From contig JAFEGB010000030.1 in the NCBI GenBank assembly GCA_018240295.1, positions 1 through 52,975 on the forward strand: a stretch of DNA of 52,975 nucleotides, written 5' to 3'. Each line of letters starts with the position of its first letter. Position 1 is the stretch's first letter. The notes under the pieces were generated by a model. That model had not been told where the DNA came from. It ran no database searches and saw only the letters and a list, made by a program, of their open reading frames with translations. The stretch is from Pseudomonadota bacterium (GTDB lineage: Bacteria; Pseudomonadota; Gammaproteobacteria; Competibacterales; Competibacteraceae). A program made the position numbers and the translations under genes. Below, one piece after another: positions 1-52,975 of the stretch.

Positions 1-2
1 CC

Positions 3-2066
3 AACCTCGCGGCGCTGCGCGAGCTGGCGCTGCGCCAGACCGCCGCGCAGGTCAACGCCCAGGTGCTGACGCTGAAGGCTGGCACGGCGCCGGCCGCGAC
101 CTGGCAGACCGCCGAGCGCATCCTCGCCTGCGTCGGGCCCGGCGACGGCGCGCGCACCGTGCGCGCCGCGCGCCGGCTGGCCGGGCAGATGCACGCCGAA
201 TGGACGGCCGTGCACGTCGAGACGCCGGCGATCGCGCGCCGGCCGGCGGCCGAGCGCGCCGGCACGATCGCGACGCTGCGCCTCGCCGAGCAGCTCGGCG
301 GCGAGACGCTCACGCTCGCCGGCCGCGCGATCGCCGACGAGATCCTGAGCCATGCGCGCGCGCGCAACGTCACGCGCATCGTCGTCGGCCGCTCCCGGCG
401 GCGCGGCTGGCGCGCGCGGCTGGTGCCGGGGCTGGTCGATGCGCTGCTGCGCGGGGCCGGCGACATCGAGATCCACGCGGTGCCGGCCCCGGCCGCGACG
501 CCGGAACCAGCGGCTGCGGCCGCCGCCAGCACGCCGCTGCCGCCTGCGACGCCGGTGCCGTGGCGCGGCTACGGGCTGGCCTTCGCCGGCGTCATGCTCG
601 CGACCGCGATCGCGCACCTGATGACGCCGCGCTTCGAGCTGGCGAACCTGATCATGGTCTACCTGCTCGCGGTCGTGTTCGTTGCGCGGCGCGGCGAGCG
701 CGAGCCGGCGCTGCTCGCGGCGGTGCTGGCGGTGCTCGCGTTCGACTTCTTCTTCGTGCCGCCGCAGCTGACCTTCGCGGTCTCCGACACGCAGTACCTC
801 GTCACCTTCGCGATCATGCTCGTCGTCGGCGGCATCATCAGCCAGCTCACCGTGCGCGAGCACGAGCAGACCGAGCACGCGCGGCTGCGCGAGCGGCGTA
901 CCGCGGCGCTGCACCGGCTGTCGAAGAACCTCGCCAGCCTGCGCGGGGCCGATGCGCTGCTCGATGCCGCCGTGCGCCACATCGCCGAGGTGTTCGAGGC
1001 CGAGGTGCTGGCGCTGCTGCCCGATGACGCCGGGCGCCTCACCGTGCGTGCCGGCTGGCACGCGAGCTTCGCGATGGATGCCAAGGAGCAGAGCGTCGCG
1101 CAGTGGGTGCACGACCTCGGTCGCGCCGCCGGGCTCGGCACCGCGACGCTGCCCTACGTCGATGCCGTCTACGTGCCGCTGCTCGGCAAGCGCGGCGCGG
1201 TCGGGGCGCTGCGCGTGAAGCCGGCGCTCGCCGAACGCCTGGTGCTGCCCGAGCAGATGCGCCTGCTCGAAGCCTTCGCGAACCAGACCGCGCTCGCGCT
1301 CGAGGTCGACCGGCTCGGCGAGGAGGCGCGCGAGGCGAAGCTCGCGGCCGAGACCGAGCGCCTGCGCAGCTCGCTGCTGGCGTCGGTGTCGCACGACCTG
1401 CGCACGCCGCTCGCGGCGATCATCGGCTCGGCATCGAGCCTCGCCGAATACGGCGACGGGCTCGACGCCGAAGAGCGCCGGGAGCTTGCGCTGAACATCC
1501 ACGCCGAGGCCGAGCGCCTGAACCGGCTGGTCGCCAACCTGCTGCAGGCCACGCGCCTGGAGGCCGGCACGCTGACGCCGCTGCGCGAGGCCCATGATCT
1601 CGAAGCCGTGATCGGCAGTGCGCTGGAGCGCCTGTCGCGGGCGCTGGCCGGGCGGCCGTTCCATACCGACATCGCCGATGGTCTGCCGCTGGTGTCGATC
1701 GACGCGCTGCTGATCGAGCAGGTGTTCGTGAACCTGATCGACAACGCGCTGCGCTACACGCCGGCCGGCAGTCCGATCGAGCTGACGGTGCGGCTGGAGG
1801 ATGGCGACGTGCGGGTCGAACTCGCCGACCGCGGCCCGGGCCTGCCGGCGGCCGCGCTCGGGCAGGTGTTCGAGCGCTTCTGGCGCGGCGCGCCGGACAG
1901 CCACCCGGGCGGCGCCGGGCTGGGACTCGCGATCTGTCGCGGCATCGTCGAGCTGCACGGCGGCCGCATCGAGGCGCTGAACCGGACCGGCGGCGGTGCG
2001 GTGTTCCGCTTCACGCTGCCGGTGGCCTTGCCGCTCGCGCTGGCCGATGCCGGGGAACTGCCGTGA
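3..2066 (+). CDS. kdpD: Sensor histidine kinase KdpD, C-terminal 687 residues (5' truncated by window edge)
   Basis: Membrane sensor kinase that responds to low K+/turgor and phosphorylates KdpE to induce the KdpFABC K+ pump. The reading frame is open from base 3, so the N-terminal Kdp sensor domain with its Walker motif lies outside the window. Visible in order: a universal-stress-protein-like domain (about residues 35-150 of the visible part), an Ala/Pro linker, four hydrophobic segments of the DUF4118 type (about 185-285), a GAF-like region, a HisKA H-box with SHDLRTPLAAI near residue 462, and a HATPase domain with DNALRYTP, DRGPGLP and GAGLGLAI boxes. It overlaps kdpE by 4 bases (GTGA). 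The family is usually about 900 residues, so roughly 200 are missing. Family assignment is firm. Confidence 0.95.
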   Translation, partial: NLAALRELALRQTAAQVNAQVLTLKAGTAPAATWQTAERILACVGPGDGARTVRAARRLAGQMHAEWTAVHVETPAIARRPAAERAGTIATLRLAEQLGGETLTLAGRAIADEILSHARARNVTRIVVGRSRRRGWRARLVPGLVDALLRGAGDIEIHAVPAPAATPEPAAAAAASTPLPPATPVPWRGYGLAFAGVMLATAIAHLMTPRFELANLIMVYLLAVVFVARRGEREPALLAAVLAVLAFDFFFVPPQLTFAVSDTQYLVTFAIMLVVGGIISQLTVREHEQTEHARLRERRTAALHRLSKNLASLRGADALLDAAVRHIAEVFEAEVLALLPDDAGRLTVRAGWHASFAMDAKEQSVAQWVHDLGRAAGLGTATLPYVDAVYVPLLGKRGAVGALRVKPALAERLVLPEQMRLLEAFANQTALALEVDRLGEEAREAKLAAETERLRSSLLASVSHDLRTPLAAIIGSASSLAEYGDGLDAEERRELALNIHAEAERLNRLVANLLQATRLEAGTLTPLREAHDLEAVIGSALERLSRALAGRPFHTDIADGLPLVSIDALLIEQVFVNLIDNALRYTPAGSPIELTVRLEDGDVRVELADRGPGLPAAALGQVFERFWRGAPDSHPGGAGLGLAICRGIVELHGGRIEALNRTGGGAVFRFTLPVALPLALADAGELP

Positions 2067-2770
2067 TCCAGCCGCCGAAGCCGGTGCTGCTCGTCGTCGA
2101 GGACGAACTGGCGATCCGCCGCTTCCTGCGCACGGCGCTGCGCGCGCAGGGCTACACGCTGTTCGAGGCCGCGACCGGCACCGAGGCGCTGACGCTCGCC
2201 GCCCAGGAGCGCCCCGACCTGATCCTGCTCGATCTCGGCCTGCCCGACCTCGACGGCCTCGACGTGCTCGGGCGCCTGCGTGAATGGAGCACGGTGCCGG
2301 TCATCATCCTGTCGGCGCGCGGCCAGGAGGCCGACAAGGTGCGCGGCCTCGACGCCGGCGCCGACGATTACCTCGCCAAGCCCTTCGGCGTGCCCGAGCT
2401 GCTGGCGCGGCTGCGCGTGGCGCTGCGCCACCGCAGCCGCAGCGGCACGGCCGATCCGGTGTTCACGGCCGGCGGCCTGAGCGTCGATCTCGCCGCGCAT
2501 CGCGTCACGCGCGACGGCAGCGACATCCACCTGACGCCGCGGCAGTTCCGCGTGCTCGCCGTGCTCGTGCGCCACGCCGGGCGCGTGGTCACGCAGCAGC
2601 AGCTGATCCGCGAGGTCTGGGGCGAGGCCTCCGACGCCACTTCCGATTCCGTGCGCATCGCGATGCACGGGCTGCGACACCGCCTGGAGCCGGACCCGGT
2701 GCGGCCGCGCTGGCTCAGGACGGAGCCGGGGATCGGGTACCGGCTGGTCGGGGAGGAAATCGCCGACTGA
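2063..2770 (+). CDS. kdpE: Response regulator KdpE (OmpR/PhoB family)
   Basis: DNA-binding response regulator of the Kdp K+ uptake system, 235 residues. The receiver domain (about 1-120) has the acidic pair E13/D14, the phospho-acceptor D57 in LILLDLGLPD, and the conserved Lys in DDYLAKPFG. The C-terminal winged helix (about 135-232) has the LTPRQFRVL and VWGEASDATSDSVR signatures of OmpR-type effectors. The GTG start at 2063 overlaps the kdpD stop (GTGA), so the two are translationally coupled. The kdpFABC pump genes are expected upstream, outside the window; nothing downstream belongs to the Kdp system. Confidence 0.95.
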   Translation: MIQPPKPVLLVVEDELAIRRFLRTALRAQGYTLFEAATGTEALTLAAQERPDLILLDLGLPDLDGLDVLGRLREWSTVPVIILSARGQEADKVRGLDAGADDYLAKPFGVPELLARLRVALRHRSRSGTADPVFTAGGLSVDLAAHRVTRDGSDIHLTPRQFRVLAVLVRHAGRVVTQQQLIREVWGEASDATSDSVRIAMHGLRHRLEPDPVRPRWLRTEPGIGYRLVGEEIAD

Positions 2771-2847
2771 AGCAGGCAGGGCAGCACAAGGATCGTCGTA
2801 CGCCTGTCGTGCTAACGTCTGCGCATTCCCGTAGCCGGAGCGCCACC

Positions 2848-3138
2848 ATGTCCGAATCTCCTGCACGTTCGCCCCGCAGCGCCCGGCTGGGTCTGCGTGC
2901 CACCCCCGAGCAGGAAGCCCTGCTGAAGCGTGCCGCCGAAATCCGGCACAAGTCACTGACCGATTTCGTGCTCGACAGCGCCTGCCTGGCGGCCGAGCAG
3001 ACCTTGCTGGATCAGCGGCTGTTCCGGATCAGCGAGGGGGAGTACGCCGCGCTGCTCGAACTGCTTGACCGCCCGGCCGCTGACAATCCCGGCCTGCAGC
3101 AACTGTTCTCGAAGCCCGATCCCTGGCAGGCGGGCTGA
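2848..3138 (+). CDS. DUF1778 (TacA-like) antitoxin
   Basis: Predicted antitoxin of a type II toxin-antitoxin pair, 96 residues. The N-terminal half resembles a ribbon-helix-helix DNA-binding domain of the DUF1778/TacA type (ARLGLRATPEQEALLKRAA followed by the SLTDFVLDSA helix). The C-terminal half is the expected toxin-neutralising tail. The ATG at 2848 was chosen because a GGAG Shine-Dalgarno box lies 7 bases upstream; the frame is open further upstream but only as a shadow of kdpE. The stop overlaps the start of the GNAT gene by one base (TGATG), the usual layout of these modules. Such antitoxins normally repress their own promoter; the 77-base gap upstream is the likely operator. Confidence 0.85.
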   Translation: MSESPARSPRSARLGLRATPEQEALLKRAAEIRHKSLTDFVLDSACLAAEQTLLDQRLFRISEGEYAALLELLDRPAADNPGLQQLFSKPDPWQAG

Positions 3139-3635
3139 TGCCGGCGCCACCCGAGGCCCTGCAGGCCCATCACGCATGCACAGCATTCCGCTGCGGCCGG
3201 CCCGCGCTCGATGACTGGCTGCAGCGGCATGCGCTGCAGGCGCAGGGCAGCGGGTCGGCGCGAAGCTTCGTCGTCTGTGAGGCCGGACGGGTGATTGCCT
3301 ACTACAGCCTGACGGTCGGCCAGATCGAGCCTGCCGCTGCACCGGATCGCATCCGTCAGGGCATGGGCCGCTTTCCGCTGCCGGTCGTGCTGCTGGCGCG
3401 ACTGGCGGTCGATGGTGCGTATCAGGGGCGTGGCATCGGCGCCGCCCTGCTGCGCGATGCGATCCGCCGTTCACTGATCATTGCCGAGCAGGCCGGAGTG
3501 CGGGCGATGCTGGTGCATCCGCTCGATGAGCACGCTGCGCGGTTCTACGACGCTTGCGGTTTCGTGCCGGCACCATTCGGAGCGGGCCACCGGCTGTTGC
3601 TGCTGAAGGATGCCAGGCGGCTCATGGCGCAATGA
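3138..3635 (+). CDS. GNAT-family acetyltransferase toxin (TacT/AtaT-like)
   Basis: Predicted GCN5-related N-acetyltransferase, 165 residues. Known toxins of this family acetylate the amino acid on charged tRNA and stop translation; that activity is inferred here from family and from the adjoining antitoxin. Visible: an N-terminal CxRPALDDWLQRHA-type segment typical of TacT/KacT relatives, the acetyl-CoA-binding motif A in QGRGIGAALLRDA (about residues 93-106), and the C-terminal Tyr in ARFYDACGF that usually acts as general acid. It is coupled to the antitoxin by a one-base overlap. No frameshift or missing motif is seen, so the pair looks intact. It converges on the formate dehydrogenase operon. 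Confidence 0.85.
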   Translation: MPAPPEALQAHHACTAFRCGRPALDDWLQRHALQAQGSGSARSFVVCEAGRVIAYYSLTVGQIEPAAAPDRIRQGMGRFPLPVVLLARLAVDGAYQGRGIGAALLRDAIRRSLIIAEQAGVRAMLVHPLDEHAARFYDACGFVPAPFGAGHRLLLLKDARRLMAQ

Positions 3636-3696
3636 CCACATCTGCTGCGTGATTGTTATACAGCCCGGGATTCTGTTTAACAGCTGCCGTCCGCCC

Positions 3697-6437
<2,741 letters not shown>

Positions 6438-6441
<4 letters not shown>

Positions 6442-8162
6442 GGGGCGGGGTCTCCGGGCGTAGGCGCTTCCCGGGACAGCTCGGGAAACTCTTCCGGGAA
6501 GTAGCGCAGCGCGCATTCGAAGGTGTTCGGTGCCGCCTGGCCGAGGCCGCAGATCGAGGCCTCGCGCAGGACGACGGCGAGATCGGCGAGCAGCGCCGTG
6601 TCCCAGCGCGGCGCGGCCATCAGCTGCGCGGCCTGCGCGGTGCCGACGCGACACGGCGTGCACTGGCCGCAGGATTCGTCGGCGAAGAAGCGCATCGCGT
6701 TCAGCGCCGCGGCGCGCACCGAATCCTGATCCGACAGCACGATGACCGCCGCCGAGCCGATGAAGCAGCCGTAGGGCTGCAGCGTGTCGAAATCGAGCGG
6801 CAGGCCGGCGAGGCGCGCCGGCAGGATGCCGCCCGAGGCGCCGCCCGGGAAATACGCATGCAGCGCGTGGCCGGGCAGCATGCCGCCGCAGTATTCGTCG
6901 ATCAGCTCGTGCAGCGTGATGCCGGCCGGCGCGAGCTTGACGCCCGGCTCGCGCACCCGGCCGCTGACCGAGAACGAACGCAGGCCCCGGCGGCCGTGCC
7001 GGCCGTGACCGTTCCACCACCCGGCGCCGCGTTCGAGGATGTCGCGCAGCCAGTACAGCGTCTCGAAGTTCTGCACCAGCGTCGGGCGGCCGTGCAGCCC
7101 GCGCTCGGCGACATACGGCGGCCGCAGCCGCGGCAGGCCGCGCCTGCCCTCGATCGATTCGAGCATCGCCGATTCCTCGCCGCAGATGTAGGCGCCGGCG
7201 CCGCGGCGGAAGTGGATCACCGGCAGCGCGCAGGGCGAGGGTGGATTTGCGAGCAGTTCGGCATGGGCCTCGGCGAGCACGCGCCGGCACACCGGATACT
7301 CGTCGCGGGTATAGACGTAGATCTCGTCCGCCCCGACCGCCCAGGCTGCGAGCAGCAGGCCCTCGAAGAAGCGGTGCGGGTCCTGCTCCAGCCAGAAGCG
7401 GTCCTTGAAGGTGCCGGGCTCGCCTTCGTCGAGGTTGACGGCCATGCACCGCGGCCCCGGAAAGCTGCGCACGGTCCGCCACTTGCGCCCGGCCGGAAAG
7501 CCGGCCCCGCCGAGCCCGCGCAGCGCCGCGGCATCGAGCGTCGCCAGCAGCTCATCGAGGCTGCGCCGACCCTCGACGCAGTCGCAGAGCAGCCGGTAGC
7601 CGCCGTGGGCGCGGTAGCCGTCGAGGTCGATCCACACCGGCCGGTGCTCGGGCTCGGTGCGTCCCTCGTCGATGCGCTCGACGACCTTGGCCACGGTCGC
7701 CCACGGCACGTGGTTGCGCCCGACGATCGCAAGCGGCGCCACGTCGCAGCGCCCGACGCAGGGCACGCGCTGCACGCGCACGCCGGCATGCACGGCGGCC
7801 TCGATCGCCTCGGCCAGCGCCGGCGCACCGGCCAGTTCGCAGCTCAGCGAGGTGCACACGCGCACCGTCAGCCCCGGCGGCGGCGGGTCGCCGTCGGCGA
7901 GCACGTCGAAGTGGTGATAGAAGCTCGCGACCTCGTACACCTCGACCGGCGCCAGCCCGAGTTCGGCCGCGAGTGCCACGAGATGCGCGGGCGCCAGATG
8001 CCGGAAGCGGTCCTGCAGCGCGTGCAGGTGCTCGATCAGCAGCGTGCGCTCGCGCGCCAGATCCCCGATCGTCTCGCGCACCTCGGCCAGTGCCTGTGCA
8101 TCGACCTGCCGGCCCTTCGGCCCGCCGCGTCCGCTCCGTCGCCCGTTTAGCCGCTCGCTCAT
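6438..8162 (-). CDS. fdsB: Formate dehydrogenase NADH-binding subunit, FdsG-FdsB fusion (NuoE + NuoF like)
   Basis: Diaphorase subunit that should pass electrons from the alpha subunit to NAD+, 574 residues. The N-terminal third (about 20-170) is NuoE/FdsG-like with a [2Fe-2S] set CTSLSC ... CVGRC. The rest is NuoF/FdsB-like: the FMN-binding GLGGAGFPAGRKW, the nucleotide-binding NLDEGEPGTFKDR, GEESAMLESIEG, and the [4Fe-4S] motif ESCGQCTPCRVGT with the distal Cys in SICGLGQ. Classical fds operons encode these two parts as separate genes, so this is a fusion. ATG start at 8162, 59 bases from the TOPRIM gene upstream. A HoxF-type bidirectional hydrogenase subunit has the same architecture, but the adjoining fdsA decides the assignment. 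Confidence 0.92.
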
Positions 8163-8221
8163 GACCGTCTGGCCTCACCGGAATGCCGGAACAAAAGGGG
8201 AAGCGTAGGCGCTCGGCCAAG

Positions 8222-8818
8222 TCATCCCAAGCCCGCGTTACAGATGCGCTGCCATTCACTGCACAGCTTGCGGAAGGAGCGGCTGCCGTCGAAGGCCTGC
8301 TGCAGGTCCATCCGCTGCGACAGCGCCGGCTGATCGGTCACTTCGCGATACCGTCCGCCGTGCATGTGCCGGCCGAGCCACTCCTTGGCGCCGCGGATGT
8401 TTTCGGGCTGACGCGGCGGATCGGGCGGGATGTGCAAACCGCGCTGGCCGTCGAGCGAGGCGCAGGCGGCGAGAAACCAGGCCTCGTACTCGCGATTGGC
8501 CAGGACGACGCTGACCGGGCGATGGGGAATTCCGGTGCTCGCCCGGTGCTGCAGGTCGCGGCCCAGTTGCGCCGGACAGGCATCATCGGCATCGAGCAGG
8601 ATCAGCACCCGCCCGTCCTCGCCGGCTTTCAGCGCAGCGAGTTGCAGGATTCGGGAGAATTCTTCGGGCCGGTTCAGAAAACGGTCACGCTTGACGCGGA
8701 TCGGTGGCGGAATGTCGATCCAGTGTCCCGGAGCCAGCCGGTCCGTCAGTCTGCGCAGCAGCACCGGCAATGCCGTTACCTCGCCGTCGCCTTCGACGAT
8801 GCAGGCCACCCTGATCAC
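8222..8818 (-). CDS. DUF4276 family protein with TOPRIM-like motifs
   Basis: Protein of 198 residues and unknown function. It shows the two hallmarks of a TOPRIM-like nuclease fold: VEGDGE near the N terminus (E9 and E13 candidate metal ligands) and an LLDADD strand-end motif (D76, D78, D79). A later NREYEAWFLAAC segment is typical of DUF4276. The GTG start at 8818 is chosen because it overlaps the stop of the ATPase gene by 4 bases (GTGA), implying coupled translation and a functional pair. By analogy with OLD and PARIS-like systems, an ABC/SMC-type ATPase plus a TOPRIM protein may form an anti-phage effector. That role is inference; the family and motif reading is fairly secure. Confidence 0.8.
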   Translation of the reverse strand: MIRVACIVEGDGEVTALPVLLRRLTDRLAPGHWIDIPPPIRVKRDRFLNRPEEFSRILQLAALKAGEDGRVLILLDADDACPAQLGRDLQHRASTGIPHRPVSVVLANREYEAWFLAACASLDGQRGLHIPPDPPRQPENIRGAKEWLGRHMHGGRYREVTDQPALSQRMDLQQAFDGSRSFRKLCSEWQRICNAGLG

Positions 8819-10017
8819 TCGCAGCGCTCTCCGAACAGTTCCATCTGGTCGATGCGGCTGGTCATGGCGTCCGGATCGGGGGCAAGCTGATTCATCCGCA
8901 ACAGTTCGCCAGCCGTGAACAGGTGTTCGGTCAATGCCTGACGGCTTGCCGGGTCGATCGGGGCAATCTTCGATTCGCCGGCTTCGTTGACGACGGCATA
9001 CAGGGAGCCGGCTGGCAGGTCCGGATCGTCGAGCAGTTCCGGACTGTGGCTGGTGACGATGATCTGCGTGCGGGTGCTTGCCACGCACAGGGCTTCGCGC
9101 AGTGCTGCGGCTGCGGCGGGATGCAGGGCGGTTTCGGGTTCCTCGATGCCGATGACCGTCGGCGGGGCGGCCGGATCGCCCTGGAACAGCGCGATCAGGA
9201 CCCCCAGCGTGCGCAGCGTGCCATCCGACATGTTCAGGGCCGGAAACTTCCACGGATTGCGCGCGCCTGCCATGTCCTGACGGAATTCCAGCGATTCCAT
9301 CGGTCCGACCGCTACGCGCTGCACTGCGTGGACGCCGGGCACGACGGTTTTCAGATATTCGGCCACGGTGGCGAGGGCTTCGGGTGCATGGCGGGTCATC
9401 TGGCCGATGACGCTGGCGATGTTGCCGCCATCGGGCTTCAGCAGCCGGCCGTCCTGTGGTTTCTGCAGTTCCCGGATCAGTTTCGGATTCAGGTTGTAGA
9501 AACCCATTGCCGTCAGGGCATCGTAAACCGGCCGGAACGCCGCAAGCCCCGAAGCGCTCACCAATGCCAGCCGATCGCTGGTAACGGCCGGAAAGCTTGC
9601 CTCGCTTCCTGCCTGCAACTGGCCGCGCTCCAGCCGGAAATACGGCCCGTTTCCGAAACCGCGCAGCGAACATTCCTCGTGACGGACTTCGTAGCTGCCG
9701 CCGGCCAGGGCACCGACTTCGAATGCGTAGTAGCCGGTGCCGCCATCGCGCAGCGTGAATTCGAGCCGGATACCGAAATGCGTCGGATGACCGTTCGACT
9801 TGCGGCGGACTTCGGCCAGCCCGCCGCGTTCATTCAGGGCATTATCGAGCGAACCGCTCAGGGCATCCCGCACCAGATGCAGTGCATCGAGGAAATTGCT
9901 CTTGCCGGCGCCATTGCCACCGACCAGGAAATTCAGCGGACCGAGATGCACGTCACAGGCCGCGATGCTCTTGTAGTTGCGCAACACGACGCGGGTCAGG
10001 AACGGAGTCGATGCCAT
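8815..10017 (-). CDS. AAA/ABC-type ATPase (OLD/SMC-like, AAA_21)
   Basis: Predicted ATPase of the SMC/OLD-like AAA_21 group, 400 residues. Visible: an N-terminal RVVLRNYKSIAACDV strand-helix, Walker A GGNGAGKSN at about 33-41, an ABC signature-like NMSDGTLRTLG, a Walker B GIEEPETALHP, and the H-loop region IIVTSHSPELLD. It has no nuclease domain of its own; the TOPRIM-like protein encoded directly downstream may supply that. The ATG at 10017 was picked because the conserved domain starts within about 10 residues of it; the longer frame upstream is a shadow of hoxJ. It lies between hoxJ and the formate dehydrogenase operon, with no functional link to either visible, which suggests an inserted cassette. 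Confidence 0.88.
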   Translation of the reverse strand: MASTPFLTRVVLRNYKSIAACDVHLGPLNFLVGGNGAGKSNFLDALHLVRDALSGSLDNALNERGGLAEVRRKSNGHPTHFGIRLEFTLRDGGTGYYAFEVGALAGGSYEVRHEECSLRGFGNGPYFRLERGQLQAGSEASFPAVTSDRLALVSASGLAAFRPVYDALTAMGFYNLNPKLIRELQKPQDGRLLKPDGGNIASVIGQMTRHAPEALATVAEYLKTVVPGVHAVQRVAVGPMESLEFRQDMAGARNPWKFPALNMSDGTLRTLGVLIALFQGDPAAPPTVIGIEEPETALHPAAAAALREALCVASTRTQIIVTSHSPELLDDPDLPAGSLYAVVNEAGESKIAPIDPASRQALTEHLFTAGELLRMNQLAPDPDAMTSRIDQMELFGERCE

Positions 10018-10097
10018 GCGTGGGCTCCGGAGAAGGGGCGTTGCGAATGCCGCCCGGGACGGCGGCGAGTATGCACCGCGGGATCGCCAGGCGTGAC

Positions 10098-11459
10098 TCA
10101 CCCCGCCGCCGGCAGCCGCACCGTGAACACCGCCCCGCCCGCCGCGCCGTTGGCTGCGCTGAGCTGGCCGCCCGCGGCCTCGACCAGGCCGTAGCTGATC
10201 GAAAGCCCGAGGCCCGTGCCCTTGCCGACCGGCTTGGTCGTGAAGAACGGATCGAACACGCGCAGCAGGCTGGCGGGCGGGATGCCGGGGCCGTTGTCGG
10301 TGACTTCGATGCAGTGCCAGCCGTCGCTGCTGCTCGCACGCAGCGCGAGGTGCGGCGCCGGCTGGCCTTCGGTTGCATCGAGGGCGTTCTGCACGAGGTT
10401 CGTGAACACCTGCTGCAGCTGCGCCGGCTGGCCGATCACCCACAGCGGGCCGGGCAGTTCGCAGGCGAGCGTCAGCGCATGCGTGGCTTCGCCCTTGATC
10501 GTCCACTGCACGGCGGTGCGCACGACCTCGGCGAGGTCGTAGCGCTCGGGTTCGCCGCTGCCGCCCGAGGAAAACCGGCGCAGGTTCTGCACGATGTCGG
10601 TGACGCGCTCGGCGCCCTCGACGGTGCCGTCGATCAGCGAGCCGAGATCATCGAGCAGGCGGTCGATGCGCAGCTCCGTGCGCAGTCTGGCGAGCGCAGC
10701 CGGCGGGACGCCGTCGTGCAGCGCGCCGAGGTAGCGGCGCAGGCGGTCCTCGTAGCGGCGCAGCACGTGGGCGTTGCCGTAGACGAAGCTGATCGGGTTG
10801 TTCAGCTCGTGCGCGACCCCGGCGACCAGCCGCCCGAGCGAGGCCATCTTCTCGGACTGCACGAGCTGCTGCTGCGTGCGCTGCAGCTCGCGGTGCGCAT
10901 GGTGCAGGGCTTCATAGGCGCGGCGCAGCTCGCCGACCGGCCGGCCGGCGAGCACGGTGCCGAGCCGGTGGCCGGTCGCATCGCGGCGCACGGTGGCGTG
11001 GAAGGCGAGCGGCACGGCCGTGCCGCCGGGGCCGGCGAGCAGCAGTTCGCGCTCGACCGGCGCGTCGGCCTCGGCCTCGCGCAGCAGCGCGCCGGCGAGC
11101 GGCTGCGCGGCCGGCAGGCACAGCGACGCGAACGGCTGCGCGTGCAGCTCGGCCTCATGCCGGCCGGTCAGGCGCTCCAGCGCCGGGTTCACGCGCTCGA
11201 TGCGGCCCTCGGCATCGCAGACGATCAGCGCATCCGACATCGCCGCGAGCACGCCGGAGATGAAGCCGTGCGCGTCCTCCAGTTCGGCGTGCTTGTGTTC
11301 GAGCTCGACCTGATAGCGCACGAGATCGGCGTAGACCTCGTCCATCTTGCGGATCACCTCGATCCACGCCGCATCGGCGGCCTCGCCGCCCGGCAGCGTC
11401 GCCGGATCGGGCAGGCCGGCCGTGTCGTCGGTGTCGTAGCCGCCCGCCATCGCCGCCAC
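10098..11459 (-). CDS. hoxJ: Hydrogenase sensor histidine kinase HoxJ/HupT
   Basis: Soluble histidine kinase that relays the H2 signal from the regulatory hydrogenase HoxB/HoxC to HoxA, about 453 residues. It has no membrane segments. An N-terminal helical stretch is followed by a PAS-like domain (about 62-180), a coiled coil, an H-box with the phospho-acceptor H217 ([13 protein letters not shown]), and a HATPase domain with [24 protein letters not shown] and [11 protein letters not shown]. The GTG at 11459 lies 3 bases after the hoxA stop; an in-frame ATG at 11450 is the alternative start. In Ralstonia and Rhodobacter homologues the kinase lowers hydrogenase expression when H2 is absent. The gene order hypX-hoxA-hoxJ supports the name. 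Confidence 0.9.
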
Positions 11460-11462
11460 GCC

Positions 11463-12961
<1,499 letters not shown>

Positions 12962-12965
<4 letters not shown>

Positions 12966-14686
12966 GACGGCTCGGGCGGCGTGCGCCGGCGGTGGATGGC
13001 CAGGTGCAGCGGCGTCCACGACTGCGGCCGGCGGTGCACGAAGGCGTGGCGCGCGACGTGGTAGCTCGGGTCGAAGCCGTAGAAGTTCAGCCGCATCCGT
13101 TCGAGCTCCTCGGCGCGATAGACCGCGAGCGGCTTCTCGCGCTCGTCGGCAGCGTAGCCGTCGAGCTTGGCGGCGATCAGGCGCGGGAAGTCCGGATCGG
13201 CAGCGACGGCGCGCGCATGCGCATCGACGGCCTCCATGAAGCCGGCGGCCGGGCCGATGCAGCCGTCGATCAGGCCGATCGCCGCGGCCTCGTGCGCACC
13301 GAGCGGCAGGCGGCGGTCGAGCACGTGCGCGACGCCGTCCTCGCCGACGCGCTTGGGCAGCAGGTAGGTCCAGTACTCGGAGCCGTACAGGTTGCCCATG
13401 TTGCGGTAGTGCGGGTTCAGCACCACGCCGTCGTGCGCGAGGACTTCATCGGCGGCGAGCGCGAGGAAGCAGCCGCCGGCGCCGGCGTTGCCGCGCAGCG
13501 CCGCGATCAGCCACAGGCCGCGGCATTCGAGCAGCTCGGCGACGAGGTCGTTCATGGCCTCGATGTTGTGCATCGAGGCATCGGCCGGGCTGTCGGCGGC
13601 CTCGATCAGGTTCAGGTGGATGCCGTTCGACCAGAACTCCGGGCCGCCGGTCAGCACCAGCACGCGCACGCCGCGGCTGCGCGCCATGCGCACGGTTTCG
13701 GCCAGCCGCCGGCAGTGCGGCGTGCCCATCGCGCCGTTGTGGAACGGGAAGTCGATCCAGCCGACGCCGTCGGCCTCGCGGTAGACGACCCGGCCGTCGT
13801 CGTCCTCGGGCAGTTCGGGCAGATCGCTCAGGCCCGCGAGTTCCGCGGCCAGCGCCAGCGTCGCCGGCAGCTTCAGCGCGTGCTCGTCCTCGCGGCGCAC
13901 GTGGCCGATCCAGACCGCGCCGTCGACGGTCGCCCGGCAGAGCGCCTCGCCGCGGCGGGCCAGCAGCGCGCCGGGGGCACCGCGCAGCCCGTGTTCGGCG
14001 TGGGCGTCGTACAGCCGGCAGGTGACGCCGGCCAGCTCGCCGCGCACGCCGGGGTAGCCATCGGCGGAGTGGATCTTGCGCAGCACGTCGGCGGTGCGGT
14101 CGCTCGTCCAGTCGATCGTGCGCTCGGCGAGCGACACCGGCCGGTGCGTGCGCCCGGGAAGTCCCTCGTGCTGCGCTTCGGGCTGCCAGCCTGCGGCGAG
14201 GCGCGACAGGGCTTCGAGCACGGCCTCGACCGCCGCGGTCGTGACCTCGCGCCGGTACAGGCTCGCCTTCGGCGCCTCGCGCATCGGGAAGCTGCGATGC
14301 GCCCAGATCGGGCCGGCATCGAACTCGGCGACCGCCTGCAGCACGGTCACGCCCCAGTGCGAACGGCGTTCGAGGATCGCGCGATCGAGCGCCGCCGGCC
14401 CGCGGTCCCCGGGGATGCCCGGATGCACGATCAGGCAGGGCACATGGCGCCAGACCGCCTCGGGGATCGCGCGCTTGAGGTAGGGCGCGAGCACGACATC
14501 GGGCCGGAACAGCTCGACGGCTTCGAGCGTGATCGCGTCGTGGATGTCGTATTCGACCGACAGCACGTGGCCGCGGGCGGCGAGTTCGACGTGCAGACGC
14601 TGGCTCAGCGAATTGAAGCCGTGCACGAGCATCAGGATGCGCAGCCGCGGTGTCGCCGCCGCCAGCAGGGACTCGTCGGCGGCCAT
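12962..14686 (-). CDS. hypX: HypX/HoxX, CO-ligand synthesis for [NiFe] hydrogenase
   Basis: Maturation protein of 574 residues found in bacteria that make [NiFe] hydrogenase under air. Homologues convert N10-formyl-tetrahydrofolate to the active-site CO via formyl-CoA. The N-terminal part (about 14-280) is formyltransferase-like, with IVHPGIPGDRGPAALD and HWGVTVLQ. The C-terminal part (about 300-540) is enoyl-CoA hydratase/crotonase-like, with VLTGGPEFWSNGIHLN, ALRGNAGAGGCFLALAAD and NPHYRNMGNLYGSEYWTY. The ATG overlaps the hypE stop by one base (TGATG). The gene indicates that the hydrogenase matures when O2 is present, which fits the O2-tolerant HoxK signature. Confidence 0.94.
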
Positions 14687-15741
14687 CAGCAGATCCTCGG
14701 CAGCTGTTCGCCGGCGATCCAGTCGATGACGCGCCGGCCGCCGAAGCCGGTTTCGAGTTCGACGAAGCGCTGGCCGTCATCGGTGCAGACGCCGATGCGC
14801 GCGGCCTCGCGCCCGAGCGGATGCGCGCGCAGCGCGGCGAGGGCGGCTTCGGCGTGATCCGGATCGACGATGGCGATCAGCTTGCCTTCGTTGGCGACGT
14901 ACAGCGGGTCGAGGCCGAGGAACTCGCAGGCGGCGCGCACCGGCTCATGCACCGGGATCGCGGTCTCGGCGAGCTGCATGCCGACGCCGGAAGCGCGCGC
15001 GATCTCGTTCAGCGTCGCGCCGAGGCCGCCGCGGGTCGGATCGCGCAGCACGCGCAGCGCCGGCGGCGGCAGCACCGCGCAGAGCGCGCCGACCAGTCCG
15101 TGCAGCGCGGCGCTGTCCGATTCGATCGGCACGTCGAAATCCAGGCCCTCGCGGCAGGCCATGATTGCGATGCCGTGATCGCCGATCGCGCCGCTCACCA
15201 GCACCACGTCGCCGGGCCGCGCGCGCGTGCCGCCGGTCTCGAAGCCCGCGCGCGCGACGCCGACGCCGGTCGTGGTGATGAACACGCCATCGCCCTTGCC
15301 GGCCTCAACGACCTTGGTGTCGCCGGTGACGATGGCCACGCCGGCGGCGCGCGCCGCCTGCGCCATCGAATCGACGATGCGGGCAAGCTCCGCAAGCGCA
15401 AAGCCTTCCTCCAGGATGAAGCTCGCCGCCAGCCAGCGCGGCTCGGCCGCCGCCATCGCCACGTCGTTGACCGTGCCGTGCACGGCGAGGCTGCCGATGT
15501 CGCCGCCGGGGAAGAACAGCGGCGAGACGACGTGGCTGTCGGTGGCGATCACCAGCCGCCCGGAAAGCCCGGCATCGAGCACGGCCTGATCGTTCAGCGC
15601 CGACAGCGCGGGGTTTGCGAACGCGGCGACGAACAGCTCCTCGACGAGCTGCGCCATCGCGCGGCCGCCACCGCCGTGCTGCATCTCGATGCAGCCGTGG
15701 CGCAGGTCCAGTTTGCGGGGAAAGTCTCTCGGGGGGCTCAA
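14686..15741 (-). CDS. hypE: HypE, carbamoyl dehydratase for CN ligand synthesis
   Basis: Maturation enzyme, 351 residues, PurM/ThiL-like fold. It dehydrates the carbamoyl group that HypF places on its C-terminal cysteine to thiocyanate and donates cyanide to iron on HypC-HypD. The required C-terminus is present: the protein ends in PRIC. The N-terminal HGCIEMQHGGGGRAMAQL and the ATP-binding DPTRGGLG are typical. The start is taken as TTG at 15741, with AGG about 9 bases upstream; no ATG or GTG start fits the conserved N-terminus better, so the exact start is uncertain. It lies 64 bases after the HepT-like gene and overlaps hypX. Confidence 0.93.
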   Translation of the reverse strand: MSPPRDFPRKLDLRHGCIEMQHGGGGRAMAQLVEELFVAAFANPALSALNDQAVLDAGLSGRLVIATDSHVVSPLFFPGGDIGSLAVHGTVNDVAMAAAEPRWLAASFILEEGFALAELARIVDSMAQAARAAGVAIVTGDTKVVEAGKGDGVFITTTGVGVARAGFETGGTRARPGDVVLVSGAIGDHGIAIMACREGLDFDVPIESDSAALHGLVGALCAVLPPPALRVLRDPTRGGLGATLNEIARASGVGMQLAETAIPVHEPVRAACEFLGLDPLYVANEGKLIAIVDPDHAEAALAALRAHPLGREAARIGVCTDDGQRFVELETGFGGRRVIDWIAGEQLPRIC

Positions 15742-15805
15742 CGGGGCAGACCTGTCGGGATCGGGGGGAAATCGGGGCAGGGAAGCGCTTCGTGCGGCCC
15801 GGGGC

Positions 15806-16165
15806 TCAGGGCACGAACGCGAACAGCTCGGGCTGGTTCTGGCGGTAGACGCGCAGCCACATCAGCGTCGCCGGCACCTGCGAGCGCACGCCGTGCCAGA
15901 GCCCGTCGCAGACTTCGGCCTCGCTGCCGTTCAGCGCGATCGCCAGCGCCGCCCAGCCGTCCCAGTCGATCTCGGGCACGCGCGTGCGCAGCGCAGGCGG
16001 CAGGTTCGCGGCGGTCTGCGCCATGCGCAGCAGCAGCCGGCGAATCTCGGTGCGCGTGATGCGCGAGTTCAGCAGTTCGTCCTCGCCGAGGCCTTCGGCC
16101 AGCGTCAGCACGTCGGTGCCGGCTTCTTCGAGCACGCCGAGCAGGGCGGAAGCGGTCAGGTTCAT
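15806..16165 (-). CDS. HepT/DUF86-like small protein without the RNase motif, within hyp operon
   Basis: Protein of 119 residues, mostly helical, of unknown function. The middle section resembles HepT (DUF86): helix MAQTAANLPPALRTRVPEID followed by a WDGWAAL helix, the place where HepT toxins read LPPELRxRHPEIxW and then an RNxLxHxY motif. Here that stretch reads ALNGSEAEV, so the Arg and His of the RNase motif are absent. No MNT antitoxin gene is adjacent. It lies 65 bases after hypD and 64 before hypE, on the same strand, so it is probably co-transcribed with maturation genes. An accessory role in hydrogenase maturation is a guess from position. The ATG at 16165 fits the compact length. Confidence 0.75.
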   Translation of the reverse strand: MNLTASALLGVLEEAGTDVLTLAEGLGEDELLNSRITRTEIRRLLLRMAQTAANLPPALRTRVPEIDWDGWAALAIALNGSEAEVCDGLWHGVRSQVPATLMWLRVYRQNQPELFAFVP

Positions 16166-16230
16166 GCGGGCGACTCCAGAAACAAACGGGCGTGCGGGTG
16201 GATGGGCGGATGCGGATGCGGGTGCGGATT

Positions 16231-17364
16231 TCAGGCCGGGCGCGCGCTCCGGAAGCGCCCGTAGCTCCAGTGCGCGGCGCAGGCACCCTCGCTGGAGACC
16301 ATGCACGAGCCCATCGGCGTTTCCGGCGTGCAGGCGCTGCCGAACAGCCGGCAGTCCTGCGGGCGCTTGACGCCGCGCAGGATCGCCGCGCATTCGCAGG
16401 CCTTGTGATCGGGCACGGTGCGCGGTTCGGGCGCGAAGCGGCGTTCGGCGTCGAAGTCCGCCCAGGCGGACTTGATGCGCAGCGCGCTGTACGGCACGCG
16501 GCCGAGCCCGCGCCAGTCGAAGTGCTTGCGCAGCTCGAACACCTCGGCGACCAGCTTCTGCGCCTTGCGGTTGCCGTCGCGGCTGACCGCGCGCGCGAAT
16601 TCGTTCTCGACGCAGCTCTGTCCGGCGTTGACCTGGCGCACGAGCATGCGCACGGCCTGCAGCACGTCGAGCGGCTCGAAGCCGGCGATGACGACCGGCT
16701 TCGCGTATTCGGCGGCGAAGTATTCGTACGGGCGGCTGCCGATCACGGTCGAGACGTGCGCCGGGCCGACGAAGCCGTCGAGCTTGACGCTGCCGAGATC
16801 GCGCACCTCGGGCGATTCGAGGATGCTGGCGATCGCCGAGGGCGTCAGCACGTGGTTGCAGAACACGCTGAAGTTTCCGAGCCCTTCGGCCGCGGCCTGG
16901 CGGATCGCGACCGCGGTCGGCGGCGTCGTGGTCTCGAAGCCGATCGCGAAGAAGATCACCTGGCGGTCGGGATGCCTGCGTGCGAGCGCCAGCGCGTCGT
17001 CGATCGAATAGACCATGCGCACGTCGGCACCGCGCGCGCGCGCCTTCAGCAGGCTGTCGCCGCCCGAGCCGGGCACGCGCAGCATGTCGCCGTAGCTCGC
17101 GAGCATCACGCCCGGGCGTTCGGCGAGTGCGATCGCCATCTCCAGCCGGCCGGTCGGCAGCACGCATACCGGGCAGCCGGGGCCGTGGATCAGCCGGACG
17201 TTGGCCGGCAGCAGATCCTCGACGCCGTAGCGGGCGATCGCGTGCGTGTGGCCGCCGCAGAACTCCATGAAGCGGTACTCGCGCGCCGGATCGACCTCGC
17301 GGGCGATCGCCGCGGCCAGCCGGCGGGCCAGCGTGCCGTCACGGAACTCATCGACGTACTTCAC
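16231..17364 (-). CDS. hypD: HypD, Fe(CN)2CO assembly scaffold
   Basis: Iron-sulfur maturation protein of 377 residues that with HypC assembles the Fe(CN)2CO group. Conserved motifs are present: FMEFCGGHTHAI near residue 34, GPGCPVCVLP near residue 65, GFETTTPPTA near residue 140, and a C-terminal cysteine set (CECAAILRG, CRLFGSACTPETPMGSCMVS) for the [4Fe-4S] cluster. GTG start at 17364 overlaps the hypC stop by 4 bases (GTGA), so HypC and HypD should be made together as expected for partners. Length matches the family. Confidence 0.95.
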   Translation of the reverse strand: MKYVDEFRDGTLARRLAAAIAREVDPAREYRFMEFCGGHTHAIARYGVEDLLPANVRLIHGPGCPVCVLPTGRLEMAIALAERPGVMLASYGDMLRVPGSGGDSLLKARARGADVRMVYSIDDALALARRHPDRQVIFFAIGFETTTPPTAVAIRQAAAEGLGNFSVFCNHVLTPSAIASILESPEVRDLGSVKLDGFVGPAHVSTVIGSRPYEYFAAEYAKPVVIAGFEPLDVLQAVRMLVRQVNAGQSCVENEFARAVSRDGNRKAQKLVAEVFELRKHFDWRGLGRVPYSALRIKSAWADFDAERRFAPEPRTVPDHKACECAAILRGVKRPQDCRLFGSACTPETPMGSCMVSSEGACAAHWSYGRFRSARPA

Positions 17365-17639
17365 GAACGCACCTCCGCATCCCGGCCGGCCCCGTCACCG
17401 GCGTCATCACCGGTCTCGTCACCGAGCAGCCCGGCCTCGGCGAACAGCGCCAGCGTGCGCGCCGCCTCGTCCGGATCGAGCCGGTTCAGCGCGTAGCCGA
17501 CGTGCACGATCACGTAATCCCCGACCGCACAGTCCTCGACCAGCGCCAGCGAGATGCGCTTGCGCACGCCGCCGAGATCGACGAGTGCCTCGTCATCCGG
17601 CAGGGTTTCGACGATGCGGGCGGGAATGGCGAGGCACAT
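17361..17639 (-). CDS. hypC: HypC, hydrogenase maturation chaperone
   Basis: Small chaperone of 92 residues that binds HypD and the hydrogenase large-subunit precursor and carries the iron group. The essential N-terminal Cys is at position 2 (MCLAIPARIVE), followed by the OB-fold signature VDLGGVRKRISLALV and VGDYVIVHVGYALNRLD. The C-terminal tail is Gly/Asp-rich and longer than in E. coli HypC. The ATG at 17639 is fixed by the Cys2 requirement. It is the first gene of the hypCDE-hypX-hoxAJ stretch; a 260-base divergent gap separates it from the HicB-like gene. Confidence 0.95.
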   Translation of the reverse strand: MCLAIPARIVETLPDDEALVDLGGVRKRISLALVEDCAVGDYVIVHVGYALNRLDPDEAARTLALFAEAGLLGDETGDDAGDGAGRDAEVRS

Positions 17640-17899
17640 GGCGAGCGTTCCGTCAGGGAGGACAGGGGATCGGGCGGCTGCATGCGGAAGCAGGGCAGAG
17701 CCGGACGCAGGCGGTCGATCGTGGCAGAAAGGAAACCAGCCGGGTCGCGGCGTGGATGCAGGCGACGCGGAGCGGTGCGAAAACGTGCGTCGGGCGAAAC
17801 GTACATCACCCGATAAACGCACGACCCGGTCCCGGGCCGGATACGCTGGCGGGCATCGGGTGCCAGACCGGCGTCCGGCTCAAGCGCTAGGGCTTCAGC

Positions 17900-18316
17900 A
17901 TGGAAATTCTGTATCCGGCCATTCTCGAACCGCAGTCCGGAGGCGGTTTCTGCGTGCGTTTCGTCGATTTCGACGAAGCCTTCACCGAAGGTGAAACCGT
18001 CGAGGAAGCGCAGTTCAACGCGATTGATGTGCTGACGCTGACGCTGGAAGGTCGTCTGGAAGAAGGGCTGCCGATTCCCGAGCCGACCCCCGATCTTTCC
18101 GGAGCCGTCTACATCGCCCCCGATGCCCGCACGCAGTCGGCGCTGCTGATCCGCCGGGCACGGGGGGAGCGTTCGCTGGCCGACATCGCGCGCGTGCTGC
18201 AGACCACCTGGCCGGCCGCCGAGCGGCTCGAAGACCCGCGCCACTGGCCGAGTCTGCGTCAGCTCGATCGAGCCGCCGCGGCGCTCGGCAAGCGGCTGGT
18301 GCTGCGTTTCGAATAG
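17900..18316 (+). CDS. HicB-like antitoxin/regulator, no adjacent HicA
   Basis: Protein of 138 residues. The N-terminal part (1-60) has the HicB fold signature: YPAILEPQSGGGFCVRFVDF, then a negatively charged strand and EAQFNAIDVLTLTLEGRLEEG. The C-terminal part (about 85-138) looks like a helix-turn-helix (SLADIARVLQTTWPAAERL ... LRQLDRAAAALGKRL). HicB normally neutralises the HicA mRNA interferase, but no HicA-sized frame (about 60 residues with a GSH motif) lies on either side. It is thus an orphan, perhaps a regulator. It is the only plus-strand gene within the long minus-strand hydrogenase locus and diverges from hypC. Confidence 0.85.
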   Translation: MEILYPAILEPQSGGGFCVRFVDFDEAFTEGETVEEAQFNAIDVLTLTLEGRLEEGLPIPEPTPDLSGAVYIAPDARTQSALLIRRARGERSLADIARVLQTTWPAAERLEDPRHWPSLRQLDRAAAALGKRLVLRFE

Positions 18317-18342
18317 CCCGGGCAGCGAAGGCGCGCGGCGGC

Positions 18343-18732
18343 TCAGCGCGGGCGCAGTCGCACCAGGCGCCGGGCGTTGGCCGAGGCGCGGCGCTCGATC
18401 GGCTCCAGCCCCTGATGGGCGACCTTGGCCAGCGAGCGCCCGAACTCGTTGCCCGCCTGCTGCAGCGCATCGGGTGCCAGCCACCACGGCGTCATCGCCA
18501 GTCGCAGGCATTCGTTCTGCCACTGCAGGACCATCGCCAGCCAGCTCTCGCCGAGGGCATCGAACTTCTCCGAGCCCATGCGCGTGAATTCGCGATGATC
18601 GCGCGCCGACAGCGACGGGCCGGCGGTCATCATGCGGCCGACGCGGATCGCCACGACGACCGGTACGGCCGTCCACAGATCGAGCCAGCGACGGGAAAAG
18701 GCATCGAAGTGGTGCTGGGCATGTTTCGACAT
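18343..18732 (-). CDS. Phasin-like protein, possibly PHA granule associated
   Basis: Small protein of 129 residues, alpha-helical with amphipathic stretches and many Trp residues (WLDLW, WLAMVLQWQ, WWLAP). The C terminus is basic (ERRASANARRLVRLRPR). The pattern recalls small PHA granule-associated phasins, but no diagnostic motif allows a firm call. Start ATG at 18732 has a GGAG about 10 bases upstream. It lies between hypF and hypC on the same strand, so the hyp genes are split here; nothing links it to hydrogenase. If it is a phasin it would be the second in the window (the other is at 50571). Confidence 0.6.
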   Translation of the reverse strand: MSKHAQHHFDAFSRRWLDLWTAVPVVVAIRVGRMMTAGPSLSARDHREFTRMGSEKFDALGESWLAMVLQWQNECLRLAMTPWWLAPDALQQAGNEFGRSLAKVAHQGLEPIERRASANARRLVRLRPR

Positions 18733-18929
18733 GACGGGGGGACTCCGGCTTTCGGGGGGGATTCGGATCAATCCGGCTGGCCGGATGAGCAATGCGGGCC
18801 TCGCGCGACGGGCTGACAGAACTGACCGCAGCCGCCCCCCGGCGGTTCGGACGCAGGCCGGAATACTTCGGCGAGCCCTGCGCGCGCGCTGCCCCCGCGC
18901 GGCCCGGAACGCCAGCGGACGAGCGGCCT

Positions 18930-21236
18930 TCAGGCATCGTCGCCCCCCATCGCCACCCAGGCCTGCCCGAGCGCCAGCCCGCCGTCGTTCGGCGGCAGCT
19001 CGCAGGCTTCGAGCACGCGCAGGCCGGCGGCTTCGAGCCGCGCGCGCAGGTCGCCGACCAGCAGCAGGTTCGCGCAGCAGCCGCCGGCGAGCGCGACGGT
19101 ATCGAGCCGGTGCCGGGCGGCCAGACGCAGGCTGTGAGCGGCCAGCGCCGCGGCGAGCGTCGCGTGGAAGCGGGCAGCACCGCGTCCGGGCCCGGTTTCG
19201 TCGGCGAGGCTCGCGAGCAGCGGCAGCAGGTCGAGCGTGCCGTCCTCGAAAGATCGCCAGCACCCGGCGAGGGCTTCGACCGGGCCGTGGCGGCGGGCGG
19301 CGGCTTCGAGGCGGATCGCGGCCTCGCCTTCATAGGTGTTGACGGCACAGACGCCGAGCAGGCCGGCGGCGGCGTCGAACAGCCGGCCGCAGCTGCTGGT
19401 CGGCGGGCAGTGCAGGCCCTTCGCCAGCATCGCCGCGACCGTGCGGGCGGCCGGCTGCGGCAGGCGGGCCGGGATGTCGGCGGCGCGACCGAGCGCGTGC
19501 AGCGCCGAGGCCGCCATGCGCCAGGGCTCGCGTGCCGCGGCATCGCCGCCGGGCAGCCGCATCGGCGCGAGCCGGCCGAGGCGCTGGCCTTCTTTCGAAA
19601 GCCACTCGCCGCCCCACAGCGTGCCGTCGTGGCCGAGGCCGAAACCGTCGAGCACGAGTCCGAGCACCGCGCCGGTGTGGCCGTGTTCGGCGAGCACGGC
19701 GGCGAGGTGGGCGTGGTGGTGCTGGACCAGGATCAGCGGCAGGTCGTGCCGGGCCGCGTATTCGCCGGCGAAATGCGCGGCGGCCGAGTCCGGATGCAGG
19801 TCGCAGGCGACGCGCTCGGGGCGGATGTCCAGCACCGCGAGCAGATGCGCGACCGTGTCGGCCAGCGCCCGGCGTGCGGCGGCGCTGCCGAGATCGCCGA
19901 GGTGCTGCGACAGCCAGGCGCGATCGGCGCGCGTCACACAGACGGTGTTCTTCAGCTCGCCGCCGAGCGCGAGCACCGGCGGGCCGGCCGCCGGCAGGCG
20001 GATCTCCTGCGGCGTCCAGCCGCGCGCACGGCGCAGGAACAGGGGCTTGCCGGTGCGGGCGAGCAGCACGCTGTCATCGACGCGCTGCAGGATCGCGCGG
20101 TCGTGGCCGAGCACGGCATCGGCGATGCCGGCGAGCCGCGTGCAGGCCTCGGCATCGTCGATCGCCAGCGGCTCGCCGGACGGATTGGCCGAGGTGCAGA
20201 CGAACAGCGCGGACTGCGCGGCCCTCAGCCAGTCGCTGCCGGCCGGGCGGCCGGCGGCCTCGTGGAACAGCAGGTATTGCAGCGGCGTCGCCGGCAGCAT
20301 CACGCCGAGGCGGTCGAGGCCGGGCGCGATGCCGGGCAGGTGTGCGTCCGCCGCGGGCGCCGGCAGCAGCACGATCGGCCGCTGCGGGCTTTCGAGCAGC
20401 GCGCGCGCCGGCGCATCTGTCGAAACAAGACCAGCGAGCGAGGCGGGGTTTGCGGCAAGCAGCGCGAAGGGTTTGCCGGGCCTGCGCTTGCGCCGGCGCA
20501 GCCCGGCGACCGCGGCGGCATTGCGCGCATCGCACATCAGGTGGAAGCCGCCGAGGCCCTTGACCGCGACGATGCCGCCGGCACGAAACAAGGCCAGCGT
20601 CGCGGCGAGCGGATCGCCATCGACCTCCGCGCGGCTGCCGTCGGGCCGCTGCAGCCGCAGCCGCGGCCCGCAGGCCGGGCAGGCCAGGGCTTCGGCGTGA
20701 AAACGCCGGTCGGCCGGATTTTCGTATTCCTCACGGCAGCTTGCGCAGAGCGCAAAGCCGGCGAGTGCGGTGTTCGGGCGATCCCAGGGGAGTTTCGCGG
20801 CGATCGTGTAGCGCGGCCCGCAGTGCGTGCAGGTCGTGAACGGATATCGCCAGCGCCTTCCGGCCGGATCGAAGGTCTCGGCGAGGCAGTCCGCGCAGAC
20901 CGCGGTGTCGGCGCCGATGCCGGTGCGCACCGGCCCGCGGCCGCTGTCGAGGATCGCGAAGCCATCGGAGCCGGCGAGCGGTGCCAGCGTCTGCGCCTCG
21001 ATCGCGTCGAGCCGCGCGAGCGGCGGCGGCACGGCGAGCGCGGCACGAAACAAGGCCAGCGCCGGCGCCGGCCCCTGCACCTCGATCGCGACGCCGTCGC
21101 CGTCGTTGCGCACCCAGCCGGCGAGGCCGTGCTCGTGCGCGAGCCGCCAGATCCACGGCCGCAAGCCGACGCCCTGCACCAGACCGCGCACCTGCAGCGC
21201 GAGCCGGGCGGTCGGAGCGGCGACGGGAACGTTCAT
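18930..21236 (-). CDS. hypF: HypF, carbamoyltransferase for CN ligand synthesis
   Basis: Maturation enzyme of 768 residues that moves the carbamoyl group of carbamoyl phosphate to the HypE C-terminal Cys. Domains in order: acylphosphatase-like (about 12-100, VRGLVQGVGLRPW), two zinc-finger-like Cys pairs (CADCLAE with CTHCGPRYT; CASCREEY with CPACGP), a YrdC-like nucleotide-binding domain (about 200-380), and a Kae1-like C-terminal domain with HHHAHLAAVLAEHG and GLVLDGFGLGHDGTLWGGE. Length is that of complete HypF. It starts 12 bases after the hypB stop, so it belongs to the hoxM...hypAB transcript. Confidence 0.96.
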   Translation of the reverse strand: MNVPVAAPTARLALQVRGLVQGVGLRPWIWRLAHEHGLAGWVRNDGDGVAIEVQGPAPALALFRAALAVPPPLARLDAIEAQTLAPLAGSDGFAILDSGRGPVRTGIGADTAVCADCLAETFDPAGRRWRYPFTTCTHCGPRYTIAAKLPWDRPNTALAGFALCASCREEYENPADRRFHAEALACPACGPRLRLQRPDGSRAEVDGDPLAATLALFRAGGIVAVKGLGGFHLMCDARNAAAVAGLRRRKRRPGKPFALLAANPASLAGLVSTDAPARALLESPQRPIVLLPAPAADAHLPGIAPGLDRLGVMLPATPLQYLLFHEAAGRPAGSDWLRAAQSALFVCTSANPSGEPLAIDDAEACTRLAGIADAVLGHDRAILQRVDDSVLLARTGKPLFLRRARGWTPQEIRLPAAGPPVLALGGELKNTVCVTRADRAWLSQHLGDLGSAAARRALADTVAHLLAVLDIRPERVACDLHPDSAAAHFAGEYAARHDLPLILVQHHHAHLAAVLAEHGHTGAVLGLVLDGFGLGHDGTLWGGEWLSKEGQRLGRLAPMRLPGGDAAAREPWRMAASALHALGRAADIPARLPQPAARTVAAMLAKGLHCPPTSSCGRLFDAAAGLLGVCAVNTYEGEAAIRLEAAARRHGPVEALAGCWRSFEDGTLDLLPLLASLADETGPGRGAARFHATLAAALAAHSLRLAARHRLDTVALAGGCCANLLLVGDLRARLEAAGLRVLEACELPPNDGGLALGQAWVAMGGDDA

Positions 21237-21248
21237 GAGCGGGCCGCT

Positions 21249-22136
21249 TCAGCCCGCCGCGACCGGCGCCGGCGCACGCAGCCATGCGAGCCAGGCGTCG
21301 AGCCCTTCGCCGGTCTTTGCCGATACGCTCAGCACCGGCGCGCGCGGATTGACGCGGCGCAGGCAGTCGAGCGCGTATTCGAGATCGAAGTCGAGGTGCG
21401 GCAGCAGGTCGGACTTGTTCAGCAGCACGAGGCTCGCCGCTGCGAAGATGTCCGGATATTTCAGCGGCTTGTCCTCGCCTTCGGTGACCGACAGGATCGC
21501 GACCTTCGCCGCCTCGCCGAGATCGAAGGCCGCCGGGCAGACCAGGTTGCCGACGTTCTCGATGAACAGCAGCGTGCCCGCCGCGAGCGGCAGCCGCGGC
21601 AGCGCGCGCGCGATCATGTCGGCATCGAGGTGACAGCCCTTGCCGGTGTTGATCTGCACGGCCGGCGCGCCGGTGGCGCGGATGCGCTCGGCGTCGTTGG
21701 CGGTCTGCTGGTCGCCTTCGATGACGGCGAGCGCACGTTCGCCGGCAAGCCGGCGGATGGTCGCGCAGAGCAGCGTGGTCTTGCCCGAGCCGGGGCTGGA
21801 GACCAGGTTCAGCGCCTGCACGCCGTGCGCCGCGAACCAGCGGCGGTTTCGCGCCGCGAAGTCGTTGTTCTTGGCGAGGATGTCGATTTCGAGCTGCACG
21901 AGCCGGCCCTGTTCGACGCCGCCGACGTGCACGCCGGCCGGGCCGTGGCCGAAGTGCAGGTCTTGTTTCGAGGCCGGCGCGGCCGGCGACGGCGACGGCT
22001 GGCCTTGTTTCGAAAGATCGCCAGCCATGCGCAGCCTCAGGCCGTCGACCGCAAGCGGTGCGGTCGCAGCCGGGGCGAGCGGGGCCAGTCCGTCGATGCG
22101 CAGTTCACCCGCGCCACAGCCGCAGACCGTACACAT
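21249..22136 (-). CDS. hypB: HypB, nickel-inserting GTPase
   Basis: GTPase that with HypA delivers nickel to the large subunit, 295 residues. The N terminus carries the high-affinity nickel motif CxxCGC (MCTVCGCG). A low-complexity linker (about 35-75) has few His compared with histidine-rich HypB proteins. The G domain has Walker [30 protein letters not shown] and the guanine-specificity motif [10 protein letters not shown]. Metal ligands in KGCHLDADM are present. ATG at 22136 follows the hypA stop by 3 bases. Confidence 0.96.
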
Positions 22137-22139
22137 GCT

Positions 22140-22481
22140 TCAGTCGACCTCCAGATCCTGGATGCGCAGTTCCTCGCCGCCGGTCAGCCGCAGCCGGAAG
22201 CCGGCGCAGCGCGGGCAGGCATCGAAACGCTGCGCGAGCGTCACGGTGTCATTGCAGTCGAAGCACCAGGCCGTGCCCGGCAGTTCGAGGATTTCGAGCG
22301 TCGCGCCTTCGGCGAGCGTGCCCTGCGTGGCGACATCGAAGCCGAAGCGCATCGCATCCGGCTCGACGCCGGCGAAGGCGCCGATCGCCAGCCGCACGCG
22401 GCGCACGCGCGAGAAACCGTGCGGGCCGGCCGCGGCCTCGATCGAGCGCACCACGCTCTGGCACAGCGATAGCTCATGCAT
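22140..22481 (-). CDS. hypA: HypA, nickel metallochaperone
   Basis: Nickel and zinc binding maturation protein, 113 residues. The N-terminal MHE provides the nickel-binding His2. A zinc-ribbon of two Cys pairs is visible, CFDC and CPRC, separated by about 15 residues. It acts with HypB in nickel insertion. The start overlaps the hoxV stop by 8 bases, and the stop is 3 bases ahead of hypB. Length and motifs match the family. Confidence 0.96.
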   Translation of the reverse strand: MHELSLCQSVVRSIEAAAGPHGFSRVRRVRLAIGAFAGVEPDAMRFGFDVATQGTLAEGATLEILELPGTAWCFDCNDTVTLAQRFDACPRCAGFRLRLTGGEELRIQDLEVD

Positions 22482-23496
22482 CGGCGGTCATCCGCAGCGC
22501 GATGCGCACGCAGGGATCGAGCGCCGCGGCCAGGGTCTCGGCGGCGCGGGTCGCGTCGGCATCGGACTGCGCCGGCAGCGTCGCGATGGCGTCGGCGAGC
22601 GGACCGCGCGGGTGGAAGTTCCACTCGGTCGGGGCCAGCACCCGCCAGCCCGTGACCAGCGGCCCGTCGAGCGCGACGCGATGCGTCAGCGTGCCGCGTG
22701 CGCATTCGACCTGCGCGAGGCCGACGCCCGGCCGCGGGCTGTGCGCGCGCAGCAGCGCGGCGGCGCCCGTGCCGCGCTGCACGCGCCCCCAGTCGGCGCG
22801 CAGTTCCATCCACAGCGCCAGCAGCCGCGTCGCGACGCAGGGGCCAGAGCGCTCCAGCGCCCGCGCGACGACCGGTGACGCCGCCTGACGCACCAGCGGC
22901 CCGGTCTCGGCCGGCTGGCCGGCGCAGAGCGGATGCAGCACGAAGGCCGCCGCCTCCGCCGGCGCGGCGCCGAGCGCGGCTTCGAGCGCCGGCCAGTCCG
23001 GGCGCGCCGGCAGCGGACGCCACGCACTGCGCGCACCGATGCCGGACAGGCCGCGGGCCGCGAGGGTTTCGAGCAGCTGCCCGAAGCACGCGCCGAGCGC
23101 CTTCAGCACCGGCTTCGGCAGGGGCTCGCCGGCGCGCACGGCATCGCGCACCGCCCAGACCAGCGCCGGCTGCGGCTCCAGCCCGAGCCGCCCCGTCCAG
23201 TCGAGGGCCAGCCGCCAGACGTGCTCGACCAGGCGCTCGCCGAGCACGCGCGCGCCGAGCCCGTCCGGCAGCGCCCGGCCCTGCGCCGCGGCGAGTGCCG
23301 CGCCGGCCGCGGCCGACTGCGCCTTCGCGCACACCGACCACAGCAGCGGCACGCGCGCGAGCGCGGCATCCGCGGCCAGGCCGGTGAGCAGGCGCGTCAC
23401 CGACAGCGGCCGGCGGTTGTGCAGTTCGAGCAGGCGATGGCGGCCGTCGTCGTCACCGGCGAGGATCAGCTCGATGCCGCCTTCGAGATCACTCAT
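22474..23496 (-). CDS. hoxV: HoxV/HupK, large-subunit-like hydrogenase assembly protein
   Basis: Accessory protein of 340 residues, distantly related to the hydrogenase large subunit and thought to hold the iron centre before its transfer to HoxG. The large-subunit-like C-terminal block is visible (WRVLAPTEWNFHPRGPLADAI), matching the PTTWN region of HoxG, but the CxxC motifs that bind Ni are missing, as is usual for HupK. The ATG at 23496 overlaps the upstream hoxT stop by 8 bases. Gene order hoxQRTV-hypAB is that of the Ralstonia membrane-bound hydrogenase operon. Confidence 0.9.
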   Translation of the reverse strand: MSDLEGGIELILAGDDDGRHRLLELHNRRPLSVTRLLTGLAADAALARVPLLWSVCAKAQSAAAGAALAAAQGRALPDGLGARVLGERLVEHVWRLALDWTGRLGLEPQPALVWAVRDAVRAGEPLPKPVLKALGACFGQLLETLAARGLSGIGARSAWRPLPARPDWPALEAALGAAPAEAAAFVLHPLCAGQPAETGPLVRQAASPVVARALERSGPCVATRLLALWMELRADWGRVQRGTGAAALLRAHSPRPGVGLAQVECARGTLTHRVALDGPLVTGWRVLAPTEWNFHPRGPLADAIATLPAQSDADATRAAETLAAALDPCVRIALRMTADA

Positions 23497-23962
23497 GCGG
23501 ACGCGCCCCGCGGCCGCACAGCAGTTCGCGCCGGCTGAGCGCCGCCCGCGGCGGCGGCGCGGGCGGCGTGAGCACGGCATCGAGGGCTGCCGCGGCAAAC
23601 TGCCGGGCTCCGGCCTCGTCATAGAGCGGCGGCACCGGCGACAGCAGCGAACAGCAGAGCACGTGCAGTTCGCCGTAGCGCGCGTGCAGGAAGCCGAGCG
23701 TGCCGCAGGGCAGGTCGAACTCGGCTGCAGTTCCCGGCGCGGCCGCCGGTGCGGCGTCCGGCACCAGCACCAGGTTCACGAACCACGGCGTCAGCAGCGC
23801 CCCGAACCAGGCCGGACCGAGCCGGCGCAGGCCGATCGCCGCGACCGGCAGCTGCGGGTTCAGGATCGGCACATCGCGCATCGGGCCGTCGAGGATGGCC
23901 GTCAGCGCCGCTTCGAGGGCGGCCGACGGATCGGGCGGACAGGGTGGCACGGCCGGATTCAC
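23489..23962 (-). CDS. hoxT: HoxT/HupJ, HybE-type hydrogenase assembly chaperone
   Basis: Assembly protein of 157 residues, HybE/HupJ family. Conserved stretch: MRDVPILNPQLPVAAIG then GLRRLGPAWFGALLTPWFVNLVLVP, followed by an EFDLPCGTLGFLHARYGELH segment. HybE-type chaperones bind the small-subunit precursor and hold back Tat export until the large subunit is ready. The GTG start at 23962 is set by a 4-base overlap (GTGA) with the rubredoxin stop; longer upstream frames are shadows of hoxR. Confidence 0.88.
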   Translation of the reverse strand: MNPAVPPCPPDPSAALEAALTAILDGPMRDVPILNPQLPVAAIGLRRLGPAWFGALLTPWFVNLVLVPDAAPAAAPGTAAEFDLPCGTLGFLHARYGELHVLCCSLLSPVPPLYDEAGARQFAAAALDAVLTPPAPPPRAALSRRELLCGRGARPHE

Positions 23963-24198
23963 GGGGCGTCGACGATCATGAACTGCTCGCGCGCGCCGTC
24001 GCAGACCGGACAGCGCCAGTGCGCCGGCAGCTCGCGAAACGGCGTGCCCGGCGCGATCTGCCAGACGGCATCGCCTTCGGCCGGCGAGTACACGTACCAG
24101 CAGATCTTGCATTCGAGGCGCGCATCATCGGGCAGACGCGCGTCGTCGCCGAGGTAGGAACCCTCGAAGCGCGGGGCCGGACCCGGGTTCAGGCTCAT
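23959..24198 (-). CDS. hoxR: HoxR/HupI rubredoxin
   Basis: Rubredoxin of 79 residues with the two iron-binding knuckles CKICWYVY and CPVCDG. An N-terminal extension of about 28 residues precedes the first knuckle, typical of HupI/HoxR. Homologues are needed for making the special proximal cluster of O2-tolerant hydrogenase under air, which fits HoxK here. It overlaps hoxQ and hoxT by 4 bases each, so translation is coupled on both sides. Confidence 0.94.
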   Translation of the reverse strand: MSLNPGPAPRFEGSYLGDDARLPDDARLECKICWYVYSPAEGDAVWQIAPGTPFRELPAHWRCPVCDGAREQFMIVDAP

Positions 24199-25046
24199 GC
24201 GTACAGCGCCCGGATTTCGGCCAGGCGCTCGCGGCTGTCGGCGAGATCCTCGGGCGCGGCGCACACGATCTCGGGCAGCGCGGTCAGCTCGACGGTGTCG
24301 AGGATCAGCGTGTCCATCGAGTTGAAGTACTGCACGCGCCAGAGATTCGGCAGCGCGCAGGCCGCGAGCCGGCAGTTGCCGTAGCCGCGCGACAGCACCG
24401 TCAGCGGCCCGCGCCCGAGGTTCGCACCGAGCCAGTCGTGATCGGCCGGCGTGAACGGCAGCAGGCTCAGATTGGTGACGTGCGCCGGTGCGGCGGGATC
24501 GAAGTGCTGCCGGCGGTGTTCGAGTTCGGTCAGCACCGCCGGCGCGTTCATGACATCCGCACCGGGCGCCACCCGCGCCGGCGGCGCGCCGGCCCCGCTC
24601 CAGACCCCGAAGGCGATCGACGGCGCCGCGGCGATCTCCAGCGCCTCGCTGCCGCTGCCGCCGTCGGCGGGCAGGCTCTGCACGATCCAGACGCCGGCGA
24701 GCGCGGTCTCCTGCGCGCGCGCCGCACACCGCCCGCCGTCCGCCTCGCGCCGCAGCGAGACCTCGCCGTCGCCGAGCGCGCGACCGAGGAAGCTGCGCGC
24801 GGCGGCATCGAGGTGATCGAGCCCGAGCACCACCGGCAGCGGGCCGGCGAGCGCCGCGAGCGCGGCATCCATCAGCGCGAGTGCTGCCGCGCAGCCGGCG
24901 GCGGTCTCCGGCTCCGGCAGATCGGGCCGGCGATAGCCGTCCATCGTCGTCGGGATCGGCAGGTAGTCGAGCGCCGGCGAACCATCCGGATCGCTCTGCG
25001 AACCGGGGCCGGTCACCGGCAGCGGCAGGTAGGTACGCGGGTCCAT
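24195..25046 (-). CDS. hoxQ: HoxQ/HupH hydrogenase assembly protein
   Basis: Accessory protein of 283 residues, HupH/HoxQ/HyaF family, thought to act in small-subunit maturation with HoxO. The C-terminal HupH-like domain is visible: LTELEHRRQHFDP, VTNLSLLPFTPADHDWL, GPLTVLSRGYGNCR, WRVQYFNSMDTLILDTVELTALPEI. The N-terminal half is more variable. ATG at 25046 is 15 bases after the hoxO stop. The last 4 bases overlap hoxR. Confidence 0.93.
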   Translation of the reverse strand: MDPRTYLPLPVTGPGSQSDPDGSPALDYLPIPTTMDGYRRPDLPEPETAAGCAAALALMDAALAALAGPLPVVLGLDHLDAAARSFLGRALGDGEVSLRREADGGRCAARAQETALAGVWIVQSLPADGGSGSEALEIAAAPSIAFGVWSGAGAPPARVAPGADVMNAPAVLTELEHRRQHFDPAAPAHVTNLSLLPFTPADHDWLGANLGRGPLTVLSRGYGNCRLAACALPNLWRVQYFNSMDTLILDTVELTALPEIVCAAPEDLADSRERLAEIRALYA

Positions 25047-25061
25047 GGGCGAGGTCCGGGC

Positions 25062-25499
25062 TCAGTGGCAGGCGGCGGAAGCATCGGCCGCGGCGACCGG
25101 CACGCCGATGCCGGGGGCGCGGCGCGGCGCGGCATCGAGGATGTCGGCGGTCTCGCGCACGAAATCCGCCCAGTTGCGCATGCCTTCGATCGTGCCGTGC
25201 CAGCCCGCGGCCGACACGAACACCAGCGCCGGCCAGGTGCGGAAGCCGTAGCGCGCCTGCACGGCCTTTTCGGCCGAACGCGCGATCACGGCCGCACTCA
25301 GGCGCTGCGGAAAGGACTTCAGCAGCTGCGGCAGCACGACGGCGAGGTCGAGCGTCTCGTCGAAGCGGCGCGGATCCTCGGTGCAGAACAGCACGCTGAT
25401 CTTCGGGGCCGCGGCCTGGAGGTGGGCGGCGATGGCATCGAGTTCGAGCAGCGGCACACCGTGCTGCGTCTGCAGGCGATCGAGCAGCGGATGGTTCAT
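25062..25499 (-). CDS. hoxO: HoxO/HupG thioredoxin-like chaperone (HyaE family)
   Basis: Thioredoxin-fold protein of 145 residues without a CxxC active site, HyaE/HupG family. Its homologues bind the Tat-signal-bearing small subunit precursor. Visible: VLFCTEDPRRFDETLDLAVVLPQL, a RYGFRTWPALVF strand and WHGTIEGMRNWADF near the end of the fold. A short Ala-rich tail follows. The ATG overlaps the hoxL stop by 4 bases (ATGA). Confidence 0.92.
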   Translation of the reverse strand: MNHPLLDRLQTQHGVPLLELDAIAAHLQAAAPKISVLFCTEDPRRFDETLDLAVVLPQLLKSFPQRLSAAVIARSAEKAVQARYGFRTWPALVFVSAAGWHGTIEGMRNWADFVRETADILDAAPRRAPGIGVPVAAADASAACH

Positions 25500-25810
25500 G
25501 CGGAGGGTTCTCCGGCCGCGCGCAGATGCGGCGGCAGTTGCGGGGGGCGGGATTCGAGATCGCCGAAGCCGCCGGCCGCTGCGTCGCCGGCGAGCACGGC
25601 GGCGAGCGCCTGCAGCGCCGCGGCGATGGCTTCGGCGCGCTCGGGGTCGAGGATTTCGCGGGCGGTGTCGAGGTGCACGAGCAGCCAGGTGCCGGGCGGC
25701 TGCGCACCGAGCAGCGACAGATCGACGCTGCGCAGCGCGCCGTCGAAGGCGCGGCATTCGTCGCGCAGGCCGTCGACGGCGAGCACGCGGGCGGGGATGC
25801 CGATGCACAT
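25496..25810 (-). CDS. hoxL: HoxL/HupF, HypC-like chaperone
   Basis: HypC-family protein of 104 residues dedicated to the uptake hydrogenase. Cys2 is present (MCIGIPARVLAVDG), followed by VDLSLLGAQPPGTWLLVHLDTAREILD. In relatives HoxL works on HoxG when O2 is present, whereas HypC serves generally. The second HypC-like gene is at 17361. The start is fixed by Cys2. It begins 2 bases after the hoxM stop and overlaps hoxO. Confidence 0.94.
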   Translation of the reverse strand: MCIGIPARVLAVDGLRDECRAFDGALRSVDLSLLGAQPPGTWLLVHLDTAREILDPERAEAIAAALQALAAVLAGDAAAGGFGDLESRPPQLPPHLRAAGEPSA

Positions 25811-25812
25811 GC

Positions 25813-26457
25813 TTATTCGATTTCCGCGAGCGTCTGCGGCAGGAAACGCTCGTCGCCGAGCCGGCACGCGCGCTGCGCCGACGGCCGGCCGGCCTCGTAG
25901 GCGTGCTGCGCCAGCGCGGCATCGACCAGCGCCGGCGCCGCTTCGCCGGTGGCACGCGCCTCGGCGTGCACGCCCCAGTGCGCGAGTTCGGCCAGCCCGA
26001 GCTGCAGGGCCTCGGCCGCGCGCGCCTCGACCACCGGGCTCAGGCTGCCGCCGAAGTCTTCGAGGCAGGCCGGCTGCACGCCGATCAGCGTCAGGCGCTG
26101 CGGGTAGTGACCGAGCATCTGCGCGGCGGCGAGCACGTCCTGGAAGCCGGTCTGGTGCAGGCTCATCTTCTTCGCGCCCATGAAGGCCGGCACGTCGCAG
26201 TTGCGCACGAGCTTCAGCGTGCCCGGCGCGAGGCCGTAGTCGATCGCATCGAACACCAGCAGATGCGTGGCATCGGCGATGTGATGCACCAGATACAAGC
26301 CCTGTGTGCCGCCATCGAGCAGTTCGACCTGCGGCCCGAAGCGCCAGCCGGCGGCGAGGCGTTCGACCATGCGCACGCCGAAGCCTTCATCGGCCCACAG
26401 CAGGTTGCCGATGCCGAGGATCAGCACGCGGCGGGCTTCGGAGTCACAGGTGTCCAT
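25813..26457 (-). CDS. hoxM: HoxM/HupD hydrogenase maturation endopeptidase
   Basis: Nickel-dependent endopeptidase of 214 residues that cuts the C-terminal tail of HoxG. Signature ILGIGNLLWADEGFGVR with the first metal acid, FDAIDYGLAPGT with the second, and the His in MSLHQTGFQDVL. The C-terminal half extends further than in E. coli HyaD but within the HupD range. Its substrate site is seen in HoxG after DPCLACSTH. First gene of its operon: a sigma-54-like element and the 21-bp repeats lie upstream. Confidence 0.94.
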   Translation of the reverse strand: MDTCDSEARRVLILGIGNLLWADEGFGVRMVERLAAGWRFGPQVELLDGGTQGLYLVHHIADATHLLVFDAIDYGLAPGTLKLVRNCDVPAFMGAKKMSLHQTGFQDVLAAAQMLGHYPQRLTLIGVQPACLEDFGGSLSPVVEARAAEALQLGLAELAHWGVHAEARATGEAAPALVDAALAQHAYEAGRPSAQRACRLGDERFLPQTLAEIE

Positions 26458-26505
26458 AAGTGCTGGTTTCCGCGTCGATCACGAGGGGGATTGACCAGAC
26501 ACTTA

Positions 26506-26521
26506 TCCAATAGTCGTGCCA
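26506..26521 (-). promoter_or_regulatory. Sigma-54-like promoter for hoxM operon
   Basis: Read on the minus strand: TGGCACG, 4 bases, TTGGA. The -24 half is a perfect consensus; the -12 half has GG in place of GC. A start near 26495 would give a leader of about 38 bases before hoxM, almost the same as at hoxK. HoxA is the likely activator. The call rests on pattern and position only. Confidence 0.5.
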
Positions 26522-26714
26522 GCCTGCATGCGGCGGCGGCGGCCAGACAGGACGCGGCTTGCTGTGCGGCAGCAGCGGTCAGACGCTGTTCGCACCGGAA
26601 AGTCATCTTCCGGATGACTGGATGCGCTGCAAGCGAACTGTCCGGCAGGGCGCAAAGCCTGCATCCGGCTACGCAGCGCTGACCCGCAGGTTCATCAGAC
26701 CAAACAGCACATCA

Positions 26715-26945
26715 AAGAGCCTGACCCGCAGGTGTAAGAGCTTGACCCACGAGTTTAAGAGCCTGACCCGCGAGTTTAAGAGCCTGACCCGCGAGTTTAA
26801 GAGCTTGACCCACGAGTTTAAGAGCCTGACCCGCGAGTTTAAGAGCTTGACCCGCAAGTTTAAGAGCTTGACCCACGAGTTTAAGAGCCTGACCCACGAG
26901 TTTAAGAGCCTGACCCGCAGGTGTAAGAGCCTGACCCCGGCTTCC
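26715..26945. repeat. 21-bp tandem repeat array, ten units plus a degenerate eleventh
   Basis: Ten head-to-tail copies of AAGAGCYTGACCCRCGAGTTT with few differences (first and tenth end in CAGGTGT), then an eleventh that decays after AAGAGCCTGACCC. Period is exactly 21 bases, two helical turns, and not a multiple that breaks reading frames, so several frames are open and read as heptads (KSLTREF on plus; LLNSRVR or GQALKLA on minus). No start or ribosome site supports a gene. It sits between the hoxZ terminator and the hoxM promoter, about 220-450 bases upstream of the latter. There are no spacers, so it is not a CRISPR. Confidence 0.9.
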
Positions 26946-27086
26946 ATCGACGTGAACCGCGCTTCCACGAGCGTGTCCCGCACGGTCACGCCCTGAGCGC
27001 AACGGCAGTGTCGGGCAGATCGTCCGGTTTGCGCGTGCGTTCGTCCGGCCGTCATCACCATCGGCGCTGCCGCGGCCTGCACGCAT

Positions 27087-27121
27087 AAAAAACGGCGCAT
27101 CCGGGAAATCCGGATGCGCCG
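27087..27121 (-). terminator. Rho-independent terminator after hoxZ
   Basis: A perfect 12-bp stem (CGGCGCATCCGG, loop ATTTC, CCGGATGCGCCG) followed on the minus strand by six T. It lies about 80 bases after the hoxZ stop. There is no T-run on the plus side, so it works in the minus direction. A second imperfect hairpin at 27128-27159 lies just ahead of it. It should separate hoxKG-hupE-hoxZ from the hoxM operon. Confidence 0.88.
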
Positions 27122-27201
27122 AGGGCTGCTCCGGTCCGTGTCCGAAGCGGACCCGGAGCCGAGGGGGAGTCGTGGTTACCTCAGGGTCTCATCGAGGGCT
27201 T

Positions 27202-27900
27202 TCAGTCCGGACGGTCGTCCTTGAACATCCGGTAGCCGCTGACCATGGTCGAGACCATGCTCTGGCGCGACATGATGTCTTCGCGGATCGCCGCGTAGAC
27301 GTGCAGGATCACGAAGATCACGATCACCCACATCCCGAAGTGATGCCAGGTGTGCACGTCCTGACTCTGGCCGAACAGCGGGATGACCCAGCCGAACACG
27401 TGATCGGCCCACGAACCCTGCTGCGCACCTTCGGCATAGAGCGCAAAGCCGGTGCAGATCATGAACGTGATGCCGAGCGTGAACAGCGTGAACATCGCGA
27501 GCTGCGCGAGCGGGTTGTGGCCGACGTACTTCTTCGGGATTTTTTCCAGGAAGCCGTACCAGCGCGCCTCCCATATCACTTCCTTCCACCACTGCAGGTT
27601 CCAGAACGGCAGCACGAACAGCTGATGCGCGTGGTGGTTGCCGACGATCGCCCAGTAGATGCGCCCGAGAAAGCCGATCGCCAGCACGTAGCCGGCGGCG
27701 AAATGCGCAAAGCGGAGGTAACCCATCAGGAAGCTGTGGCTGGCCTCGCCCGGCAGCGACGGCAGCGGACTGCCGATGAAGTAGCCGGTCACGCCGAGCA
27801 CGAGGATCGCCAGCGCGTTGACCCAGTGCCAGAGCCGCACCGGGGCCTCGTAGACGTACACCACCTGTGGTGCACGGATGACTTCAATCGATTCGCTCAT
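27202..27900 (-). CDS. hoxZ: HoxZ/HupC, membrane cytochrome b of uptake hydrogenase
   Basis: Di-heme b-type cytochrome of 232 residues that anchors HoxK/HoxG and passes electrons to quinone. Four hydrophobic helices are visible (about 22-45, 62-88, 130-155, 185-208), with candidate heme His residues in VRLWHWVN, RFAHFAAGY, HTWHHFGMW and LHVYAAIRED. Length equals that of HoxZ. Here hupE lies between hoxG and hoxZ, unlike the Ralstonia order hoxKGZ. A terminator follows. Confidence 0.95.
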   Translation of the reverse strand: MSESIEVIRAPQVVYVYEAPVRLWHWVNALAILVLGVTGYFIGSPLPSLPGEASHSFLMGYLRFAHFAAGYVLAIGFLGRIYWAIVGNHHAHQLFVLPFWNLQWWKEVIWEARWYGFLEKIPKKYVGHNPLAQLAMFTLFTLGITFMICTGFALYAEGAQQGSWADHVFGWVIPLFGQSQDVHTWHHFGMWVIVIFVILHVYAAIREDIMSRQSMVSTMVSGYRMFKDDRPD

Positions 27901-27964
27901 CTTCGGTTTGCCCCCCGGAAGATCGCGTGCGCAGCCCGCCGTTGCGGCTGCGCACGCCTTGCAC

Positions 27965-28552
27965 TCAGGCGCCGGCCAGCAGCCAGAGCCCGCTCAGGCC
28001 CATCGCCGTGCCGATCGCGCGCAGCCACCAGGTGCGCTGCTGCGCGAGCCGCGTGCCGATGGCGATGCCGGCCAGATGCAGCAGGCCGGTGGCGAGCAGG
28101 AAGCCCGCGGCATAGCCATACGGCGAGGCGGCCTCCGGCAGTCCGGCACCGTGCGCAACGCCGTGGAACAGCGCGAACACGCTAACCAGCCCTGCACCTG
28201 CGGCGAGCGGCAGACGCACGAGACCGGCGAGCAGCAGGCCGAGCACCAGCACCGAAACCCCGATGCCGGGTTCGACGAAGGGCAGCGTCAGGCCGCTCAG
28301 TGCCAGCGTTGCCCCACCGGCCATGGCCGTCAGGAACGCCAGCGGCAGCACGAACTTCTGCTGCGGCACGGCCCAGGCCGACCACAGGCCGACGGCGAGC
28401 ATCGCCAGCAGGTGATCGAGGCCGCCGAGCGGGTGGGCGAGGCCGGCGGGGAAGCCGGAAGCCTCGGCGTGGAAGGGATGGGCGTGGGCGGCCGGGATCA
28501 CGGCCGCGAGCAGGAACAGCATGAGCAGCTTGCGCATCATTTCGGAACTCAT
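27965..28552 (-). CDS. hupE: HupE/UreJ family nickel transporter
   Basis: Membrane protein of 195 residues proposed to let nickel enter for hydrogenase. A signal peptide ends at about residue 24 (AAHAHPFH), followed by the family signature HPLGGLDHLLAMLAVGLWSA and six hydrophobic segments. His residues at the start of the mature protein (HPFHAE) and in FHGVAHG are probable metal ligands. It lies between hoxG (54 bases upstream) and hoxZ (64 bases downstream) on the same strand, so nickel supply is co-expressed with the nickel enzyme. Confidence 0.92.
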   Translation of the reverse strand: MSSEMMRKLLMLFLLAAVIPAAHAHPFHAEASGFPAGLAHPLGGLDHLLAMLAVGLWSAWAVPQQKFVLPLAFLTAMAGGATLALSGLTLPFVEPGIGVSVLVLGLLLAGLVRLPLAAGAGLVSVFALFHGVAHGAGLPEAASPYGYAAGFLLATGLLHLAGIAIGTRLAQQRTWWLRAIGTAMGLSGLWLLAGA

Positions 28553-28606
28553 CGGGACTCCTCGGGACTCCGGATTCGGGCGGGAAGGAACGGGGGCAGG
28601 TTCACT

Positions 28607-30403
28607 TTAGCGAACCCGGACCGTGCTCAGTTCCTCGCCATCCGGTCCCATCACGTGCGTCGAGCAGGCGAGACAGGGATCGAAGCTGTGCAGCGTGCGC
28701 AGGATCTCGACCGGCTCGTCGGCACGCGCCACCGGCGTGTTCAGCAGTGCGGCCTCGTAGGCGCCGATGTTGCCCTGCACGTCGCGCGGGCTGGCGTTCC
28801 AGGTGGTCGGCACGACGGCCTGATAGCTTTCGATGCGCCCGTCCTCGATGCGCACCCAGTGGCCGAGCGCGCCGCGCGGGGCTTCGGTGAAGCCGACGCC
28901 CTTCGCCGACTTCGGCCAGGTCGACGGGTCCCACTTCTCGACGTTGGCGGTCGATTCGTCGCCGGCCTTGATGGTTGCGACCAGCTTGTCCTGGAAGTGG
29001 CGCATCTCGGCGGCTGCCCACGAGGCTTCGAGGCCGCGGGCGAGCGTGCGGCCGACGGTCGAGAACAGGGCTTCGAGCGGCAGGCCGAGATCGCGGAGTG
29101 CCTTGTCGACCGGCTCCCTGAACTCGGGGCGGTTCTGCGCGTAGCCGATGATGTAGCGCGCCAGCGGCCCGACCTCGACCGCGTGGCCCTTCCAGCGCGG
29201 CGCCTTGATCCACGAGTACTTGGCGCTTTCGTCGAGGGCCTCGATGCGGGTCTTCGTGCCTTTGGTGTTCGGCCCGAGCGTGAAGTCCGGCTCGGTGACG
29301 CCCTCCCAGGGGTGCCTGCCCTTGCCGGCGCCTTCGGGATAGCGATACCAGCTGTGATCGACGAACTCCTGCACCTCGGCCGGGTCGCGCACGTCGACGT
29401 TCTGGATGTTCCTGAGGTCGCCGCCGATGATCGCGCCGTGCGGGAGCTTGAGGTTCGCGGCCCCGTAGTCGTTGGCCCGCTCCGGAATGTCGCCGTAGGA
29501 CATCACGGCCTTCGAGGACAGGCCGCCGCCGTACGTCCAGTCCTTGTAGAACGAGGCGATGGCCATCAGGTCGGGCAGATAGACCTGATCGATGAACTCG
29601 CGCGTGCGGTCGATGATGCTGCTGACGTGGTTCAGCCGCTCCATGTTGATCGCGCCGACCGCGCCGGTCGTGTGCACGTTGATCGCGCACGGCATGCCGC
29701 CGACCAGCCAGTTCGGATGCGGGTTCTTGCCGCCGTAGATCGTGTGGATCTTGACGATCTCGCGCTGGAAATCGAGGGCTTCGAGGTAATGGGCGACCGC
29801 GAGCAGATCGACCTCGGCCGGCAGCCGGTAGGCCGGGTTGCTCCAGTAGCCGTTCCTGAACAGGCCGAGCTGGCCGCTCTCGACGAACTTCTTCAGCCGC
29901 GTCTGGATGTCGCGGAAATAGCCCGGACTCGACAGCGGCCACGCGGAGATCTTCTGCGCGATCTCGCTGGTCGCCTTCGGATCGGCCTTCAGCGCGTTGA
30001 CCGGGTTGACCCAGTCGAGCGCGTGCAGGTGATAGAAGTGCACGAGGTGGTCGTGCGCCTGCAGCGTCAGCTGCATGAGGTTGCGGATCGAGTTGGCGTT
30101 CTCGGGGATCTGGATGCCGAGCGCATCCTCGACCGCGCGCACCGAGGTCAGCGCGTGCGTGCCGGTGCAGACGCCGCAGATGCGCTCGACGAAGGCCCAG
30201 GCATCGCGCGGATCGCGGCCCTTGAGGATGACCTCCAGACCGCGCCACATCGTGCCGGTCGACACGGCATTGGTGATGACGTTGTTCGCGTCGAGGTTGA
30301 CCTCGCAGCGCATGTGGCCTTCGATGCGCGTCACCGGATCGACGACGACGCGCGTGCCGGCGGCATCGAGCCGGAAACCGTTCGGGGTATTGATGACGGC
30401 CAT
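28607..30403 (-). CDS. hoxG: HoxG/HupL, [NiFe]-hydrogenase large subunit (membrane-bound uptake type)
   Basis: Catalytic subunit of 598 residues that splits H2 at the Ni-Fe site in the periplasm. N-terminal ligand motif RICGVC (C76, C79) and C-terminal DPCLACSTH (C577, C580, H583). A 15-residue tail after H583 ([15 protein letters not shown]) must be cut off by HoxM before export with HoxK. Gas-channel positions are Val (V78) and Leu (L126), as in ordinary energy-converting enzymes, unlike the Ile/Phe pair in HoxC. It begins 2 bases after hoxK. Confidence 0.97.
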
Positions 30404-30405
30404 GA

Positions 30406-31503
30406 TCAGCGGTCCTCCCTGCGCTCGTCGGTCTGCACGTGCTTGACGCGCGCCCGGGTCACGGCGCTGACCGCCGCGTGCGCGGCGACCGCGGCGCCGA
30501 CGACGCCGGCGGCGGTGGCACCGACGCGATCGGCGTTCTGTTCGACGCCGAACTGCTGGATGTTGGTCAGGCGGTCATAGAACGAACCCTTGTCCCAGAA
30601 GCCGTCTTCGGAACAACCGATGCAGCCGTGGCCGGACTGGATCGGGAACGAGGTGCCTTCGTTCCAGCGCACGGTCGAGCAGGCGTTGTACGTGGTCGGG
30701 CCCTTGCAGCCGAGCTTGTAGAGGCAGTAGCCCTTGCGCGCGCCGTCGTCGTCGAAGGCCTCGGCGAACTGGCCGGCATCGAAGTGCGGGCGGCGGTAGC
30801 ACTTGTCGTGGATGCGCTGGCCGTAAAACATCTTCGGCCGGCCCTGGCGGTCGAGTTCGGGCAGGCGATCGAAGGTCAGCATGTAGGTGATGACGCCGGT
30901 CATGACCTCGGCGATCGGCGGGCAGCCCGGCACCTTGATGATCGGCTTGTCGGTGATGACCTTGTGCACCGGCACGGCCTGCGTCGGGTTCGGCCGCGCC
31001 GCCTGCACGCAGCCCCAGGACGCGCACGCGCCCCAGGCGATGATGGCCTTGCAGTCCTTCGCGACGTGCTTCAGCTGCTCGACGAAGGGCTTGCCGCCGA
31101 CGATGCAGCTCATGCCGTCCATGTTCAGCGACGGATTGCCTTCGACGGCGAGGATGTAGTTGCCCTTGTACTTCGTCATCACCTCTTCGAGGATCGCCTC
31201 GGCGTGATGACCGGCGGAGGCCATCAGCGTGTCGTCGTAATCAAGCGACAGCATCGACAGCACGACATCCTTGGCGAGCGGATGGCCGGCGCGGATGAAG
31301 CTTTCCGAGCAGCAGGTGCATTCGAGCCCGTGCAGCCATAACACCGGCGTGCGCGGCTTCTGCTCCATCGCCGCAGCGATCTCGGCCGCCCGGGCCGGAC
31401 TCAGGCCGAGCGCGGCGGCGGTCAGGCTGCAGAACTTGAGGAAGCTGCGCCGGGTGATGCCCTGGCGCCGCATGACCTCATAGAAGGTTTCGATCTCGGC
31501 CAT
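30406..31503 (-). CDS. hoxK: HoxK/HupS, [NiFe]-hydrogenase small subunit, O2-tolerant type, Tat-exported
   Basis: Electron-transfer subunit of 365 residues with three iron-sulfur clusters. A Tat signal (ITRRSFLKF) spans about 1-45. Counting the mature protein from Met46, cysteines fall at 17, 19, 20, 115, 120 and 149, exactly the six that hold the [4Fe-3S] proximal cluster of O2-tolerant hydrogenases (C62, C64, C65, C160, C165, C194 of the precursor). Medial and distal cluster ligands follow ([37 protein letters not shown]). A C-terminal hydrophobic Ala/Val-rich helix anchors it to the membrane, where it meets HoxZ. ATG at 31503 with a GGGGGGAAG ribosome site. Confidence 0.97.
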
Positions 31504-31552
31504 GTATCTTCCCCCCGTGGTCGGCCTGTCGTTGTATCGGGGAAAGATCATG

Positions 31553-31568
31553 CTCAAGGATCGTGCCA
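31553..31568 (-). promoter_or_regulatory. Sigma-54-like promoter for hoxK operon
   Basis: On the minus strand: TGGCACG, 4 bases, TTGAG. The -24 half is a perfect match; the -12 half has GA for GC. A start near 31542 gives a leader of about 39 bases before hoxK. The matching element upstream of hoxM has the same halves, spacing and distance. HoxA, an NtrC-type activator encoded in the locus, is the natural partner. Confidence 0.55.
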
Positions 31569-31719
31569 GATGATCCTGCGCCAGCAGAAGCCTGGCTTGC
31601 CCTTTCGTTTCAATGATCTGCCGAATGCCTGCCGCAACCGGGCGTCCGTGGCCGGCGTAAACCACGCAACCGCTGCGGAAACCTGCTTTCCATCCGAGTG
31701 ACCGCCGGAGGCCGCACCG

Positions 31720-32724
31720 ATGCCGAAACCCTGGAGCGTGCTGTGGCTGCAGTCCGGCGGCTGCGGCGGCTGTTCGATGGCGCTGAGCTGCGCCGAGCCG
31801 CCCGGCCTGTACGCGCGGCTCGCGGCCTTCGGCATCGAGCTGCTGTGGCATCCGTCGCTGTCGGAGGCGAGCGGTGCCGAGGTCATCGCGCTGCTCGAAG
31901 CCATCGCCGCCGGCGAACGCCCGCTCGACTGTCTCTGCATCGAAGGCGCGCTGCTGCGCGGACCGCACGGCAGCGGGCGCTTCCACGTGCTCGGCGGTAC
32001 CGGCGTGCCGACCATCGACTGGGTGCGCAGGCTCGCGGCGCGCGCCCGCTGCACGGTCGCGGTCGGCAGCTGCGCGGTCTCGGGCGGCTTCAGCGCCTGC
32101 GCGCCGAACCCGACCGAAGCCTGCGGCCTGCAGTTCGAGGATGCCCGCCGCGGCGGTGCGCTCGGCGCCGACTGGCGCTCGCCATCCGGCTTGCCGGTCA
32201 TCGCACTCGGCGGCTGCGCCGTGCATCCGGACTGGGTGCTGGAAACCCTGGCCGCGCTCGCGCTCGGCGAGCTCGACGCCGGCGGCCTCGATGCCTTCGG
32301 CCGGCCGCGCGCGATCTACGAGCGGCTGGTACACCACGGCTGCCCGCGCAACGAGTACTACGAATACAAGGCGAGCGCCGAGAAGCCGTCCGATCTCGGC
32401 TGCCTGATGGAACACCTCGGCTGCCGCGGCACGCAGGCGCACGCCGACTGCAACGAGCGCGTCTGGAACGGCGGTGGTTCGTGCACGCGCGCCGGCTTCG
32501 CCTGCATCGACTGCGTCGCACCGGGCTTCCAGAACCCCGGCCATGCCTTCCAGCGCACGCCCAAGCTCGGCGGCATCCCGGTCGGCCTGCCGACCGACAT
32601 GCCGAAGGCCTGGTTCGTCGCGCTCGCCTCGCTCGCCAAGGCCGCGACCCCGGCGCGCGTGCGCGAGAACGCTGTCGCCGACCATCCGGTCGTGCCGCCG
32701 AAGATGCACGTGCGCAAGCCGTGA
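31720..32724 (+). CDS. hoxB: HoxB/HupU, regulatory (H2-sensing) hydrogenase small subunit
   Basis: Small subunit of the cytoplasmic H2 sensor, 334 residues. No Tat signal and no membrane anchor: the protein starts directly at the flavodoxin-like strand ([20 protein letters not shown]). The proximal cluster motif is GGCGGC, the ordinary four-Cys type, not the CTCC of HoxK. Other ligands: [60 protein letters not shown] ribosome site lies about 8 bases upstream of the ATG. Divergent from hoxK and followed by hoxC. Confidence 0.94.
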
Positions 32725-32752
32725 GCGGCTGCGTCCGCCCCGGGATGTGCAC

Positions 32753-34216
32753 ATGAGCCGGCTGGTCGTCGGCCCGTTCAACCGCGTCGAGGGCGATCTC
32801 GAAGTGCGCCTCGACCTTGCCGACGGCCGCGTGCGCTCGGCCGAGGTTTCGGCACCGCTGTATCGCGGCTTCGAAGCGATGCTGATCGGGCGCGTGCCCG
32901 AGGACGCGCTGGCGATCGTGCCGCGGCTCTGCGGCATCTGCTCGGTGTCGCAGTCCGCGGCCGCGGCCTTCGCGCTCGCCGATGCCGCCGGCATCAGCGC
33001 CCCGCCGAACGGCCAGCTCGCCGCCAACCTCGTGCTGGCCTGCGAGAACCTCGCCGATCACCTCGCGCATTTCTATCTGTTCTTCATGCCCGACTTCGCG
33101 CGCCCGGCCTACGCGCAGCGGCCGTGGTTCCCGGCCGTGCACGCGCGCTTCGCCGCCGGCGGCGGCACGGCCGGCCCGGAAGCGATGGCCGCGCGCACGG
33201 CCTTCTTCCACATCGCCGGCCTGCTCGCCGGCAAATGGCCGCACACGCTGGCGCTCGCACCCGGCGGCACGACGCGCGCTCCGGGCACGGGCGAGAAGAT
33301 CCGGCTGCGGCTGGTGCTCGCCGGCTTCCGGCAGTTTCTGGAGACGCGGCTGTTCGGCTGTGCGCTCGAAGCCTTCGCCGGGCTGGCCACCCCGGCGCAG
33401 CTCGCCGGCTGGCAGCACGCGGCCGCGCCGGAAAGCTGCGATCTGCGCCTGTTCCTGCACGCCGCCGACGAGCTCGGCCTTGCCGGCCTCGGGCGCCTTG
33501 ACCTGCCGCTGATGAGTTTCGGAGCCTACGTCAGTGAGGCCGACGGCCGGCTGTTCCGGGCCGGACTGATCGCCGATGGCGCGCTGCACGCCCTCGACCC
33601 CGGCGACATCCGCGAGGACACCAGTCATGCATGGCTGCGCTCAGGGCCGCCTCTGCCGCCGACCGCCGGTCGCACCGAGCCCGATATCGACGTGCCCGGG
33701 GCCTACACCTGGTGCAAGGCACCGCGCCTGTCCGGCCGGCCGGTCGAGGTCGGGGCGCTGGCACGCCAGCTCGTCGACGGCCAGCCGCTGCTGCGCGCGC
33801 TGCACGGCGGCAACGGCCGCAATGGCGGGACAAATGTGGTCGCGCGCGTGCTCGCGCGTGCCGTCGAACTCGCACGCGTGGTGCCGGCGATGGAACGCTG
33901 GAGCAGCCTGCTCGAAGCCGGCGCCCCCTGCTGCGTGCCGGCACCGCTGCCGGCCGGGGGTTCGGGCATCGGACTGATCGAGGCGGCGCGCGGCAGTCTC
34001 GGCCACTGGCTCGGCATCGACGGCGGGCGCATCCACCACTACCAGATCATCGCGCCGACCACGTGGAACTTCTCGCCGCGTTCGGCCGACGGCGTGCCGG
34101 GACCGCTCGAACAGGCCTTGATCGGCACAGCGGTCGAGCCCGGCGAAACCGTGCCGCTTGCGGTGCAGCACGTCGTGCGCTCGTTCGATCCGTGCATGAG
34201 CTGCACGGTCCACTGA
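32753..34216 (+). CDS. hoxC: HoxC/HupV, regulatory (H2-sensing) hydrogenase large subunit
   Basis: Ni-Fe subunit of the H2 sensor, 487 residues. Ligand motifs RLCGIC (C60, C63) and DPCMSC (C481, C484). The protein stops at VH immediately after, at H487, with no tail for protease removal, the hallmark of regulatory hydrogenases. Residues I62 and F110 match the bulky gas-channel pair that keeps O2 out in Ralstonia HoxC. ATG at 32753, 28 bases after hoxB. It should pass the signal to HoxJ. Confidence 0.95.
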
Positions 34217-34327
34217 TACGGCCATTGACACGAACTGCTGACACGACGACGCCCGGTGGCTTGCACGGCCATCCGGACGTCAGTGGACAGGCGCTGTCAG
34301 GTTTCGGGCAGGGCGGGGAGCGAGGGA

Positions 34328-34513
34328 TCAGGCGTGGACGCCTGGATGAGGCTCGTGCGTCAGCACCAGGGCGGGTTCACGTCGTCCGCAGCGGCGGCAG
34401 ACGGCGGTGCAGTGACCATCGCGGTGGATGTTTTCGAATTGCCAGTCATGCGCCAGAACCGGGCAGATCAGGCGCTTGAAGCCGGCATGAAGCCGCTTGA
34501 GGAAGTTTGCCAT
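34328..34513 (-). CDS. Small Cys/His-rich protein, hypothetical
   Basis: Short frame of 61 residues with a GGAG ribosome site about 7 bases before its ATG. The C-terminal half has a possible zinc-binding arrangement (HDW at about 22, then CTAVCRRCGRREP), similar in style to small phage-type zinc-ribbon proteins. Function unknown. It lies downstream of hoxC on the opposite strand. Reality of the gene is likely but not certain, given its size. Confidence 0.5.
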   Translation of the reverse strand: MANFLKRLHAGFKRLICPVLAHDWQFENIHRDGHCTAVCRRCGRREPALVLTHEPHPGVHA

Positions 34514-34808
34514 GCTGTGTCTCCGCTACATCCTGGACCGCACGTCCATGGGCGGAATCGGTCAAGCGCCGATGAAGCTAGAAGCCCGTTCGGGAAGCAG
34601 CAAGTGCTTGAAATCCTTATTGACATTAACTTTGCGTCACTTTCTGCCCATTCTGCTTTGTCCATACGGCAAGCACCGAATCCGCAAGGCATTTCCATCG
34701 GCGACGCGGATATTCCGGCAATTTTCCATTGACGTTTCGTTACATCCGGCATCCGGGCTCCGCGTGGCTGCGTAGCCAGCGACACCCCTCATCCAGCCGG
34801 AATCCGCC

Positions 34809-35588
34809 ATGTCCCTCACCCGTCGCCGCTTCCTGAAGTACGCCGCCGCCAGCGCCAGCGCAGCGGCACTCGCCCGCCTGCCGACGGCTTCTGCCGCCAC
34901 GGCCGCGGTGCCGGTCGCTGCCATCGCCCTCGACGGCTTCACGACCTTCGATCCACGCCCGCTGGCCGCCCTGGCCGAGCAGATGTTTCCGGATGGAGCG
35001 GGCAAGGCCCTGACGCTTGCGTGGCGCACGCGCCAGTTCGAGTACACCTGGCTGCGCACGCTGATGAACCGCTACGCGGATTTCTGGCAGGTCACCGGGG
35101 AAGCGCTGGACTTCGCTGCAGCGCAGACGGGCCTGAAGCTCGGCGGTGAACAGCGGGATCGGCTGATGCAGGGCTGGCTGGAACTGCGCGCCTGGCCGGA
35201 TGCGGCTGACGCGCTGCGGGCGCTGAAGGCAGAGGGCCTGCGGCTCGCGTTCCTGTCGAACTTCACGCCGGCGATGCTCGATCGGGCCGTCGCCGGCAGC
35301 GGCCTCGACGGCCTGTTCGACGAGCACCTGAGCACCGATCGCGTGCGCGCCTTCAAGCCCGATCCGCGCGCGTACGCGATGGCTGAGGGTTTCTGGAAGC
35401 TGCCGCGCGAGGCCATCGCATTCGCGGCCTTCGGAGGCTGGGACGCGGCCGGGGCGCGTGCGTACGGCTATCCGACCTTCTGGGTCAACCGCGCCGGCGT
35501 ACCGGCCGAACGGCTCGACACGCTCGCCGATGCCAGCGGTGCAACGCTGACCGAGCTGGCGGCCTGGGTGCGGACGACGCGCGGCTGA
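34809..35588 (+). CDS. Haloacid dehalogenase type II, with Tat signal
   Basis: HAD-superfamily hydrolase of 259 residues, L-2-haloacid dehalogenase type. A Tat signal (TRRRFLKYAAAS) ends near residue 31, so the enzyme is predicted periplasmic, unusual for this family. Motif I ALDGFTTFD has the nucleophile D42; SNFTPAML gives motif II; KPDPRAY gives the motif III Lys; FGGWDAAGARAYG stands for motif IV, where SSNGWDA is typical. The WRTRQFEYTWLRTLM segment is shared with true dehalogenases. The 592-base gap before it holds only the small Cys/His protein. Converges with chaA. Substrate unknown. Confidence 0.85.
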   Translation: MSLTRRRFLKYAAASASAAALARLPTASAATAAVPVAAIALDGFTTFDPRPLAALAEQMFPDGAGKALTLAWRTRQFEYTWLRTLMNRYADFWQVTGEALDFAAAQTGLKLGGEQRDRLMQGWLELRAWPDAADALRALKAEGLRLAFLSNFTPAMLDRAVAGSGLDGLFDEHLSTDRVRAFKPDPRAYAMAEGFWKLPREAIAFAAFGGWDAAGARAYGYPTFWVNRAGVPAERLDTLADASGATLTELAAWVRTTRG

Positions 35589-35603
35589 TACCGGCAGCCG
35601 GCA

Positions 35604-36725
35604 TCAGACCCCGAGCGCCGCCAGCATCAGGAAGGTCAGGAACAGCACGAAGTGCGCCGTGCCCTCGATGGCGTTGGTCTCGCCATCGTGCAGGTTGATG
35701 GTCGCGGCGAGCAGCGTCAGCACCATCATCACCGTCTGCGGGGCGGTCAGCGCCATCTCGATCGGCTGGCCGCTCAGCAGCGCGATGGCCTCGATCACCG
35801 GCACGGTCAGGATCACCGTCGACAGCGAGGCGCCGAGCGCGATGTTGACGACCGGCTGCATGCGGTCTTCGAGAGCGGCGCGCAATGCGGTCATGATCTC
35901 CGGGCTCGCCGAGATCAGCGCGACCAGCATGCCGGGCACGATCACCGGCATGCCGCTGCCGGCGAGGCTCACGTCGATGGTCTTGGCCATCACTTCCGAC
36001 AGTGCCCCGATCAGCACCAGTCCGGTGACCAGCAGTGCCGCCGAGTTGCGCACGGCGGACGGATCGTGTGCGGCTTCGGATTCGGCGTGCAGTTCCTGCG
36101 GTGACTGACCGGCGCGGTGGGCGTAGCGGTAGCTGAAGAAACCGGCGTACTGACCGGTCTGCAGGCGCAGGAACAGCGCATACAGCAGCAGCATGACCAG
36201 GATGTTGAAGATCGAATAAGCCTTCCAGGTCATGTGCGGAATGAACTCGGGCACGATCATCGACACGCCGACCGCGCACAGGATCATGGTCAGATAGGTG
36301 TTGCCGGAATCGACGTTGTAGGCCTGCACGCCATGGCGCAGCCCGCCGAGCAGGGCAGCGAGGCCGAGGATGCCGTTGATGTCGAGCATCAGCGCCGAAT
36401 AGATGGTGTCGCGCACCAGCGTCGGCGAGGGGTTGTGCGACAGCAGGATGGCGAGGATCACGACCTCGACCAGCACGGCGCTGATGGTCAGGATCATCGT
36501 GCCGTAGGGTTCGCCGTAGCGATCGGCCAGGATTTCGGCGTGATGTGCGACCCGCAGGGCGACGCTGAGGATCACGGCGATCAGCACGCCCGATGCGATC
36601 AGCGCCATGCTGCGGCCGCTGTCGATCAGCGTGTGTTCGAGCGGATAGGCGATCAGGATGACGGCGATCGCGCTGAGCAGCGGCTTTTCGCCGCGCAGGA
36701 GAGCGGACAGGGATACGGGCGACAT
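35604..36725 (-). CDS. chaA: Ca2+/H+ antiporter, ChaA/CaxA family
   Basis: Inner-membrane cation/proton antiporter of 373 residues with about eleven hydrophobic helices and the two family repeats: YGEPYGTMILTISAVLVEVVI in the N half and PEIMTALRAALEDRMQPVVNIALG in the C half (c-1 and c-2 motifs with acidic residues in the membrane). A His/Glu-rich loop (about 215-235) separates the halves. It exports Ca2+ or Na+/K+. Single gene; the 317-base gap upstream holds the small-RNA candidate on the other strand. ATG at 36725. Confidence 0.92.
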   Translation of the reverse strand: MSPVSLSALLRGEKPLLSAIAVILIAYPLEHTLIDSGRSMALIASGVLIAVILSVALRVAHHAEILADRYGEPYGTMILTISAVLVEVVILAILLSHNPSPTLVRDTIYSALMLDINGILGLAALLGGLRHGVQAYNVDSGNTYLTMILCAVGVSMIVPEFIPHMTWKAYSIFNILVMLLLYALFLRLQTGQYAGFFSYRYAHRAGQSPQELHAESEAAHDPSAVRNSAALLVTGLVLIGALSEVMAKTIDVSLAGSGMPVIVPGMLVALISASPEIMTALRAALEDRMQPVVNIALGASLSTVILTVPVIEAIALLSGQPIEMALTAPQTVMMVLTLLAATINLHDGETNAIEGTAHFVLFLTFLMLAALGV

Positions 36726-36846
36726 GCGCAGCGCCTTTCGGTCGGGCAGGGGAGGGAAGTGACTGCGCGCGAGTATAGGAGCGGCCCCGGCCGGCCCGCT
36801 GGCGGGAGCCGCTTCCGGAAATTTTGCCCGTCAACCCGGACAACCC

Positions 36847-36875
36847 TTGACGCGCTGCAACATCGCGTCCATATT
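36847..36875 (+). promoter_or_regulatory. Sigma-70-like promoter for the small-RNA candidate
   Basis: TTGACG (36847-36852), 17-base spacer, CATATT (36870-36875). The -35 matches 5 of 6 positions and the -10 matches 4 of 6. The implied start near 36882 falls at the base of the first hairpin of the candidate RNA. The spacer and downstream side carry the TTGCAATGCAACA motif also found at the phasin promoter. Confidence 0.5.
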
Positions 36876-36881
36876 GCAATG

Positions 36882-36950
36882 CAACATCCGCTGCGTCGGG
36901 TGTTACCTCTCCTCCTCCTTTTGGGCCGGTCCTCTTCCGGCCCTTTTTTT
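36882..36950 (+). ncRNA. Candidate small regulatory RNA, about 69 nt, with anti-Shine-Dalgarno CU-rich strand
   Basis: Three parts lie between a promoter and a U-run: a 5' hairpin (AACATCCG, loop CTGCGT, CGGGTGTT; 36883-36904), a single-stranded CU-rich linker ACCTCTCCTCCTCC (36905-36918) complementary to GGAGG ribosome sites, and a terminator hairpin with seven T (36923-36950). This is the usual form of trans-acting sRNAs that block translation. The region has no reading frame of note. It could instead be an attenuated leader of the gene at 37043, about 90 bases on. No homology search was possible. Confidence 0.6.
36923..36950 (+). terminator. Rho-independent terminator of the small-RNA candidate
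   Basis: Stem GGGCCGG / CCGGCCC with loop TCCTCTT, followed directly by seven T. Points in the plus direction. No protein gene ends upstream on this strand (chaA is on the minus strand, and the previous plus gene ends at 35588), so it must serve a short transcript from the gap. Confidence 0.88.
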
Positions 36951-37042
36951 ATGCCCGCCTCCCTGCCCGCCGAGCCCCTGACAACGCTCGCGCTGCCGGC
37001 TACACCCGGGCGGGTCCGTGCGCGCTTGAGGAGCCGATCCCC

Positions 37043-37561
37043 ATGAAGCCAGAGTGTCCCGTGATCTATCTCGCCGGACCCGCCGTGTTCCATCCGGACG
37101 CCGCCGGCATCGGCCGGCGTCTGCGGGCACTGTGCACGGCCGCCGGTTGCGAGGGGCTGTTTCCGCTTGACGCCGAAGTGCCCGGCGACGCCGGGCGCGG
37201 TCCCGCGCAGGCGGCAGCCATCCTGCAAGCCAACCTCGCGCTGCTCGAACGGGCCGATGCCGTGCTGGCCGACTGCACCCCGTTTCGCGGCCCGTCGCTG
37301 GACCCGGGCACGGCGTTCGAGATCGGCTATGCCGTCGCGCGCGGCAAGCCGGTGGCCGGCTGGTCGGAAACGGCCGGGGCCTACCGGCTGCGCGTGGCGC
37401 AGGCGGTCCGCTGCGCATCGGGCTGGCGGGATGCCGGGGGATGGGTGGTCGAGGATTTCGGACTGCCCGACAACCTGATGATCAGCGCGAGCCTCGTGGC
37501 AATGGCGGATGATCCGGCCGGCGCGCTGACGCAACTGCTGGCGCACCTGCGTGCCCGCTGA
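37043..37561 (+). CDS. Nucleoside 2-deoxyribosyltransferase family protein
   Basis: Enzyme of 172 residues that likely transfers or hydrolyses the deoxyribose of nucleosides. Family marks: N-terminal VIYLAGPAVFHPDA, ADAVLADCTPFRGPSLDPGTAFEIGYAVARGKPV with the catalytic Glu in GTAFEIGYA, and a C-terminal LPDNLMISASL helix. ATG at 37043. It converges with the WGR gene, 11 bases away. It is a likely salvage or house-cleaning enzyme; substrate cannot be read from the sequence. Confidence 0.88.
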   Translation: MKPECPVIYLAGPAVFHPDAAGIGRRLRALCTAAGCEGLFPLDAEVPGDAGRGPAQAAAILQANLALLERADAVLADCTPFRGPSLDPGTAFEIGYAVARGKPVAGWSETAGAYRLRVAQAVRCASGWRDAGGWVVEDFGLPDNLMISASLVAMADDPAGALTQLLAHLRAR

Positions 37562-37572
37562 AGCTACCGGGA

Positions 37573-37806
37573 TCAGGCGAGGACTGCGACGATCCGGTAA
37601 CCGTGTCGCTCGCGCCGCCGGGCCAGGGCCTGCAGCAGGCGTCCGGCTTCGGCTGCACCGGTGAGCGGCCGGCATTGCATGCCGCCCCGGGCACTGCGCA
37701 GCGCCCCCCAGCGGCAGGTCAGCGTCAGCTGGCCGAACAGATCCGTTCCGATGCTGGCTTCATACCAGCGATCCCGACTTTCCCAGCGTCTGTAGCAGGA
37801 TTGCAT
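37573..37806 (-). CDS. Stand-alone WGR domain protein
   Basis: Protein of 77 residues that is almost entirely a WGR domain: RWYEASIGTDLFGQLTLTCRWGALRSARGG has the WG(x)R core (CRWGALRSARGG), and the helix AGRLLQALARRRERHGYRIV completes it. WGR domains bind nucleic acids in PARPs and MolR regulators; alone their role is unknown. GGAG ribosome site 6 bases before the ATG. Converges with the deoxyribosyltransferase gene. Confidence 0.8.
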   Translation of the reverse strand: MQSCYRRWESRDRWYEASIGTDLFGQLTLTCRWGALRSARGGMQCRPLTGAAEAGRLLQALARRRERHGYRIVAVLA

Positions 37807-38072
37807 GGCCGGCTCCGGGGGCTGTCGCCGAGGAAAGACATGGATTGTCCATAGAAATCATCAGCATGGAAGAATGCAGGCATTCATGTCGCCATGGAGC
37901 GACAGTTTTGGACAGAAGCCTGCGTGCATTGCAGCATTAAATATCGGCAAGTATATGATCCATACAGAAAAGCTTTGGATGGCACGAATCCTGTCAAAGT
38001 TCCCGGCAGGCCGGTCGATCCGGCCGAGCAGCCAGGCCGGTGTGGCCGGCCGTCATTTGCGGGAGTTCCGAC

Positions 38073-38885
38073 ATGAAAGCCACCGATCTGATCGATGACC
38101 TGAACCGCCGGTTCGCCGACGATGACTATGGCCGGCGGGCGCCGGCGGCCCTGCAGCGCAGCAGCGACGGCGCAGTTGGCAGCTTCCAGGGACTGCGCCT
38201 GTCGACCGGCGTTGAAACCCTGTTCGCGGCCGATGGCGGCATCAGCGGCCATCAGGCCGTGACCGTCGTGCGCGGCCCGCATGGCCGGCCGCTGTCGGCG
38301 TGGGTGCCGTATGCGCTGGCGCTGGATGCACAGGCGATCGGCTGGCTGGATCGGCTGGTGCGTACGCTGCATGTGTTCAACGCCCGTGCGGTGCTGTCGC
38401 TCGGGCGGCTGTGGCTGGCCGTGCATCCGCTGCATCTCGGGGCGATCAGCGGCGAGTTCGGGGCCGTGTTCGCGAATCTGCTGGCACGCATGCGCGTGCA
38501 TCCCTCGCAGATCGTGCTGGAGATCGCCGACGCCGATCGCATGCCGCGCTCGCGGCTGATGCAGGCCTTGTCCGGCTTCCGGACCCACGGTTTCGGCACG
38601 GCCTGCGTGCTGCGCGGCGATGATCCGGGCGCGTTCGAGCAGGTGCTGTCCCTGCATCCGGACGCCGTCAAGCTCTGCCGCAGCCATCTGTATGCGGCAC
38701 GCGCGTCGCTGCTCGGACGCGAGCGCCTGGCAAGGCGGATCGCAGCGATCCGGGCGGCCGGTGCGCATGCCTGGCTGCGCGGTGTCGACGATCTGCCCTC
38801 GACGCGACTTGCCCGCGCGCTCGATGCCGACGGCTGGCAGAGCGGTCTGCTCGACGCCCGCATGCTCGGCGGCCACGGCGGCTGA
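38073..38885 (+). CDS. Degenerate EAL-domain protein
   Basis: Protein of 270 residues with the fold of an EAL phosphodiesterase but without its catalytic residues. The ExLxR position reads ETLFAADGG. The LEITE strand is LEIADADR, the DDFG loop is LRGDDPG, and the PDAVKLCRSHL strand stands where PDxIKxD is expected (Asp to Cys). Such relatives (YdiV-like) bind c-di-GMP or partner proteins without cleaving it. GGGAG ribosome site 8 bases upstream. A TGCATTGCAGCAT motif shared with the phasin promoter lies about 140 bases upstream. Confidence 0.82.
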   Translation: MKATDLIDDLNRRFADDDYGRRAPAALQRSSDGAVGSFQGLRLSTGVETLFAADGGISGHQAVTVVRGPHGRPLSAWVPYALALDAQAIGWLDRLVRTLHVFNARAVLSLGRLWLAVHPLHLGAISGEFGAVFANLLARMRVHPSQIVLEIADADRMPRSRLMQALSGFRTHGFGTACVLRGDDPGAFEQVLSLHPDAVKLCRSHLYAARASLLGRERLARRIAAIRAAGAHAWLRGVDDLPSTRLARALDADGWQSGLLDARMLGGHGG

Positions 38886-38920
38886 ACGAACACCCTGTTT
38901 CGTGATCGGACCGCGCGCTT

Positions 38921-39706
38921 TCAGCGGCCGCTTGCGCTCAGGCGCTCGATGAGGCGGGCCGCGGCCCTGAGCCCGAAACTCGCCGTCATGCACATCGATG
39001 CGCCATAACCGGCGCAGTTGAGTCCGGCATCGCCGGCACAGGAGCGCGGTCGCAGCACCGGCTCCGGCGACCAGACGCAGTCGATGCCGAAGCGCCGCGC
39101 CGGATCGCGTGGAAAGCCGTACTCCTTGCGCAGGCGCTGACGCAGCTTCGCCAGCATCGGGTCCTGCTCGGTCTGCGCGAGGTCCGACAGCCGGATCCGC
39201 CCCGGGTCCTGCTTGCCGCCGGCCCCGCCGGATACGACCAGCGGCAGATGCGCGCTCCGGCAGCAGGCGATCAGCGCGGCCTTGGCGCGGACGTTGTCGA
39301 TCGCATCGAGGACGGCATCGGCACCGGCGAGCAGGCCGGCGGCGTTCTCGGGGGTCAGGAAATCCTCGACGGCTTCCACCGTGCAGGCCGGATTGATCCG
39401 GCCGATGCGTTCGGCAAGCACATCGACCTTCGCCCGTCCGAATTCCCCGTCGAGTGCCGGCAGCTGCCGGTTGACGTTGGACTCATGGACGATGTCGAGA
39501 TCGATGATCCGCAGCGTGCCGATCGCACTGCGCGCCAGTGCCTCGACGGCCCAGCTGCCGACCCCGCCGACGCCGACGACCACGACGCGCGCCGCCTGCA
39601 GGCGGGCGAAACCATCGCTGCCATACAGCCGGGCGATGCCGCCGAAACGGCGTTCAGGATCAGAGGGGGGGATCGACGGGATCAGCGGCAGCGGGGAAGC
39701 GGACAC
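38921..39706 (-). CDS. tcdA: tRNA t6A37 cyclase TcdA (CsdL), E1-like
   Basis: E1-like enzyme of 261 residues that turns t6A at position 37 of tRNA into cyclic ct6A, using ATP. N-terminal RRFGGIARLYGSDGFARLQAA leads to the nucleotide-binding VVVVGVGGVGSWAVEALARS, then IIDLDIVHESNVNRQLPAL and DAVLDAIDNVRAKAALI. The C-terminal segment GFPRDPARRFGIDCVWSPEP is typical. Sulfur-transfer partners (csdA/csdE) are not in the window. The next gene upstream on this strand is the XRE regulator. Confidence 0.93.
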   Translation of the reverse strand: MSASPLPLIPSIPPSDPERRFGGIARLYGSDGFARLQAARVVVVGVGGVGSWAVEALARSAIGTLRIIDLDIVHESNVNRQLPALDGEFGRAKVDVLAERIGRINPACTVEAVEDFLTPENAAGLLAGADAVLDAIDNVRAKAALIACCRSAHLPLVVSGGAGGKQDPGRIRLSDLAQTEQDPMLAKLRQRLRKEYGFPRDPARRFGIDCVWSPEPVLRPRSCAGDAGLNCAGYGASMCMTASFGLRAAARLIERLSASGR

Positions 39707-39802
39707 GAACGTGCAGACCGGGCGGCAGGGGCTGGCACGATAGGCGAGGCAGGGAGATGCGTCGAGCGGCGGCCGTGGGCGGCTGCAATGCCGGGTGCCG
39801 GC

Positions 39803-40090
39803 TCAGAGATCGAAGCGGCTCACGTCGATGCCGAGCGCGCGGGCCAGCGGTACGAGTGCCGAGCGCCGCGGCGGCGTCAGCGGGTTTTCCTCCCAGGCCC
39901 GGATCACGCGCGCCGATACGCCCATGCGCTCGGCGACGGTCTCGCGGCTGATGCCGAGATATTCGCGCCAGGCCCGCAGCGGCGTGTCTCCGTACACGAC
40001 GACCTGCGTGATCACCGCATGGGGCACATGGACGCTGTCATAGCCATGCCCCTGGGGGCCGGGCATGGCGTACAACGCGTGCATGGACAT
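39803..40090 (-). CDS. XRE-family helix-turn-helix regulator
   Basis: Small DNA-binding protein of 95 residues. VHVPHAVITQVVVYGDTPLRAWREYLG is followed by a lambda-repressor-type helix-turn-helix (SRETVAERMGVSARVIRAWEE) and ARALGIDVSRFDL. Similar proteins serve as antitoxins of RelE-type pairs, but no toxin frame is adjacent. The frame is open to 40426; the ATG at 40090 was chosen because it alone has a good GGAG ribosome site 9 bases upstream. Alternative ATGs are at 40123-40135 and 40222. Confidence 0.8.
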   Translation of the reverse strand: MSMHALYAMPGPQGHGYDSVHVPHAVITQVVVYGDTPLRAWREYLGISRETVAERMGVSARVIRAWEENPLTPPRRSALVPLARALGIDVSRFDL

Positions 40091-40594
40091 GGCGGTCTGC
40101 TCCGGATTCAGGGCTGCGGACATGCCGCGCATCATGAGCGCTGCGGCGCCGGAAACGACTCGCTGCACGGGGACTGACACAGCGTTTTGCAGGATTTCCG
40201 TTCCTGCCGTCGTCCGGGACATGCGTGTGACCCCGTTACCGGGCGGCGGTTCAGCTGCGGCAATCCCTGCCTGCCGCGCAGGCGGCAAGTCGTGGAAATT
40301 TGCATACGACCTCGTCCGGAAGCACTGCATTCGCTGAAAGCTGCGATACACTCGGCCCATTACCCGATCAGGACCGATCGATCGAAATGCCTGCACCTGA
40401 CGCTGCGGCATCGTTCGAGGCATCACTCGTCCGGATTCCGGTCAGCTGCACCAGTTCAGGGCGTCATGACGCCTCGACGCGCACGCGTCGTCGAATCGAA
40501 GATCATCATTCCGACCTGCCCGGTGAACGGGCGGTTTTCTGCCGTTGTCCAAACGGTATTACTGCACCCCACTCCGGAGGGAGTACACGGCGCC
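40091..40594. other. 504-base gap between the XRE regulator and the H-NS-like gene
   Basis: Divergent promoter region. No gene is supported, though the XRE frame could extend to 40222. A short hairpin GCCCG/CGGGC with four T (40518-40537) is too weak to call a terminator. Nothing else stands out. Confidence 0.5.
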
Positions 40595-40852
40595 ATGCCG
40601 ATCAGAGCCGACCTTTCCCATATCGATCTTGCCGCGATGTCATTGCCGGATTTGCACCGACTCGTGGATAAAATTGAAAAAGCCATAGAAATCAAGCTTT
40701 TCGAGCGAGGCGCCCAGCGCGCTCTGGCCGTGTTTTCCGCGCATGCCCCGACCCCTGCGGCGGCTCCGCCCGTGGGTCGCGGCGGTAACCGCGACGTGCG
40801 CAGGACCGGTCGCGAGCGCAGCGGACGGGATTCCGGACTGCGCCGGCGCTGA
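40595..40852 (+). CDS. Short H-NS-like protein (N-terminal part only)
   Basis: Protein of 85 residues. The N-terminal half (IDLAAMSLPDLHRLVDKIEKAIEIK) resembles the coiled-coil oligomerisation region of H-NS family nucleoid proteins (LSxLSxxELxxLxxxVEKAI). The C-terminal half is Arg-rich (RRTGRERSGRDSGLRRR) and lacks the usual DNA-binding core with its GxGR-P-W pattern. A GGAGGGAG ribosome site sits about 15 bases before the ATG. It may be a truncated gene or a dominant-negative partner of H-NS. Assignment is tentative. Confidence 0.5.
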   Translation: MPIRADLSHIDLAAMSLPDLHRLVDKIEKAIEIKLFERGAQRALAVFSAHAPTPAAAPPVGRGGNRDVRRTGRERSGRDSGLRRR

Positions 40853-41039
40853 CGGACACCCCCGCATTCGACGGCCATAGCCGACGCTGATTGGCCGGCG
40901 GTTCTGTTATTCCGAATATCACGCGGGACAGCATTCCTCACTGCTGACCGGGCTGGCGTTTTCCGTGGCACCGGCTCATTCGGCTGCGTGCAATCCACAA
41001 TCCGGCCATGGTCACGACCGACCGCTGCCTACCCGGCGC

Positions 41040-41690
41040 TCATTGCGCTGCCGGTGTGCCGGTCGATCCGTCTTCGGCAGCCCGCCACAGATACCAGGCG
41101 AGCACGCTGCGCCACGGCCGCCAGGCTTCCCCCCAGTGCAGCAGTTCCCGGGCCCGCGGCAATCCGGGATTGGCCTCGATCACGCACCAGCCCCGGCGCA
41201 CCCCGTAATCGTCGACCGGCCAGACGTCGGGCCGTCCGAGCGTGAAGATCAGGAACATCTCGACGGTCCAGCGCCCGACGCCGCGCGCGGCCGTGAGCCG
41301 GCTGACGAGTTCATCGTCCGTCAGCCTGTCTGCTTCGGCCCGATCGGGCAGAAAGCCGCTCGCGGCACGTGCGGCGATGTCCCGGATCGCAGCCGCCTTC
41401 TGGCGCGACAGACCGATGCCGCGCAGATCGTCGTCGCTCAGGGCCAGCACCCCGGCCGGAACCGGTGCCGTACTGATCCGGCTGCGGAAACGCGCCTCGA
41501 TCGCGGCCGCGGCGCGCCCGGCGAGCTGCTGATGAATGACGGCCGAGCAGAGGGCCAGCCAGGGCTGTACGCCGGGCAGCGGGGTGAGCGGGCAGGGGCC
41601 GTGACGGCTGATCAGCTCCGCCAGCCCCGGATGGCGGGACAGCTGCCGTTCTGCCTGTTGAACGCCTGCAATCGTCAGCAGCTCGGGCAT
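41040..41690 (-). CDS. HhH-GPD DNA-3-methyladenine glycosylase (AlkA-type)
   Basis: Base-excision DNA glycosylase of 216 residues. Marks: WLALCSAVIHQQLAGRAAAAIEARF, GIGLSRQKAAAIRDIA, the hairpin LTAARGVGRWTVEMFLIF and the catalytic Asp in WPVDDYGVRRG, then WRPWRSVLAWYLWR near the C terminus. It removes alkylated purines. The ATG at 41690 is preferred; the frame is open to 41762. Converges with the H-NS-like gene, with 187 bases between them holding nothing recognisable. Confidence 0.9.
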   Translation of the reverse strand: MPELLTIAGVQQAERQLSRHPGLAELISRHGPCPLTPLPGVQPWLALCSAVIHQQLAGRAAAAIEARFRSRISTAPVPAGVLALSDDDLRGIGLSRQKAAAIRDIAARAASGFLPDRAEADRLTDDELVSRLTAARGVGRWTVEMFLIFTLGRPDVWPVDDYGVRRGWCVIEANPGLPRARELLHWGEAWRPWRSVLAWYLWRAAEDGSTGTPAAQ

Positions 41691-41884
41691 GGCAAGAGGT
41701 ACGGGCCGGCAGGGATTCGAGATCGCGCCGCCCTGCACCGCGGCCATGAGCAGGATCGGCAAGCGTCAGGGCATGTTTCAGGCCGCCCGCAGGCTCGCGA
41801 TCGGCCGCCAGACTCGTTTAAGGTGCAGCGCCGGTCAGCGGCTCGGAAAGACCGACCCGACCCCGGCCGTGCTGGAGGATACAG

Positions 41885-44683
41885 ATGTTGCACCGATTTC
41901 GCCGCGGCCTGTCTGCCGCTGCCGTCGCCATCACCCTGGCGGGCACCGGCACCGGTGTCGCCGGCACGAGCGCCGATCCGGAATATCTGCAGCGTGCCGA
42001 GGACCATCGCAAGGCGCATGACCTGCCGGCCGCCATCATCGAGCTGAAGAACGCTCTGGCCGAGGCGCCCGGGGATGCCCGCGTGCGGCTGCTGCTCGGC
42101 AGCCTGTATCTGGAACAGGGCGACGGAGCTGCCGCCGAGAAGGAACTGCGGCTGGCGCGCAGGCTCGGCGTGCCGCTGCCGCGGCTGATGGCAGGGCTGG
42201 CCGAAGCCATCTATCTGCAGCGGGCCTGGCAGCGACTGGTCGATGACGTGCAGCCGCTGACCGGCATGAGCGCCCGCGAGGTGGCCGACGTGCGCGCGCT
42301 GCGCGGCGAGGCGCAGTTCGCGCTGCGGCGCAACGACGAAGCCCGCACCTCGCTGGAAAGCGCACTGCGCACCGATCCGGCCGCCGTGCGGGCGCTGCTC
42401 GGCAGTGCCCGGCTGGCCCTCTCCGAACAGCGCCACGATCAGGCCCGCGGCTGGCTGCAGCGGGCCGTCGACCAGTCATTGAGTCCGCAGCTTGCCAACG
42501 ATGCCTGGTCGCAGTTCGGCGATCTCGAGGTTGCCACCCGGCATCTGCCTGCAGCCGATGCGGCCTACACCAGAGCCATCGACACCGGGCAGAGTCATCT
42601 CGGCGTCGTGCTGCGCCGCGGACTGGTGCGGGTGGAGCTGCAGGACTATGACGGTGCCGCCGCCGATCTGAACCGCGTCGCCGGCCGGGCGCCCGACCAC
42701 ACGCTGGTCCATTACGGCTTCGGGCTGATGGCCTACCGGCAGGGGCGCTACGCCGAGGCGGCCGCTTCCTTCAGCCGTGCGCTGCAGCGGGCGCCGGACA
42801 ACGCCGATGCCAGCTACTACCTGGCCGCCTCGCAGCTGGCGCTCGGACAGCTCGACCCGGCGATCGACGGCCTGTCGCGCTTCCTGGCCGAGCATCCCGA
42901 ATCCGAGGTGACCGCCCGCCTGCTCGGGGATGCCTATCTGCGCCGCGGGGATGCCAACGCCGCCGCCGCGCTCATCCAGCCGCTGCTCGAACGCCAGCCC
43001 GATGATGCCGCGCTGCTCGATCTGCTCGGGCGCATCACGCTCATCCAGGGCGATGCCGCGCGCAGCCGCGAACTGCTGGCGCGTGCCACCGAACTGGCAC
43101 CGGCTTCCGCCTTCGGCCGCTACGCCTACGGCATGAGCCTGCTCGCTGCCGGCGACCAGAACCGCGGGCTGGAGGAGCTGCAGAAAGCCGTCGAGCTCGA
43201 TCCGCACGAGCACGGCCTGGAGTTCGGCCTGAGCGTCAGCCTGCTGCGCGCCGGGCACTTCGACGAGGCCATCGCCGTCGCGCGCCGCCTGCAGCAGAGC
43301 CTGCCGGACAAGGCCGAGCCGCTGGTGCTCGAAGGCATTGCCCAGGCCGCCCGCCAGCAGGATGCCGAAGCCCGTGCCGCCTTCCGCCGGGCGCTGGCAC
43401 TGGAGCCCGGACATCCGCGGGCCGCCGGCGCCCTCGCCGCCCTGGACCTCGGCAGCGGAGACATCGATGGCGCGCGCGGCTGGTACCGGCAGATCCTCGC
43501 CCATCACCCCGGGCATGCCCCGACGCTGATGCAGCTCGCCCGGCTCGAAGCCCGTCAGGGCCAGGGCGAGGCCTATGCCGAAACCCTGCGCGAAGCCATC
43601 GCCGCCGATCCGCACGTGCCGCAGCCCTACGTGCTGCTCGCCCGCTGGCAGCTGCGTCAGGGTCAGCCCCTGCTCGCCGTCGGCACGCTGGTCGCGGTAC
43701 GCGCCGAGTTTCCGGAGTATCCGCCGCTGCTGCTGACGCTCGGCCTGGCACAGGGCGCAAACGGCGAAAGCGCCGATGCGATCGGCACGCTGCGCCGGCT
43801 GATCGAACTGCAGCCGCAGTCGGCCGAGGCCCGCTACGCGCTCGTGACCGCGCACGCGCAGGCCGGCGATGCCGCGGGCCTGCGCGGCACGCTCGCGCAA
43901 GCCCTGGCCGTCGACAACCGCCGCCCCGAAGCCCTGCCCCTGCTCGAACGCCTGGTCGGTCTCGCCGGCAGCGCCAGCGAGGCCGAGGACTGGCTCGAAG
44001 CGCTGCTGCGCGATCGCCCGGACGACGAGATCGTGCTCGACTTCATCGGCCAGCGCCGCTACCGGCAATACGGCGCCCCGACCGCGCTGACCTACTACGC
44101 CCAGCTGCAGCGCCGCCAGCCGCAGGCCGCGCTGTGGGTGCTGCGCGAGGCCGAGCTCCGCAGCGGCAACCGCGAGGCCGCGCAGGCCCAGGCCCTGCTC
44201 GAACGCTGGCTGCAGGCACACCCGGATGACGTGCAGGCGCGCTTCGCGCTCGGCCTGATCCACCTCGACGCCGATCGCCGGGCCCCGGCCCGCGCCGCCT
44301 TCGAGGCGGTGCTCGAACGCCGGCCCGACCAGCTCGCGGCCCTGAACAACCTGGCCTGGCTGCTGCGCGAGGACGATCCGCAGCGGGCGCTGGACTACGC
44401 GAACCGCTGCCTGCAGCTGCGCCCGGCCGATCCGCGGCTGATGGACACGCTCGGCGAGGTGCTGATCGCGCAGCACCAGTACGCCCGGGCCGCCGAGGTG
44501 CTGGCGAAGGCCGTCGCGCGCGCCCCGCAGCTGGGCTCGGCCCGCTATCACCTGGCACTTGCGCTGTCGCTCGACGGACGCAGGGACGAGGCCCGGGAGC
44601 TGCTGAAATCCCTGCTCGGGAATGATCAGCCCTTCTCCGAGCGCGCCGAGGCGCAGAGCCTGCTCGCGCAGATCGGCAGCTGA
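41885..44683 (+). CDS. Large TPR-repeat exported protein, PrsT-like, copy 1
   Basis: Protein of 932 residues made of about twenty tetratricopeptide repeats after a Sec signal (about 1-27, ending GVAGTSAD). The opening AIIELKNALAEAPGDARVRLLLGSLYLEQGD and AAAEKELRLARRLGVP match the PrsT family found with PEP-CTERM/exosortase exopolysaccharide loci. PrsT is usually a lipoprotein; no lipobox Cys is seen here. The C-terminal block ALNNLAWLLREDDPQ ... DTLGEVLIAQHQYARAAEVL recurs in the next two genes. GGAGG ribosome site. First of three tandem copies; no exosortase gene in the window. Confidence 0.85.
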   Translation: MLHRFRRGLSAAAVAITLAGTGTGVAGTSADPEYLQRAEDHRKAHDLPAAIIELKNALAEAPGDARVRLLLGSLYLEQGDGAAAEKELRLARRLGVPLPRLMAGLAEAIYLQRAWQRLVDDVQPLTGMSAREVADVRALRGEAQFALRRNDEARTSLESALRTDPAAVRALLGSARLALSEQRHDQARGWLQRAVDQSLSPQLANDAWSQFGDLEVATRHLPAADAAYTRAIDTGQSHLGVVLRRGLVRVELQDYDGAAADLNRVAGRAPDHTLVHYGFGLMAYRQGRYAEAAASFSRALQRAPDNADASYYLAASQLALGQLDPAIDGLSRFLAEHPESEVTARLLGDAYLRRGDANAAAALIQPLLERQPDDAALLDLLGRITLIQGDAARSRELLARATELAPASAFGRYAYGMSLLAAGDQNRGLEELQKAVELDPHEHGLEFGLSVSLLRAGHFDEAIAVARRLQQSLPDKAEPLVLEGIAQAARQQDAEARAAFRRALALEPGHPRAAGALAALDLGSGDIDGARGWYRQILAHHPGHAPTLMQLARLEARQGQGEAYAETLREAIAADPHVPQPYVLLARWQLRQGQPLLAVGTLVAVRAEFPEYPPLLLTLGLAQGANGESADAIGTLRRLIELQPQSAEARYALVTAHAQAGDAAGLRGTLAQALAVDNRRPEALPLLERLVGLAGSASEAEDWLEALLRDRPDDEIVLDFIGQRRYRQYGAPTALTYYAQLQRRQPQAALWVLREAELRSGNREAAQAQALLERWLQAHPDDVQARFALGLIHLDADRRAPARAAFEAVLERRPDQLAALNNLAWLLREDDPQRALDYANRCLQLRPADPRLMDTLGEVLIAQHQYARAAEVLAKAVARAPQLGSARYHLALALSLDGRRDEARELLKSLLGNDQPFSERAEAQSLLAQIGS

Positions 44684-44775
44684 ATCCGCTCCGGTTCACC
44701 GGGTCGCCGGCAAGGGCCTGGGGGCCGGCCGGCGGCCCGCCGGGTTTCATCGGCTTCATCGATCGAGGGACTTGC

Positions 44776-47565
44776 ATGATGTGGAACACCCGGATGCGGC
44801 CGCTTGCGGCTGCGCTGCTGCTGCTCGCCGGCAGCGCAACCGCCGCAGCCGACCTGGCCAGGGAACTGGACAAGGCCGAACAGCTGCGCGCGCAGGGCCA
44901 GCTCGGCGCCGCGATCATCGAACTGAAGAACGCGCTGCAGGACGAGCCCGATTACGGGCCGGGCCGGCGGCTGCTCGGCGTGCTGTACGTCGAGCTCGGC
45001 AACGGTGCGGAGGCGGAAAAGGAACTGCTGCGCGCCCGGCGGCTGAAGGTCCGCGAGACCGGCATCGCACTGCCGCTCGCCGAAGCCCTGCTGCTGCAGC
45101 GCGAATACCAGCGCCTGCTCGAAAGCGTGCAGCCGGTCTCGGGCATGTCGATGCGCGATGTCGCCGACCTGCGCGCGCTGCGCGGCGAGGCGCTGCTCGC
45201 GCTCGGCCGCCAGGGCGACGCCGAGGCGGCCGTGAAGTCCGCGCTCGCCACCGACCCGGCCGCGCCGCGTGCGCAGATCGCCGAGGCGCGTCTCGCACTC
45301 GCGGCCCGCCACCCCGACACCGCCCGCCAGCGCCTGCAGACCGTGCTGTCGGCCCCGCTGCCGCAGCCGGTCGAGCACATCGCGCAGGCGCTGCTCGGCG
45401 ATGTCGAGATCATGGCCCGGCGCCTGCCGGAGGCCGCGAAGGCTTACGACCGCGCCATTGCCACCGGCCGGCCGCACCAGGCGCTGGCGATCCAGCTCAA
45501 GCGCGGGCTGCTGCGCATCGATCTCGGTGATCCCGACGGTGCCCGTGCCGATCTGGGCGCGGTCAACGCCCGGCTGCCGGATCTGCCGCTGCCGCATTTC
45601 GGCTTCGGGCTGCTCGCGTACCGGCAGGGGCGCTATGCCGATGCGCTGGATTCCTTCGAACGCGCGCTGCAGCGCGATCACGAGAATCCCGACATCCACG
45701 CCAAGATCGCCGCCACGCGCATCGCGCTCGGCCAGCGCGAGCAGGCGGTCACCGATCTGGAAAAATTCCTGCAGGAACATCCGGACAGCGATCCGATCCT
45801 GCGCCTGCTCGCGACGATTCGCCTGCAGCAGGGCGATACCGCCGGCGCGCAGAAACTGCTGCGCCACGTGCTCGAACTGCATCCCGACGACAACGCCGTG
45901 CTCGACATGCTCGGCGCGATCGCGCTCGCCCGCGGCGAAGCGCGCGAGGGCGAGCCGCTGCTGCGCCGCTCGGTCGAACGCGATCCGGACTCGGCCGCGG
46001 CGCGCTACCGGCTCGGCCTCGGCCTGCTGGCACTCGGCGATCGCGACAACGGCCTGCGCGAACTCGCGCAGGCCACCCAGCTGCAGCCCGGCCAGGAACG
46101 CTACGAATACGCGCTGGCACTCGGGCTGCTGCGCAGCGGCCAGCACGCCGAAGCCGTCGCCGCCGCCCAGCGCCTGCAGACGCTGTGGCCGGATCGCAAC
46201 GAACCGCTGCTGCTCGAAGGCATCGCCCGCGCGAGCGCCCTCGACACCGAGGGCGCCAGTGCCGCCTTCGAGCGCGTGCTCGCGCGCAGCCCCGGCGACC
46301 CGGCCGCATCGGGCGGACTGGCGACGCTCGACCTGCAGCAGGGCCGGCCCGACAAGGCCCGCTCGCGCTATCGGGCCGTGCTCGAACAGCATCCGGGCCA
46401 TGGGGCCACGCTGCTGGAGCTGGCAGCGCTCGAACTGCGGCTCGACAACCCCGAGGCCGCCCGGCGCGCGCTGGAGCAGGCGGTCGCGGCCGATCCGGAG
46501 GCGCTGGAGCCGCGCCTGCGCCTCGCGCGCCTGCTCGGGCGCGAGGGCCGGCATGCGGCGGCGCTCGAACTGCTCGAAGCCGTGCATGCCCGCCATGCGG
46601 ACGATGTGCAGCTGCTCGCGCTGCTCGGAGCCGCGAAGACCGCACTCGGGGATGCCGGCGGCGGCCGCGCCGCCTACCGGCGCCTGCTCGATCTCGATCC
46701 GAAGTCCGCCACCGGCCTGTACGGCTACGCCTCGGCCTGCGCCGCCGGCAGCGACGACGCCGGCCTGCGCGCGGCGCTGCGTCCGGCGCTCGCCGCCGAC
46801 CCCGGCAATGCCCTCGCGCAAGCGCTGCTGGCACGGCTGCAGGAACTGGCCCCGGGCGAGGCCGCCGCCCGCGCCTGGTTCGAGGAACTGAACCAGGCGC
46901 TGCCCGACAACCTCGCGCTGCTCGAATTCGAGGGCCGGCGCATCGAACGCCAGCAGGGCAGGCAGCCGGCGGCGATCTATTACGGCGGCCTGCGCCGCCG
47001 GCAGCCGCACGAACAGCTCTGGGCGCTGCGCGAGGTCGAACTCTGGCAGCAGGCGAAGGAGCCGGCCCAGGCGCGCTCGGTGCTGGTCGACTGGCTGCGC
47101 TGGCATCCGGACGACGACACGGTGCGCGCCCGGCTGGCGGCGATGATGCTCGCCGCCGGCCAGAACACCGATGCCAAGGCCGAGCTGGAGCGCATCGTCG
47201 CCGACAACCCGACGCGCGTCTCGGCGCTGAACAACCTCGCCTGGCTGCTGCGCAAGGACGACCCGCGCCGTGCCCTGCGTCTGGCCGAGCGCGCCGTGCG
47301 CCTGCGCCCGGAGCCACGCATCCTCGAAACCCTCGGCGAGGTGCTGATCGCCGGCGGCGAATACGTGCGCGCGACCGAGGTCCTGCAGTACGCCGCCCTG
47401 CGCGCACCGCAGCAGCCCTCGATCCGCTACCAGCTCGCCGTGGCGCTGGCCGGGCAGCAGCGCAAGGAGGACGCCCGCCGGCTGCTGAAGGAACTGCTCG
47501 CCGGCGACACCCGCTTCGCCGAGCGCAGCGACGCCGCGGCGCTGCTGAAGAAGCTCGGCGGCTGA
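44776..47565 (+). CDS. Large TPR-repeat exported protein, PrsT-like, copy 2
   Basis: Protein of 929 residues, clear paralogue of the genes on both sides. Signal peptide about 1-25 (PLAAALLLLAGSATAAADL). The N-terminal LGAAIIELKNALQDEPDYGPGRRLLG and GNGAEAEKELLRARRLKV are again PrsT-like. TPR units fill the rest, closing with SALNNLAWLLRKDDPRRALRL and ETLGEVLIAGGEYVRATEVL. It starts 92 bases after copy 1, with GAGGG ahead of the ATG. Likely co-expressed with copy 1 as no terminator lies between. Role: probably a periplasmic scaffold for envelope polysaccharide or protein assembly; this is inference. Confidence 0.85.
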   Translation: MMWNTRMRPLAAALLLLAGSATAAADLARELDKAEQLRAQGQLGAAIIELKNALQDEPDYGPGRRLLGVLYVELGNGAEAEKELLRARRLKVRETGIALPLAEALLLQREYQRLLESVQPVSGMSMRDVADLRALRGEALLALGRQGDAEAAVKSALATDPAAPRAQIAEARLALAARHPDTARQRLQTVLSAPLPQPVEHIAQALLGDVEIMARRLPEAAKAYDRAIATGRPHQALAIQLKRGLLRIDLGDPDGARADLGAVNARLPDLPLPHFGFGLLAYRQGRYADALDSFERALQRDHENPDIHAKIAATRIALGQREQAVTDLEKFLQEHPDSDPILRLLATIRLQQGDTAGAQKLLRHVLELHPDDNAVLDMLGAIALARGEAREGEPLLRRSVERDPDSAAARYRLGLGLLALGDRDNGLRELAQATQLQPGQERYEYALALGLLRSGQHAEAVAAAQRLQTLWPDRNEPLLLEGIARASALDTEGASAAFERVLARSPGDPAASGGLATLDLQQGRPDKARSRYRAVLEQHPGHGATLLELAALELRLDNPEAARRALEQAVAADPEALEPRLRLARLLGREGRHAAALELLEAVHARHADDVQLLALLGAAKTALGDAGGGRAAYRRLLDLDPKSATGLYGYASACAAGSDDAGLRAALRPALAADPGNALAQALLARLQELAPGEAAARAWFEELNQALPDNLALLEFEGRRIERQQGRQPAAIYYGGLRRRQPHEQLWALREVELWQQAKEPAQARSVLVDWLRWHPDDDTVRARLAAMMLAAGQNTDAKAELERIVADNPTRVSALNNLAWLLRKDDPRRALRLAERAVRLRPEPRILETLGEVLIAGGEYVRATEVLQYAALRAPQQPSIRYQLAVALAGQQRKEDARRLLKELLAGDTRFAERSDAAALLKKLGG

Positions 47566-47640
47566 CGCAGGCGTTATCCCGGGACCGGGGCGGCCGGCTG
47601 CGGATATGCTGCGGCCCTCCGTTCATCAGGATGGTGATCC

Positions 47641-50439
47641 ATGCCCCGAACCGCCCTGTACCGCACGCGCGCCGCCGTCTGCGCCTGCGTGCTGATCCTG
47701 TCCGGGCCCGGCGCGCTGGCGGACGATGATGTCCTGACCGCTGCCGGCCGCAAGCTCGAAGCCGGTCAGGTCAGCGCTGCCGTCATCGACATCAAGAACC
47801 GCCTGCAGCAGCGCCCCGGTGACGGGGCTGCCCGCCGCCTGCTCGGCATCGCCTACGTGCGGCTTGGCGACGGTGCAAACGCCGAACAGGAACTGACGCG
47901 TGCCGCGCAGCTCGGCGTGCCGGCCGGCGATCTGGCCGTGCCGCTGGCCGAAGCGCTGGCCGTGCAGCAGCAATGGCAGGCGATGCTCGATCGGGCGATC
48001 GTGCAGCCGAACATGCGTACGCCGGAGCTCGCCGAGCTGCGGGCGCTGCGCGCCACTGCCCATCAGGCCCTCGGCCAGACCGGGCAGGCCAGGCTGCAGT
48101 TCGAGGCCGCGGTGGCGACGGATGCCGCTTCGGCGCGCGCGCAGCTCGGGCTCGCGCAGTTCGATCTGCAGGCCGGCCGCTGGCCGGCCGCGCGCACCCG
48201 ACTCCAGACCCTGCTCGCGCGCCAGCCGGCGCCCGCCGCACACATCGCCCGGCTGGCCTGGACGCTGCTCGGCGACGGGGAGCTGGCGGACGCGCAGTAC
48301 ACGGCCGCCCTGCAGGCCTATGACGCAGCCCTGCCGCTCGCCGATGCGGCTTCGGTGCCGCAACTGCGGCTGCGCCGCGGCCTCGTGCGCGTGCAGCTCG
48401 GCGACGATGCCGGTGCCCGCGCCGACTTCGAGGCGGTCGCCGGGCGCCTGCCCGATCAGCCGCTGATGCACTACGGCCTCGGCCTGCTGGCGCTGCGCCG
48501 CCAGCAGCCGGCCGAAGCGGTCACGGCCTTCGAACGCGCCCTGCAGCGCGCGCCCGAAGACGCCGGAACCCATGAACAGCTCGCCCGCGCCCGGCTCGCG
48601 CTCGGGCAGCGCGAACCGGCGCTGGCCGATCTGTCCGGCTTCGCCGCCCGCCATCCCGAAGCCGACGGCGTTGCCCGGCTGCTCGGCCGGCTGCGCCTCT
48701 CCGCCGGTGACGGCCCGGGCGCCGAGGCGGCGATCCAGCCGCTGCTGGCACGCCATCCCGACGACGCCGAAGCGCTGGAAATCCTCGGCATGGCCGCGCT
48801 GCTGCAGGGGCGTTATCAGGAGGGCGAGGCGCAGCTGCGCCGGCTGGTCGAACTCAGGCCCGAATCGGCCGATGCGCAGATGCGCCACGGCCTGGCGCAG
48901 CTCGCCCTCGGCGAGCACGACGCAGCGCTGCAGTCACTCGGTGCCGCCGCCGGGCGCGCGCCGGGTGCGCAGGAGCAGGCCCGGGCGCTGCTGCTCGCCC
49001 GGCTCGCCAGCGGTCGTCACGCCGAAGCCCTGGCGCAGGCGCAGGCGCTGTCGGCCGCGCATCCGGAGGCGGTCGAGCCGCTGCTCTACGCCGGCGCGGC
49101 GCATGAGGGGCTGCAGGACCTGCCGGCGGCCCGTGCCGACTACGAACGTGTACTCGCCCTCGTGCCCGGCCAGGCGCAGGCCGCTGCCGCGCTGGCGCGG
49201 CTCGATCTGCTCGACGGCCGGCCCGATTCAGCCCGTGCACGCTATCAGGCCGTGCTCGCCCGCAGCCCCCGGCACGTGCCGACGCTGATGGCGCTCGCCC
49301 GGCTCGAATGGCTGCACGGCCGGCCCGAAGCCGCGATCGCGGCGCTGGAGACCGTGGCCGGAATCGCCCCCGAAGCCGTGGCGCCGCAGCTGCTGCTCGC
49401 CCGCCTGCAGGCACAGCACGGCCGGCTCGCCGACGCCGTCACCCGCCTCGACAGCCTGCACTTCGCCCATCCCGACGACGAAGCCGTGCTGGCGCATCTG
49501 GCGGCGGCGCGCCTGCAGGCCGGCGACATCGCCGAGACTGAACGACTGCATCGCGACTGGCTCGCGCGCCGGCCGGACTCGGTGGCGGCGCTGTACGGAC
49601 TGGCCGCGGGCGCGGCGGCCCGCGGCGACGCCGAAGCGCTGCGCCAGGCCCTGATTCCGGCCCTGCGGGCCGATCGCGAGGCCGCGCCGGCGCCAGCCCT
49701 GCTCACACGGCTCGACGCGCTCGCGGCCGATCCGGCCCGGGCCCGGGCCTGGCTCGCGCAGCTGCAGCAGGCCGTGCCCGATCATCCGGCCCTGCTCGAT
49801 CACGCCGGCGACCGGCTCGGCCGCGAGCAGGGAGCTGCGAAGGCGGCGGCCTATTACGCGCTGCTGCGCGGCCGGCAGCCCGACGAGGCCCGCTGGCCGC
49901 AGCGCGAGGCAGCCTGGCGCGAGGCGGCCGGGGAGGGGGCGGCCGCGGCCCGCATGCTGGAGACCTGGCTCGCCCGGCATCCGCAGGCCGTCGGGCTGCG
50001 CCTGCAGCTCGCGACCCTGTACGAACGGCTCGACCGGCTGGAGGACGCGCGCGCCGCTTTCGTGCTCGTGCTGAGCCAGCGGCCCGATGAGGTCGTGGCC
50101 CTCAACGACCTCGCCTGGCTGCTGCGGGATCGCGACCCGCAGCAGGCGCTCGTCCACGCCCGCAGGGCCGCGCTGCTGGCCCCGCGGCCGGAGGTGCTGG
50201 AGACACTCGGCGAAGTACTGATCGCCGCGGGCCAGCCGGAAGCGGCGATCGGCGTACTGGACACGGCGAGCCGCGGCGAGCCGTCGGCCAGCTCGATCCG
50301 GCTGAACCTCGCCCGGGCGCAGCTCGCCAGCGGCCGCGTCGAGGCGGCCCGCACGACGCTGCGCGCGCTGCTCGCCGGTGCGCAGTCCTTCGAGGGACGC
50401 GATGCCGCGCTCGCGCTGCTCGGCAGGGCCGGCGGCTGA
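47641..50439 (+). CDS. Large TPR-repeat exported protein, PrsT-like, copy 3
   Basis: Protein of 932 residues, third paralogue. Signal peptide about 1-27 (CACVLILSGPGALADDD); the Cys residues lie inside the hydrophobic core and do not form a lipobox. The N-terminal SAAVIDIKNRLQQRPGDGAARRLLG differs more from PrsT than copies 1 and 2 do. TPR units run to the C-terminal ALNDLAWLLRDRDPQQALVH and ETLGEVLIAAGQPEAAIGVLD. It starts 75 bases after copy 2. The gene ends 46 bases before the phasin -35 box. Confidence 0.83.
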   Translation: MPRTALYRTRAAVCACVLILSGPGALADDDVLTAAGRKLEAGQVSAAVIDIKNRLQQRPGDGAARRLLGIAYVRLGDGANAEQELTRAAQLGVPAGDLAVPLAEALAVQQQWQAMLDRAIVQPNMRTPELAELRALRATAHQALGQTGQARLQFEAAVATDAASARAQLGLAQFDLQAGRWPAARTRLQTLLARQPAPAAHIARLAWTLLGDGELADAQYTAALQAYDAALPLADAASVPQLRLRRGLVRVQLGDDAGARADFEAVAGRLPDQPLMHYGLGLLALRRQQPAEAVTAFERALQRAPEDAGTHEQLARARLALGQREPALADLSGFAARHPEADGVARLLGRLRLSAGDGPGAEAAIQPLLARHPDDAEALEILGMAALLQGRYQEGEAQLRRLVELRPESADAQMRHGLAQLALGEHDAALQSLGAAAGRAPGAQEQARALLLARLASGRHAEALAQAQALSAAHPEAVEPLLYAGAAHEGLQDLPAARADYERVLALVPGQAQAAAALARLDLLDGRPDSARARYQAVLARSPRHVPTLMALARLEWLHGRPEAAIAALETVAGIAPEAVAPQLLLARLQAQHGRLADAVTRLDSLHFAHPDDEAVLAHLAAARLQAGDIAETERLHRDWLARRPDSVAALYGLAAGAAARGDAEALRQALIPALRADREAAPAPALLTRLDALAADPARARAWLAQLQQAVPDHPALLDHAGDRLGREQGAAKAAAYYALLRGRQPDEARWPQREAAWREAAGEGAAAARMLETWLARHPQAVGLRLQLATLYERLDRLEDARAAFVLVLSQRPDEVVALNDLAWLLRDRDPQQALVHARRAALLAPRPEVLETLGEVLIAAGQPEAAIGVLDTASRGEPSASSIRLNLARAQLASGRVEAARTTLRALLAGAQSFEGRDAALALLGRAGG

Positions 50440-50485
50440 ATCACGGGGAAAGGAACAGGGTCGGGACAGAAGGCTCAAAAGGATG

Positions 50486-50513
50486 TTGCACTGCAGCATC
50501 GCATGGATATAAT
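50486..50513 (+). promoter_or_regulatory. Phasin promoter with TGCA-type operator candidate
   Basis: TTGCAC (50486-50491), 16-base spacer, perfect TATAAT (50508-50513). The -35 and spacer contain TGCACTGCAGCATC (50487-50500), a near-palindrome like those bound by the PHA regulator PhaR in other proteobacteria. The same core appears at 37925 and, inverted, at 36874. Start near 50520 gives a leader of about 50 bases. Confidence 0.65.
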
Positions 50514-50570
50514 GGCACCCATGGGTTCACCGGAACCCGACCGCCCCGCCACCCAAACGAGGATGCAGCC

Positions 50571-50885
50571 ATGACCCAGTTCTCCGTTCCGTCGCTCGAG
50601 TCCCTGTCCGCCCCCGTCGTCAAGGCCGGCAAGCTGAACGTCGCCAGCCTCGAAAAGCTGACCGCCTTCAACTTCAGCCTGCTGCAGAGCTACAGCGACC
50701 TGAGCCTGGCGCGCCTGAAGGCCGCCACCGACGTGACCGATCTGGCCAGCCTGAAGGCCTACGGCGAGTCCTCGGTCGAAGTCGCGAAGGAGCTGGGTGC
50801 CAAGCTGCAGGCCGATGCCAAGGCCTATGCCGACCTGCTCGCCGGCGTCGGCGCCGAGTACAAGGATCTGGTCAAGGCCGCCTGA
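50571..50885 (+). CDS. phaP: Phasin family protein (PHA granule surface)
   Basis: Protein of 104 residues, all helical and amphipathic, of the phasin type: KLNVASLEKLTAFNFSLLQ, YSDLSLARLKAATDVTDLASL, then AKELGAKLQADAKAYADLLAG. Phasins coat polyhydroxyalkanoate granules and control their size. GAGGA ribosome site 8 bases before the ATG. It has its own promoter and a strong terminator, so it is a single-gene unit. Shorter than the usual phasin_2 protein of about 180 residues, but within the range of short family members. Confidence 0.85.
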   Translation: MTQFSVPSLESLSAPVVKAGKLNVASLEKLTAFNFSLLQSYSDLSLARLKAATDVTDLASLKAYGESSVEVAKELGAKLQADAKAYADLLAGVGAEYKDLVKAA

Positions 50886-50908
50886 TCGCCGGCGCCCCGA
50901 CCTTCCTG

Positions 50909-50940
50909 AAAACCGCCCGCACCGTCGGGCGGTTTTTGTT
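50909..50940 (+). terminator. Rho-independent terminator after phasin
   Basis: An 11-bp stem AAAACCGCCCG / CGGGCGGTTTT with loop CACCGT, followed by T-rich TGTTTT. It starts 24 bases after the phasin stop. The A-run on the 5' side makes it potentially active on the minus strand too, where the peptidase gene ends at 50967. Confidence 0.9.
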
Positions 50941-50966
50941 TTCCGGTCCGCCGGCCCGGCCATCGC

Positions 50967-51620
50967 TCAGCGCAGCGCACGCACCCGCCGCCAGGCGAGC
51001 CACAGGCAGGCCCCCGCCAGTACGCACCAGAGCCCGGCCCACAGCGGCGCCGGCAGCCAGGTGTGCGCGGCCAGATCGGCACCGTCATGCCGGCCGGACA
51101 GCCCGAACAGCGCGAGCGGCGCCTGCACGGCATCGAGCATCACGGCCAGCCCCAGGACTTCGAGCCCGGCCTGCAGCGCCCGCCCGTTGCGCCAGCGCCG
51201 GCGCAGCGGCAGCAGCAACAGCGCGACCAGCAGCGCCGAGATCACGATCGTCACCGCATCGCGCGCATACAGCAGCGCCGTGATCGCGACCGTGCCGCCG
51301 AGCAGGCCGGCGAGGATCGGCGCGTCGTCGCGCTGCGAATCCCCGCTCGCCAGCGCGAAGATGCCGAGCCCCCACAGCGGCGCCCCTGCGTAGCCTGCGA
51401 AAGCCACCGGCACGCCCCAGCCGCCGGTGAACACGCACAGTCCGGAGCCGTCGGTGCGCAGCACGATGCGCACGATGTCGCCACCGGTCGCTGCGGCCAT
51501 CAGTCCGTGGCTGAGCTCATGGAAGAAGGTGCCGGCCCAGCGCAGCGGCAGCCCGATCAGCGGCAGCGCCGACAGGGCTGCCGCCACGAGCAGCAGCAGC
51601 CAGAACCGCAGTGCGCTCAT
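50967..51620 (-). CDS. M50B-type membrane metallopeptidase
   Basis: Membrane protein of 217 residues with about six hydrophobic helices. The zinc motif HELSH near residue 35 (AGTFFHELSHGLMAAATGG) identifies an M50-type peptidase; the group is known from spore and envelope signalling and from uncharacterised bacterial proteins. ATG at 51620 is chosen over GTG at 51626 because GGGAGG lies at the right distance only for the ATG. The second metal site usual in site-2 proteases is not obvious (candidate Asp in MLDAVQAP). It starts 19 bases after the autotransporter stop. Confidence 0.82.
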   Translation of the reverse strand: MSALRFWLLLLVAAALSALPLIGLPLRWAGTFFHELSHGLMAAATGGDIVRIVLRTDGSGLCVFTGGWGVPVAFAGYAGAPLWGLGIFALASGDSQRDDAPILAGLLGGTVAITALLYARDAVTIVISALLVALLLLPLRRRWRNGRALQAGLEVLGLAVMLDAVQAPLALFGLSGRHDGADLAAHTWLPAPLWAGLWCVLAGACLWLAWRRVRALR

Positions 51621-51639
51621 CGGCACAGCCTCCCGGGTC

Positions 51640-52975
51640 TCAGAAGCGGTAGCCGAAGTTCAGCTCGACGCCGTGATCGCCGCCGGCCGACTGCGTGTAA
51701 TGCAGGCCGAGGTTCAGGTTCTCGGAGAAGCGTTCACCGACGCGCACGCGCGTGCTCGCGGCGATGCCGATGCGCTGGAAGTTGTCGGCCGCGAGCTCCG
51801 AACCGAGGAAGCGCGTGTCCGATATCCACGCCGTCCAGCGCGCGCCGCTGCCGAGGAAGGTGCCCTCCAGCGGCCCGCCGACGCGCACGGCGTTGTGCAG
51901 CGCGACTTCGTGCAGCTCGTAGCGCGCATTGAGCCCGGACACCCGGCCGCCGACCGACTGGAAATAGCCGATCAGATTGTCGGCGCCGAATTCGTAACCA
52001 TTACCGAAGGACGTCCGGAAGTGACTGGTCAGCGAGGCCGAGGCCAGCGAGCCGATGTGCTCGTAGTCCTCGTTGACGACGGTGCCGTAGCGCAGCATCG
52101 GCTTCAGTTCCCAGCCCGGCGCCACGGGGATGCGCAGCCCGCCACCGAGGCCGTAGCTGTGGTCGCGCCGGTCGACGCCGCGTCCGGTGGTGGTGATCGT
52201 CGCGATCGGCAGCTCGGCGAGCACGGTCAGGCCGCTGTCGAGCTTCCATGCGTAGCGCAGCGGCATTTCCTCGTAGGTCTGGCGATAGCCGTCGGCGTGA
52301 TAACGGCCGACGCGGCCGCCGATGCCGGCCTGGCCCTCGGCGATGCCGCTGACCAGCGGATCGAGCAGGAAGCCGGCCTCGACATCGGCGAGCGTCATGC
52401 GTCCGAGCAGGCTGACCGGGCTGCCGCCGATCAGGTCAGCCGCCGAGCGGGCGGCGTTTTCGTCCGGCGTCGGCACGGAAAGCGTGATCGCGGTACCGGT
52501 GTAGGTGGCACTCAGCGCGAACAGCGGCAGGGAACTGACGACGTCCGGGAAGCGGCCGGTGATGCCGGCATCGGCGGTCAGGATCGTGTAGCTCGCATCG
52601 GTCGAGAAAATCCCGTCGACCGGAACGATGCGCAGCGTGCCGCCGTCGATCGTCACCGTGCCGGTCGAATGCAGCAGATCCGCATGACCGGCACCGTCGA
52701 CCTCGATGCGCAGCGTCGAGCCGCTGCCGAACACGATGTCGCCAACCGTCAGCCGGCCGATCGAGTTGCCGGGACTGACCGTACCGCCATCGTTGACGAT
52801 GACGCTGCCTGCAACCGTGCCGTTGCCGGCGAGCGTGCCGCCGCGGTTGACGAGGATCGTCCCGGCCTCGGCGTTGCCCTGTTCCGAGTCGCCGAGGGTG
52901 ATGCCGCCGCCGAGTCCGGTCAGCGTACCGCCCGGGCGCAGATCAAGACCGGCGGCATAGAGATTCGCAGTGCCC
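51640..52975 (-). CDS. Autotransporter, C-terminal part (5' truncated by window edge)
   Basis: Outer-membrane type V secretion protein; about 445 C-terminal residues are visible and the frame is open to the window edge. It has a passenger repeat of the PATR type (NGTVAGSVIVNDGGTVSPGNSIG), more beta-strand repeats, then a C-terminal beta-barrel of about 280 residues with alternating strands ending in LNFGYRF, where the final Phe is the usual outer-membrane sorting signal. No protease motif is seen in the visible part. Function of the passenger unknown. Confidence 0.9.
   Translation of the reverse strand, partial: GTANLYAAGLDLRPGGTLTGLGGGITLGDSEQGNAEAGTILVNRGGTLAGNGTVAGSVIVNDGGTVSPGNSIGRLTVGDIVFGSGSTLRIEVDGAGHADLLHSTGTVTIDGGTLRIVPVDGIFSTDASYTILTADAGITGRFPDVVSSLPLFALSATYTGTAITLSVPTPDENAARSAADLIGGSPVSLLGRMTLADVEAGFLLDPLVSGIAEGQAGIGGRVGRYHADGYRQTYEEMPLRYAWKLDSGLTVLAELPIATITTTGRGVDRRDHSYGLGGGLRIPVAPGWELKPMLRYGTVVNEDYEHIGSLASASLTSHFRTSFGNGYEFGADNLIGYFQSVGGRVSGLNARYELHEVALHNAVRVGGPLEGTFLGSGARWTAWISDTRFLGSELAADNFQRIGIAASTRVRVGERFSENLNLGLHYTQSAGGDHGVELNFGYRF

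Follow-up and report, generated by a model that had tools for sequence, protein, structure and literature searches.

The window, which is the whole stretch of 52,975 nucleotides (53 kb) that was analyzed, contains a compact set of transcription signals at positions 36847-36950. On one side lies a Na/Ca-exchanger gene on the minus strand (35604-36725), which reads away from the element. On the other side, a nucleoside deoxyribosyltransferase gene on the plus strand (37043-37561) begins about 93 bases after the end of the element. A promoter scan identified the −35 box TTGACG (36847-36852) and the −10 box CATATT (36870-36875; TATATT in the P. acidivorans copy), both on the plus strand and separated by 17 nucleotides. 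This was the sole promoter-like site in the 1-kb region, for which 0.1 were expected in shuffled sequences. The sole terminator-like site of the same region is an intrinsic terminator at 36923-36950 (+), consisting of GGGCCGG-7-CCGGCCC with a 7-bp stem followed by TTTTTTT.

Between these signals, an RNA of about 70 nt would be transcribed from the plus strand (36881-36950), with the start placed by the spacing from the −10 box and the end by the terminator. Its predicted fold has an energy of −25 kcal/mol (z = −4.6), which none of 200 shuffles reached. Most of the fold consists of two independent hairpins, namely the terminator and a 5′ hairpin of 8 bp with a 6-nt loop (36883-36904, +). Between them the 18-nt CU-rich strand ACCUCUCCUCCUCCUUUU (36905-36922, +) is predicted to be unpaired. 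This strand is complementary to GGAGG-type ribosome sites and is conserved in the copy at locus L003.

An earlier sequence-only reading had placed promoter, 8-bp 5′ hairpin, CU-rich strand and seven-T terminator in this order at 36847-36950, and all four were recovered in place. It had described the 104 bases as free of coding frames; long open reading frames do cross the region (for example 36117-37046 on the plus and 36653-37675 on the minus strand), but these look like shadow frames of GC-rich DNA. The nearest identified upstream gene on the plus strand, encoding a HAD hydrolase, ends at 35588. The terminator therefore serves no neighboring protein gene, as had been proposed.

Copies in the same genome and in relatives

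Six sibling copies were found in the genome of the window, two on C286, two nearly identical ones on C107 and one each on C5 and C342. A DNA search of relatives revealed promoter and RNA together in P. acidivorans DSM 23606 (G001) and in G007 at 75% identity; in several others, only the promoter part matched. Copies were identified in eight other genomes, many of them as tandem pairs, and units complete with promoter, hairpin, CU core and terminator recur across Competibacteraceae. The complete unit in relatives consists of TTGACGCASTGCARCAT, about 7 bases, TATAYTGCAnYGCAACAT, the hairpin, CCTYCTTTGGTGGTT and a GCCGG-type terminator. Tandem pairs of such complete units are very frequent and are spaced 130-170 bases apart. 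In a scan of public genomes for the core only, the owners were Candidatus Competibacteraceae and Plasticicumulans.

The 22-nt CU core CTCTCCTCCTCCTTTTGGGCCG is identical between the window copy and P. acidivorans, and CCUCC-type anti-Shine-Dalgarno (anti-SD) cores are retained in nearly all copies. The GGTGG half of a second hairpin is absent in the window copy, the C342 copy and the first P. acidivorans copy, which leaves their CU strand open; most siblings retain GGUGG. Pairing of the 5′ hairpin was kept in 25 copies, with two-sided exchanges at three positions (A-T to G-C and C-G to T-A). It was counted directly on the 5′ ends copied from the loci, as the 5′ loops are variable and were misaligned by MAFFT. 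Hairpin pairing in relatives had been named beforehand as a test on which the RNA could fail, and the pairing proved to be retained with compensatory changes. Together with the complete copies elsewhere and the identical 22-nt strand, this supports the earlier proposal, made from sequence features, of an independently transcribed small RNA gene with a CU-rich anti-SD strand.

The same comparison bears on a cis-acting role, in which the element would form the 5′ leader of the nucleoside deoxyribosyltransferase gene at 37043 and control it by attenuation at the terminator. The shared strand and the distance of only about 93 bases from terminator to gene start would fit such a leader. However, the homologues adjoin unrelated genes (those flanking the copies differ between P. 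acidivorans and G007) and occur as tandem complete units, and no antiterminator alternative is evident in a fold dominated by two independent hairpins. The cis-leader interpretation was rejected because the neighbors of the homologues differ, and we consider it highly improbable.

Three further observations concern the copies themselves. The C107 copies (L158:714-787 and about 994-1067) lie about 280 bases apart; their 74-nt RNAs are identical and their promoters nearly so, and they represent a recent tandem duplication. A second promoter class for the same sRNA core was found at L073, L077, L078 (for example at about position 162), L098, L140 and in other Competibacteraceae. These promoters show GTTGTTTTTTGCCGAAAAACAACG and a conserved −10 box without a PhaR-type dyad, as well as a long GTGCAGCAGGC...GTCTGCTGCAC hairpin. 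One copy of this class, at L008, is located just upstream of an apparent RNase P RNA gene.

PhaR-type operators at sRNA and phasin promoters

The promoter TTGACG-17-CATATT of the sequence-only reading is present, but two dyads covering it had been overlooked. Both are 17 bp long and of the ATGTTGCA-N-TGCAACAT type, one over the −35 box and spacer and the other over the −10 box and start site. Operator 1, TTGACGCGCTGCAACAT (36847-36863), matches ATGTTGCANTGCAACAT in 12 of 16 positions and reads TTGACGCASTGCARCAT in relatives; it has CGC in place of TGC because it overlaps with TTGACG. Operator 2, ATATTGCAATGCAACAT (36871-36887), matches in 15 of 16 positions and contains the TGC-N3-GCA dyad TGCAATGCA (36875-36883), which overlaps the promoter elements as expected of a PhaR/PhbF operator. 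Since operator 2 shares sequence with the 5′ arm of the RNA hairpin, conservation of this arm may in part be due to the operator. The spacer of the window copy is 17, and an operator pattern fixed at 18 misses this copy.

In Herbaspirillum, the PhbF operator motif TG[N]TGC[N]3GCAA has been footprinted, and PhaR of R. eutropha binds the phaP promoter in two places, the start site and a site upstream of −35 (PMC3206438). The dyad of the sRNA promoter fits the PhbF motif, and by sequence the sRNA promoter dyads are of this published PhaR/PhbF operator type. Direct binding of PhaR would be expected at 36847-36887.

The two best dyads of the window, both with 15 of 16 matches, are those in the sRNA promoter (36871) and in a phasin promoter (50483); the third-best is operator 1 at 36847 (12/16), tied with one other site. 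The phasin operator ATGTTGCACTGCAGCAT (50483-50499) precedes a phasin gene (PF09361; 50571-50885, +), which is presumed to be co-regulated with the sRNA. Five phasin-family genes were found in the genome of the window, and four of their promoters carry a dyad with at least 13 of 16 matches. The core TGCWNYGCARCA occurs 67 times in this genome, compared to 6 times for the reversed control. The genome also encodes PhaR (C327:29760-29942) and Hfq, so that PhaR protein and phasins are present together, as in a PhaR/PhbF regulon. Among the seven sRNA copies, five bear the dyad, and C5 and one of the C286 copies (C286b) are without it.

Two other PhaR-type dyads are recorded here. In the window, a dyad with 11 of 16 matches (37921-37937) precedes a promoter-like stretch, TTGCAG-17-TATATG, in front of the EAL-domain gene at 38040-38885 (+), which makes a link between PHB status and c-di-GMP possible. 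Just downstream of phaR (L313, C327, about 29301-29334), two adjacent dyads TGCGTCGCAACATTTGTTGCAGTGCAATAT are located in what is apparently the promoter of the next gene.

The distribution of dyad and regulator was analyzed in other lineages. As the dyad was first noticed in promoters of the sRNA and of phasins, and then tested with a motif published by others, the test in other families is independent. The Rfam family RF02278 was abundant above its threshold in one family only (f108), in 51 of 61 genomes. TGCN3GCA was identified within 140 bases upstream in 27 of 29 RF02278 promoters of this family, compared to 41 of 551 control windows from the same loci (7%; binomial p ~1e-28). PhaR was present in all 28 checked genomes of these carriers.

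For RF02278-like sRNAs across the class, the dyad was found in 8 of 25 copies from PhaR-bearing genomes and in 2 of 39 from genomes lacking PhaR (Fisher p = 0.01). One of the two exceptions is in an 86%-complete genome that is congeneric with a PhaR-bearing one. The other lies off the promoter, as does one match in a PhaR-bearing genome (G179). In the Cardiobacterium/Dichelobacter type and the Halothiobacillaceae, the dyad was present in five of five genomes with PhaR (Dichelobacter, Rappaport, two Cardiobacteriaceae MAGs and G187) and in none of six without (C. hominis, C. valvarum, Wohlfahrtiimonas, Guyparkeria and two Halothiobacillus). The chance of this split is 1 in 462 if the genomes are treated as independent, although they are related. 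Sampling comprised one genome per species including many MAGs, in which absence of phaR may reflect incompleteness. Near phaR in G122 and G245, RF02278-like matches were rejected as sRNAs, since they probably represent the terminators of phasin-like genes.

These data can be weighed against a generic RF02278-like anti-SD sRNA whose dyad would serve some regulator different from PhaR. In the Gammaproteobacteria, many close relatives are preceded by ordinary TTGACA/TATATTAGAAAAT promoters that lack the dyad, which is also missing from the C286b and C5 copies of the window genome. On the other hand, the dyad also occurs on four of the five phasin promoters, fits the footprinted motif, and its presence tracks phaR across genomes; a different regulator is therefore regarded as unlikely. 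Since 17 of 25 copies in PhaR-bearing Gammaproteobacteria as well as C286b and C5 are without the dyad, PhaR control is not universal.

Proposed circuit and possible targets

Based on these sequence features, the element is most probably (at about three chances in four) a multicopy sRNA gene whose product acts in trans and whose expression is controlled by the PHB-sensing repressor PhaR. PhaR is known to be released from its operators when it moves to PHB granules (PMC9049629), so the sRNA would be off without PHB and on during PHB synthesis, along with the phasins. At low PHB levels, PhaR would occupy both dyads (−35/spacer and −10/+1) and block the sRNA promoter. During carbon surplus it would move to nascent PHB granules, and the sRNA would be made together with the phasins once PhaR is gone. 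The exposed CU strand of the ~70-nt RNA could then pair, probably with the help of Hfq, to GGAGG-type ribosome sites. Translation of the targets, most plausibly uptake or catabolic genes or granule proteins, would be lowered, placing a brake on carbon flow. We infer from this that the sRNA would slow uptake, catabolism or growth while carbon is being stored; by analogy, a phasin-limiting role as in MmgR could be an alternative.

The sequence-only reading had pointed to trans-acting proteobacterial sRNAs with CU-rich anti-SD loops that repress many mRNAs; for such repression here, the target scans gave no indication. Across 254 predicted gene starts, a rough scan showed no more pairing with the CU strand than the reversed-strand control, with gene calls being poor in the GC-rich DNA. 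A search for 16-mer complements gave fewer matches than the control, mostly the sRNA genes themselves. A TRAP-type transporter binding-protein gene (L334, about 7358, −) has a ribosome site, GCGAGGAGAAG, that pairs comparatively well with the CU strand and is a weak candidate target.

The missing excess of pairing to ribosome sites in the crude scan would suit a sponge or decoy, whose CU strand would capture other sRNAs or purine-rich RNAs by pairing, or a protein, without blocking ribosome sites. Multicopy sRNAs can serve as sponges. Against this function stand the CCUCC-type cores kept in nearly all copies and the related S17 of B. pertussis, which represses its target directly through single-stranded sites (PMC11722255). 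A sponge or decoy thus appears quite improbable, and the sRNA of the window, judged by its CU strand, probably blocks ribosome sites on other messages.

Comparison with RF02278, MmgR and NgncR sRNAs

At gathering thresholds, no Rfam family matched in the window. The window copy reached 20.5 bits with the RF02278 covariance model (threshold 50) and 18.2 bits with RF00519 (threshold 41; best relatives 24.0 for L003 and 23.8 for L075). As neither threshold was passed, the sRNA was assigned to neither family. RF02278 is nevertheless a consistent sub-threshold match for the siblings, best or near-best for most, and siblings and relatives score between 24 and 35.5 bits. A search for an annotated RF02278 relative on plasmids gave no match. 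In the Gammaproteobacteria sample (L041-L068 and L219-L247), a widespread sRNA CTCCTCCATCCTCCTTTGGTGGTT with a GGCGCGG-type terminator was observed behind TTGACA-N17-TATATTAGAAAAT promoters; these sRNAs are mostly under the RF02278 threshold and are therefore missed by Rfam.

By sequence, the nearest known family is RF02278, comprising the Burkholderia double-hairpin RNAs ncS03, ncS05, ncS27, ncS62 and bdhR1; S17 of B. pertussis is related. Common to both are a short multicopy RNA, a CUCCUCC/CCUCC anti-SD core, a terminator hairpin with U-run and, in one PhaR-bearing family, a PhaR-type dyad on the promoters. In contrast to RF02278, the CU strand of the window copy is unpaired and not presented in the loop of a first UCCACC...GGUGGA hairpin, and there is an extra 5′ hairpin that overlaps the operator.

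The RF02278 RNAs ("Betaproteobacteria toxic sRNA") are expressed in Burkholderia, and overexpression inhibits the growth of E. coli; both their function and their control were stated to be unknown (PMC4603805). Glucose medium raises their levels in B. cenocepacia 4- to 8-fold, an unassigned upstream motif is common to three of the four, and ncS27 overexpression slows growth (PMC5688073). S17 of B. pertussis, as an RNA related to the one in the window, acts on transporters and regulators (PMC11722255). If the RF02278 RNAs and the window sRNA are tied to PhaR, their signal would be PHB status, their expression would be derepressed during carbon storage, and a role in slowing uptake, catabolism or growth at that time could be tested. 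Plasticicumulans, the genus of the window bacterium, stores very large amounts of PHB, which makes these sRNAs candidates for engineering bioplastic yield.

NgncR_162 and NgncR_163 of Neisseria are likewise sibling sRNAs, with a global role in metabolic regulation (PMC9973317). They are comparable to the window sRNA by description. We know of no PhaR control of these RNAs.

In the open-licence literature, no paper was found that places RF02278 or sRNAs in Competibacteraceae under PhaR control, and MmgR of Sinorhizobium meliloti (alpha-r8, RF00519 suhB) was the sole PhaR-repressed sRNA described. MmgR resembles the window sRNA in its 5′ hairpin, CU-rich strand with CCUCC and GGGCCG-type terminator. 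It is linked to PHB (PMC12542648, PMC8401924) and is repressed by PhaR (AniA) through a dyad within its promoter (PMC12542648), the position also taken by the putative operators at 36847-36863 and 36871-36887. MmgR lowers phasin levels post-transcriptionally. It differs in being described from Alphaproteobacteria, in also responding to NtrC, and in having one operator, compared to two putative operators and multiple copies for the window sRNA.

With modest confidence, PhaR control of anti-SD sRNAs may be regarded as an ancient and recurrent circuit, in which the PHB-granule sensor drives a growth-braking class of sRNAs (RF02278, the Competibacteraceae siblings, the Dichelobacter type and, in parallel, MmgR). 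The "toxic small RNAs" would then be the post-transcriptional arm of the carbon-storage response and not toxins. Judged by sequence and analogy, the sRNA of the window is nearer to RF02278 in sequence and works like MmgR in its predicted function, a parallel that suggests either convergence or deep ancestry.
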